From Polytrichum commune (Eukaryota; Streptophyta; Polytrichopsida; Polytrichales; Polytrichaceae): DNA of 64,000 nt. The stretch covers positions 8,432,001-8,496,000 of the forward strand of contig OX485803.1 in the NCBI GenBank assembly GCA_950295325.1, in the 5' to 3' direction. Each line of letters opens with the position of its first letter. Position 1 is the stretch's first letter. Below the pieces are notes generated by a model. It saw only the letters and a program-made list of their open reading frames with translations. It was not told the origin of the DNA and searched no databases. A program made the position numbers and the translations under genes. Of the stretch, positions 1-64,000 are shown in pieces.

Positions 1-964
1 AGTTGGATTTGCTAACCATCTAGTGCTAATCACATATTTCACATCCTAGGAGAAGTGGGATAGTTGGAAAAAAAATATCCATTAAAGACCCATTTACCTC
101 CTATCTACACCTACCCCCCCCCCCCACACACACACACATTGGGCTTCATTGCCATGTTTGACACGTTTGGGACATGTTTGATATTGGGTGTTACCAATAA
201 TACTTTTGAAGTAATGTTATAATGGCAACTCCCACGAGGAAGCAAGACCTAACATAGATTCCATCACTGGTCTTGAATGCATGAGCTAATTATGGTTGTG
301 TCAGATGATGCGAAAGTCGCCGCCTTGGGGACCGTGCATGGGCAATTTACCCATGATAATTCTCAATGTTTTGATGTTTTAGTATTATATAGTGGTAATA
401 TGTTAGTGTTACAATCTTACACCACATAAATGATTCGTAATTAGGATAGGTATACATGGTAGATCAACATTCCCATTTTGTTTCCTAGAGGATCTCAATA
501 ACAAAGAACAAGATGGGAGTGGATTTTGGTGCTCCCCATGATGTGGGGAACTTCAAAATCCACTTTCATCATCTCCCCTAAGAATATGTGGATAGCATAG
601 TTGGAATACATTTTGGGAGGAAAAAGATGCATGTGTCAAATTCCACTGCCCACACTTGTGTTTCTATAACATTAAAATAACATGTCACATAACTATCCTA
701 TTTTTAAGCATTCCAAATTTCAAATCCCAAACGAATCCCTCGAGTTTCTGCTTGCCTCTAAAACACTGAAACATTGGAACATTAAAACATCAAATGTATG
801 TAATCACTAGGTACAATGTGAACATTCACATGTATGTAGCCTCCCCAAGGTGACGTGCTTTGCCAATTCTAACATGGCCATACCTAGCTTGTGCAGTCAA
901 GACTAGTGACGGAAAACATATTGAGGGGAAGCAAAAACTCCTCCCAAAAGGTGTAACTTACACG
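1..964. other. gene-free AT-rich stretch
   Basis: No coding region, RNA gene or clear element is seen. A run of C followed by CA repeats lies near 111-138. Confidence 0.6.
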
Positions 965-967
965 TTA

Positions 968-1209
968 GGGCAAGCTCGCATGGGGTCCCAGGTCCCCACA
1001 CAGAGAGGTAAAGTGCCAACTTTTGAGCCTCAAGCAAACCATTCAAACACGATAAAACTATCATTAAAGTTCTCGCTTGTTCAGAGAGTCGGACCTAGCT
1101 TTTTGCTCGACCCAACTCAAAAGGCAATTCTCGAGCCTCACCTCCCAAAAGTGATGCCATGCGGGCATCCATGCCATACTTGGGACTCGGGACCCGTGTG
1201 GAATGGCCC
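968..1209. mobile_element. Tourist-like MITE (PIF/Harbinger type)
   Basis: The element starts GGGCAAGCTCGCATGGGGTC and its other end, read inward, is GGGCCATTCCACACGGGTCC. It is flanked on both sides by TTA (965-967 and 1210-1212), the 3-bp duplication expected of PIF/Harbinger elements. Its interior matches the members at 17135 and 29157, sharing a block around GGAGGTGAGGCT. A long open frame crosses it but has no recognisable protein and is taken as chance. Confidence 0.75.
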
Positions 1210-1212
1210 TTA

Positions 1213-1960
1213 GGGTGCACTTGGATTCATGCCCGGGTCTCCTTTAACCCTAAACCTAACCCCCTTGGACAATAATAGCGATTGTGTGTTGGATAGCCCG
1301 AAACGATGCTTGCATGGAAGACGACGACTGTTTCAAAGGGCCAAACGCTCCCCTTCAGCTTACTATAGAAACTTGCCTTGCTTGGGAGAAAACAAAAGGG
1401 GTGAAGGGACTAGGCCATTGGTCCAGCTAGGCATGGCCACGTCATCACCAGATATATTCAGCGCATATCCGCTTTATTCCGTAGATGCTGTGAGCAACAA
1501 CCAGGCGGAGTGATCTGGAGGGCCACGTCATCACCGCCGGATAGATACCCCTCCACCTCACCTACCCCACCCCCCCCCCCCACCTCCTCCATTTGGAACA
1601 CATCCTTTATGGTATGCAAGTGTCACTTACTATTCGGAGTTAGCAAATACTATAACTACTTTACTTCAGATGTGATATTTTGCCGAGTAAAGTAATTTTT
1701 GTTATGTTTTATAATTATGTCTAAATAACTTATTCAACCTTTGTTAGTAACAATTGAATTCACAAGTAAGAAGTTATTGCATCGCATGATTTCAAGTAGT
1801 AAGTGACAGTAAATATCATACATGGTGTAGTGCCATTCGTCGTTTATAACATCCAACTCCAAAAGATTGTCCAGGTTTACAGTAGAGTCGATTTCAGTTG
1901 GGCACCCATCAACATTACCAAGGTAATTAACAAGAATCTAGTAAAAACTTGAACCTCATG
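1213..1960. other. gene-free stretch
   Basis: It has short frames with no recognisable protein and a poly-C run near 1568-1582. No element boundary could be placed. Confidence 0.5.
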
Positions 1961-1966
1961 TATGTG

Positions 1967-2352
1967 TGGTTAAATTTGACTCATGTTAGTGACCTCGTGT
2001 TAGTCTCACTATGGTAACTTTTTGGATGACACTTTCTTATGAATAAGTGAAGAAATGTTGTCAAGGATGGTGGATGAGCTCATCCAGTGGCCAAAACCCT
2101 ACATTCTCTTGTCACCAACGTGCGATGAAATGTTGTCATGGATGGTTGGAATTTGGATGAAAATCATTTGGCAAGTGACCATAATTGCACCACTGTAACC
2201 CCTATAATCCCACAAAGGTAATAATACAAGGGATGGCAAAGAATGTTGGATGACAATAGATTACGGTAGTGTTGGTGACACTCCACCGTGGTTTACAATT
2301 AGCAGTGAGCAAGACGATTAGTATTGGTGACACTAAATATCATTTTTTAGTG
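1967..2352 (-). mobile_element. CACTA-ended, TA-flanked MITE (diverged)
   Basis: This is an inverted copy of the element at 12919-13299, sharing blocks such as ATGGATGATTGAAATTTGGATGA-like text and the GTTGGTGACACT region. The right end is TTTTTTAGTG followed by TA. The left end is worn and only roughly placed. Confidence 0.6.
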
Positions 2353-2631
2353 TACTTGTGTTATTTGGGTACAAAATGATATTCTCGTTAAAAATTTATA
2401 GCAACATGTAGCTTTCCGTATGATACCCCACACTAATTATACATAATTGTATAGCTTATGTAGTATTCATATTCAACCAATCATGATCAATGATGAATGT
2501 TGGTTTTTGAAAATACATGTAATTATTATAAATTTTACAGAAGCAATTGCTTTACGTGAGTAGTAGTGGATGTTGAAAGACGCAGGTGGCCATTTACGAC
2601 CAGTGTGAGTACCATAAAAAAAAGATGGAAA

Positions 2632-2850
2632 TCATCATATATGAACGTACCTCTCATTCATCCAACAAAAAAGCTCTGAAATAGTATGCATTTCGAATGT
2701 CACTTTTGTTTAGTTTACTTGACAACATAATGACTAAGCTTCAAAGAAAGACCATGCGTTAGTCTACTCAAGGTCATTGGAGTTGTGGGCAACAAGCCTA
2801 TAGGAAGTCAATCCGAATGATGGATGGATGAGAAGTATGGTTAAATACCA
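2632..2850. mobile_element. MITE, GTACCTCTCAT family (diverged)
   Basis: The left side reads ATATGAACGTACCTCTCATT and the right side carries a worn inverted copy (GGATGAGAAGTATGGTTAAA). The same ends occur at 8165, 28046, 28777 and 30195. The boundaries are approximate. Confidence 0.4.
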
Positions 2851-2852
2851 TT

Positions 2853-4622
2853 ATTCTCTCCTCAATATCATCCAAGTCCTTATAGATTAAATTATATTAG
2901 TCGTTTCCTCAAGGATGGCCGGGCTACTTTATTATCGTAACATGCATGCATCCAAGTTTAATTATCACTTAAAAGGTTGCGACTCATCTCCACCCGGCGA
3001 GTGACATGCATTGTGGATTCCCTTCTCCAATCATTCATGCTATTGTTACCCGATGGCCGGCCCAATCATTGTGGGGGTTGTCTTAAAATGCCATGGGCTT
3101 CAAAGGGCTTAAGGAATTTCATAGGGGATGAATATTGAGCGATCTCGTTGTCCCGGTTATAGAGTTAAACAAAGACTTTGATTCGGTTAAATAATAAATC
3201 TATCAACCCCTAATTTCTCTAAAAATCTATATGGAATATGTGATCTCAATTTCAACGACCGTAGTTGAAGATCTAAAGTTTCTTTTGACAAACCCAACCA
3301 TGTAGATGTTTGCAAGTTAGAGGTGACTACTCGTGATCCAAATTTGAAATGTTGAGTCTCTATTATGTAAGAGATTATAATAGGAATGTCAATAGTGGTC
3401 TTGAGCGGCAACAATTTAGAGATTGAATCGGGGTTGGAACCTTCATTCAAATCATCTCCAAATGACAAAATGTTACCCACATTCACGAGAGGGGGCAATA
3501 TACCTACTCAAATAACTCACAAATCATGAAGCCATCATTTTTTTGATTTGTTGACAAGTTTTGCATTTTGAAGCAGTTGTGCCACGACTATGCGCCTTCC
3601 ACATGGATACCCACCAACACATGTCCAACTAAAAATTCCAACGGTAGAGGTTTAGGATATATTGTGTTTGGGTGTCGTGCAATATTTTCAGATCAATTGG
3701 GAATCATTTGCACACATGGACCCACAAGAAAACATGTTAAAGATACGTTGCCCTTAACTGTGGAAGTGCCAAATCTGCAGCATGCATTCGTGAAGCGGTT
3801 CCACTGTAAACCAATTGAGAGCACACTCCCACAAATGGATTGAAACTATCCACGTGGCAAGACATAAAGATAGATAGAAACTCCGGTCCCTTTTTAGCAA
3901 GGGGCCGGCGTGAATAAAGTGTCCGTTCGTAATGCCAATGACCTGATGCCCAGCAAGACATAACATACTTGAACATGAACAAGAAAAAATAGTTGAAACC
4001 GTCTAAAACCCATCCGAACTAAGTGTCAAAGGGGTCAGAGCAAACTGGTCACAACCATACTATGATCGCACATGGCATTAAGGGTTGATTAAGATGGAGA
4101 ATGTTGTGAGCTTTTTCTTTCCATGTTAAAAAATCATGATACCATGTAAGATTTGTATCCCTCACGTGGTTGAAGGTGTTCATAGAATCTCAAGCTAGTT
4201 TCTCATGGATAGTCCTGTCAAGGGTAGAAGGTTCAGGAAATAGTGTGATGGTGTTACATAACGTAAAGATAAAATAGGTCAGAAAAAGGTCCCCAAACAT
4301 GATAGTAAAGTGGGGTAAATCCTTGAGGACTGAAAAGCATAAAAAGCAGATCACAAAGGATTTTTGGAAAGTTGGAGGAGTAGGAATAGCCACAGGACGC
4401 TTAAAGGAGGCCCCCGTCCTTCGTTGCCAGTGGACAAGCAGGCCCTGCTATTTATGTTCAAACGTGCCTTATAATCTAAGGACATGTGGGCCGAAGAAAG
4501 AGTGGTTTTCGTTATGATGTATGTATCCCTTGTGGTGAAGTAGAGGAGGCATGTGTTAGGATACGGGTAAGGAGTAGCTAGAGAGCTCCGAGGTTTGAGT
4601 CTCGAGTGTCACGAGGGACGAG
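2853..4622. other. no recognisable gene
   Basis: Frames of about 100 codons (3187-3498 minus and 3568-3843 plus) do not resemble known proteins and show no splice or promoter context. A block near 4570-4610 has a weak resemblance to a pol III box B, but too little to call a SINE. Confidence 0.45.
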
Positions 4623-4627
4623 CCTGA

Positions 4628-5127
4628 GGGCCACTTCACACACGAGCCAAGAGCCGTGACCATGAGATTGTGAGAGCCCAAAATAAAGCGTCCAAAGGCC
4701 GTCCCAACACACCTCCAAAATCACATAGTGTGGTCATGGACCCTCAAGTGTAGTGTGAAGTCATAATGTGACCGGACCCTCAACCAAATGCTATTTCAAT
4801 GAATTTTTATTCATGCGGGTCCTCACACATGATAAAGTAGAATAAACTAATGGTTGTGAACGTTCGGAGTGCCATGGTCTCTCGGTTCTATGTTGGGCCT
4901 ACCTCCAAGAGGTGGTTTTTGAAACTAGTCCAATTGACCATGAAACATGATCCATTTGATGCCATGTGGGAAGCCATGTAGACTTTACACCCATCTTGCA
5001 TTCACGTACTCCGTTGGTCCCTCAAGCGTAGTGTGAAGCGAACTTGGATTGGCTCCGTTCTTTCCACCAATGAGAGTGCTTGAAGTGTGATAGTCACGGG
5101 CTCTCAGTCCCATGTGTGAAGTGGCCC
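4628..5127. mobile_element. Tourist-like MITE with perfect ends
   Basis: The 15-bp terminal inverted repeats GGGCCACTTCACACA are perfect. The flanks are TGA on both sides (4625-4627 and 5128-5130), a 3-bp target duplication. The element is 500 bp with internal sub-repeats of the end sequence, as in the element at 19152, and has no transposase frame. The intact ends and duplication suggest it is younger than its relatives. Confidence 0.85.
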
Positions 5128-5326
5128 TGAGGCGTCCCTAACCATGGGAGGCAAGCACATGAACCACAAAGGAATTTATGAGACGCACGTTGATGGAATC
5201 AGGGGGAGGAATCGGTGTGTAGATCCTACCAAGAGCGCCCAGAGAGCCTTAGGATATGGAGATGCTAGGGATCATGACACCATATCATAGATCACCACTG
5301 CATCTGCAGTTGTTGTTAGAAGCTCA

Positions 5327-5472
5327 CCCACACTTGTTGGTGCGGGCCACCAGTGAACGGTTCCTACCAAAATCGGTTACATCAAGTGGTTATCACTGGG
5401 CGAACCGGTGGTTAAAAGTGGCCCCTTGTTGGTAGGAGTTGTTTATTGGTCACCCACACCAGTAAATGTGGG
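5327..5472. mobile_element. 146-bp foldback element
   Basis: The two halves are imperfect inverted copies over about 45 bp each. The left reads CCCACACTTGTTGGTGCGGG; the right, read inward, is CCCACATTTACTGGTGTGGG. As single-stranded DNA or RNA it would form one long hairpin. No duplicated flank is obvious and the family is not known to me. Confidence 0.7.
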
Positions 5473-5474
5473 CA

Positions 5475-8160
5475 TTGTATAAGACCAAATGGGGCCAAAG
5501 GGGTCGGAGAAGAGCCTCTAGTTTCTTGACCGAAGGCATGTCCTTTTTGGTGCAAATGAGCACTGGAGTGTTAGGGAGGATATATGATCATCCGAATAAT
5601 GAGGATTGAGAATCTACGTTTACAAGTCCATTCATAACACAAATGTAACTTGCAAGGTTCCTTGTATTACATGTGACTTTTTAACTAGTTTCACCCAATT
5701 GATACTTAACAAACCGTCTGGGGTCCACCTTGGGCAATCATGGATGGGTAGTCACCCTCCCCAACTCCTAAGATCTTGAGTATGTCATGTGGTGTTACTA
5801 GGTTGGTTATTTTCATCCCAGGTGGTCAATTTTTTTTGTTTTAAGGGTGGTTAAGGAGGTTCCAAGTCCAAGAAATTTGGGGTTCAAAACAAGCCATATG
5901 GGACCCATTTATTGAATAATTGACATAGTTGGTAGTGTGTATATATTCCAGAAACTTCAAGAAATGTCCAATAAGCTATTTTGTATCACAATTGAACGTA
6001 ACGAGTTGTCCATACCCAAATGTGTACGAGGCTCACATTGGTAGTTGGGAATTGTTTACATGAAGCACATGATGATTGTATTTTTAGTGATCTTTGAGAT
6101 CTTTCCAATTAGCGGTTACTTATCATATTCCAATGACCCAAGCTAGATGCCATATCACTAGCTCTCACAATATAAAAGACACCCTACATGACAACCATAC
6201 ATTTACCGATAGCTTCAAGATTATCCACCTAATAAACAACCATATATAGGCACATGTTTCCATAACATCACCACCCAAACAAACTCTGAATATCATCCAC
6301 AGTCCACCATGTAACCCACTAAAAAAACCAAATTCAAAAAGTATGGGCCTCCACAGGAATCGAAGAAATCGACCTAGCATGCACGCTAGCAAACATGGGG
6401 ACATTGTCACCCTATTTCACACATGCACGTTTACATAGCATGTACTATTCCATGTATGCTAATAAAAGCACCCTCCGCCACCAACCTTACTACATCTTTA
6501 CTAGCACAATAAATTTTATTTATTTATTTAAGAAAAACCTCCAAATCCTCGTCAAAACGGAATACCACAAGATTTATAGAGGAGGCAAAACAATTCCCAT
6601 GTGCAAACAAATGGGTCACCAATGACCACATCAACCCAAAACTCTCCAACCCAAATGCATCATTGTGCTTTTGGAGGACAAAACTAAATTTTAATGCACA
6701 ATTCACATGATTATGAAAAATTGGATGCGCCCAATGTATGGGGATCCACCGAAATTCTCTTTTGGCCATACATATATACCAACCCCAATTGCACACATTG
6801 TTACAATAATGATAGAGGCACATGGCCACGCCTACTCTTCACACCCACCAATGCATTCTTCAAAGGCCTTGAATTGCTTGCTACAACTCTACTACTTTAA
6901 ACTACAAACATGCTAAAGTCATGCGTGCACACAAGGCACCTCACACTCACCAATGCTAGTACATAAAACAACAAAACTCAAACAACACTATTTCACCATG
7001 GATACTTAGTTGCTCTTGTAACACACATGAATATAGTTGTATGACAAGAATTTGCCCATGCAAGTTGCACATAAAGGGCGTTGCACCTGAACACATATGC
7101 CCCTAAATCCCAATGTCTGAACTCAAAACTCAATTAGTAGAAAGTACAATCACACATGGTCAATACAAAGATATAGCCTTACAAACCAAAGGAGACACAT
7201 ACAACCATCTAAGCCAAAGATGGCAAGTTAACTCGCTTATTATTATTATTATTGATTATTGTTGTTGTTGTTATTATTATTATTATTATTAGGATTATTA
7301 TTATGGAACATTGGGCTTTTTACACTAGATTGCTATGTCTGTTCACCCTCTCCTATACTCATCGTTACAAATTTAAAAGCTAGAGGCACCATACACACTA
7401 AAGCATTAAACCACTAGAGAACTTCCACATTCCACTGTCAATCATTAAGTAATCAATGAAAAATACACCAAAATGCATGTAATATCACACAATTCTCATT
7501 TTAAATAAGCAACCCCTTGATTATTACATAATAAAAAAATCCCAATTACTCCCCCCCCCCCCTCTTTTAGCATTGATCCATATTAACACATGACCACAAA
7601 GACCACCCATTGAAAAGCATACACTACAACTTACTTTGAAAGGGATTCTTGAACATGTAGGGCCAACATGCTCTTATATACATAGACATAGATGTCAATG
7701 TTTCTTTTTTCCTTTATTTCTCTACGATGAGTTGTTTGAACATTGTAAGCTCCCAACCTTTGGATTTTTGTGCCATCCATATTGTGATAATTTTTTCTTT
7801 GAATGAGGCAAACGAGGAGTCCATTATTATCCTCAACCCCTCAAAAACTTCCCAATGAACTATCACCCATTAAATGTCAGTGAACTATGTGAACATAGTG
7901 AACCCTCGAAGTACAAATGTACATTGTTGGGAATGTGGCTCAAACCTCCCTCAAAAATTAGTGCATGATCTTTATGCAAAAGATGCATGTGTTTATGATG
8001 TATGTTACAAAGCAAACAAATCAAAAAAATACATACATACGTGCACCAATTACTTCCTTAATTGTGATATTTTTTTCAGATTGAGATTGACCTGATTGCA
8101 AGAGGGGATTGTTGCATACAAGCGTACCACTCTTCTATTCAACGTAAAAAAACTAACCCC
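5475..8160. other. gene-free AT-rich stretch with microsatellites
   Basis: A compound TTA/TTG microsatellite runs at about 7238-7303 and a poly-C run at about 7551-7562. Minus-strand frames at 6165-6410 and 6524-6829 do not resemble a known family. Confidence 0.5.
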
Positions 8161-8164
8161 GGGT

Positions 8165-8335
8165 GAGTTTATGGCTGAAAATATCATCTCAAATTAATTG
8201 GAGTAGACTAATGTGGGATCTTTGAAGCTAATTTCAATGTCAAGCTGACTTTAAAAGACATTCAAATTGCATACTATTTCAAGACTTGTAGGTTAGATGA
8301 ACGAGGAGTACACTCATATGCGATGTCATTTCCTC
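8165..8335. mobile_element. MITE, GTACCTCTCAT family (right half)
   Basis: It ends GAGTACACTCATATGCGATG, the inverted family terminus, and shares an interior block (CTCAAAT...AGACTAATG) with the copy at 28777-28997. The left half is not seen. Confidence 0.45.
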
Positions 8336-8889
8336 TCGCCCAATCATTACGGTGTTGGAGTAAAGGTGAACGGTTGAACATATGAATGATCAATAGTAAC
8401 TTGGTGTAAGCTACCTTGAGTCATATCTTCGGATAGCAACATGATGTCATGATGGACCCCCATGTCGTACTTTGAACTACTTTGAGAACATAAATGATAA
8501 AGTGCAACCAACCTTTGAAACCCTTGCCTATATTGATTTCCATGTTGTCATGACGGAAATGGCATCAATTACAACTAGAATTTCTTTTTAGGTGGCCACC
8601 CACCATTTAAGTGTAAATGCAATTGATTGCAACACCGAGATAGTATTGCATGGTGGCCAAAGTATCTCCTTTGTTTCCCGCCATTCTATGTGTTAGTGTG
8701 GGGTTGTTATCTTAGAGGAGGTTGAAATGTAGGCTAGTTCACCTTGTGCAATTACCGAACCTCCTCAAAGCATTTAGAAATTTTTATACTATAAAGTTTT
8801 GTTTATACCGTGGTATTCCTCGTCATTATCCCTGCATGCGCTCCAATTTTTACGCGTTTTGCATTGTGTCGCCTTAAGCAAACTAGGTA

Positions 8890-9393
8890 CAGTAATCTCC
8901 CGCTTAAGTACGCACCCGTCTAAGTACGCATCCCGGTTAAGTGCGCAATTCTTTTGAAAAAATGAGGGTTCATACTTTATTGTTTGAACATGCCATACAA
9001 AGTCATTTGCCGTGAATGCATGAAATTTTTACACTTGACATTCAATGTCAGTTTGTTGACATTTTGTTGAAACTTCTCAAACAATCGTCGCAGTTCATCA
9101 TACATTTGTCCAGCTTCCGTTTGAACACCGGAGCAAAGCAATTGGTCGTCGATGTTAAGGACAATGTTGTGTAGAGCTTCAAAGCCTTTGAAGTCGGTGG
9201 CATTTTTTGATTCAACAAATGTTTCGATAGGCTGGATTTCGGTCAAGCGGGTTGTCTCAAGTTTCATCCGTTTCCCATTGCAATTCATCGAATCAAAGGG
9301 TCTAAAAAACGATATGAGTAAAGTATGCACCTACCAACTAAGTGCGCACCAACGGCTCTGGTTCAAAGTGTGTACTTAAGCAGGAGATTACTG
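8890..9393 (-). mobile_element. pogo-like (Tc1/mariner superfamily) short transposon
   Basis: The terminal inverted repeats are about 25 bp with two mismatches, starting CAGTAATCTCC, and are flanked on both sides by TA (8888-8889 and 9394-9395). Sub-terminal repeats of TAAGTxCGCA follow the left end three times and occur again near the right end. CAG starts, TA duplication and sub-terminal repeats are typical of pogo-like elements. At 504 bp it is much shorter than an autonomous copy, and nearly all of the interior is one reading frame on the minus strand (next entry). I infer an internal deletion that kept the end of the transposase gene. Confidence 0.85.
8977..9330 (-). pseudogene. retained C-terminal part of a pogo-like transposase (probable)
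   Basis: This is an open frame of about 117 codons without an ATG at its start; it opens just inside one terminal repeat and its stop lies about 85 bp from the other. It ends RQMTLYGMFKQ, close to a PCNA-interacting (PIP) box, Q-x-x-L-x-x-F-F, with Met in place of the first aromatic. A second PIP-like string, TLLISFF, lies at its N-terminal edge. Drosophila pogo transposase is known to bind PCNA through such a C-terminal box. No HTH or DDE catalytic part is present, so it cannot be an active transposase. The assignment rests on element type, position and motif, not on recognised overall similarity. A captured host fragment is the alternative. Confidence 0.45.
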
Positions 9394-9395
9394 TA

Positions 9396-12300
9396 TTGAT
9401 AAAAAAAAAAAAGCTAGTGTTGTGGTCACAATGTGTCTCTTAACTCTTAACCCTTGATTGCTTAAGTCATTATAGTCAACAAGTCACGTGAAGATGACAT
9501 GGAAGATGAGCAACTCTCAATTTGAGAATGTTATTTGTCCAAACTTTAAAGTTGTCACAAAGCACATACATGTTACATATGTATGGTTGACATCTAGAAT
9601 TAGCATATTGACATGGTGTGAATTGACGTATGAAAATTTGATTGTAAATATCCATTAAAAATCATACTAGTGTGTTTTATGATGCAAATGTTAATTAGAA
9701 TGACCAAAAGACCCTTTCAATGGTAAGTCACAAAAATTATAACCTCAATGCTAATGAGGGGTTTGTAATATTTATGACTTCCAAGTTGATTACATGCTTT
9801 ATTGACGGTTTCACTTTGAAAATGAAATCCCAATCAATTCTTTTTTTATGCAATGGAAGTGAACATATATATATATATAGGAAATTTGGACCTTGAAGAT
9901 GAAGTGCACTCAATATGGGTTATATGGTCAAGCAACCTTCAAGAATGCAAGGGCAATTTTAATTTTCAAAGTTGGGCAGAGCGGGCAAGAAGCACGGGCT
10001 ACATCCAGGTAGTGAAGGAGGCATGCATGGGGTGGGGCCCAACCTTGGGCAAATGTGATCTAGCATGGGTTCATATGGTGAGGATGAGTTGTATGGCTTC
10101 ATGTGATAGAGAAATCCCAACTCACTCTAGAAACGAGCTTCGACATCACCAAAAAAGAAACCCAAACAAAATTCGACTGTTGAACTAAGCGTGTGCACTA
10201 CAAGTATATATTTGCAAAACAAGACATTCACTTTGAATGATAATTATACAATGCACGATATAATGCTCATATAAAAAATCATGCATTTGCTTGTTTGAAC
10301 TTTCAACCTAAACCCATGGACATCTATGAGGAGTGTTACAACTATTGAATACTTCGAGATGTGTGTTAAACGTGGCCCATACGAAACCACGTGGGTGCAC
10401 GAAACGAGTATTAATTATGCCTAGGGGTTACAATTATACTAAAGGCATGAGTTTTTTATTCTAACTTTGTAAATATACCATGCATATTATTCATTTAATC
10501 CTAGTTGTATTCCTATTTTTAGGCTCACAATCAATCATAACAAAGTGGGTATCTACAATAGCTTCAAATGAATATTTCATCCAATATGTGAACCACATTC
10601 ATAGATGGATTGAGTATCAACAACCAATTGACCTCTTGGACCGGCCTTCCAATATGGAATTAGGGTTATGTTGGTGTCAAAATAAGAATGGATCAATGTG
10701 GACCTATGAGTTGATATATCATTTGATGTTAGAGTTAGATACCATTATTGCATTGGCTATAATGACTTACATTATAGAAAAAAAATTGTATGTGTTACAT
10801 CCAATGGATGGATGAGTGTTTCAACAATTTCATCAATAATAAATAAATAATTAATTATTACTGAGATTATTTTAGTCATAGTTTCCACATGATCTTTTTG
10901 GTGTATACATATGATTGGGGCCTATAGCGTGTTTTGTTTTTTTTTTGGTTTTTTTTCACTTGTGTATGTATTTGAGGAATTTCCTACATACATATTTGTA
11001 TGTACATCACTTCTAGGAGGGGAGGGGGGGGGGGGGATATTGTATGTTAAAGGTTTTAATTTCATGGTCATGCACATGCGTGGTTCTTGGTTCTATCATT
11101 TAGTGCACCCCATGAGTTGAATACACTTGACCATGAAATCTTGGAATCTTTAAAAATTGAAGGTACAAAAAACTTTAATAAAGGAAGCTACAAATGATGA
11201 TGAAGAATACATAACTTGTTTCTCCTTCAATTCTCCAATTGTCAATCATGGAGAACCCCAAAATTGGAAACATACCAACTCCTTGAAACCCTCAACATAC
11301 AACTTAGCCAACATCCCCAAGAGATAGAAAGTATTACTACATACAAAAGATTCAAGTCAACCTAAGTTTGTATCGCCCTCGCATAGAATGCATCAAACCA
11401 TAACCAAGTGGGTGACTTGCATACTCAAAGCTCCTACAAATTTGTAATTCAAGGATCCCATGGGAAAATCAAAGCAACATGATAAACAACATCAAGTTTG
11501 GCACCATAGGTACCATAGGTGGCATGGTTGTAGATGAAACAAATTATTGCGGAGAATATGAAGAAAGAGTGTTTTCTGCATACCCAAGGAGAAAGTTTAT
11601 GTGTCGTTACAATGCTAAAGCTCAAGCTCAAGCTCAAGTGGGGGGAGGGGTGTATACATTAAGAGTCATTTGAGCATATTTGCTTATGCCCATACAACAA
11701 GTTTTTGGGTCTCTTTTTCTCTACTTACTAGTAGTGTAGAAGAAAAAAAGTTGTGCTTGAAAAACATCCTTACTTCCAGTCAAGAATCTCCACCAAAAAC
11801 AACTTATGTCCAAACCAAACTTTATAATCAACTCTTGTTTGTGATCACATTCATTGGCAATCTCCCCATAATAGTTTGAGATTGGGAGTCGGTATTCGCC
11901 ATCATCCATGTACTACATTCTAGTACGACAACATGTACATCGAAAACTCAACACAAACTCAAATTGGGAACAATTAGGTGTCACTTACATGTGCAAAAGA
12001 TGACTCATATCTCCCGAGTCACTACGAAATCGCAACATGACTTATATATTTCATGATACAACATTGTTTGCCCCACTACTTATGGGATATGGTTGAGGGG
12101 ACCTTTGCTTTCGACAGGTTGATTTTTTTTTTGCCTTTCCATGTGACGGGCATAGTTTCACTTTCGCTTTTCTTTCAATGGGCAATATTCATTTCAAACT
12201 TTATGCATGCCTTTCCTTTTTGCTTGGGACGGGTGCCAAAAGGATTAAACTATGGAAAACATAAAAGAGTGTAGTGGGAGCTCCATATTCCCCACATACT

Positions 12301-12914
12301 ATATTTGCTCCATGTAGTATGTATATAGATATATATAGATATATATATAATTTGGATGTTGCTTATCATGGATGACAAAACGACTTGTGTTGTCCAAACA
12401 AATTGCTTTGGATACCGGCCCACCATGAAGGTGTATACAGTCACCCGAGTCGACTAAACCCCAATGAAACCAAGAATGAGGAAGAAATCCTCCTCTTCGA
12501 ACACGTGTTTACTAAACAAGGGACAAAGATGTATTGTCCCCTTCCCATCTGATTTTAGTATAACCTAATTTAGCACAAGAGTTTGTTTTAAAAACATGGC
12601 TTCCACACCACCATTGCTATCTAGTCCTGAGCCTAGTTGGCAAAGAACATGACATGGTTTTAAAATAGAGATTCTAAACCTCGAGCATTGACCCTCTCTT
12701 CGGTACCTAGAGACGAGACAAGAATGTAGGACCTTTAAAAGTGTTGCGTCCGGCCCTTGTGATTGGTTACTTTTAGTTGAAGCTATGAGGGTGTGAGGAG
12801 CTTCACTAACAAAAACCGATGGTAAGGTACATGAGTGGTAAGACATTTGACCTTGCTTCAAAAACTATCCAACATGTCATTGCTTCGTAGACAAAACAAT
12901 GAGCATGTGTGAAA
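9396..12914. other. gene-free stretch
   Basis: Several frames of 60-111 codons have no recognisable protein. Short TA-rich microsatellites occur near 9868-9880 and 12318-12350, and a poly-G run near 11022-11036. Confidence 0.5.
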
Positions 12915-12918
12915 GCTA

Positions 12919-13299
12919 CACTAAATATGATATTGAGCGTCACCAATTCTTATTGTCTTGCTCAACACTGATTGTAACTGCAGTGTAGTGTCACCAACAC
13001 TAAATGTTAAACCCAACATTATTTGTAATTCCTTGTAATCTTTTTTTTGGGGGGGGGGGGATTATGGATGTATAGTGTTGCAATTATTGTCACTTACTAA
13101 GTGATTTTTCATCCAAATTTCAATCATCCATGACAATATTTTATCACAAGTTGTTGACATGAGTACGTAGGGGGTGGCCAATGGATGAACTCATCCATCA
13201 TCCCTGACAATATTTGTAAACTTATTCATAAGAAATATCTTTTGAAAAGCTACCATAGTGACATAAATTATCATATGACATTAAATATCATATTTAGTG
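12919..13299 (+). mobile_element. CACTA-ended, TA-flanked MITE (381 bp)
   Basis: It starts CACTAAATATGATATT and ends AAATATCATATTTAGTG, and is flanked by TA on both sides (12917-12918 and 13300-13301). The same interior occurs at 1967 (inverted), 46530, 49476 and 53828 (inverted). CACTA termini recall the En/Spm superfamily, but a 2-bp TA flank does not fit its 3-bp duplication, so the superfamily is left open. No coding capacity. Confidence 0.8.
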
Positions 13300-13301
13300 T
13301 A

Positions 13302-13995
13302 CTTAACTAGAACCTACTCAAAAAAATTTGGAGCCAATTTTTGTAGGTGCATTGGGATAGCCGTAGTGCCTTCATCATAATCGAGAGAGAGCTTTACTTG
13401 GTTTTTAGGAAAGACTTTGTTTATTTGGTAAAGCCATGTGGGGACGGGCCTTAAGCTATACAAGTGTTTCATCCTTCATATGACCTTCTAAGGCCCACTT
13501 TAGTAAGTGACAATAGGTTTTCCCGGTCCATTTTACTAGACTTCTCCGCCTAAACTCTCAACATGAGCCAAATTGGGTCCACTTGTTGGACACCGAACGT
13601 TTATACCGTTGGTCCATTAAAGGTTGATTCTCTTCACTGCACTTTCCCCTCATGAACATGCAAACCTAATATTTACTTGTGACAAGGTTGGGCCTAAAAA
13701 AAATTGATAACATTGGACCGGATTGAGGGCTTAATGCATATGAATCAAGCCAGTGCTTAGGCTAGCACCAAGCCATGTATAAAGGGGGCCTACAAATGGA
13801 TACCTATTGGCAGTTATCATTGGAGGGGACCCCAAAACAAAATGACGAGAAAAATATGTGTTAGCAATCCAATACAAGCAAGTTATTTATTTACTTATTT
13901 ACTTACTTACTTTTTCTTTCTTTCTTTTATAAATTTTATGCACAAGAAAATATACATAGGGTTGGCTTAAAAAATCCTCATCTGCATTGAGACTA
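13302..13995. other. gene-free stretch
   Basis: There is a TTTA/TTAC low-complexity patch at about 13885-13930. Nothing else is recognised. Confidence 0.5.
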
Positions 13996-13999
13996 TATT

Positions 14000-15050
14000 G
14001 CAATTGGGACTATAGGTCCAACATCCGCAGTGCTTGTACCCACACCCTCATCTATATTTTCCTGCGACTATATATGTCTCTTCCAAATCCCTTGCCTCGG
14101 GATCCACATTGACACCACAATAATCATGAAGAATGCGATTAAGTTCTCTTTCCTCCTCATGATGATCAAGTGCCATTTGTTGCAGTTTAAAGTATCTCAT
14201 GTTAGACACCCCAAAACAATATCAAAGACATTGGAGATGTCTTCCATTTCTATATCATGGGGATTCATCACGATTTTTAATACCGATGCGGTCCTCATGA
14301 CATCCATATTGGTGGATCTTGTGGGAATAATTCATGTCCGATTCGGGTAGATCGACCACTATTGCATATGTGAATAGAGTGCCGGGGAGAGTAACACCCG
14401 AATGCTTCTTCATATGGAAACGTGCCCATTGATGAGCCCTTTGCAAAATGCTGCTATGAGAAAGACTCACACGATTGTTCAAACCCACCTTCCCAAACTT
14501 CGCATACTCCAATTTCCCTTCATTCATGTCATCTATAGAAACATTATAATGCACAAACTCAAAATGCTCCTCCCTATTATCTTTGCAACCCAACCATGCC
14601 CAAGAAGGTGTCCAAACCCTTGTCCCTCAACCTCTTGCAAGAGACAACATGATCCATTGGAGGACTCACAACTTGTCCCCAACAAACCTTACTTTTCTTG
14701 TTCAACACCGGTAGATTACTAGAATTCCCCTTCACAACCATTTGAAAATGTTTGTGTTTCAATGCCCCACAATGCCCCATGGAGCACAAGTCCACCACAC
14801 AGTCCTCCTCAATGAACTTCCTCAAATTCACAAGGAGTCCAATGCCGATGTCCATTCCACCCACCACAATTGTCACATATGCTTCAAAATACTTGAATGA
14901 CGGATGCATTTGTTTTTGGTCTTTGAACCGAGCAAGTGCACTCATCCTCAAAGCCATAGCAAGGAGCTCCAAAATCGAGCAACATGCAATGAATGCAAAC
15001 CACCTTCCAAACAAACACAAAAAGCCCATCCAATGAATAGGGAGAACCAA
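14000..15050 (-). mobile_element. broken HUH-Rep element (replitron-like)
   Basis: Minus-strand coding text here resembles a repetitive plant family with HUH-endonuclease (Rep) features. A beta-strand-like YVTIVVGG segment is followed about 40 residues later by GALKHKHFQMV (HKHFQ at 14742-14756), which fits the His-x-His-x-Gln metal-binding motif of HUH nucleases. Downstream text (NREEHFEFVHYNVS, GKVGLNN, LQRAHQWARFHM) belongs to the same family by my recollection. HUH transposons of this kind include the replitrons described in green algae; their Rep nicks one DNA strand using a downstream tyrosine. The copy is broken, with several breaks, and is a fossil. No helicase part or element ends were found, so the boundaries are coding limits only. 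An endogenous Rep of another origin cannot be excluded. Confidence 0.5.
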
Positions 15051-15066
15051 TGATCACATTGATTGT

Positions 15067-15268
15067 CCCAATTAGTGTGTGTTACTATTTAGAGTTACAC
15101 GGTGCAATAACGTCACACTCGTGAGTTCATTTTAACTAACAGAAGTTCAGTAGATTGCCTGAACATTATAGAATATAAATGACCTTGCTTGGCAAAATAT
15201 TCCATTCTCAATAAATAATTATAGCAATGTGTAAATCTAAATAGTATAGTAACACGCACTAATTGGGG
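15067..15268. mobile_element. about 200-bp element with inverted ends
   Basis: The left end CCCAATTAGTGTGTGTTACT is repeated inverted at the right as CCCAATTAGTGCGTGTTACT, with about 27-30 bp related on each side. It abuts the start of the tandem array. No coding capacity; family unknown. Confidence 0.6.
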
Positions 15269-15279
15269 TAAGCAATGTA

Positions 15280-16140
15280 GTTACACATAAACCGGTTGAG
15301 TTTGAGAAATAATTGATTGGAGTTCAAGAGTTCATGCGAATTACGACCGTTCTAAAAGAATCTATGGAATATACCTCCCACTAGTAGAGAGAAGCCGATT
15401 GATCACAACATGTAACCGATTGGACTCGAAACGAAGACACTAGGATCTTGATCGATTATGCGAAAGAAAATCCTCCCCGATCGACCATTGTTGGGAATTA
15501 GCGACCGTTCTAAAAGAATCTACGGAATATACCTCCCATTAGTAGAGAGAAATTAACCGATCGATCATAACATGTAACCTATTGGACTCGGAACGAAGAC
15601 ACTAGGATCTTGATGGATTATGCGAAGAAAAATCCTCCCCGATCGGCCATTGTTGGGAATTAGCGACCGTTCTAAAAGAATCTATAGAATATACCTCCCA
15701 TTAGTAGAGAGAAACCGATCGATCATAACATGTAACCGATTGGACTCGGAACGAAGACACTAGGATCTCGATCGATTATGCGAAGAAAAATCCTCCCCGA
15801 TCGGCCATTGTTGGGAATTAACGACCGTTCTAAAATAATTTATGGAATATACCTCCCATTAGTAGAGAGAAGCCGATCGATCACAACATGTAACCGATTG
15901 GACTCGGAACGAAGACACTAAGATCTTGATCGATTATATATGCGAAGAAAAATCCTCCCCGATCGGCCATTGTTGGGAATTAACGACCGTTCTAAAAGAA
16001 TCTATGGAATATACATCCCATTAGTAGAGAGAAACCAATGGATCACAACATGTAACCGATTGGACTTGGAATGAAAACACTAGGATATTGATGGATTATG
16101 CAAAGAAAAGTCCTCCCCCATCGGCCATTGTTGGGAATTT
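15280..16140 (+). repeat. tandem array, five units of about 160 bp
   Basis: A 64-bp leader (GTTACACATAAACCGGTTGA and following) precedes units starting CGACCGTTCTAAAA at 15344, 15502, 15664, 15822 and 15984, with alternating lengths of about 158 and 162 bp. Units are near-identical and contain AACATGTAACCGATTGGACT. The last unit runs out at about 16138. A single diverged copy with the same leader lies at 40542, so the array appears to be an internal amplification of a dispersed element. Confidence 0.9.
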
Positions 16141-17030
16141 GTGGCATGACCCGAGTACACATGACTCGTACGGTGGTAAAGGGCACGACCCACGACTGAA
16201 TCATTGAGTCCGAAATCCTCGTAGGTTACTAACCATAGGGTGACTGGTAGGTGCTTACACCGCTCTTTTTTGGACATGGCCAAGGGATTGAAGTATCGTC
16301 CCATTTTAGTAAAGGGTTTAGGGTTTACACGAGGGCTCAAAACCAAAGAAATCGCAAAACCCAGGTTCACTCGTACAAACATTAGTATATAAAATGTGAG
16401 CAAAGCATCGATACTTTTTCATATAATAAAGATATGATAATTTTCAACCTCCAAAACATTGATTCCATGTTCCTAGTTTTGAGCACATGAATCGTGGGGT
16501 TTTGAGGTGTCTTGACTGAACGTTGTTTTTATTAACACAACATTGACCCACGGTTTTAGTATGTCAAAATTAGAGTGGACCACACTACAACATTGGGTGA
16601 AGCGCCACAGATTGCTAAGCACTTCCCAACGTCCAAAACCAACTTGAAAGTTCGGAGACTCCGATGGAGATAGAGCGTCCGAGTTTCTCGGAGTCCATTC
16701 AGCAAGGGTTTGAAGGTTGTGCTTAAGTTTTATACTGTGCATGTAGCTAGTTAGACTGTGACTGGAAGCATCCTCTTTGGTGAGCTATATATATATATAT
16801 GTACGTGCGGTGGTAGTAGCTAGTGTAGTGTGAGTTAAAGAAGGTTTGGTTTCAAAGGCAAGTTGACCCAGCAGTGGAAGGTCAAAATGAATAAAAATCT
16901 AAGATACCCCGTAAAAGTTATCCAACAAAGGCTGCAAGTTGACTGATTAAAAGTTCCAGTTCTGATTGGCCCACTACGAGATGGAACCCGTGTTCTTTTT
17001 AATTTCTAATTTTAAAATCGGGGTTAAGTA

Positions 17031-17069
<39 letters not shown>

Positions 17070-17134
17070 TGAGTGGGCATGAATGAGAGATGCTTAATTT
17101 CATTCTTTCTAAGTTAATCAAAGTCGCAAGCTCA
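16141..17134. other. gene-free stretch with microsatellites
   Basis: There is a TA run near 16787-16801 and a GA microsatellite at 17034-17068. Minus-strand frames at 16080-16403 and 16473-16742 are not recognised. Confidence 0.5.
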
Positions 17135-17386
17135 GGGCCGCTTCAAACGGGTCCCAAGTATGGTGTGGTAACACTATTTTGGAGGTGAGGCTTGGGACTT
17201 GTGTTGAGAGTTGGGTCAAGGTTAAAAGCTAGACCCAGCTCTCGACACAAGTCCCGTGAAGAGTTTTGTATAAAATAATCAATACCGACTTTAATGAGGA
17301 TTAGCCATATTTCGATAGTTTTTTGAGGTTCCAAAGTTGGGACTTGTTAACATGAGTGGAATAGAGGACCCCATGTGAACGGGGTC
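17135..17386. mobile_element. Tourist-like MITE (diverged)
   Basis: It starts GGGCCGCTTCAAACGGGTCC and ends GGACCCCATGTGAAC plus a few bases. The interior (GGAGGTGAGGCTTGGGACTT, then a GACTTGTTAACATGAGTGGA block) matches the member at 29157. The flanks are TCA and TCC, an imperfect 3-bp duplication. Confidence 0.65.
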
Positions 17387-17752
17387 TCCAATGTGAATTT
17401 GAGATGGGTTTACATAGCATGGTTGAGGGGCATGGTTCAATGTCTCGTGGTAGAGATAGTCCCATATTTATCAAACAAGAAACCCTAATGTGAGTGCATT
17501 TTGTGTGGACATGTTTTATGTTCTAACATATGGAGAGAGGTTTAATGAAAAAAGAATATCAAACATTGCAATCAACAAATCCAAACATGGAACATGAGAG
17601 TTAGGCTTGTTATTTACGGGGTCGAGATCACTATCTTTTGGATTTCCAAAGTGAAAGTCATAGATGATTTGTAGTAATTTATTTTCCCCCTCTAGAAATG
17701 TATAACTCTAACTTGGATTTGTCCCTATAAGCTAGAACCAATGTTGGACCCA

Positions 17753-18028
17753 TAAGTAAACAAATAATCAACGTCGGGCAATCCGAAATGAATTTGAGGC
17801 CGTTGGCCCTATCCTGCTCAAGAATCCTCTTGATGTAGGGTGGGGTTTGTTGCCTACCTTGTGGTGGGCGGGCGGGCGGGCGGGCGGGCTCTTGGCTTCT
17901 ACCTACCTAGCCAATTTTTATGTCAAGTAGAGAGAAGATTTCACAACGGGAATCAAACCGCCAACCACTCCATTCGGAAATGGGTACCTCTCCACTATCA
18001 TCCGGTAGTTTAGGGTCATCTTGGACCT
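17753..18028 (-). mobile_element. tRNA-derived SINE, TTATT-tailed type
   Basis: A perfect 12-bp target duplication ATGTTGGACCCA flanks it (17741-17752 and 18029-18040). On the minus strand it starts GGTCCAAGATGACCCTAAAC, has a box A-like region (ATGATAGTGGAGAGG) and a box B GGTTTGATTCC, and ends in a short AT-rich tail. A GGGC microsatellite has grown inside it (about 17866-17889). It matches the copies at 25223 (head only) and 63439 (full length). Confidence 0.88.
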
Positions 18029-18040
18029 ATGTTGGACCCA

Positions 18041-19004
18041 ATAGACAAGTGAAAGCATGGGGATCATTAATTAACATCAAAAAACGTTGTTAAGAAAAAC
18101 CACATGTGGTTATTACATCTTTAGTGATGACCAAATATTGATATTTGATGGGTATGTCAAGGTGAGAGAATATCCGTATACCCGAGTTATTTTGGGGATC
18201 CATACCAACCTAAACCGTATTGATAGTAAGACGGGTTTTTCACATGTATGAAGGGTTCTTGCATGGTGTGTGTATATATATATAACACAAAGGTGTCTAG
18301 AGCACCATCAAAGGAAAAAGGAACAACTTAACTTCCCATGGGGACCTAGTCCCCCCCCCCCTTCTTTGGGGGTTGATTGATTCATTTTTCTTGGCAATTG
18401 GCTTCTCAATTTATGGAAGGAATTAAAACAAAGGGAGGCATCATGAAAAGCATCACATCCACACATTTAGACACCACGAAGATCATGGGTCGTTAGTGGT
18501 GGATTTTAGGTATCCAATCGACTACTTTAGACTTCACATTAACATGCAAGTTATAGATTTCTCTGTCCCATTAGTGGGGTTGGGGTAAGTGTTAACAAAA
18601 CCTACCAAGGGGGAGTGTGAACGTGCTTATTATGATGTATCAACCCATGGCTATCAATAATAGCCAGTTGAGCCCATAGGGCCTCACTTACACCAATATG
18701 ACTTATTAGTGTGGTTTACCTATTGGAGATACTGCATATGCTGGTATATATAGCTATGTAAATGACAATAGTGTTGTTGACATAAAATGACCATGATTTT
18801 GCGAACACTTTGACACATAAATCCCAACTTAGAGGTCTTGATGTCTATGCAGTCATGATTGTGAATGTCTTCATGGTAAATGAAATGAATGGAGTTCAAA
18901 GCAAGATGCTAACTGGAGGCATTTTATGGTTGGGTTTAAAAAGTTTGGTAACCAAGGGGTTGATTATAGTACGTAGTGAGATTAGAGTGGGATGAATCAA
19001 CAAC
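18041..19004. other. gene-free stretch
   Basis: No recognisable gene. A TA run lies near 18272-18285 and a poly-C run near 18351-18361. Confidence 0.5.
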
Positions 19005-19868
19005 AAACCTAGAGGTAGGTGGGTCTTCAAGTGGCTCGTTCTTGTAATTGTGTGCCATGATTTGATCAGTATGTCGTTTAGTGATAATCAAAGAGCAAAC
19101 ATCATAAAAACACATGTTTAGAAGAGATTGGACTACGTCTTCAGATATTGAGGGCCGCTTCACACTATGGCCGAAGTTCGAGAGGCCATCGATTCCCACC
19201 GATCAAACTAGAAGAAACCAAGAATTTGGCCTCTCGAACCTTCACACTAAAGGCTGAAGTCCAAAGGCCGTCGCTCTCCAAAATGCTTGCATGGTAGTAC
19301 TTTTTTGACCAAGGCGATGAATTCTCAAAGGAAGTTTGGGTCAGACATGAATGGAAACCCAAACTATGGTTGAGAGGCCGTCGATTTATTTTCATAGAAA
19401 AAAAAACCAAAAACCGACAAGATTTTGGGCATTAGATTGGAGGGGTTGTTTTGGGTAGGGAATAAAGTGGGATGCTCCTTCTTCCTTTGGACTTTGGGCT
19501 TGGTCTTTGGAGGCTTCACATTATGGCCGTCCAAGGCGAGAGGCCGTGGGAGTTCATGGCCAAAGGTTTGGACCTTGGACTTGGTCTTTGGAGGCTTCAC
19601 ACTCTGCCCGGCCAAAGGAAGGCTCCAATTCTTGTATTGTATTGGCTATTTTTCAGCCCATTTCTTCATACTCTCAACAAAGCTTGGCCATTCAATCCCA
19701 CGGCCCTCTCGACTTGGACGACCATAGTGTGAAGCAACCCTAATAACTACTGTATGCTTGATAGTAGTGAACGCAACTGGGAGGACCGTACATATCCAGT
19801 TAAGAAATCAACAAACATGCACTCCAAATGACCATAATTACATAAGGGGAGGTCCGGGTTTCAATCGG
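19005..19868 (+). repeat. dispersed repeat, copy 1 (interrupted, truncated)
   Basis: The outer parts (about 19005-19151 and 19741-19868) match the copies at 50371 and 52493 in blocks such as AAACACATGTTTAGAAGAGA and TAATAACTACT. The copy is split by the Tourist-like element at 19152-19740 and stops earlier at its 3' side than the other two. Family unknown; no coding frame. Confidence 0.7.
19152..19740. mobile_element. Tourist-like MITE inserted in a repeat
   Basis: The ends are GGGCCGCTTCACACTATGG and, read inward from the right, GGGTTGCTTCACACTATGG. The flanks are TGA (19149-19151) and TAA (19741-19743). Two uninterrupted copies of the host repeat (TAA at 50518-50520 and at 52759-52761 inverted) show the empty site with a single TAA, so the duplication was TAA with one later change. 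The interior has three or more diverged copies of its own end (GAGGCTTCACA...), which create chance frames. Confidence 0.85.
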
Positions 19869-20040
19869 TTTTGGCGCCCTCCCCAGCCAGCTCAGTAGGT
19901 GTTGTGAAACGAAAGCCATGGGTACGTGGGGGAACGCGCGGTGGGAACACGGGCGGAAGCGTACTCACTAAGCACGGACCAGAGTGACTAAACCATACAC
20001 TAATCAGGTTGCTTAACTTACTTAATGGGCTTCCTTCTCC

Positions 20041-22220
20041 CTCGTCACCCCCCTCCTTGCCTTGCCCTTTCTTCATCGCCATCTTCTTGTGCTGCTTCTT
20101 CGCGCTTCTTCGATTCAGTACGACCTCGGTTGCGGCTTTCTCCCGCTCTAACTGACATCCGCTCTCGCCTTCTCGGCAGTCGTCGACTCCTTATTTCATA
20201 GCTTTATAGCCGTTCTCTCTGTGCATCTTTCAAGCCATTCACCATATCCTGTAGATCATTATCTCGCCCGTGCAAGGGTTTTGAGTATGCGTCGAGTTTC
20301 CTCGCGGTTCGCATCGATTGCATGTGCGGGGAGTGTTCGCTGTGCATCACTAACAAGTTCTGGTGTCCAGCTACGGTGGTAGGCGATCTATTTAAGGCGC
20401 GTGCAATTTGTGAAGGAGAAGAGGGTTTGGGAGTTCTCGAGGGTTTGGTGTGCTTCGTTCGGTCAGATGATGAAGGGATGCTAGTATTCTCTCAGGTGGA
20501 ACGACATAGAAGAGTATTATTCTCTTAGCAGGAGAGCTTTGTGAGGCAAGTTGGTTGGAAAGAGATTTTTCGCAAGGGTTTGCTAGTAAATCTGGATGCG
20601 AGGCGTTGCGACTTAACCTTTCGGAAACAATACAGGTTTGTAGTTGATCCTTCTTTTATTTACCTGACAGATTTGCTTGTTTTAGTGCAGGTTGTTCTTG
20701 TTCTTTGTCTTCGTCTTCCGTCTTTCTCCTGGTCTCATGAATCCTGTATTTCTTCTCTTTGGTCCATGAGTGTATGCAGGAGGGATTTTTTCCCCTTTCT
20801 TCACGGGGTCCTGTATGCTGTGGTAACATTCATAGTTCTTCTTTGTGTTGGTGGTGCTCTAGTTTGGGAATCGCAGAGTTCACTGTCTGAAGTGTTGTGA
20901 GTCTTGATCTTCCGAAGGGATTCTGGAAGTTGTTTCATTAAGAAGTTAGTTGTTGGTGCATTTAAAAGAGTGCTCATTTCTGAGCTCATGGTTGTGCTGC
21001 TCTGTGGATGGATGACATTCTCGACCAGTTTTTTTAGGTTCATGATGATCCCTCGTTCCTAGAGTAAGAGGTAGAGGATGAAGGAAGTTCCTGTGTTTTA
21101 TGGACAGGTTCTTTAGATTTTTTTTTTATTCCTGCCGTCTGTTGGAGGAACTGGCATCTACGTTCACTTCAGGAAATATCTTTGGGTGTTTACGTATTTG
21201 GATGTGTCTTCTTGTCTCTGGAGGAGATTTATCTTTCTTCTTTTCTCAAGCTGATTATTTTCAGCTACGCCTTGGGCACTCTGGTCAGCAGCTCTGACTA
21301 GGGTGTGAGGACAAGTTGGAAAGTGTCCTTAACACGAGTAGAATACATTGGATCTTGGGTGGTGTTGAGTGGTTCCTAGTCTAAGTGATTAGTCGGTTGA
21401 ATCCAAGGGAGGAAATTTAGTGTGGGAGAAAAGAGAGGTTGGAATTGTGAGGAAGGTGAGGGTTTTCGTCCATTGTGACGGATTCTTTCTTCACAGAATG
21501 CGAAGGTCTTACGTGGATGGCTTTATGTGTCAAAGAAAGCATCTATTGATATCGCGGGAGCATTTTTCCATTTTGATTTGCCGGAGTCAAACCGGAACAT
21601 TTGTGTTTTGTAGAAATGCTTTTTCAGAAAGCCTTGAGAAGGATTTTCTGCAGAGTGAAGGGTTTACGATGTTGAAGGTTATGCAAGTTGTTTCCAGTCA
21701 GTGTAGGTGTGTTATCGCAAAGTGGATACTCATGATTCCTTCATGTCCAATGCTAAGAGTAGCGTTTTCTTGAGACTTTAGATAACATTGGGCATCAGTG
21801 GGATATACATGAGGAAACCATGTAATATGCAGTCGTAATGGTTGACACCGTAGACTTCTCCCTTGATTCTCCGACTTGAGGGTGTAAATATTCCTGGTTT
21901 TCTCTAAATGCTGCTCTTCTTGCGCATATCAGGGTTCTCCAGCCGCTTGGTTACTGTGCTTGGTTTAATAAAGAAATTCCATATGGGTCTCCAGAGACGC
22001 ATTGTTTTACACGAAAGCATCGGAAATGAGAAGTTTGTCAAAGCCTGCTGGCGATCAAAGACCACATAATTCTTATGAATCCTTTATAGTCCCAAGAGGA
22101 GAAACACAGGAGTACAGGGTTAAAAATAAAAATAAAAGTCCACTGTCTGCAACTGTATGCTCTTCAGAAGCAGTGAGCTCCTTGTTATCTGGAATTGACA
22201 CGGGATTTTGTTTGGTGCAG
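20041..22220 (+). other. probable promoter, 5' leader and leader intron of the next gene
   Basis: From about 20040 the base composition changes to pyrimidine-rich, CTTC-rich sequence typical of plant 5' leaders. A good donor (ACAG then GTTTGT) lies at 20635/20636 and a good acceptor (TTTGGTGCAG) ends at 22220; the T-rich sequence between fits a 1.6-kb leader intron. Frames inside (for example 20541-20900) look like chance frames in a T-rich intron. The transcript start, about 20050-20110, is a guess. Confidence 0.35.
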
Positions 22221-22265
22221 GAAACGTTATCTGCATTGAAAGTGTACTCGACCTTTTCTGCAATC

Positions 22266-22583
22266 ATGAGTCTCAAGTGTTTGGCTTGCAATGCCATGGA
22301 GGGCTCAACTCAATCATTCCGAATTGAAGAAACTCTCCAGAGGTCACTATCTACAAGCTCTGAAGAAGGGGGTGCTTGCATGTTTGGGTGCTTTTCAAGG
22401 AGGCCAACTCATCATCATACAGTAGCAGATGTTCCAACCCAACCACAGGGTGCCCGGGTAGCTCCTGTTTTCGATGTGGATCGTGCACCGAGATTGACGC
22501 GGTGCTATGCTGTCCGCAGAGACTGCAGTTTCTTCAGAGACTGGTCAGTGAGTGAGATTGAGACCGCCACTCTAGTTGGTTAA
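22266..22583 (+). CDS. small conserved plant protein, MSLxCLxC type, function unknown
   Basis: This is a 105-residue protein. It begins MSLKCLACNAMEG and carries near its end APRLTRCYAVRRD followed by RDWSV. Angiosperms have a family of roughly 100-residue proteins that begin MSLxCLxC and end in R-x-x-x-RRDWSFED; this looks like a diverged member. No signal peptide, membrane segment or known enzyme motif is present; the middle is Ser- and His-rich. An in-frame ATG further upstream (22026) exists, but the family start and a likely splice acceptor at 22220 favour 22266. The 3' region to about 22950 has TGTA and AATAAT elements usable for polyadenylation. No neighbour suggests a function. Confidence 0.6.
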   Translation: MSLKCLACNAMEGSTQSFRIEETLQRSLSTSSEEGGACMFGCFSRRPTHHHTVADVPTQPQGARVAPVFDVDRAPRLTRCYAVRRDCSFFRDWSVSEIETATLVG

Positions 22584-23172
22584 AGAGCCAAATGAAGATG
22601 CTGAGAACAACTGTAGTAGGGGAATCTGTAATTAGGTTTGGCATATGCTTTCAGTAGTTAGGGTTGGGAGCTTGGCTTAGTCCTTACCTCATGGGCAGGG
22701 CTTGTTTCCAGGGTTTTGGGTTAGAGAGCAGGAATGTTGCCTGTGCTGAGTTTAATGTGTCCAGATTCTCTCCGTATGTGAGTTGAGTACTTTTCACACA
22801 GAGAATCTTGGATACACATACCGTTGTGCATGTGTGTTGAAAGGAGATGCACTTTGAGGTAGGGACGCAAAAATTTACCTTGGGCAGCATGCCCAGGCCT
22901 GTACTGTATTTTTGTACAATAATGCTTGTACTTTATGTCAATTTGTTGTGTTTCCTTTTTGCATTCTTTCCTCCAATTCATAGACACTTGGCAGACATAG
23001 TGCAAGATCCACAAGGCATCTGATTATGTTTGCCCCTTCACCCAACGGAAGATTACAAACTCTACAGGTGTTTTCACTGATTTCTGCAAAGTAGGTGCTT
23101 TTATACGGGCTGCTATTTCACAGTACCTTTTTGCCGTGTCGCGACTCTGCACCTGTTTACAGTTGGTACACA

Positions 23173-23383
23173 GTTGCACTTCCATTACCTTACAGAAAAG
23201 CTGGATAGTTGCCTAACTTTACCTACAGTTCGACGAGACTCGAACGTTACAAGTTTGTTGTCTCTGAGACAACAGAGTTGCACTTCCCTTAGCTTACAGA
23301 AAAGCTGGATAGTTGCCTAACTTTACCTACAGTTTGATGAGACTAGGAACGTTACAAGTTTGTTGTCTCGGAGACAAATGATG
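23173..23383 (+). repeat. two-copy tandem duplication, 104 bp
   Basis: A unit starting GTTGCACTTCC occurs at 23173 and again at 23277, with shared blocks AGAAAAGCTGGATAGTTGCC and GTTACAAGTTTGTTGTCTC. It lies just downstream of the small conserved gene. Confidence 0.85.
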
Positions 23384-25206
23384 CTTGTGCGACCTTTGTT
23401 GCCGTATCACAATGCACACCACCAAAACTGTTTCGAATTTCCACTCCATGGCGTCCCGCATGATTTGAGAATGATTTTCTGAGCCTGGGCTAAATCCTTC
23501 CCTTCCCAGAACACAACAACACCAACAACTATAATAATATAAAACACCACTACCAAAGCGCCCCGATCGAGCCGTCCTGAGCTGTGCGGACGGACTGTCT
23601 GATTGTGTGGCCTGCTGATTCATGAAGTGTGCATCATTGTCCTGGATTTCGATCTCTATCTCCCTCACTTGTTTTCCTTTCTAGCTGTCCAAGGACGGAC
23701 CCATGCCTTGGTTGCAAGCTACATGCCATAATTGAAGGCGCACGCCCATGAGCAGTACTTATTACGTTAACATACACACCTCGCATGAAAGAAAGTTTCT
23801 TCCCATCATGTCTATGTCCGCCATTCATGTGCTTCATAGTTGGTAGGTAGGTACTAAGGATATTGATGAGGTCATCGTGGCCATGCATATTGTTGGCAAA
23901 AATAATTTCGGCTGACACAATAGCCCCTTGAAAGGTGGGGTGTTTGTTAGGCCAACCTCGGTAGGTGCACATGTGATTACTTCCACCATTTACGGCGCAT
24001 CTTTGGTTCGTAAGTAAGGTAGATGGTGCTATACCGGGCATAGATGTAGTTATTCATACATCCAAAAAGGTCTTCATGATTCCCACTAGCAACCAACAAG
24101 GGGATCCCATACCCACCAACATATGTCTTATTCAAATTATGTAGGCAAAAGTTGTACGGGTCCAAAGCTTTGGTGGTAGATGACTCAAAACGAACCCATG
24201 AACCTCATGGTATGGTATGGTGGTGGACATTCTCCTCATCCATATGTACTTATTGTACAAGATTTTAAGGTGTTGGTTTTAGCACCGTCTAAGATTTTAG
24301 GGTGTTGGTTTTTAGCACCGTGTACCTTAGAGTGCTTTTGTCGGACATTGAGCATGGAGAGTGTACATTGACCGAGCATGCTCTTTCATCATTGTAGGTC
24401 AAATATCCTTGTTTGGAGCTCGGCGTCATTCCTAGTAGATATGATAGGCACCCGGACCTTAATCTAGTGCTAAGAAGTAGTTGAGTGTCCCATTCGTCCC
24501 CGTCGATAGCAAAGAAGGTGCCAAGTTGGTGATGACATGTCCAAGTGATGTCGATAACTTCGTGCAAGTTGGTGTGTTGTTGATCGTATCTTAAGCTTAT
24601 CCACTCCCATGCTTGATGCGGTTAGTTGAGGCGTTATAGTCACACTTACATGCTTCAGTTGTTTTATTTATTTATTTATTTATACTATCACGTGGCTCAA
24701 AGGTATGATGAACCTCTAAGAAAGTGTCGCTCATTCCAGTTCATCTAAACACAACATGCTTGAAGGAAGGAAGGAAGTACTTGGCACTCCTAACTCCTAA
24801 CCTACTATTGCCTATCTTGTGAAGGTTATATCAAATTCCACCAGAGAGTACTAAACTACTCCAAAGGACAGACTCACTTCAAATGAACTGCAGTTGTTAC
24901 TATAAATATTCTTTATAAGTTAATAGTACTGACAGAGGTGACTGGCAATATGTCTTGGCAAGATTTACTGACCTCTGACAGCCAGGGGTATTGCACATGA
25001 AAATTTTGATTAGTTTTTTTATCCTTTCGTGCCACTCGTCATCGGTTTCCGGGGAGTTTCTTTTTTAAGGGCATAATCAGTCAAAATCCTTGTGATTCCA
25101 AGTGCCACCAGTTATAAGTCGTGATCTTTTGCTTTTTCTTTATCGATTTTGAGGTATATTTCATAGAGATTCCTTTAAAACGATGGGTATTTTTTCTAAA
25201 GTCTTG
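23384..25206. other. no recognised gene
   Basis: Minus-strand frames at 23634-24041 and 23977-24165 have a protein-like composition, but I cannot place them in a family. A short direct repeat (GTGTTGGTTTTAGCACCG) occurs twice at about 24270-24320 and has a relative near 62948. A TTTA run lies at about 24666-24683. Confidence 0.45.
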
Positions 25207-25222
25207 AGCTTCAATTGGTTAT

Positions 25223-25422
25223 GGTCCGAGACGACCCTAAACTACTAGATAATGGTGGAGAGATACCCAAATCTCAAGGAAGAGGTTGGTGGTTCGATTC
25301 CCGACTGTGAAATCTCCTCTCTACTTGATGGAAAACTTGCTTGGTGGTCAACTGCCTCCTGTGCTTTGGCGTTGGCATGTCAGCCTTCTGTCTCACCAAA
25401 AAAAAGAAAAAAAGAAAAAAGA
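25223..25422 (+). mobile_element. tRNA-derived SINE, A-tailed type
   Basis: The target duplication AGCTTCAAYTGGTTAT (16 bp, one mismatch) flanks it at 25207-25222 and 25423-25438. It starts GGTCCGAGACGACCCTAAAC, has a box A-like TAGATAATGGTGGAGAG and a perfect box B GGTTCGATTCC, and ends in an A-rich tail. Its first 120 bases match the SINEs at 17753 and 63439; the rest is unrelated to theirs. Confidence 0.9.
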
Positions 25423-25438
25423 AGCTTCAACTGGTTAT

Positions 25439-26446
25439 TTCTCAAACTCAACCACTTCATCAGTTGGTACGCTCCCCATTCATTGCTAATCATGGAAGCT
25501 CATATCCAGTAATATTCGCATCCTCCACATGCCTCTAGGTTTGTGGACACATGTGTATTATACCTTGTTTTTGACCCTTACCCAAAAGGGACCCCCATAG
25601 GTTCTTGCTTATAATGTGAAAGTTATGGTTGTTTTGGGACACACTGATAATTAGCACTTTATATATCCATCTTTCAATTCACAAAATGTCACATAACATT
25701 ACTCAACACTAAGGTGTTGTACCCCTAGCTTTGGGAAATTTGCTAGAATGATTCTTCACTTATATTGGGACACTTTTGCAAAATAAACAATGTTCAGTTT
25801 GAGTATGGTTCACTTTGCAAGGGTGAATAGACACATGAGATTTGTTACCGACTTTTGTCATCTTGTTTGGTTTTCATTATCCGGCCAACTTGTATGTTGC
25901 ATACTGTCCAACACCGTTGGGCAAGTCAAAAGAACTGTGAGGTTAGGGTGTCATGAATGTATGGCTTGAGTTATTCACAACCATCTACTAGGCTTATCTT
26001 TTTGAGAGAAGGGAGCCCATCACATAGGCTTCGTAATGTTATGCCATAAACTACATGCAAAGACATGGTGAAATCATGTTCCAATTATCAACATAAGACA
26101 ACTAAAATTAGGACACTACAAGAATGACAATCATGCGTGAATGTTTTAAAAGGACAATCATAAGTTCCCTCATCCATATGATCGTGCTCTACTTAAAACA
26201 TGCTCCATGTAGTTGGAGGGGTGATACATTCTGACTAGCGTTGTGTTTTCACCTTCCCAAATAAGTGGTTTATGTATGGGGATTTAAGGCTTATTATTCC
26301 TAAGTTCTTTGTGTTTTCAAGATTGGGTATAAAGTGAGATTTGCAAGCCTGCTTTATGAAATATCCATGAAGCAAAATTGTTGACACACAGGCGGAGAAC
26401 ACATCTGTATAGTTGGACCTTCTCTATAAGGTCATGAGCAACTACC
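25439..26446. other. gene-free stretch
   Basis: No gene, RNA or element is recognised. Confidence 0.5.
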
Positions 26447-26447
26447 A

Positions 26448-26666
26448 TTTAAGTATATTTGGACAACCCACTTGTCCAAAATTAATAAGGGATGTGCACT
26501 TGTGGGGACAAAAACATCAACTGACAACAACATGACAACCACATCCTCAAATGCTTGTATTCCATGTTCACCAACCAACATATTTGTGTAGTTTTGTGAT
26601 CTAGTGTATGTCAAATTGGCGGTCGAAATTGTCCAAAATTCATGCATATATCCAAATATACTTAAA
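26448..26666. mobile_element. 219-bp element with perfect 16-bp inverted ends
   Basis: TTTAAGTATATTTGGA at 26448-26463 is repeated as its exact inverse at 26651-26666, with a second inner pair (TTGTCCAAAATT) less regularly placed. No clear target duplication. The minus-strand frame across it is taken as chance. Confidence 0.65.
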
Positions 26667-26667
26667 T

Positions 26668-28045
26668 CCTAGTTGAGCTTCCTGTAAGGATTATGGAAGC
26701 AAAAGCTTACAAAAAGAACTTCATAAATTGAAGATACATTAGTTTGCCTAGATGTTTGTAAATGTGTTCATCTTATGAAAAATTATGATACATTTCATAA
26801 ATGCATAACAAAATATGATTGTTTGTATAAAGTGTGAACAACATTTATTAATGAGATTGAAAACTTGTCATTAGATTCGTCAAAGATGGTGTTTCTATCT
26901 TTCTTCTTCTTCTTCTTTTTATGCATACATTATCATCTTGGTGATACACACACCAAATTTTAAAATGAAAATGATGCAAATTGCATTTCATATGAATTAA
27001 TTAAGTTCAATGCTTTGAAAATTAAATTTTGATCAATTTTATAGATAGATAGATAAATAAACACACACACACACACACACACATTCAGCGTGAGTAGAGA
27101 AGAATATTTCCAACCACTCTTCGTTAGCAATAAACACAATTTGAAGATTGAAAGTCAATATTGTTCATGAATTTAATGATTCTATTGAAAAAAACCAACT
27201 CACTAGTTGGGATATTGGCCATGACCTCACAAAAGAATCAAAGATAGTATGGTAAACCCAAGTCCACTTTTCAAAACATCAACATAAACAAACCTCGACA
27301 CTCCCCCCCAAAAGTAGTCTCTTTTCAAAAAGGACCTCCAACCACAACCTCCAACCAATCATAGTACCCCAAGCTCATGACCACAATGTGCTCCCAAATA
27401 GCATTCGGAGTTACCAGTCAAATCTTTAACTTTCAACGTTACAAAATCCATATTACAAGGTGAGAAGGGTGAAAAAGTCTACCTTGGGTTTTGTTGATGA
27501 AGATATGCATGGACGATAAATTTTCGATGACACCAAAACTCGGTTTTCACTTCTCAATTGAAAATGCACCCTCAAAAACCAAACCAAACCAAACCAATGA
27601 ACCTTATGAACCCACATGGCCGGCCCATCGAAAGATCACCCACCCAACGTGAGACGACTTTGCACTTTTGGCATCTCGTCACCTTAGGTCGAGTAATTAG
27701 GTCTAAAATGCCATTAGATTCCTATGCTCATGTTTTCAACTACGTGTATATGTATATACTACTAGCTTGATGAACTTATGAACTAGAGGGATGGAGATTC
27801 GTCCCCTTTGAGATGAAAAGCTTGAGCTTGTGATGGTGGTTGAATAAACGTGGACGGGCTCATACAAAGTTCCAACGAATTTCAAGAGTGTGGTCTCCGG
27901 TCACTTGAGTTCACGTGTAGAAAGGGCCTTCCTATTGAGAAGACAGGCAAGCTATGTCGAGGCCAACCTGGCTGGGCTCCAATAATATACACGTAGTGGC
28001 CTGGCCCTTATACTATATGTGAGATCGTGGCTTGGCTTGCAAGTG
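26668..28045. other. gene-free stretch
   Basis: There is a CA microsatellite at about 27061-27082 and a CTT run near 26900-26919. The short frame at 27558-27770 is unrecognised. Confidence 0.5.
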
Positions 28046-28702
28046 GAGGGAGGGAAATTATCGCATATGAGTGTACCTCTCATCCATCCAACACAAAAAC
28101 CCAACATCTTATAAGGTAGAGAAACAATAAACGGTAAATGATCACTACTGGTGCACTGAAATTAGAAGTAGAATGATTGTTGTGTGGACCCAAAATGACT
28201 AAATTAAAAAATGATGGTCCGAAAAGGATGCAATGATTGGTTGGATAGGTCTTGTTTCACACCACTTGGAATCACTTTTGGGTGTCATTGAGTTAAACCT
28301 TTTGTGTCCATTCGTATGCATAGTAGGATATTTTGACGTTCAAAGTAGGGAGATTCTACTATACAAGTAGGGGGTTCAACTTACTGGCCTCTTTGGGAAA
28401 GTGTAACTAATTATTTACAGGGAATCGAATTACGAAACAACTTGCATTCCTCGTCATTTTCTTTACTCCATCTTTGAAAATATTACATAGATTGCAAACC
28501 ACTCTTACTAGCCGAATCAACTCATTTTCACCATGCTCTGTTTTTCTACCTTGGGTTTGTTGGCAATTCGTCTCACATGACTTTGAGTAAAATGATTTGG
28601 GGGGTCTTTGTAGCTAAATTCATAGTCAAATCGTCCTATTTCAAGGCTTTTATATTAGATAGATGAGAGGTAGGCTCATATACAATAAACTCATGTCTCC
28701 CT
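28046..28702. mobile_element. MITE, GTACCTCTCAT family
   Basis: The left end reads TATGAGTGTACCTCTCATCC; the right end carries its inverse (GATGAGAGGTAGGCTCATAT). The interior is longer than in the neighbour at 28777, so something may be inserted. The boundaries are approximate. Confidence 0.55.
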
Positions 28703-28776
28703 TGCAACTGGTTGCCAAATTTAGCCGTCTAAGGTAAATTTGTCTAATTCAGATATGTTCTTGCTGCACTCACTTC

Positions 28777-28997
28777 TAGAGAAAGAGCATTGTCGTGTAT
28801 GAGTGGACCTCTCATCTATCGACATAAAAACTTGACCTCCTATAAGTTTGTTGCCAATTCATCTCAAATAGACTAATGCAAGGCCCTTACAACTAGTTTC
28901 GGTGTCAAATCAACTCAAAAAGTAACCTCTAGTCTGCATATTATTTTAGGGCTTTTATGTTTGAAGAGAGGTACGCTCATATCCGATAATTCCCTCT
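28777..28997. mobile_element. MITE, GTACCTCTCAT family (short copy)
   Basis: Left TATGAGTGGACCTCTCATCT, right AGAGAGGTACGCTCATATCC, inverted to each other, followed by ATAATTCCCTC. It lies about 75 bp from the previous copy. A lone right end of the same kind lies at about 30195-30235. Confidence 0.6.
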
Positions 28998-29156
28998 ATC
29001 CGTTCACTACACGAGAAATTGACCCTTAAAATCCCTAAGCATATGCTTCTCCAAAATCAAACAAATTTTACATAGTCGAGTTTAAACCATATCCATGTGT
29101 AATATAAGAGGACAAAAAGGAAACAAAAAGTTGCACCATCCAAATCTCAAACTTAT

Positions 29157-29538
29157 GGCCAGTTCACACGGGGTCCCAAGTCCCAAGTCCCAAGTCACTT
29201 GAGGTCAATATGTGCGATCTCAACAGTTGAGAGCATGAAAGTTGGGACTTACCACTTCACACATGACCCCAAGTATGACATGGATGCCTACATGGCAACA
29301 TTCTTTTGGAGGTGAGGCTTGGGACTTGTGTTGAAATGGATTAAGTAAAAAGTTAGGCCCAACTCTTAACACAAGACCTGCAAACATTTATGCATAAAAT
29401 AATCAAGATGCGACTTTAATGATAATGAACCATATTTTCATGGTTTCTTGAAGCTCAAGAATTAGGACTTTTGTTAACATGAGTGGAATTTGCTATCATG
29501 AGTGGGACTTGGGACTTGGGACCCCATGTGGACGAACC
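29157..29538. mobile_element. Tourist-like MITE
   Basis: The left end GGCCAGTTCACACGGGGTCC and the right end, inverted, GGTTCGTCCACATGGGGTCC both run into repeats of CCCAAGT. An internal second copy of the left end (CACTTCACACATGACCCCAA) suggests an element built on an older one. The flanks TAT and TTT are an imperfect 3-bp duplication. Confidence 0.7.
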
Positions 29539-29787
29539 TTTAGACTTCATCTAAGATCACAAGTTGCTCCCTTGAAGAAGCCTTCTAGCTTTTAAGGGCT
29601 CATCTGACATTGGGGAACATATCATGCTTACACACTACATATCAATACAGCCATGGTAGGGCCGCAAATGTGTTAAGTAAACAAATAGAAGTGGGTCAAG
29701 GTAGTATTGATTTAAGAATGTTATAAGTGGTTAGCAAAGTAGACATCCTTTTTGCTCCAAGTGGTTCTACATGGTTCATGGTAACTA

Positions 29788-29985
29788 CACTAAAAATCAA
29801 ATTTAGTGTGCCATTAAAATTGGTGCGCCATGTTGATTAGAATGGTTTTCATGATTTATCATGTAACACTTAGTGTCATATTACACCCTCTTTAGTTGTC
29901 ACCCGGCAATTGAAGAATAATTAGAGTGCGTTGATGATGAATAGTGTGCACCATTATGAACACTTGAGATGTTAATTATTTAGTG
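29788..29985. mobile_element. CACTA-ended, TA-flanked MITE (diverged)
   Basis: The left end CACTAAAAATCAAATTTAGTG follows TA (29786-29787); the right end is ATTATTTAGTG. The interior is not shared with the 381-bp type. Confidence 0.5.
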
Positions 29986-30039
29986 TGGACATCATACATT
30001 GTCAAGATGAGAGGTGACAACTGTGTACAAATGCACATT

Positions 30040-31020
30040 CCATTCCACCATGTAAAAACCACACTCCCTTGTAGGTTTAAAGTTTCCTTATTTCAAATGT
30101 GCCCCGCTAGGCTAATATGGGGTTAGTTAACTAATTCTCTTGTCAAATAAACTTTGAATGACACTATTTACACCACATACTCTTTTAGGGTTGTTTTGTT
30201 GGAACAATGAGAAGTACATTCATATGTATTCAATTCCCACCACTCGTGACTTAGCAACAACAAATCCACATGTCACTCTAAGTTCACATGCAAGTGGTGT
30301 TTCCCTCCATTGGTTCAAATGGTTAAATGAAATGACAAACCATTATTTTCTCTGCTCTCAGTGCTCTCCATTAAAGAAAGCTCATCTCACATTGGGACGC
30401 CAAGTTAATTGAAGCTGCACATGTTAGGTTTTGTCTAGTCACATTTCAAGATTGAGACTCCCAACAAGATTGGTTGCATGAAAACTATCTTATCACATGA
30501 GATTCAAGTTCACATGCAAGTGGCGCTTCCCTTCATGGTGATATACACACATGGTTAAATGAGATGATGACCAACATAAGATTTTTTGTTTTCCCCTCTA
30601 CTTCTCACATTCCAATATTGAAAAACAAATACAATAAAAAGAAGCCCCATGACAAATTTGGAAACCCCCCGATCGAAGCCGCGTGTTGTGGTTTCTTTGA
30701 AGAGCTTCCAAGTGTTAGTTTTTTTCAAGTCCGTTTTTTGAGATGTGGGCTCCCATTGACGAGATTGGTTGCACGAGAAGCATCATTCCGCATTTCACTT
30801 GAATGTTCCTTCTCATCCGATGCCACGTACGTTCACCTAAGTGAATAAGTGGTAAGCTTTATGTTTTCCTCACTTAATATGTTCCCCTTGATTCATGCAT
30901 GCTTGGCTAATGGAGGCCAAAACAACACTTCGAATAGCACAATGTGAGAGGATAAAAGCAAGACCCCCAAAAGACCAAGTCTAGCCCTACCCACCTTCTA
31001 GTGACCCCACCTCCAGACAC
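30040..31020. other. gene-free stretch with degenerate duplications
   Basis: A block AGTTCACATGCAAGTGG followed by GGTTAAATGA occurs at 30284-30345 and again at 30506-30573, and a GAGATTGGTTGCA-like block occurs twice (about 30460 and 30762), so the stretch contains old tandem copies about 220-300 bp apart. No gene. Confidence 0.5.
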
Positions 31021-31030
31021 GCGGCACATC

Positions 31031-31096
31031 CACGTCACCCTCGTCGAGGACGCGACACGTGTAACTCCCCTGTCAGCAGCACCTTCCGCTATATCC
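31031..31096 (+). promoter_or_regulatory. G-box/ABRE and TATA-like elements
   Basis: A palindromic ACACGTGT (31055-31062, core CACGTG) extended as ACGTGTAAC fits an ABA-response element, and CACGTCAC at 31031 is a further ACGT core. CTATATCC at 31089-31096 could serve as a TATA box, giving a leader of about 200 nt. This placing is typical of LEA-type genes; ABA response is an inference. Confidence 0.55.
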
Positions 31097-31337
31097 CCTG
31101 GATCTCCCCTCTCATCAGAGTCATCGACACAGCTCACCTCGCATTCGATTACAGGAATACAGTCACAAAGTTTGTAATCAGCTTCATCAGTCTGAGAAGG
31201 AGATTACAGCGGCGTTAATTGTGCCACATTGGGTGATTTTGTGTTCGGCATTGAGTGGTTTTTTGTGTGCATCAGAAGAAGGAGAAGGAGTTTGGTTGTT
31301 TGTTTGATTGTTTGTTGGTTGTTGGATTGAGAGAGCG

Positions 31338-31631
31338 ATGGCGGAGACACATACCGTGAAGACGGTGGACCACGCCAAGGGAGCGGAGACGGACAACAAG
31401 CTGAGCGACGTGGAGGTGGTGCCACGCGAGATCGTCCACGAGAACGCGGACGGCGACAAGTCCAAGACGGCGATGCAGAAGACGTCGGAGGCCGTTGCGC
31501 AGGGCGTCGTGAAGGCCAAGGACGCTGTCGTGGGGAAAACCAAACAGTCGACCGAGGGCGGCCAAGACGAGTCCAATGTGCAGGAGGCGCTCTCGCACGA
31601 GGCAGCCGGCTCGCCGATCATCCGAGATTAA
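31338..31631 (+). CDS. LEA-like hydrophilic protein, 97 residues
   Basis: This single-exon frame starts at the first in-frame ATG (MAETHTVKTVDHAKG) and ends SPIIRD. The protein has no Cys, Trp, Phe or Tyr, is rich in Lys, Glu, Asp, Ala, Thr and Val, and should be largely disordered in water. The middle (KTAMQKTSEAVAQGVVKAK) can form an amphipathic helix of the group-3 LEA kind, where such helices fold on drying and protect membranes or proteins. The GC-rich codons contrast with the AT-rich surroundings and support real coding. The G-box upstream agrees with stress or seed/spore regulation. I do not recognise a close named homologue; another small disordered stress protein is possible. It is convergent with the IQD gene. 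Confidence 0.62.
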   Translation: MAETHTVKTVDHAKGAETDNKLSDVEVVPREIVHENADGDKSKTAMQKTSEAVAQGVVKAKDAVVGKTKQSTEGGQDESNVQEALSHEAAGSPIIRD

Positions 31632-32961
31632 GAAGGATAGGGATTGATTGAGTATATTGCTTTCTCGTAACAATTTTCCCCGCCTATGGCGATGGTTCGT
31701 AGCGGTATCCAAAGAATCAACAGTACATGACGCCGGTGCTCAGATTAGGCATTAGGTCTTCGGATCGCTGTTCTGACAAAATAGGCATTTGTTAAGGGTA
31801 ATCCAGCCTGATACTATGTACATTTCTGGAATCTGACTTGTATCCATCTTGGGGTGTGTCCTACCCCTGACAGTGGATCGAGCGGACTTAAACATCAAAT
31901 TATTTGTAATACATACGATCATATGGAAACACGGCCGTGACAATGTGCACATGCTCCGATGTGAGCTTGACTTAGCATCTCTCGCCGCATCCAACTCTTC
32001 TCATTTTTCGTGTGTCTATATTATCTTTGTCATGCTAATAACAGTTTAGGAATAATGAGGCACTTAACTCCAACCTAACATTTACTCATAATTCGTTGTG
32101 CAGTGAATACAACGGATTGAAATGTTCTGATGTCTGACGTAGCGAAATAAGCTTGAATCGACTATGAACAGCATAGTGGCACGTAAAATATAGACACAAT
32201 CCAAACTTGCCCACATGTATGATATGGAAGGTCAAAAACTTCAAACATATGTGCGCAGATGTGAAAGAAAGCAAATATAAGAAATGAGGATTGGGCAATT
32301 TCAGATTATGGAAGGCCTCTGAACGCCTTGTCGTACAGCAACAGCAGCATGGAAAACTAACTGTGGTCACAGAACGAATAGTATACTTAATACTACTATA
32401 GCTGGAATAGGCTGCTGAGAGAAGGAATATATATGCACAGGTTTTGATCTCTCTTAGCAGCAAGAGACCAACAGTCCTCGAGTCTTGTTGCAGTCAAGCA
32501 TGTGAAGGACAAGTAGGAACATCTAACAACCGCATTGGCCGCCAAAAGCTTCCACGAGATTGATATGAACCTAAACATATTGACCTCCAGTCAGCACGTT
32601 CCATTCTTGAGCTGGCTGGAATGGGAGAAGCAAGCTCTACATGATATATGGGATTCTCTCGAACATGCCTCTGATCCTTGCATAGGGAAAAATCTGCAGT
32701 GGACATGGGTTACAGCAGTTTCATCTGACTGCAGCAGCCAGGCATTCTCAACTTCAGAGAGCACATGAGTATTCTACCATCCACAGTGACTTTGATGCAG
32801 TGATATCAAATCATCTCTAATGTTCATGCTGTGATCCTTGATGTGTGCTCCTTGCAACTCGAAAGGCTTCTCCTTAAAAAGACACAGAATGCAAGCGTCG
32901 TTGGAAACTTTGTGTATTTTGAAGAGGTTGGCTACACCTCTGGACGAATTGGATAATTAGT
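31632..32961. other. convergent 3' regions of two genes
   Basis: This should hold the 3' UTR of the LEA-like gene (plus strand) and that of the IQD gene (minus strand). No further coding exon is recognised; the 125-codon minus frame at 32086-32463 is low-complexity and not a known protein. Confidence 0.45.
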
Positions 32962-35900
32962 TTACCTCCACTTTGCCGCAGATTTAGGATCTGCACCAAA
33001 AGACTTTCTTCGTTGAAGAGGGTGGTTGCAAGAGTCGATTCCTGTAGGAGTGTCTCCAGATTTGTCTTTGGGAATTCCTCCGGGAAGACTTGTCCGCACC
33101 TGAAAGCATCATCAGTTTCACCAGTAAGGCTCTGGACTTCCGCATTCCAGTTTGGTTAATCTGAATTTTCTGCATCCAGCAGAATTTTGACAACAACATC
33201 ATGTGCTCGTGAATAGTACGTAGTCCAAATTGGACTCTACTTCACTGCGCAATTTGATGTCGCTGCCACCCTCAACCAATAGTAACAGATACGCAACCTA
33301 TACATAAACGTCAAAGACAAACGTTGTGACAACTTATGTGTACATAATTGTACACATAACATAGTATATATGTGTCTGTGTAGCATAACACAACACATAA
33401 AGTTGTGTTATGTGGGACAAATACATAAGTTGTCAGATATTCGACAAAGAAATACTTAAGTTGTTGATTTCACCTGAGAAATAGACTTTGCTCGTGGTGT
33501 CCCTGCTGGCGAACTTGGCCTTGGGCTCCCATAAGAAAGTCGCTTTTGTTGTTTGGCCGGTGACTCCTCATCCTCGCCCCTGAGGTTCTTAGAGCTATTA
33601 CGAGAGCGAAACTTGGCTTTAGCAGACTCTGTAGCTGTCATGTACCGGCCTTTCGATGATTTGGAGCTAACTGGTGTGCCGTTCTCCGCCGCATCTAGCT
33701 CCTTTTCAGCGTTCGGTGTGATGTTCAGGTCTGCTTCATCCTTATTGCGATCTGCACAATCATGCCATATTGCATGCGATGTAAATGGGTTATACTGTAA
33801 GCATGATTGGTCCCTGAGAAAAACCTTAGCTTTCCAGAGTACGTCCTTGAAAATCTAAGACACCAAAGTGGCCCTCTCCTGATTCGTGATTTCCATCACT
33901 AAGCTCAAAAGTCGCGCCAAATTTCTTTTCCAGTCGTGTTGCGGTGATTCAACAATCGAATCCTAACAAGCATATTCACGTTTCTCTTCAGATTTCGAGA
34001 ATATAATAAATTACTGCTAAGGATCACCTGAATACAAGCTGCCTTGTTAGCTCAGTTGGTTAGAGCGTCGTGCTAATAACGCGAAGGTCACAGGTTCGAA
34101 ACCTGTACAGGGCAGTACTTTTACTTTTCTAGCGCAGTATTAGCGATTATCTGATCGAAGAATCCAGATATCCACACATAACACACATCAATGTGATGTG
34201 AGTGCACGCATACGACATTAGCATTACTTTTACAGCCCGCTTGCATACAGCGAACGTCCGAAGTTTCGGAACTTCCAGGACTCCCCCACAAGTTGGGGAC
34301 CGAGAATGTTCGGTAACTCGATTTTGGAGTTCTACATGTCGAACGTCTCAAATTGTTCGACGACTCTCAAATGCAATAAGACAAAAGACTAAGTTAACTT
34401 CCTGGTCACTAATTGCGGCTTACAATTGGTGACAACTTTATTAGTCTCTCATCCTCGTGTGTGTCATGACTTTCCACCGGAATAACTTACTTTACCCGAT
34501 GGTTGCACCTTCCGAAATGTCCGACGTCTCAATAACTTTCTGCACTCGCACATGCAGGGCTACTTTTCGAAACGTTGGACAACCAAGAACGTCTAACATT
34601 CCGCATGTGATAAGCAGGCTATTAGAGAGACGCTTGAGGAAACGCTCTCTCTGATGGGTCCTTAGTCTTTCTTGGGATACTTATTACTACTAACGATGCC
34701 AGAAAAAGATTTCGCAAGTGCAACCACCGCAATTAAGGTTTTCCACCTTGTAAACTCAAACATTTTTGCACAACACAATATATAACAAATTAGACAATCA
34801 CCTGGAGTGGATTCGTGAGAGTTTGCCTTGTTGCCGAGCTCCTCATCAAATCCATGCTCAGAGACACAGAGTTCAGTGGAGTTGGATGCCATAGTCTTGG
34901 TCTCTGGGAAAGTCGACTGTGGGGAGTTACTGGCGGTTGGTGATGGCGGCAGCATTTCCAACTTCTCATGTGTTACAGGTGCAATAGTTACTTGAGGAAT
35001 AGAAGGAGCAGGACGACTTGCTTCTTGCTTGGACGAAGAAGGTATTAACTTTTTGACCACTGGGGACTTCAATTGGAGTTCAGACTTTGGCAAAGTATCT
35101 TCATCAGATACAGGTGGAGAAGGAAGTGGCAGAGGTACATGATCGGTCAGTCCGGTGAGACGGTGAGCCTTCACTGGTTTGGTGTCCGAATTCAAAGACA
35201 AAGATTGGGGTACTACAGGTCGAGATGACTTTAGACTGGCATCGTCCACTTTGATGTTCTTTGTTGTGGTCTCTAAAAGTTTCAAAGAAGATATACTATG
35301 GGAATTGTCCTTCAGGTAATCAAGATGACGATTTTCCCAGGGACGAGCAGCCATCCAGCGGTCCATCCAGCTCCATCCCCAGTGTGGTTGATCGGGCTCA
35401 GTATCGATATATAGCATATTGCGCTTTGGTGCACTTCGCTTGAGCTGAAAAGGCAATGAATCAAAAGACCACATCAGAATTCTTTCATCCTGAAGCTACT
35501 TGCTTTAAATTTGTGCACCATCTCTTGCAGTATTTCGTATCCCCAGAGCTTCAATTCACGCTTACCATCAACTAAACTATAATCAGACCTATGAGAGGAC
35601 AAGAGGTTGCACTCTACACCTGCTGAGAGAATGCATAGGCCATTGCTCTTTCACGCTTTCTGGCTGCTTCTTCTCGGATTTGCAACTTCTCCTTGGAATC
35701 CTGACCTGTGGTCCACTCGCCTTCCTACAAAATATCCAATTCGCTTTAATTATGGGCACTAAGAAACAAAATGTTTGGTCTACATTGACCACAAGTTACA
35801 ATGTGCACTGAATCTTTCCTGAAAACATCAAGATACACAAAGTGCTTATCCGGAACATCAAACAATATGCAGAGGTTTTGGTCGTTAGAATTTCAGTTCT

Positions 35901-37698
35901 TAGATCCCACCTACTCTCCCACCACTCGGATATAAGTGCCCGGTTAAGATGCCTAATCGAACTAGGACCGTTCACCTTGGACCACCAAAATACACATCCA
36001 ATGAATTGTGAAGACCATGTCATTCAATCCATTCACTTCATATTTTGGTGATAAGTTAGATTGGAGACTCCCCGGGTAATCATGTTCAAGTTTAAATATT
36101 ATGAGGTTTGTACAAGTAAGAACAGTGGATGATACCAACTTACTCTCACTAGACTGATTTCGGTCTTTGGTGCTAATTATGTGATCGAAGAATCCTAATG
36201 GAGAAATTGATGGTCCGACTTACAGAGGTCTTGGGACGAGATAGAAGCAGGCGGCGCTCCATGATCTGCTTCTGGACAGCTTGACCCTCCTCTGACATTC
36301 TCACGCGACGGGCACGTACTCGAGCTTGGACACGAACAAGAGCTTCCATCGCTCTCAATGTTGTAGAAGCTTGCCTTCGAACAGCGTGACCGCGCACCAG
36401 CGCCTGGAGTCGAATAAGTCCCTTCAAAGCCTATTACAACGATACATTGCACACACTTTAGTGAATAAGAACAGGAAATTACTCGCACATGGTTCTCGAA
36501 ATTTACAGGTGTTTGTCCACTCTTGGGAAACCACAGCTGTAGAAGAATACAAAGGTAGGTATAATCATAATTCTAAATTGGCCTTTCCGGATAGCATAAT
36601 CCATGGATTCTTCACTGTGCTGGACAATTGACAATCAAAGTTGGCAAAAGGAAAGAAAAGAAAAAAGAAAAGAAAAAAACCAAAACAAACGAGTGATGTT
36701 CCAGAAACCATTTCAAGTCATTCGAACGGGTATAAAATCCAAGAGGCGATAGCTGTCTGGTGCTTCTTGCGATTCATCAAGGACATTAATAAAAAATATT
36801 CTTAGTTGCAAAGTTATAAGTTGCAATGACTTTCTATGAATAGGTCATTCTGGTTGTAACATATGCCAATGCGTAGTAATACTTCCTTCTCTTTCTCCGA
36901 GTTACTATTCCCGTGAAACTCAACATCTCACATGCACAGAATCTTACCAGGTGGTTGCGGAAAGCTCGTTGAATTTGAATAGCTGCCCGCTCCTCCAACG
37001 TTCCTTCATCCTCATCATCTAAGTGATTCTGGAGCTCCAGATCGGAGATGTGAACAGACTTATGCCTCTGATGAGCACGTGTTCTGGCATTGACTTCCCT
37101 GCCTGACTCTGTTTTGGATGATAGCTTGTTGTGTTCCCCTTCACCCTCGTCATACCCGAATCCTTCAGCCGATGGGAGTGGTAGCGGAGTTGGCGAGACC
37201 TTACTTGCGAAGTCCAGAGTTGTGCGCCGATTCTCCGTCGGAGATTTGTTCTGAGGTACAGTAAACCACTACCAGTCAACAACCAGCGATTGGCAATGCT
37301 GAATTATTGACATTCTACAGGGTCAAGATATGGTCTAGCCTCGAAACCTGCAAAGGCAGTGTTTGATAGAGGAACATTCTCGGACCTAAAACATGATGTC
37401 TACAGTTTACAATAAGAAACTCGAATTCCTTCAACCCAGTTGATGGACTAGGGTCTCATGTAGAATATAATTTTATTATGCATATAGAATTGCAAGAACT
37501 TCAGAAACAACATCATTATCAAGCCAAAGATGAGAGGACAAGAATCTCATAAGGCACCTAGATGGGCCTTCTGTCAAAACAATGTCAAAAAGGATAACAA
37601 CTTACTGTATCATCTTTGCCATCGATCCTTTCCTTAGAAGGCGACCTAAAAGCTTTCTTCACCGCCTTTATCCACTTGCCTGGATTAGCCTTCCCCAT
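32962..37698 (-). CDS. IQD family protein (IQ67 domain, calmodulin-binding), 588 residues
   Basis: Seven exons (minus strand): 37606-37698, 36948-37250, 36224-36430, 35620-35724, 34802-35444, 33474-33751, 32962-33099. All introns are GT-AG and the phases agree (all 0 except phase 1 between exons 5 and 6). The protein starts [19 protein letters not shown], the usual IQD N-terminus. The IQ67 domain (about residues 120-182) holds [28 protein letters not shown] and [30 protein letters not shown] follows at about 257. The C-terminal DUF4005-type region has [14 protein letters not shown] and RLSYGSP. IQD proteins bind calmodulin and usually act as scaffolds on microtubules, plasma membrane or in the nucleus. 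The first IQ motif is about six residues shorter than usual at the exon 2/3 junction. Intron 5 holds a tRNA gene and intron 6 a foldback element. Confidence 0.95.
33328..33434. mobile_element. 107-bp foldback element in IQD intron 6
   Basis: The outer ends GACAACTTATGT (33328-33339) and ACATAAGTTGTC (33423-33434) are perfect inverted copies. Inside are two more perfect hairpins, TTATGTGTACA with its inverse, and CATAACACAAC with its inverse. The three nested palindromes point to a small MITE rather than intron sequence. No clear target duplication. Confidence 0.7.
34001..34037 (+). promoter_or_regulatory. plant tRNA upstream signals
   Basis: A TATA-like ATATAATAAA lies about 31-40 bp upstream of the tRNA and a CAA at 34035-34037 just before it. 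Both are known to aid pol III initiation on plant tRNA genes. Confidence 0.6.
34041..34114 (+). tRNA. tRNA-Ile (anticodon AAU)
   Basis: A 74-nt cloverleaf. The acceptor stem GCCTTGT pairs with ACAGGGC (one G-U), followed by the discriminator A. The D-arm contains TAGCTCAGTTGGTTAGAGC, a good box A. The anticodon loop has CTAATAA, giving AAT. The T-arm CAGGTTCGAAACCTG has a perfect box B. CCA is not encoded, as expected of a nuclear gene. No intron. It lies within intron 5 of the IQD gene on the opposite strand. Confidence 0.97.
34119..34128 (+). terminator. pol III terminator
   Basis: TTTT at 34119-34122, only five bases after the tRNA, with a second TTTT at 34125-34128. Confidence 0.8.
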
Positions 37699-40541
37699 GG
37701 TTTCTCACTTCTGCTTGCAACCACAACTGTCGACATACGCAAACTCCACTTTAGCAGGGTAACTGATGAGCCAAAAAAGGAAAAACTTGGAGAGTGCATT
37801 ACAGGACTGCCCATGGTCATTGTATGCTCTTGCTATGAAATACACAGAATGCAGAAATTTGACATCTAGCGGTACTATTGCAATCAACTTGTGATGTTTA
37901 ACAAGATCGTATCGGCTTCTGGCAAAAGCCAATGTGGCCTTTGAACTGCTCATTTTCTTGACAGGCAAATTCGGGATTGTAAACAAGATTCCTTCACCCC
38001 CCAAAAAATGTCGTTGGAGGCCGCCTTGCAACAACCTTATCAGAATACTGCAGCCTGTACTGCGCTATATTACACGCTAGAAGCGAAGTGTTTCTGGTTG
38101 ACAGAGAATCCTAGTGCTCTGGAGACTCATTTTGAATCGTGCCGCATTTTTGAGACAAGTGTCAACTAGCTCGAGGGTTCGACCTGTCTTGTCCAAGCTC
38201 ATTACTAAAAATGCCATTTCTCTGAATATACTATGAGCGCAGGACTAAATTGACTTTGGCTCGACACACGGACATATCGGCAACCGTAAGAGTACGCGAC
38301 CTTACATGAACGCCAGCAAACATAGACACAAGTCGCAGTCTCCACTTACAGTCAGAGTCCAGTCGGTGACAACGACGAACTACTTCAAGTTCTCTCTCAC
38401 GAGCAGAACAGAGAGTGTAAACTTATACGAAAGTGCAACAGAAAACAGCATAAGCATAACAGCAACTGGGGGCCATCATCGTGTAGTAATCAACTCTTAG
38501 GACTTAGAACCTCAACCGATGCAAGCACTCTCGTTGGTTCTCCTAGTAGATGGATGCGTCAACGACGAAAGAATCGAGGGTGCTCATGGTGTGATCCTCA
38601 AAGAGTAATGGCCCGTCCCTTGGGGATAGTAAAGCTCCAAGACTATAAGAAAACATCCTAGCTACATGAATGTGCTGCCAAAGACAGATAGCACGGTTGA
38701 GAGAGTACTCTAGTTAATAGAAACTTAAAGGCTGGAGAGTTGCGAGATCCAAGTGAATAAGAGTTAGAACAATTTCCTCAGCTACAAGTGAATGTCCAAG
38801 TCTAGGACTCTCCTACATGCTTCGTATCACTACGCTACAAGTGCTGCAACGTACAGAAAGAGGCGCTTCAACATTCTTGTTGACGATCGTCTCAGCATTG
38901 TAGACCGGCCTGGGCCAGTGCGCAGCTTCAGGCAGCTACAACTATGGCTGCCTTACCTTGAAATTGAGCACCGCAGTCCTCGAAACTCACACAAAACAGC
39001 TACAGTAAGGAGTACATACTTAGCATACTAGAAAGTCCCAATTCATCAACACCCGATCCCGCACCGCAAACTCCTCGACGCCGAAGCGCGCGTAGCCAAC
39101 TACACTTTACCTCCTAATCCTCCTAATCTCTCTCTCTCTCTCGCTCTCTTAAAGTGTACCACGAGCCAGAGGCCGCTCACATGCGAGCATCGCAACAACC
39201 GAGGAGATCCTAAGCTGAAAGCGGCTCAAAAAAGCTCAAAAAATCTCCGAAAGGCTCATAAGACTTCAATTCAAGGGCCAGACATTGACGCAGAGAGGCT
39301 CACTCGAGTTGTGCACAATGCGGGACAGGGCTTTGGATGCGATGGCGAGGGCATGCAAAGTGAGCATGGAGGCAATGGAATGGAGGACAAGGTGCAGAGA
39401 GCAGCGCGAAAAGGGAGGGAAAGCGAAGGGAAAGCGAAGGGAAGAGCCAGTTTTTTCCCCCTACCGACCCGTCCTGCCCGGGGAGGCCTGCCCGCCCCTG
39501 CACAGGGGCAGGTAGGTATTCTAGCACCGTTGGGCCAGTATATAGGTGAATGGGCGGTATCCACAATAATCAATGTCAACAATAATGGCACCAAAGAACC
39601 TGCCCGTGGCTATCATATTTGTGGGTCATATCCTTCAAGTATTGATACTTGATGGCGTATAACAAGATGAGTGGATCTTTCTATATCAAAGTTCTTATTT
39701 GGGCCAATATCATCATAATATTATGATATTGATATTAGAGTTATAAAGTATGAAGGTTCTTGAACGGTATATAGACCTTAGTGATATTGAAAACAAAAAT
39801 GTCTTTGAATACATGTACCCTATCAATAGCGCATATATAGATAGATAGATAAGAGTATATTGGCCCGACATTGGTTCTTACCTATCCGATAGGTCTTGCC
39901 CACTCTACATGGGGACATGTAGACTGGGAAGTACCTATGTATATCCCAACCTTCTCTATAACTGAGGACATGTCCCGTTAAGAAGCCCAACCTTGCTACC
40001 AACCCACTGCCAATTCAACATGCACGACTACAAGTGCCCCATCCCCAGCTATATACCCTTCCTCTACATACAACATTAAGTTTGTGACCTTGACATTTTA
40101 CATCATCCGTATTTCATATGAATGAGTTGACTCGCTTCTTCCCTATTCCATGCATTGCAAACCACCAATGTATTATTTAAGAAATTGAATATGACATTCC
40201 AACTTCAAAATCATTTCCGTTGAAGCTTTGTTGTGTTTGATACAATAAGGATGTCATTTCCCAACACCTACCATTGGGGACCTTGCAATGAGAACATGCC
40301 CCATATAGATTTGTTATTGACAGATCCTTGTGTAACCTCCACAAAGTAATTTGGTCCATCTCTAATGGGCCAGATTTAGATGTTAATGTGAATTAAAATA
40401 ACAATGCCCGGGCTCTACATAGCAATCGGCGTTTTCACCCTCCCCTTTACCGGGTTCTTAGGTTCTCAAGGTTTGATGGAGGTGGTACGAGCAGGTGGGT
40501 TTCTGTTTACAATTCGGAGAGATTAGTTGGGTTTTGAGCTA
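37699..40541. other. IQD upstream region; no other gene recognised
   Basis: The IQD promoter and leader must lie at the low-coordinate side. A CT microsatellite occurs at about 39126-39148. A GC-rich block at about 39270-39530 has open frames on both strands, none recognised; GCGAAGGGAAA-type short repeats lie inside it. Confidence 0.4.
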
Positions 40542-40748
40542 GTTACAGGTGAACCGGTTGAGTTTGAGAAATAAGCGGTTGAAGTTCAAGACTTCAGAAA
40601 CATTACCGATCATTTAAGAGGAATCTATGGAATATGCCTAGAATTAATAAAGAAAAACCGGAAGATCGCAACCTGTAACCGGTTGGACTTGGAAACACTA
40701 GGATCTTTGACCGAATATGTCCAAAAAACTCCTCGGGCACCGGTTTTG
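40542..40748 (+). repeat. single diverged copy of the 160-bp array unit with leader
   Basis: The leader (GTTACAGGTGAACCGGTTGA, then GAGTTTGAGAAATAA) and one unit (AATCTATGGAATATGCC, CCTGTAACCGGTTGGACTTG, CACTAGGATCTTTGA) match the locus at 15280-16140. There is no tandem amplification here. Confidence 0.8.
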
Positions 40749-41071
40749 AGTACAAAAATTGTGCTGGAGGAGGTTTGAGGTTGCTTCAGAAATGTGAGGA
40801 CTCTGCTAAAATAGTGCGCGAGTTTATCTATTTTGGTGTTTGGTTGGGCTTTAAGGTTATTGGTGTGGCCTGGTAATGGTTTTTCATTTTGAATTGTTGA
40901 AGTTTTTGGTGGGTTTTGTGTGTGTACACAACAAGCCTTCAACTACTCAAAGTGTGAAGGTCATGGTTTTCTATTTTCCTGGTTGAATCTTCTGGTGTGT
41001 TCAGCGATGCTACTTGGTGGAGCGTTTTGCAGAACCAACAAATGCTCGGAGATGATCAGCAGGAGGCGTAC

Positions 41072-41260
41072 CTGAATCGGGAGAGAACGGTTCGAACGAC
41101 TTTCGATCTGGTGATGATGTGCAGCAGCTGACGACGAACCCAATGCGGCTTGCTGATGAACTTCCCACCGCCTCTCACCTTTTGCTTCTCTGCAGCCCAA
41201 AGCTACGACATTGCAGTGAGATGAAACGTGGTAGTTTTCGATGAGGGAGACAACAATCAT
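41072..41260 (-). CDS. possible first exon of an unidentified gene
   Basis: The minus strand has a TATA-like GTATATAC near 41375, a leader of about 80-90 nt with CTCTC tracts, an ATG at 41260 opening MIVVSLIENYHVSSHCNV, and a strong donor (CAG then GTACGC) after residue 63. No downstream exon could be joined with confidence and the protein is not recognised. It could be a gene fragment moved here, or chance. Confidence 0.25.
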
Positions 41261-41426
41261 GTTTTTGAGTGAGTCTTAGAATGAAGAGAGAGGTCTGGAA
41301 TGTTTGAAAATTTGAGAGAAATCAGTTCAACGTGTTTGTTAATGGAGAGGATGTGAAAGAGGCTGTTCAGTATATACGTGTGAATGACTATTAATTGTCA
41401 GAGAGCTGTTTGGTTTCCTAAGGATT

Positions 41427-42251
41427 GTGGTTGCAGCAGTATTTGAAGAGATTTGGTGTCAGAACAACAGTCTGTCTCTTGCCGATGTCCTAGTTCACAC
41501 CTGGGGACTTTATGCAGGATGCTGCAGCTATCAGATGATCAGCGTTACGAAGAAGCACGGAGAAGTAAGTACCCCCAGAAATAGAGAAATCCCCACCTCT
41601 AAGGAAATAGCTGCCAGGGCTTGGGGGGAGAATGAACCTGCAGTGGAATTCCTGGGAATACTTGTTGAAACGAGCCACGCTCCTCAACGAGCTTGCTTGT
41701 CGGCCGCTTTTTGGTCACCCCCTTCAACTTCCGACACCACAACTTGGGAAAGTAGAGGGCGAATATTTTGGCATATTCCAGCTTCTAAGGACCTTATATA
41801 TGTTTGTTCGCCAGCAGCCTCTGGGGTCTCTTGAAGCTACTTGGTGTCCGTCAAGATATCTAGCTGTTCGGTAAATGCTGGTAGCGCCAGTTGGAAACAC
41901 TCAATTTGTGTACTGCGGAGAGTACTGTGCTTCTCAAATGCTCACTCTTGTACTCTAGCTCTTCTTCCAGCTTTGCTTCATGCGATGAATGGCCGACCTC
42001 CAAGGTCAGGTGTGAGCCTGAGCTTTGAAAGGAAAGATGTATGTGTGCCTGGAAAGAAGGAAGGTGAGTTTCAAGGTATCTTTTCGGTGATTGCAGGTAG
42101 CACTAACGAGGTTCTGAGGGGAAAAATAACACCCGCAGACTCTAGGAAAAACTTAAGAATGTCGGCGTTACCAAAAGTGACCATGCAAGTTCGAGCAGTA
42201 CTGTCTGTCTGTCTATCTATCTCACGGGTGCTTCTTGTGGCGATCCTTTGA
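41427..42251. other. gene-like but unassigned region
   Basis: Both strands have overlapping open stretches with balanced composition. Plus strand: 41427-41834, 41632-41874 and 41841-42251. Minus strand: hydrophilic, helix-like text between about 41600 and 42000. Composition resembles worn coding sequence, but neither strand gives a recognisable protein. I do not call a gene. Confidence 0.3.
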
Positions 42252-42269
42252 TGAAAGGCCCGGCTAGCT

Positions 42270-42850
42270 CAAACCCATACCTGCCTCGCCCATTTCCCAT
42301 CTTTCATCTCACAGCCACTTCACTCCTCAACTGCACTCCACTCATCGCAAAACTTGCTCCCTGCACACGCACCTCCAAAACAACATGAAATCATCAACAA
42401 ATTGCAATGCAGAAATTATTTATGCGCAACCGTGGTATGATAACCCAGTAGTATTGGCAGCAACTCGAAACTGGGAGCCCAAAGACTGGGAGCTCAACTT
42501 CAAAATGCACTAAAAGCTTCAAACATGTTCGTGCCCTAGCTCCTCCTCACCCATCCTTGCCTCGCCCACTTCCCCAACTTTGGATCTCAAACACACTTCA
42601 CCCATCACAACACTCGCTCTCTTCACACCTCCAAAACGACATGAAGTCATCAACAAATTGATTGCAATGCAGGAATAGTATATGGGCAACCGTGGTAAGC
42701 CAACCCAGTTACTGGCGCCTCAAACACTGGGAGCTCAACTTCAAAATGCACAAAACCTTCAGACATGTTCCTGCCCTAGCTCACACCCATCCCTGCCTCG
42801 CCCACTTCCCCAACTTCTGATCTCAAACCCACTTCACTCCTCGGCACTCC
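42270..42850 (+). repeat. imperfect tandem repeat, about 2.5 units of 236-276 bp
   Basis: The block CCTCGCCCACTTCCC recurs at about 42284, 42560 and 42796. Other shared blocks are GGGAGCTCAACTTCAAAATG and AACATGAAATCATCAACAAA. No gene. Confidence 0.85.
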
Positions 42851-43080
42851 AACCACCCCCAAAAAAACACGAAAATCCATCCACAAACTGGGTAGCGCAG
42901 TCTTCTGTCAGGCCGGCGAGGGAAGTGAAAAATTACCTGAGACTCAATCTGCAAATCCGGAATGCACAGACAATCTTCAGAGCGCCTGCAACGATCGGTA
43001 GGAAAGGATTCCGCGGAGAGCCTCGGGGTTAAACTTATGCGGAGCGTCCTCGAGCTCTCTCTGGGTTCAAGAGTGAACTA

Positions 43081-45362
43081 CAGTGCCGAAACCAACCATG
43101 CCATAAATACCTACTTCACTCCGACAATAATGCATACATCCATTCTTGAAGTGGAAATGCCACATGTCACAAGCCATTGATTCAAATGGTAGGAAGTTCA
43201 TATGACACCACCACCACCACCACCACCACAACAACAAGGGCTTCCCAAAAAAAATCTATTCTAATTTATTATTCAGTTTTTTTTAATAAACTACTTGACA
43301 TGGTAAGATGTGCGTTATTTGGATACTTTTCTTGTTGCACCCACTTCTGGTACGATATTATGATCAAATATGCAATTAGTGTGAGATGGCTAGCAAATCC
43401 AAATCGTAGTCATTTGCCTTATGGTTTTTGGAGCTCATATGAACGTCCTATTCGTTAACAAAGTGAGCATTCTGATGTTTAGTGAGTGGCTGGATATAGG
43501 TCCCAAATCAAGTAGATTGTTGAGCTTAGAATGGTTAGCATATTTTGAGCATGTAATCCAATCTCTTCCAAACATATGCAGTTTTGGTGTTTGTTTTTAG
43601 ATCCATGTCTAACCACATGACCACTCAAATACAGGTGCCTTGATTATTGCCACGTTGGATTTGAGGCGAGTCTACGTTACTCCCATGTAGCTCAAGTATG
43701 AACATCATTAACATCCCTTTGGTCGGTCCGTAATGTGTTCATAGGAGCATCCCACCGTTTTGAATGTCTCAACTCTTGACTCTCATCCATCATCCGGCCT
43801 CTCCAAAGAATCCGGAGGAATATTTGTATTAGTGTCCCAACCTTCGGGGCATGATAGCATGCCAAGTAACGTACATGGGCATCACAAGGGGTTGGCATTT
43901 AATTGTCAAGGGTACATCAAGAGTACGTTTTAAAGGTCATGGGGGTCGAATCGGGTGTGTAAGGATACTCATGACATTGGGGTGGGTGACAAATGATATA
44001 GGACAAATGCTTGGGACTCCCTATGTCGCCCAACCACGTTATAAACTCGTATTGAACGTAAAATTGGACAATTGTTTTAGTATATGGACTTCTCAGTTGT
44101 TGCAATTCTACGGACGGTGTGTGTTGATGTAATATCAATATATCAAAATTCATGGAAAACATGTGAACCCTCAATGATTGTTTGAGAGTTGTGATATTAA
44201 AACATGGAAATATCAATTCATTTTTTATATGAAATTTTTATGATGAAAATTGATGAACAGTAATAAAAACATAATCATCTTTGTGTACAGTATTGAAGGA
44301 AGATGCCATATAGATCAACATTTTGTAATTTTGGACTAGGTCTTAGTCCGGTTTACTCGAGTATCAATTTTATATTGAAATTGGTTACAAAGGAACCCAA
44401 TTTGAATCCTATTACTAAGGATTAACGTTTGGAAGCACATGTTGTTATGAATGTTTTAAGTGTGAAAATGTTTATTACCCATATAATGTGAGTAGTCAAT
44501 ATGCCCATCAATGATCACGAAATAACTACTATGTAAATAAAGGGGCGTAACTCCAAATTACTATTTGAGAAACTTGATGTAGTCGGCACTTGAAAAATCA
44601 AAATCAAAAATAAATATGAACCTCCTTCCCTGGGACCAAAGATAAACTTCTCCATACAAGCTAGCCTCTCATTCATACAAAGGATCCATACAATGAATGG
44701 TTCTAACATTTTCACGGGATGATTGAGGGTGGCTAAATTCCACTACATAAAATAAGGATATTCAAATGTCAATGGCTGATTAAGTTACCAAAGTATAAAG
44801 ATTCAACATGTTACATTGTTGCCTAGTTATCAACCAACCATGTCCATTTACAAATTTACTACCTAGTCACGACCACGTTTTATGAGATTGTCCTACTCTA
44901 TTTGACCTTTAGCCTCCTTTCCACCCGATGGTTACATGGAGTTCGGGGAATCTTGAACTTTGGGGCTTTGTATAAGATGAGCACACCCAAAACCGACACA
45001 CTAATAAGCGCCAAGCATAGTTTCTATAATTACAACGGTCAAGCCTCTCCCCTTTTTTGTTCTTCTTCTCAAATCCTCAAATTGGAAGTGCACAAGCTCA
45101 ACCACGAAGTTATTGCTACTTATCGCGTTCGTGTGTTTGCACAGGTCGGCTCACTTTGTACTACCCCGAATCATGGGAAATTCTTATTTAATCTCGTGGG
45201 ATTAAATAAGGAGCCCTCGTGGGAGGTCATACTTACATGTGACTTCCAAAGCTAGTCAACCAAAGGATTTGTGGTAGTCAAAAGTGGGCCGATTGCATTA
45301 TGTAGTTGCTACCCTCACAACTTCCACAACGGTACCGTTCTCCTAGTAATTACTTCACTTTA
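43081..45362. other. no recognised gene
   Basis: A CAC microsatellite lies at about 43207-43230. The frame at 44902-45255 (117 codons) has a plausible composition but no family I can name; the others are short. Confidence 0.45.
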
Positions 45363-45600
45363 GGGTAGGTTTACATTAGGGTCCGGGTCCAAGGAATTAG
45401 GGGTCCAAACACCTTTTAATGTACCTCATTTTTCAATCTCAAGATTGAACCAAGTTTTAAAGTGGGTCTCTTAAATTAAGTGGAGTATTTTCTTGAGTCA
45501 AGTTTGTCAGTTTTGGTGAGAAAACTTGATAAGTTGTTAGCATCATTCCAGTTTTACATGTTTTGGACTCACCGATCGAACGGACCCAAGTGTGAACTCC
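45363..45600. mobile_element. Tourist-like MITE (diverged)
   Basis: It starts GGGTAGGTTTACATTAGGGTCC-like after TTA and ends with the inverse of GGAGTTCACACTTGGGTCC before TTG. The interior is short and not shared with the other members. Confidence 0.5.
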
Positions 45601-46529
45601 TTGGGTCTAATTTTTTCCTCTCGGTCATTGAGATCACTTGATTTTCATAGTTTGGTTTTAGTCGCAGACCCCAATAGAAACTCAATGAACGTTAATCAAC
45701 AAGGTGAGCATTTAACAATGTGTGAAATATCCCACGGTTTATGCTTGAATCCTTCTCTCGTTCTTCTTGACGTCTACAATGCTTAACATGAGTACGATAG
45801 AAGTGAATCATGATGTAGTGGGGAAGCATATCCACAAACTCTTCTTGAAAGAGGGAGCAAATCCAAGGCTCTTATCCATTAGACATTGTTCATCTCCAAT
45901 GATTTGTGTAGGCAGAATCCCCAAATTGACAAGACAATGTATCCATCGTGCTTGAAAATGTCATGCGCCCTCGATCTAGAGACGGTGGCACAAGCACAAT
46001 CAAATAGGTAGGCTCAAAACATAGAAAGAATGAGGGCTTTGACATCAATTGATCACGTTCAATTTCAACAAGCCATGTTGACCTCAACATACAGTTGTTC
46101 ACTAATAATATATGCAAGAGTAAGTACTAATGTTGTCAGTTAACCGATTGATAAGTTGATATACCTATCATGGTTATAGATAATAAAAAATATGTATAGA
46201 GTTGTCAATATTTCCAAGATAGGAATTTTCTTAGATAAACATATATCTCCATGATTGCAGTCATTAATATACCATAAAAAAAACGGTTGTTGTTGATGGT
46301 TTCCCATCTTGCTTACCAATCTCATATCATTATTTTCTTATAATAGTTATTCCACTTTGAATACCTCAATTAAAATATTAGCATGATTCATTTCATATTT
46401 TCATATTTTCATACAAAATGCCATAATTAATCTTGAGATTGGGGATACCTATTAACACCTGCATAAGATAACACGTGCAGTTTGGTTATCAATCCGATGT
46501 CAATGAATGTGGAAATATGAATCACGTTA
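45601..46529. other. gene-free stretch
   Basis: Short unrecognised frames only; AT-rich. Confidence 0.5.
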
Positions 46530-46773
46530 TATGTGTTGCAATTACCGTCACTTACCAAGTGATGACTTCTCATCCCAATTTCAATCACCCCCATGACAAT
46601 ATTTCATCACACGTTGCGGACACGTGGAGAAGGTAGGGTTTTGGCCCATGGACGAAACTCATCCATCCTCCTCCATGACAATCATTCGTAGGCTTAATTC
46701 CATAAGAGGCGTCATCCGAAAAGTGAGCATAGTGACATAAAATACCATATGACACGAACTATCATATTTAGTG
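46530..46773 (+). mobile_element. CACTA-ended MITE, right part
   Basis: It matches the right two thirds of the 381-bp element at 12919 (GTGTTGCAATTA, TTTCAATCA, CCATGACAATA and following) and ends CATATTTAGTG followed by TA. The left part is missing. Confidence 0.7.
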
Positions 46774-47042
46774 TAGTGGTCGGTTCTCCTCCGCGGTCCG
46801 TGTCTTGGACTTGTCATCTCACATTAATTTCAAAGTGAATCATAATAGTCCTGCTCTTTCTCCCTTTGTAAGTTTGTACCACTCCTCTCTTCACTTTGCA
46901 ATCATGCCATTTGAAGATTTCCAAGGGGGAGTAACATACTAGACTTACCCACAACATTCAACACATAGGGTTTTGATGATACCTTGGGGAGCTATCATCA
47001 AGTCTAGGCTCCTTTCTTGAAGTACTTCTCAATGAATCTAAA

Positions 47043-47351
47043 GGTGGGTTTACATTATGAGGGTCCCAAGACCGAAGAAACTCCAAAACCAAGCAATCCC
47101 ATTGGTTGAGGGCAAATTTTGGGCCCAAGGAGTTTGCCGACACCATGATCCGAGTCCAAAGCATGTGGAAACGAAGTGGCATTAACTTGGCACCACCCTC
47201 CACCAAAACTCGTACAGTATGTCCCAGCTCAAGAAAACTCTCCACTCCATTTGAGAAGTCTGACTTCTGAGCTTGGGGTCCAGTTTTCAGTCCGAAAGTA
47301 AGGTCTGTTGATTGGTGGTCTGGCCCATGCGGATTATGATATGAACCCACC
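47043..47351. mobile_element. Tourist-like MITE (diverged)
   Basis: The ends GGTGGGTTTACATTATGAGG and, inverted, GGTGGGTTCATATCATAATC. A minus-strand frame of 140 codons crosses it but has no recognisable protein. Confidence 0.55.
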
Positions 47352-48932
47352 ACAAGGTGCTTGCGTGGTGCACCTAACATCTGTGGTTGTGTACACGTAT
47401 TTTGTTGTCTTTGTTAGCCATTTTTTTTAAGAAAATCCTACGAAGACCACTACACTGAGCATATGAGTCTTGGGCAATTGTCATTTGTCACAAGGAAACT
47501 TTCAAATCTACTGCAATGAGTAGATTTGCATTGTCCTTTCATGCCGTGATTGTTGACGCAAGTTACATTGCCTTGGGACTCATATGTCAGTAACGGGCTT
47601 GGACTATCCACTCAAGGAAATAACCACAATTTCACTTTCTATTTGTAACAATGTTCTTACAACACACTTCCAAACTGATAGACTGTATAAAATTTGATCT
47701 TTCGTATCAGATGGGACTTTTGCAATTTTCACAAAAACTCACCATGAAATACACATGAGTGTTGTTAGCGGTTGAAACCTAAACGTCGACGAGGGCATGA
47801 GGGGTAAAGGCATTCTCTTAAGATGTGGTATCAAACGACGTTGCCAATGTCCTCATCAATATTCGGGGGTTTAGAACCTCTCTCATCTAAGACCTACAAT
47901 AACCCCACATATAGTCCAATTTCATCAACATGATTCATCACGAAAGACAAGCCACATCAAACTTATCTTTCCCCCTGAAGACCCAAGTCCAAATCTCCCC
48001 AAAAATCATCTTGAAAAGTTCATTGTCAAATTAAGTCACCTCAACAAAGAAATCGTGTACCTCCAATGATGTAGTAAACCGTTTGGATGACATGTTTGTG
48101 AAGTTTTGATTGCTCAAAAACAATCGTTGCCCATTCGTCCCAATCCAAAAGACCATAGCAATAACATGCACATGTAAAAATAACTGCTCGGACACACCAA
48201 AATTTTAAATTTTAAAAAATCTCATTGTTAAGGGTTCAATCATCACACTTCCCAATGAAATTGGGAAGCGCCAAATTCTAGTATGATATACACAATGGTT
48301 TATATTGAATTGGAGGATAAGCTCCCATGTGCGGTTTTTGTCGAGGCTGAAAATATGGCAGGTTGTGGTAGATGGGATGGGACGGGATGAGAAGTAAGTT
48401 AACTAACCCTAAGTCAAGGCATCCCTCGGTTGAATAAACACTCGGACGTAAGTAAGTGGATGAATGTAGGCACGGATGAATGTGATTCCCGTTCGAATGA
48501 TTGTTGGACGGACCCTTGGTTGGGCCCCCCTTGAAACCCCCCGCCCAACTTAAATTTTACTTTCCACTTGAACGCCTGCCCGTCCGCTCGCCCGCCTGCC
48601 CGGAAGTGCGGGCCGTGTCGGACCCCATAATTGACACATGATTCCATGGGGTCACACGCCACTCATAGAAAGGGCTCCCGCATATGGACACACACTTTGA
48701 ATAAGATAGATAGATAGATAGGGCTCCCATTCACGTCAGAATCTCCCCCCTCCCCTTTGGTTTGGTTTTCGGTTTGGTTTTCTCTTTCCCTTCCCCTTTT
48801 CCCCACGGACGCAAACCCAAGGCCCCTTTCCAAGTCAGTTATGTGTTGGTGTTGTTGTTGTTGTTGTTGTGATTCTTGACGTTTCGACTCGCCACATGCT
48901 CTTGGTGTTGTGTTGGGTTGGGTTGGGTTCAC
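47352..48932. other. gene-free stretch with microsatellites
   Basis: There is a GATA run at about 48704-48720 and a GTT run at about 48850-48870. Frames in the GC-rich block 48414-49034 are not recognised. Confidence 0.5.
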
Positions 48933-48934
48933 TA

Positions 48935-49827
48935 CACTAAGGGCCGCTTTACACCTAGAGACTGAGCTGATTCGTTGTGTAAGAGGCTTGAAATCCTCAC
49001 TTGTGATTGGCCAAAAGGCTGAAATTGGCCCCAACCCCTTTACACTAGAGGCCGGGCCGATTTGGTGGTATGGATTTTTTAATCAAAAAATGGATAGTCT
49101 GACACGGCCCAAGCTCGTTGAATTGGGTGCACCCAAAATGGAGGGCCCATTCTTGGCCTCGGGGCCAATGCCACATTTCAATTTGAGAAAACCTTCTTTT
49201 AATAAAATATGTTTTTTCCTAGCGAACTTTATCCATTAGATTATGTGGAAATATGAACGGCTCTATGTTGGATTATGCTAGATCCATTGGATTGTGCTGG
49301 ATTTATTGAATCGGCCTAGCTTCTTGGCCCTAAGGACTTTACATATGGAGAAATTGGCCCCCATTATAATCTTATTATAATGGTAGTTGAGGCCGGCCTC
49401 CAACTCAAAAGGGGCTGAAATTCATGCAATCGGCCTCAAGGGGAATTGGCATGGCCTCTAGGTGTAAAGCGGCCCTAGATATCGTATGTAGCGCCACCGA
49501 TTCTATATGTCTTTGCTCAATACTAATCGTTAACCGCCCATGTAAGTGTCACCAACATTTATGTAAGACACACATTATTTGCCATTCCTTGTAGAAACAT
49601 TTGGGCATTGTAGAGTTATGATGTTGCAATTAGTGTCACTGGCTAAGTGGTTTTCGTTAGGATACATAATATACCAGGCTTTGTTTCAAGAATTGGCATG
49701 GGTTTCATCCAATTTTCAATCCTCCATGACAATACTTGTAAACCGATGATATGTAAAGGGTTGTCATTATGAAAGTTTTCTTACAATGACATTAAATACC
49801 ATATGACACTAAATACTATATTTAGTG
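48935..49827 (+). mobile_element. CACTA-ended, TA-flanked MITE, split by an insertion
   Basis: CACTAA at 48935-48940 is the left tip; the rest resumes after 49475 (ATCGTATGTAGCGCCACC) and runs to ATATTTAGTG at 49827. TA flanks both outer ends (48933-48934 and 49828-49829). Without the insertion it is about 355 bp and aligns with the element at 12919. Confidence 0.8.
48941..49475. mobile_element. Tourist-like MITE nested in the previous element
   Basis: Both ends are perfect 20-bp inverted copies, GGGCCGCTTTACACCTAGAG. The flanks are TAA (48938-48940) and TAG (49476-49478), a 3-bp duplication with one change. The interior repeats the end motif (CCTTTACACTAGAGGCCG). No transposase frame. Confidence 0.88.
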
Positions 49828-49829
49828 TA

Positions 49830-50370
49830 GCGATTGTACTCCTCTTCCATGCCCAAAATGTTTAGGAAAAAAGGGGGGATTTATCACAACGGATCCACGT
49901 GGTGACAAAAAAGTAAAGTATTCTTCATCCACATGCTTCGTGTTCAAACCCTTCATTACATTTACGTTAGTGCAAAGAAGAAGTCATCTTGGAATACTTC
50001 GTGGAATATTATCAGTCCCACAAAACTTTGTTGTGTATCTGAATAATGTTATGCACAAACACGTTTGTGCACATACGTTAAATATTACACAAGGAGCCTT
50101 TCAAATGGGTATTCAAAACCATTGGCCCAATAAATGTATCTCAGTTGCAAACACAAAATCAATGTAAGTATAAGTGCAAAGGCGCTCTAGCCCGCTAACC
50201 CATTCACTATTAAAAATAAATAAATAAATAAATAAAAGCAAGCTTTGCTATGCACACAAGGCTTTGTTCTAATGGATTGATTGATGATGGGATGATTTTT
50301 TAAAATTTTAAAATTTGTTTTTAATGAGTCCTAGTGATTGAAGAGTAACGGGAATGGATGACTTACTCTA
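49830..50370. other. gene-free stretch
   Basis: There is an AAAT microsatellite at about 50216-50237; nothing else. Confidence 0.5.
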
Positions 50371-50727
50371 AGGTAGATGGGTCTTATGAGGTTCGTTTTC
50401 TTGATCAAAGCCCTGGATTTAATTAGTATATGTGGTTCGGTGAGGATCACAAAGCAAACACCATAAAGACACATGTTTAAAGGAGATCGGACTACATCTT
50501 CGAATACTAATAACTACTCTACATTCAATAGTGAACATAAGGACCTTTGTATCCAATAAGAAATCATGCACTTCCGATAACCTTAACTAAATTAGGGGAG
50601 GCCCGATTTTTCAATATGGTTGTTGTAGATGTTTCATCGTAGATTTACTAATGCAACATGAATTTTATTGTGTAAATCTAATTGGAATGTGAAAACCAAA
50701 CCAAATAACACCCACATACCTTAAGCT
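50371..50727 (+). repeat. dispersed repeat, copy 2 (uninterrupted)
   Basis: It matches copy 3 (inverted at 52493) over about 360 bp and copy 1 (19005) over its first two thirds. It holds the unfilled TAA site at 50518-50520. No coding frame; family unknown. Confidence 0.75.
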
Positions 50728-52492
50728 TACACAAACTTTGGTTTATGATATACCCAACAAGGTTTCTAATCGTTGACGTCGCCGGTTCCAAATGAAAAAT
50801 TCCATTCATTTGGAGTTAGTAACCACGACGATGTGTGTGTGTGCGCACATGAACACATGATTGGTGTTATAGGTTTGGGAGTACATAGCTTATATTGTTG
50901 TAAAGCAAGTGGTATGTGTGGCACAAAGGATAAGATGCTCGAAGATGTTGCATCGAATGAATGTTGTCCAATCTTTGTTCCATGGAGGTTTATTGTGGTT
51001 TCTCATCTTCAACGTGACTCTTCGTGGAGTACACGTTCATATAGAGAAAAAAATAATGGAACTTGAGATTGACAACATTCCAAATAGAATCACTTGTGGA
51101 ACACAAGATCGTCCACTCATATGAACATGCCCATACACGGAAAAGGTTATGGGCCTAGGATGCCAATGAAACGGAGAGTTCTAATATGTACTATACAATA
51201 CACACATGTCCATATCCAACAATTTGAAAACCAACACTCTATCTCTCATAATAACACATTTAGAGGTTTTAAATGTACGACATTCAAACGTATTGATAGT
51301 TTTAGGTTGTGTATTATTATAGTACATGATGTTAGTTTTAGGCTAGAGATTTTTGACGTCCATGTGAACTTAGTCATGAAAATGTGAAAATAATGAACTA
51401 CTCTATGATGTGTAAATGAACATGTTAAAAATATATATAATAAAAGACTAAAAAATAACATAACAATACTAAGCATACCACCATATGCATCCATTCTGGA
51501 GGGGGGAGAGATAGGTCTCGCACAGGTCCCACATGTGCATGAATCTTGTAAGCTTGATTCCCCAGTGCAACAACCACATGCCAACCAGAATCGGGCCCCA
51601 TGTGGTAGGCATGCCAACCCAATTTTCAAAGATTATACTACCATGTACAATTCATAGCCAGAAGCTCGAGTGTTCGTTCACTTTTGCAAACCGAACAATA
51701 CTGATGAGGAGTAATATTCATTTTGCAATGGTGGACCAACATAAGGAGGCCATTATTCCACCATCGTCCCCAACACTAGGGGGTGCAACACACGGGTGCT
51801 TGGTTACGAACATAAGAAACCCTAAACAAATCTAGCACGAGTCAATTAGAATGAATCAACCTAAACATGTAAAAAAAAGAAGCAAAGGGGGGTGATTTTA
51901 CTAGACCCCCCTTCATCCTTTCATTCACGACGGACAACAACTTACAATAGTCGCCATAAAACCCGAAGCCTTGGCTTTAATTCCATGTCGGTTTTGCATA
52001 TAATATTAAACTAAACTAAATATAACCAACATATACTTGTAATAATCTCACACTGACCAAACGCCCTCTTCTAGTTAATCATGAGGCCCCAAAGTTCCCT
52101 CCCTATCTCTCTACTTTATACCGTTGGCCTGTACATTGTACCCAAGGATTTCTTTCTCTGCATCTGACTGCAGCTGTGCGCCGTCCGATCAAGGATCCGA
52201 GGGCCCAGAAGACGCGGTGGTGGCCCGTACTCCAACGGTATTGTGTAGGGCTGTGGATACCTTGGAATGGAGTGACTGGCGAATCCAACGGTGCAGAAGC
52301 CTTTCCCCTGCACATCCAACGGTGGCTGGGCTTGATTGGAGTTTAGTATACTGTGGTACTCATTGACTCCTCATTGATGAGGGGGGTCTAAATGGAGTCC
52401 TTCATTTATACCCCCCACACATGTGAGGTGAGAAAGGGGTTTAGGCCTCCTCGGGGGGCCACAATCATTGTCCTTGCCGCCCGCCTTTGGAG
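50728..52492. other. no recognised gene
   Basis: Frames of up to 127 codons on both strands (for example 51246-51629 minus) have no recognisable protein. Confidence 0.45.
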
Positions 52493-52880
52493 TAACATTA
52501 GGGTATGTGGGTGTTCCTTGGTTCGGTTTCATGTTCTCCAACTTCTACCCATCATATTTACACAAACAAAACCCGTGTTGCATTTACCAAATCGACAATA
52601 CATCACATGCAAAAATCGGATTGAAAATCGGACCTCCTCTGGTTTAGGTATGGTTGTTGGAAGTGTCTTGTTAGTTGACTCCTTTATTGGGTACATAGGT
52701 CCTCCTGATTGTGATCACTGTTGAGTGTAGAGTAGTTATTAGTGTTTGTAGACGTAGTTCAATCTTTTTCAAACATGTGTCTTTGTGATGTTTGCTCTTT
52801 GATCCTCACTAAACCGCACTAATCAAATCTAGGGGTCTGATCAAGAAAATGAGCCGCTTAAGACCGATCTACCTTTGTGT
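52493..52880 (-). repeat. dispersed repeat, copy 3 (inverted)
   Basis: The reverse complement of copy 2, with shared blocks AAACATGTGTCTTTGTGATG (as read on the plus strand) and the empty TAA site at about 52759-52761. Confidence 0.75.
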
Positions 52881-53825
52881 TATTCGTAGAGTAAAGTAGA
52901 TGAAACCATGGGTGTAGTCCCGAACCTTGAGTTTATAAGGATTAACACAAAGTTGCCCCAAGTTTTCTTAATGCTCAATTTATCATACACAAAGCGTGGT
53001 GTTGGGCCATTAAAAACCGATATTCTAGCTTGTCCTATTGGGATGGGTGGGCCAAGCTATGTGTAAGTAGGCTGATCTGGGATTTCAGACAGCATGTCCC
53101 ATGCGCACACCCTATTTCAGATGCTAAAAAAATTTCTCGTAGTTTGTGAGGTGGAAAGAGGAGGTCTCGAAAATTCCACTCAATTTCCAAAACATGTTGT
53201 GTTACATGACGAGCTGACGAGCTCTTATTGGAAAGTTTTTTCCACAAGAGAATCAAACCACGGTTTCGTCCCTCTTCGAGGGACTTTACAGATAACTCTT
53301 TTACTTTGCCATCAACCCGAATTTGCGGAAGTTGTGTTGTTGCCAAATTCCAATAGCTAGAGCTTTGTAGTGTCTAGGTAAACTAGTCCATTGCTTGATG
53401 TGTGTGTGTTTATTATACAAGGCCCATGCAATACTATAGGGTGATGCTTGGTTTTAACACAAAATAATTAATCAAAACATAAAAATGCCATATGTTGTAT
53501 CCACATTGGTCAATCCAACATGGAAATCAACATTTGGCGCTCACATTGTTGAACTAAACAACACCCTATGGCATATCGCCATAGTTTTTTGTTAGCAAAT
53601 ATCATCATATGACAAACATTGGCCCACTCTTTGGTCGCCAATATGTGTTGACAAGCTCTCATGTGTGAGTGGTATATTTTAGGAACATGTAGGCTTCCCT
53701 CTTATTGTCAAGTTGTCATTTGTAAGTAGTTACAATGTATTGGTGGTTTTGCCACTAAGGGTACATTAGGTCTCAAATGCCGTGAGGTTCTATAATGATA
53801 AAGTGCAGTGGGCCTCGATTGAACA
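52881..53825. other. gene-free stretch
   Basis: Frames on both strands at 53035-53360 are mutual shadows with no recognisable protein. Confidence 0.5.
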
Positions 53826-53827
53826 CT

Positions 53828-54226
53828 ACACTAAATTTTGTATTTAGTGTCATATGGTGTCTTAAGTCATCGTGGTAACTTTTCTGGTGACTTCTCTTAT
53901 AAATAAGTTTACAAGTATTGGCATCCCAACTTACTTTTAGTTCATCCAAATGCCAAGTGTTGAAACAATGTTCGGCGTATTCTGCATCCAAACATTTATG
54001 TAAATGGAATATTGTCATGAATGATTGAAATTTGGTTCAAAAAATCACTTCGTAAGCGACAATTTTTGCAACATTACAAATCTATAATCTCCAACGTTTT
54101 TCTTTTACAAGGAGCAACGAATAATGTTTAGGTTTACATTTAGTGTTGGTGACACTACACGGATGCTTTACAATTACTACTGAGCAAGACAAATAGAATT
54201 GGAGACATTGAATACAACATTTAGTG
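53828..54226 (-). mobile_element. CACTA-ended, TA-flanked MITE (inverted)
   Basis: It starts CACTAAATTTTGTATTTAGTG after TA (53826-53827) and ends ACATTTAGTG. The interior matches the inverse of the element at 12919. The right flank is TC, so the duplication is no longer perfect. Confidence 0.75.
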
Positions 54227-54850
54227 TCGTCTTATGCAAACACCTATATTTGAACGATATATGGCAAGGTTTGTAGCTGAGAACGGATGCCACAAAGACA
54301 TGTGTCACAATGAGATTAAATTGTGTACATAAAACAAAGACAACATCCACACGCTCAGAATGTCCTATGTGAATGCGTTTTTCGACAAAAAAGAAATATC
54401 CTTGCTTTGACCTCTTATAGCTTTTGCATTTTGACTCCAATTTCAACACTTAAAAGTGACAGTCTTTGTGGCTCGTGCTTGCTAAGTGGATAAGAGAACT
54501 CGCAATTCCATCCAACAGCCAAAGTGTGAATGGAGTTGGAAGTGTCCATTATAGTGCCCACTACATTATCAATCGAGAATGAGGATTTTGTCGATGCCAA
54601 GGTTTATCATTTGCAATCACAATCTACCCTTTGCTCTCTTTTTTTCTTTTAATTTTTTTTTTATGGTGAGTGTGAAAGTGGTACTATAGTATATACAACT
54701 TGAAAGACTAAGATAACAGAATGAATTATTTTGTGCATTATTTGTATCTGATTGTGAAGAGCTCAATGACATTTGAGCCAAAGTCACACATCAGTGAGTA
54801 GCTTTTGATGTGAAATCCAGTTTCTAAGGTCTGCTTTTGAAAGTGCACTA

Positions 54851-54960
54851 AGGCCTGGTTCACACAGGGTCCTGGTCTCAAGTATGACATGGGTGCCTAC
54901 TTAGCAACACTTTTTGGAGGTTGTGCTGGGGACTTGTGTTGAGAGTTGGCTTTGTATGAA
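54851..54960. mobile_element. Tourist-like MITE, left fragment
   Basis: AGGCCTGGTTCACACAGGGT, then GTATGACATGGGTGCC and GACTTGTGTTGAGAGTTGG match the left part of the members at 17135 and 29157. No right end is seen. Confidence 0.6.
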
Positions 54961-55849
54961 CAATATTTTATTTGGTCAAGTCCATGTTCAGACTGTCATT
55001 ATTCACCACTTGTCACACATATGACAAGTGGCTTTGTTCTTATTTGATGCGTACTTTACACACAAGATTTCTCACTTTGACACATAACATTGCTCAGCTC
55101 CTTGGTTGTGTTATGTGGGATCATGTATGGGATGTGAGTGATCCTCCTTTAATTCCAGAATTCCTTATTTACGGGGAGCACTCGGGGTTGTGTACTATGG
55201 AGTTTTTGACAAACACTATAAATTCATAAAAAAGGATTGATTACATGTTCTTTCTTTGGAAAGAGACTATCACCTAGTTGCTTAGTAATATTATGCAATT
55301 TTGACATTTCTAGAAGTGAGTTGGATGACCTGAATAGGGATTGCAACTCATAAGTTTTGCTATTATGTAGGTGATTGTATGTAAAAAACAAGATTACAAT
55401 ATCCCATGATGTGTCTCTTAGCCAAGGCGCTTGGGAGTTTAAGGGTCCGAATGTCATATCTCACTTGCTCTAAAGGTGTTGATACCACTACCTCAATACT
55501 TTTAAAATGGAAGCTTGTGGATAAATAGATCGGTAGATTCGTCACCTACCTAGAGGAAAAGCCTACATGGAGAATCTTTTCACACAAGGATTATTGCCAC
55601 ATGTCGGTGGTGGACTCTTTGGGAGGCTTGCACATGACTATGCCAACATCAAAGATAAAGATAAAGATAAAAATAAAAATAAAACAAGTTGGCTCTAGTT
55701 CAACATGCCGACTTCTCTTTGTGAGGTTTGGTTTTCTAACACATACGGAGAGGGTAATAGTGAAACCCTACCCCCTGGTAGATTAGTTAATGGTTCATCC
55801 CAATCTTAGAAAGAAAAAGAATAGAAAAAAGAACGTCAGAGTCTTTTAC
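54961..55849. other. gene-free stretch
   Basis: An AAAGAT/AAAT low-complexity patch lies at about 55650-55685. Nothing else. Confidence 0.5.
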
Positions 55850-57660
55850 CATGATATGCGATGTTTGTTCACTACCTCCCTCTCATGCTTGCGTGGGCAG
55901 GGAGTGGGGACGGTTTAATGCCTATTTTCGTAAGCATACCCTATGGTTAGTGTTAGAGCTATGTGTTCTATGTTAGTTTTGGATTTTAGTGCTAGTAGAT
56001 GCATTAAGTCGAGTTAGACCTTGGCATGTCTTTTTTCTATGCCCTTTTGTTTAAGATTGTGTGTGTTAGGTAACTTCTAACAAATTGTGAGAAGGATTCC
56101 ATTTAGTTTATGGATTTTGGAGGAGATTAACAATTGTTGTGTGTATAGTGCCTCTTATTCTTGTTGTGAATATAACAGGTGGTAGTATTATCCACCCTAG
56201 TTGGAATAGGAGTGGGTGGAGAATGGTGTATCTATCAAGTTTTGAGTTGGTGGCTTATGAAGAGAATCTATTGTTGCAGTGAATTCAAATATTTGTATTG
56301 TAAGGTTTGGGCTGGGTGTGAATGTTGATTCATATGTAGATGGAGCTCCTAAGATGCATAATATATTGGGTCTAAGTCTAGCTTGGCATTTACATTATCA
56401 TAAATAGCATGTGCATGGGAGTAGCCATGAGCGTATGGTGTTATCAGGTGTGCGGTCTTTAATTTTTACTGGTGTTGATTAGGATAAAGCAATGAGTTTT
56501 GAGGTGGGCTAGTAGTGTGTTCACTAGCATGTGAACTGCTTTATTGTGTTTTTTAAAGATTATTTATGTGTTTATAAATGCAACATGATAGTAGGTGGAG
56601 GCATGTATCATTCTAGTGGGATGTGCATAGGTTTCATGTTGGGGATATGTCTTGTTTGAGGATGTGATTTTTTGGTAGTTATTTAAGTACCTACCATATC
56701 TAAATTTGAGGGTTAATGTTATTTTGCACATCAATAATACAAGGGGGCATCTTATAATAGATTTGACCATTTTATGTGTATGTTTTTGCATTGAAAGGCC
56801 ATTTGTCTATGTTGGGTATTGTATTTGTTGCGTGGGAGATGAGTGCACTTACATATTATTTTTCTATGTAGTTTTTCAAGTTGCAAACTGAGCCGTCATG
56901 TTGTGTGGATGTTGGGGGGGGGGGGGGAGGGGGTAGATGGCCAATGAAGTGGAAAGGGGTTTCTACAATCCAGGTTGTTTTGTTCTTTGTTTGGCCAATT
57001 TATTAGCCTCATCATTTCCAACAACATTGGAATGGGCTCCAACTTTGCGGATGGTGATATTATGGTGGGAGTTTTTTCTTAATCTATTTACTATTTGGGT
57101 TATGAGGAGATTTTTGTGGTTATATTGGGATTCCGGGTTTTTTATGTGGTTGAGGAGAAGATATATGTTGTTGAGGCTATCCATGAATATAAATGTATCC
57201 ATTGGGAGCGTTTCAGTGTGTTCCATGGTGATCAAGAGTGTGTATAATTATGCTTTGAGAATATTGGGGTATTCATGTAGGCAAGCTGGTGACATTGACT
57301 TGCAGTTCTCCATTGAAAACTCCGGCTCTTACGATATTGTCTTTTTCCTTCTCCACCCGATAGTGTGAACGAGCCTTCCATATAGTAGGATTGGATGGGT
57401 GGGAAACTTAGGGGGAGGATTGATGTTACAGTTGGTGGGAAGGAGGGGGGGGGGAGGTTGGGCTATGTGCCATACTTTAGGGTATTGAAGTATATTATTT
57501 TTGTCTAGGGAGTGCAGAGGAGGTTCTTTTTTCTAGTTCAAAATCATCTTTTGTTTGCCATGGGTATTGGCTAGTGGTCTATTGGGTTGGAGCATAGGGT
57601 GGCTTGTCATTGGAATGATTCTTTTTATGTGGAGTAGTTCATCCCAATCTCATAACATTA
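55850..57660 (-). mobile_element. broken retroelement with an RNase H domain, probably non-LTR (LINE)
   Basis: On the minus strand, text at about 56963-57235 is an RNase H domain: the DSLNNIYLLLNHI core, then KVGAHSNVVGN, the usual His-x-x-x-x-Gly-Asn block of LINE-type RNase H. Neighbouring minus-strand sequence has the texture of worn coding DNA. The copy is broken, with several breaks, and looks old. Neither reverse transcriptase nor a poly-A end was identified, so the limits are rough and an LTR relative cannot be excluded. Confidence 0.55.
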
Positions 57661-58931
57661 GTAAATACCGATGAACACTTCCACGATCACTACTTGCTCA
57701 TGCCAACGTTGTAGCCCAATACATGTGAAAATAGTTTGATACTAGAACTTAGCTTGTCATATTTGCATACCCACCCCAACTTTGGTGGCCTATTGACTAA
57801 TGTTATGTTAAACACAGTAATTTGATTTAGAATAATAGTTTGTGACTCTACAATGATAATCAACATTTTCACCTCCCCATCCCCCGATTCACCCTACCCT
57901 TGGTAGGTGTTGTAAACATTCAAGCAAAGATAGAATTTATAATTGGAGGCCATCTTGAAGTGACCATTGAGTATTCAACTACTCAGACTTGAGGTTGAGT
58001 TATAATGGAGGTGGATATTCCCAATCAGGTCCTCATTGGCAATCTATACAATACTAGAATTCCAATCGGGTTGAGACTGAATTTTGATCATGCCAAAACC
58101 AATAGTGCCATGACACATGTCATGGTTTTGAGTGCTAGTGAGGAGGAATGAGCAGTTAGAATGAGTAGTTATGGCATACTATAGACATTGGTAATATGTT
58201 TGGGCCAACTTTTGGCTTCACAAATTCATATTAATTTCAACTCAAGGAACAAAATTACCAAAAATTGAAGTCCTCCTAATTTCTATCTTCCCACATGAGA
58301 AAAATTTATAGTTCTCCATATTTGGCACATAATCTCTTAAGTGACTGGGTATGGGCGCCTCTACAGTAATGCACATGCCCTCACCAACCCCTCTGGCCCC
58401 AATCCATCTAAATTTAGCAAAGCTTGACCAACAAATCCATGCACGACAATTGCTTACGAGTTTCTCGAACTTGGGCCAAAGAAATTATGTGGTATGAGTC
58501 AATCTTCTTAAGTGGACACCCGTAAGCTATTTGATGGCAAAACTTGTTGTTACAAATGGACACTAAAAACTTAACCCTTAAACGACAATGCAAGCCCCAC
58601 GGGCTTGGTATTATTTTGGGAGAATCTTGTTCAAAACTTCTACTCCATTGCACCAAATGGGGTTTTTAGAATGCCAAATCGAGCACCTTAGCAAGATCTA
58701 TACTTCTTTAGAATAGAGCCTATGTAAATTAATTGGTTAATCATGCTTAAAATGAATTTGAAAAGCCATTTTGGGTGTGGTATCGGGAAAGCATATGTCC
58801 TTTAAGGGTTAACATTATTCAGCTGCATGGTTGTGTTCCATTCTATATTTAACATATGAAATAGGCCTCCACTATCTTACCTTCATAGAAAGAAACTTAA
58901 AAATAAGAAGAAACTAATTCTAATAAAAATA
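57661..58931. other. gene-free stretch
   Basis: Only short unrecognised frames. Confidence 0.5.
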
Positions 58932-59090
58932 ATGAATAGTGTTGGTATGAATAATAAAAATATTATGAATAGTGTTGTCTTTTCTAATGATAGTGCTATT
59001 GTGAATAGTTTTTAATGAACAATGTTGGGATGAACAATGTTCCCATGAATAGTGCCGGGATGAACAATGATTCTTGTGAATAGTGCCGGG
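58932..59090 (+). repeat. degenerate minisatellite, TGAATAGTG type
   Basis: The motifs TGAATAGTG and TGAACAATG alternate about eight times with spacers such as CCGGGA, giving irregular units of roughly 20 bp. Confidence 0.8.
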
Positions 59091-60730
59091 AATATAACTC
59101 CACCCAAATTTTCAAGTGTCAGCCTGCATGTATGAATAATAAACAAATATTCATATTTTGTGGGGGGATAAGATAATTGACATATTCGAGGGTCATAAAT
59201 TGACTTACATGGCTATATAATGTTATGAAGACACGTTTTGTGGTGAGATTAGAGTATGTGCTCAAATTATAGAGATGATTTTAGGTTCAATAGTGTACAC
59301 AATTGGGAAGGCACAGTGTAGTCACTTAAATAGATTGAGGATCTTTACTTTGACATCTTACAACTTTTGCATATGGCATTTAGTTTCTAAACATGAATGA
59401 AGAATGTCTGATTCATAGTTGCTAACATGATGACACGATTTATGGTTTCAATCCAACGGCTGGAATTTTCTTTGCAATTAGAATTGCCTATAATAGGGGC
59501 ACATACCTTACACTCAGAACTCCTTTGGTTCACCTAACCTATGTTCGGGGAAAACCAACAGCTAGTTCATTATCAGCCGATGGATTTCCCCTCATGGCCG
59601 GCCCAAATTTCCAACCATCGGATGGCAATCCGACTGTAATTTCAATCCTCCGGCAATTAGCCGATGAACCATAAAATGTCCCGGAAATGTAGCCTATTCT
59701 TCTTTTGAGTTATTGGATTTAAGTCGGAAGCATCCAAAGCGCTATTTGTTTGGGGCATCTAATGATGCACTTGAGGAAGTACCCTAAACCTTAAACTTTT
59801 TGAATTATGCAACCTTTCCATGACCAAATCCAATTACTTCTATGAAGAATTGGGGGACCCTTCGCCTTCAAGCGGTGAAGGCATTGCTAGGTTTAATTCT
59901 TGCCAAGGATATTAACTCTTCAAATTTAAAGTTTTGAACATGCCTTTCTTTTCACTTATTCAAGATTTTGTACTAAGAAATGATTTCTTATAACTTTTCA
60001 TACATTTTTTAAACAATTAGTGCCGATATGAATTCCATTTAATCGGATATTGGCCAATGAAAATATGAAAATATTGGCAATTGGCCGATTGATTTTACAA
60101 AAGACCGGCTGTTGCCGATGTAAATTGGAAAAAATCCGACCCTTCGTAGCAACTACCGGCAATTAGCCACTAAGGCTTCAAAAACTTCCCGAACTCTGCA
60201 CCTAACTTAGTGGATACTTCCAACTAAACCACGAATGGAAGTATCAAGGAATGTGGGCCTATTATGGACAATTCCAACTTCACATATCTATATGACCATT
60301 GGATGAGCAAGTTGGAGAAAAAAAATCTACTAAAATGTGTAAATGAAACAAAGGCCGATGAGAAAATTGTGATTGTATGCTCATGTGATTCCAAATCAAA
60401 GTGCAAATTCCATGAATTATGAAGTGCTCATGTAGGGGGATGTTTTCGAGGTTCATGTGCATTCATGCTTGGAATTTGAAGTGCGTACTTATGTATCCCG
60501 TCATCTAAGTTTTGTTTGAGGAAATGGTTGTCCATCAACTCATGGCCATACTTGACCCCATCGAGGAATATGTGCCTTATGTGGCTTGTTATTTGGGTGG
60601 GTGGGCGATTGGACTCTAAGCACATTTACGTTGGTCACATTATGATCACGTGCATATCGCTTTTTCGTTCTAGACATACAAACATTATCTCTCCACATAC
60701 ATTCACATCCATTCTCAAAGCTTGAATGAG
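59091..60730. other. gene-free stretch with a scattered short motif
   Basis: A GGCAATTAGCCGAT-like motif recurs in both orientations between about 59570 and 60175. No gene. Confidence 0.5.
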
Positions 60731-60733
60731 CTA

Positions 60734-60960
60734 CACTAAATATGATATTTAGTGTCACATATTGTTTGGAATTACGAAATGCGATATATATGTACTATAT
60801 ACATATATGACTCATTTTTTTATCAACAAATGTGAAATTGGTAGTTTGGACATTATAGAACATTAACAACCATACTTGATAAAAACATTACATCAATAGT
60901 AAAAAGATATAGGACTGTGTAAATTCAAATAGTACGTGATACTAAATATCATATTTAGTG
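60734..60960. mobile_element. short CACTA-ended, TA-flanked MITE (227 bp)
   Basis: The ends CACTAAATATGATATTTAG and its inverse are near perfect over about 25 bp, with TA on both sides (60732-60733 and 60961-60962). The terminal repeats are themselves palindromic, since TAAATATGATATTTA folds on itself. The interior differs from the 381-bp type, so it is a second subfamily. Confidence 0.85.
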
Positions 60961-60962
60961 TA

Positions 60963-63052
60963 GTTGACAAAACATGGGATTCTATGTCATAAATAGGATC
61001 ATGGACACATTGCACGGGGAGGTCACTTCATTGTCAAGTTGACACCACGTGCGGACAAAGTTTGCTACCCCTATATTACATGCCATATATAATTTTAAAA
61101 TTTATGATATTTTTTCTACATATACATAACCATTGATAGTATCTTTTGTATACTTTTTTGAAATTTTTAGTCATCTTCAATTTTTTTTAGTAATTGTTTT
61201 AGTTCAATTCTGTGTCATTCTAGTTAGAAATGATATGTTTTATGAAAAAAACAAATCATCAAATTTAGTTACCACTTTTAACTATGTCATAGGTATTGTG
61301 TATATCTACTCATGAAAAACATTTGATAAAATTTTGACCCATTTTGGTGGTGCAACTTACCAAAGGAAGATTTTTTTTGGCCGCACGCGGTGTTCAACTT
61401 GACAATGGAGTGATCTACCCGTGACACATTGTGATGCTTTGGTTTTGTAATCAGGTTGGGGGCCCTTCCATGCATGTTACAAGTGCCTCACATGCATCAT
61501 TTTGAATACAACATCATTTCATTTGAATGTGGCAAAGTTCTCTTCTAAACATCACATGACACATGGATATGCACACAAACGTCTATTATTAGAAACTAAA
61601 TGTCATTGTGGGCATCGTGTCCGTAGAGATCATCTTGGGAGGGCTTTAGAGGTCTTAGAATTTATTCTAATCAAAGAGTTGATAGAATTTGCATGAAAGT
61701 TTGACAAAGAATGGAGGATTTTCTTGAAGGACGTTGGCGCCATCTTCAAATGAAAGACGCTTCACCCTTGACCAAAATTGTAAACCTAAAACCACGGCGG
61801 AGTTTACAAGAATGTGGGTGAAAGACAAGGCCTACTAATTCTTGTCAAAGTGGTGTCATAATTGTTACACATCTAAGGTTTCAATTTCAACTCCAAAAAT
61901 AATACAGTCCGACTTTCTCAACCATGTACCTCAAACACAAGGCATGGTAATTTCACATCTTGTCATTTACAGTGTAATCAAATTTCATGCTCAAATTCGC
62001 AATAAACAAAGTGATAAATCTCACAAAGAGGAACTCTTAAAATTCACATGACGAGGTTACTCAAATCATGCACCATTTGCTAAAATCTATGACCTAAATT
62101 TTGTCACTTAATAAATCAATAATATACAAGTATTGTATTTAGTGTATCCTCTCATTTTCCCAAGTCACTACGTACTCTAAAGTATTTAAAGTACAAAAGA
62201 GCACTTAGGAACACCCCTGGTGAAAAGGCAATCAAAACAATTGCTATAATATTATCATAATCAACTTTGCATACTTTATCAGAGGATCTTACCATACAAT
62301 CCTATCATAAGATCTTATGATAGAACTCAACATGTTATAATTATGCACTTGGACTTGTTCTAGTTTTACTTAAACATGAGATTTATACATTCCTAACGCT
62401 TGTTCCAATCTAGTCCAAATCGTTTTACTCGTTTGAAATAAATGATTGTGCAATTTGTGAAACATCGATGATTGGATATAATATTGAGTTTCCTGGACTT
62501 CAAATTCTTTACGTATGATTGGGTTTGCGAGCTTCATCCATGAATTTCTCAAAGAGGGGCTACCCTACCCAAATTTCTCAAGGAGATCCCTTGAGCATTC
62601 GTTTCTTCCATTGCAAACTTATCGTTGACATTCTTCTTTATTCGGTAAATGCTAGTGTGATGAGTTCTTCGACTTGCTAATCCAACATGGAGGCGCTATA
62701 TTGGACTTTGATCTAGCTTGAGTCTACTACCCAACTATGTTGTGTTAGTTCTAGGCAACGAAAGTGGGGGTCCATGTCATATGCAAGGTCGTCATACATG
62801 GAACCTAAGGATCAGTTTAAATAACTAGTGGTTTCAATTGTGCATATTCATCAAACATTCAATCGAGGCTAATTTTTTTCCTTTATGTTTAGCTCAAAGG
62901 CTATATATATATCAACCACATAGCCATATGTATGTGTAGTGGCTTAAAGTGTTGGTTTAAGCACCCTCTACCTTACATAAGTTTGCGGAGTTTGGAAGTG
63001 CCCAAATTTGACAAAGACATTTGGCACCAACTTACACATCCTTATTAAAGTT

Positions 63053-63105
<53 letters not shown>

Positions 63106-63428
63106 GCTAGTTGGAGTTGGGACGCATCCAATCATTCATTGGGAGGTACGTAGGTGGGTGGCAGGCTAATTGTTGTGTGTTTGGAATCGCCTTGTATTCA
63201 TACACTCTTTGGATTTGGACCTATCTTGGATTTAGCTCTCCCCATGTACTTGCCAAGTGTCATCCAATGTGTTGATTAACGTACTCGTGAAGGATTCCCT
63301 TTCCTACTTTCCCTCGGAAAGAGATCGAGAAACCAAAAGAAAAAACAACCCAAAAATACCCAAAACCTCCCCCAAGAAGCATGATTTCGTATATGTCACA
63401 GAGCGGAGGTGACTCTCATATGTTTACA
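60963..63428. other. gene-free AT-rich stretch
   Basis: There is a lone MITE right end (GTATTTAGTG then TA) at about 62135-62146, a perfect 22-bp palindrome at 62302-62323 centred on AGATCT, and a long CT microsatellite at about 63056-63101. No gene. Confidence 0.55.
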
Positions 63429-63438
63429 TTATGATATT

Positions 63439-63689
63439 GGTCCGAGATGACCCTAAACTACCAAATAACAGTGGAGAGGTACCCAAATCTAAATGGAGGG
63501 GTTAGTGGTTCGATTCCTGGCTGTGAAATCTTCTCTCTACTTGACGGAAAATTCAAGAGCCCACTTACCACAAGGTAGGCAACAAGTCCCACCCTACACC
63601 AACGCGATCCTTGATCAAGGTAGGGCCAACTGGCTCGAATTCACATCGGATTGCTCAACGTTATTATTATTATTATTATTATTATTATG
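63439..63689 (+). mobile_element. tRNA-derived SINE, TTA-tailed type
   Basis: The target duplication TTATGATAT flanks it at 63429-63437 and 63690-63698. It starts GGTCCGAGATGACCCTAAAC, has box A-like AACAGTGGAGAGG and box B GGTTCGATTCC, then a body shared with the copy at 17753 (CCACAAGGTAGGCAACAA), and ends in a TTA repeat (about 63660-63688). Confidence 0.9.
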
Positions 63690-63698
63690 TTATGATAT

Positions 63699-64000
63699 AA
63701 AATAATTGGCGTACATTTATACAATGTAGAGTTCAATAAATTGAATGGGTGGTTTGAGTGCGTTGAGGTCCGATAACAACACCATTTTGAAGTTCGCATC
63801 TTGCTTGAATCTCACTCCTAAAAAAGAAATGTAAAATTTTGAGTTGGGTATGTCGTAGATGTTCTCAAGATCTTTGAAGTGACTCGCTACCCATCGGATC
63901 GTGTGAAGCATTTGAATGCAATAGATTTTAAGTGCAAAATACCTCAAATTTTGAGCCCACTTTCATTACACTATTTATGGTCAATAATGTGGTCATACTT
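63699..64000. other. no recognised gene
   Basis: A minus-strand frame (63717-63947) has no recognisable protein. Confidence 0.45.

Follow-up and report, generated by a model that had tools for sequence, protein, structure and literature searches.

The 64-kb stretch of moss DNA analysed here (the window) almost certainly carries a degenerate replitron copy, one of an old family in its host genome. Replitrons were reportedly first described by Craig in PNAS in 2023. On the minus strand of the window, at about 14.07-14.96 kb, a replitron Rep is encoded, split over three frames. The recognisable extent of the decayed copy is 13820-15000 (minus strand), as delimited by DNA homology to a sister copy, L028 (14079-14998), and by a match to the family's 3' tail that ends at 13824. 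Read in the direction of the gene, all on the minus strand, the copy consists of (i) a first Rep frame (14580-15053) of 158 residues from stop to stop, with the family start codon at 14957 and 54-66% identity with the best-scoring sister copies, (ii) a second Rep frame (14258-14626), matched by Pfam family PF21859, that begins just past the lost tyrosine motif (CKDNREEHFEFVHYNV...) and runs into the C-terminal half, (iii) a fragment of the replitron C-terminal domain (MDVMRTASVLKIVMNPHDIEMEDISNVF) at 14200-14331, identified by its PF21860 (Replitron_C) match, (iv) a C-terminal Rep fragment (SNMRYFKLQQMALDHHEEERELN...) at 14051-14221, lying past a further frame change and devoid of a Pfam match of its own, and (v) a conserved 3' tail at 13824-13899, with a polyadenylation-like AATAAA, a T-rich part and GGGGTCCCC as the stub of a terminal C-tract. 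The first frame holds both YVTIVVGG (14856-14879), the first strand of the HUH domain, which a low-confidence model of sister copy L011 also renders as a strand (residues 4-12), and HKHFQ (14742-14756), an HUH-type metal-binding motif; the preliminary description, made from the sequence, had reported the two in this order on the minus strand, and they are there as stated, in one frame.

With the open frame of L011 (289 residues) as tblastn query, the window was matched at 14876-14589 (65.6% identity, 121 bits) and at 14602-14072 (42.4% identity, 129 bits, two internal stops), the latter piece spanning the C-terminal Rep fragment. When the same stretch was shuffled 200 times by non-overlapping dinucleotides, the score never exceeded 24.6 bits, and the Rep signal of the window is confirmed as real and far above chance. 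A profile search of the individual translated frames, which had been proposed as a check, gave weak matches in the right order, both under the curated cut-offs: the second frame matched PF21859 (Replitron_HUH) over positions 100-128 of 128 (E 0.01; 16.6 bits, cut-off 28.5), and the fragment downstream matched Replitron_C over positions 43-76 of 77 (E 0.038; 14.8 bits, cut-off 27). The first frame, which bears both motifs, had no HUH or Rep match in Pfam (best, DCTN5 at E 0.13). As both window scores miss the cut-offs and no Rep family matches the first frame, membership of the family rests on the sister copies.

The host genome comprises 407.8 Mb in 64 contigs, and seven of these bear all the replitron places. 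In this genome, PF21859 matched 74 places (E <= 0.001, with 119 candidates scored); its best match, at E 8.3e-14, covers positions 2-127 of 128. PF21860 was found at 32 places. Neither family was found in any of 14 control genomes, a weak control for a eukaryotic family because all that is said of these genomes is that they are well known, and one is a cyanobacterium. We aligned 34 natural frames from 30 loci, the two window frames included, and a Pfam scan of these frames recovered Replitron_HUH in 21 and Replitron_C in 7. The HUH single-strand endonuclease of replitron type that had been proposed for the window is therefore borne out by its sister copies, which match both profiles above the cut-offs. 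The profile built from this alignment had no match among PDB sequences, and comparison with PHROGs returned seven families, each represented by a single member (best E 0.0063).

The alignment also defines the motifs of the family. Among the 23 natural frames with letters in the HKHFQ columns, the first His is kept in 17, the second in 20 and the Gln in 21. GYCMKD likewise keeps its Tyr in 21 of 23; by analogy with other HUH enzymes, this conserved tyrosine is presumably the catalytic one. Because the first His is less well kept than the second His and the Gln, the motif is best read as His-Phe-Gln and not as His-x-His: the His-x-His-x-Gln of the preliminary description is indeed present in the window as HKHFQ, but its conserved part is HFQ. 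In the window copy, HFQ is present and the first frame matches the family up to GMVG, while the second resumes at CKDN, so that the reading frame is interrupted right at the tyrosine motif, with loss of the tyrosine itself. Two further frame changes lie downstream. Given the loss of this motif and the additional frame changes, an active enzyme cannot be expected from the window copy, and the earlier view of it as broken holds, with several frame breaks, internal stops and no tyrosine motif.

Compilation of three genome searches, merged at 1.5 kb, gave no fewer than 142 distinct places for the family, spread over all seven large contigs. The count is a minimum, since each search scored its best candidates only (150 of 223 in one, 135 of 389 in another). 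When the window DNA itself (13820-15060) was used as query, 39 of the 40 matches scored, out of 155 candidates, were other places, the main matches being 71-78% identical, and the closest pair among 34 distinct fetched loci shares about 80% DNA identity. Such low identity between copies indicates that the family is old. Four clusters of Rep matches (C4:31414970-31416140, C1:67028354-67029772, C1:30856075-30857253 and C2:22287782-22289094) are spread over more than 1 kb and are possibly tandem or interrupted copies. At two further loci, L019 and L055, replitron copies share 87-89% identity along most of their length, and the match continues through the 3' end and past it; L055 is devoid of the middle of Rep. 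We considered L055 as a Rep-less derivative and rejected this, since it shares sequence beyond the 3' end and keeps pieces of Rep; the pair is better explained, and probably arose, by segmental duplication with internal loss.

Decay is general in the family. Stops occur in 120 of the 144 matches of one genome search, and the other 24 are partial, except at the query's own place. The best-preserved copy is L011, and the longest open stretch seen outside it is a 231-residue frame in L004, matching 226 of the 289 positions. The family is thus old and mostly dead, its copies mostly broken or partial. Differences between frames nevertheless keep the pattern of a coding sequence: over 14,609 codons, they amount to 0.433 at the third position, 0.226 at the first and 0.206 at the second, and the third position is the most variable in 144 of the 150 pairs that passed the score filter, out of 189 pairs formed from 20 of the 34 frames. 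This excess of third-position differences shows that selection acted on the Rep protein during the spread of the family, which thus has a history of purifying selection.

The sampled copies share both ends, in the same orientation; a search for such shared ends had been proposed as a check in the preliminary description. After the coding region, other copies show a polyadenylation-like AATAAA, a T-rich part, an oligo-C tract and a TTTTAATTAATCAA-like word. A 3'-tail profile was built from ten copies picked because their C-tract is visible; in a leave-one-out analysis, all ten were recovered at the expected place (E <= 7.5e-12, a single locus being searched each time). On 24 loci outside the training set, 7 matched at E < 0.01, all on the coding strand and with the window copy among them (E 6.1e-5 as a held-out match), and 17 had no match at this threshold. 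Across the whole 64 kb of the window, the best of three matches (E <= 1) was 13824-13899 (E 2.5e-4), followed by 50418-50493 (E 0.016) and 11000-11035 (E 0.029). The match reaching 13824 makes the element about 180 bases longer than the start first given for it; an element is present in the 14000-15050 interval assigned to it at that time, but it extends further, to about 13820.

At the 5' end, 260-470 bases upstream of the coding block, other copies show a GCATTGG-like word, an oligo-G tract and an imperfect palindrome (GCCAGACTGGC in L028). The corresponding profile recovered 9 of 9 copies in the leave-one-out analysis (E <= 5.1e-4); of the 25 loci outside this set, 4 were matched at E < 0.05. 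It did not find the 5' end of the window copy, which, by analogy with its sisters, would be expected at roughly 15220-15430. The 5' G-tract and the 3' C-tract mirror each other, with a distance of about 1.5-1.9 kb between them in four copies (L007, L008, L019 and L028). On the reverse strand at the 3' end, the 5'-end profile matched 1 of 34 loci (L006, E 0.11), so terminal inverted repeats are probably not general in the family. The 3' C-tract of L006 (C2:36863 kb) carries an apparent inverted copy of the family 5' end, with weak matches (E 0.86 and 0.11).

A 158-bp tandem repeat adjoins the element in the window, where five copies occupy 15338-16139. A nucleotide search of the genome with this repeat gave 2801 candidates, the best 40 of which were scored, with 44 matches. 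A related unit lies at 40540-40740 of the window and was seen via locus L030.

Several other origins were weighed for these sequences. The first is a domesticated host gene family with dead paralogues, and not a transposon; past purifying selection and the 289-residue open frame of the best copy would fit it, but a host gene family agrees poorly with at least 142 dispersed places on all seven large contigs, with oriented ends common to the copies, and with matches nearly all of which hold stops or are partial. We regard this origin as very improbable.

An equally slight probability attaches to the Rep of an endogenised circular single-stranded DNA virus (CRESS or geminivirus-like). In CRESS-DNA virus Reps the motifs run in the order strand, H-hydrophobic-Q, Y, as in the present family, and the set of strand, HFQ and a YCxK-like motif resembles theirs. 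In the 34 natural frames, however, no Pfam family other than the two replitron domains was matched at E <= 0.01, whether viral Rep, Helitron or helicase; Replitron_HUH is present in 21 of them, the family has its own Replitron_C domain, which sets it apart from CRESS-DNA virus Reps, and its high copy number and shared non-coding ends fit a transposon. Structure was also searched, with predicted models of L011 (34-row alignment) and of the L004 HUH domain alone (26 rows), both with a mean pLDDT of about 63. With both models, Foldseek gave no match at E <= 0.001, viral folds included, and the matches listed were mostly ferredoxin-like and unrelated proteins; ISDra2 TnpA, an HUH transposase, came only at rank 25 (E 0.033), and one weak viral match, parvovirus NS1, at rank 22 (E 0.18). 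These predictions are evidence neither way.

Helitrons are also present in this genome (34 places with PF14214, Helitron_like_N), which might suggest that the sequences are fragments of a Helitron RepHel protein. This origin has next to no probability and is refuted for the sampled copies: Helitron models match none of the 34 natural frames at E <= 0.01, no place is listed for both Helitrons and replitrons, and the C-terminal matches are to Replitron_C. Helitrons share with the present family an HUH endonuclease of eukaryotic transposons, and differ from it in that its 34 frames have no Helitron_like_N or helicase match. On contigs C1-C7, 13 of the 34 Helitron_like_N matches are without an internal stop.

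The replitron assignment suggests how an intact element would have worked. An intact copy encoded one protein of about 290 residues, in which an HUH endonuclease domain (strand, HFQ, GYCxKD) precedes the replitron C-terminal domain. As in other HUH enzymes, the His/Gln pair may hold a metal ion, and the tyrosine would attack one DNA strand at the element end and stay covalently bound to it. Rejoining of the bound strand at a target would then result in a single-stranded, copy-making transposition, with no helicase of the element's own. For the nicking chemistry, the mode of copying and the exact points of cleavage, we infer this scheme by analogy.

Other features of the assembly were recorded. 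The plastid contig measures 146,561 bases, versus 123.5-125 kb in three sequenced mosses, and two stretches of about 10 kb consist of N; 120,000 of its bases were examined, about 20,000 of them N. It encodes tRNA-Pro(GGG) and proteins that we take to be chlB, chlL, chlN, rpoA and rbcL. Pieces of dynein heavy chains gave 19 matches in the genome, and chlB, chlL and chlN as well as dynein heavy chains are not known from angiosperms. Gymnosperm genomes, for their part, are generally several times larger than 408 Mb, and on these grounds a seed-plant host was considered and rejected. The plastid psaA shows about 12 differences in 713 residues from that of Physcomitrium patens (counted by eye). Compared with PDB sequences, psaB scored 1671.8 bits with 7KSQ and two others, 1634.3 with 9LUT, 1601.3 with 7WG5 and 1587.3 with 5L8R; according to PMC11629750, 7KSQ is from Physcomitrium patens and 7WG5 from Arabidopsis. 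The psaA and psaB comparisons make a moss host likely.

The family resembles known replitrons in having both domains in order, a single small Rep and no helicase match in the 34 frames. The host, too, falls within the published range, as the review PMC10741241 lists replitrons in liverworts, mosses, lycophytes and ferns. Rarity in land plants of HUH transposons other than Helitrons had therefore been given too much weight in the preliminary description: with replitrons listed there in mosses and other plants, the window copy is an ordinary member of a known group. The reported length of replitrons is 0.9-4 kb, and the tract-to-tract distance in the four copies lies inside this range. The review also describes direct terminal repeats of 5-11 bp and target-site duplications of 2-8 bp, whereas the present family ends in a G-tract (5') and a C-tract (3'), and its end alignments did not fix direct terminal repeats or target-site duplications. 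A further difference is the age of the sampled copies, given the identity of their closest pair. Among the literature passages naming replitrons that were available to us, none describes this moss family. It is conceivable, if rather unlikely, that the family is a distinct replitron subgroup, characterised by a 5' oligo-G tract with an imperfect palindrome and a 3' oligo-C tract with a TTAATCAA-like word; if this were true, its enzyme would recognise homopolymer ends that mirror each other, where other replitrons have short direct repeats.

The known host range of replitrons is not extended here because the host is not a seed plant; a seed-plant host would have been the surprise. What the finding adds, from a moss genome, is a large and old family of replitrons whose end sequences are usable. 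A comparison across its more than 140 places could help to establish what the ends of replitrons look like and how they decay.
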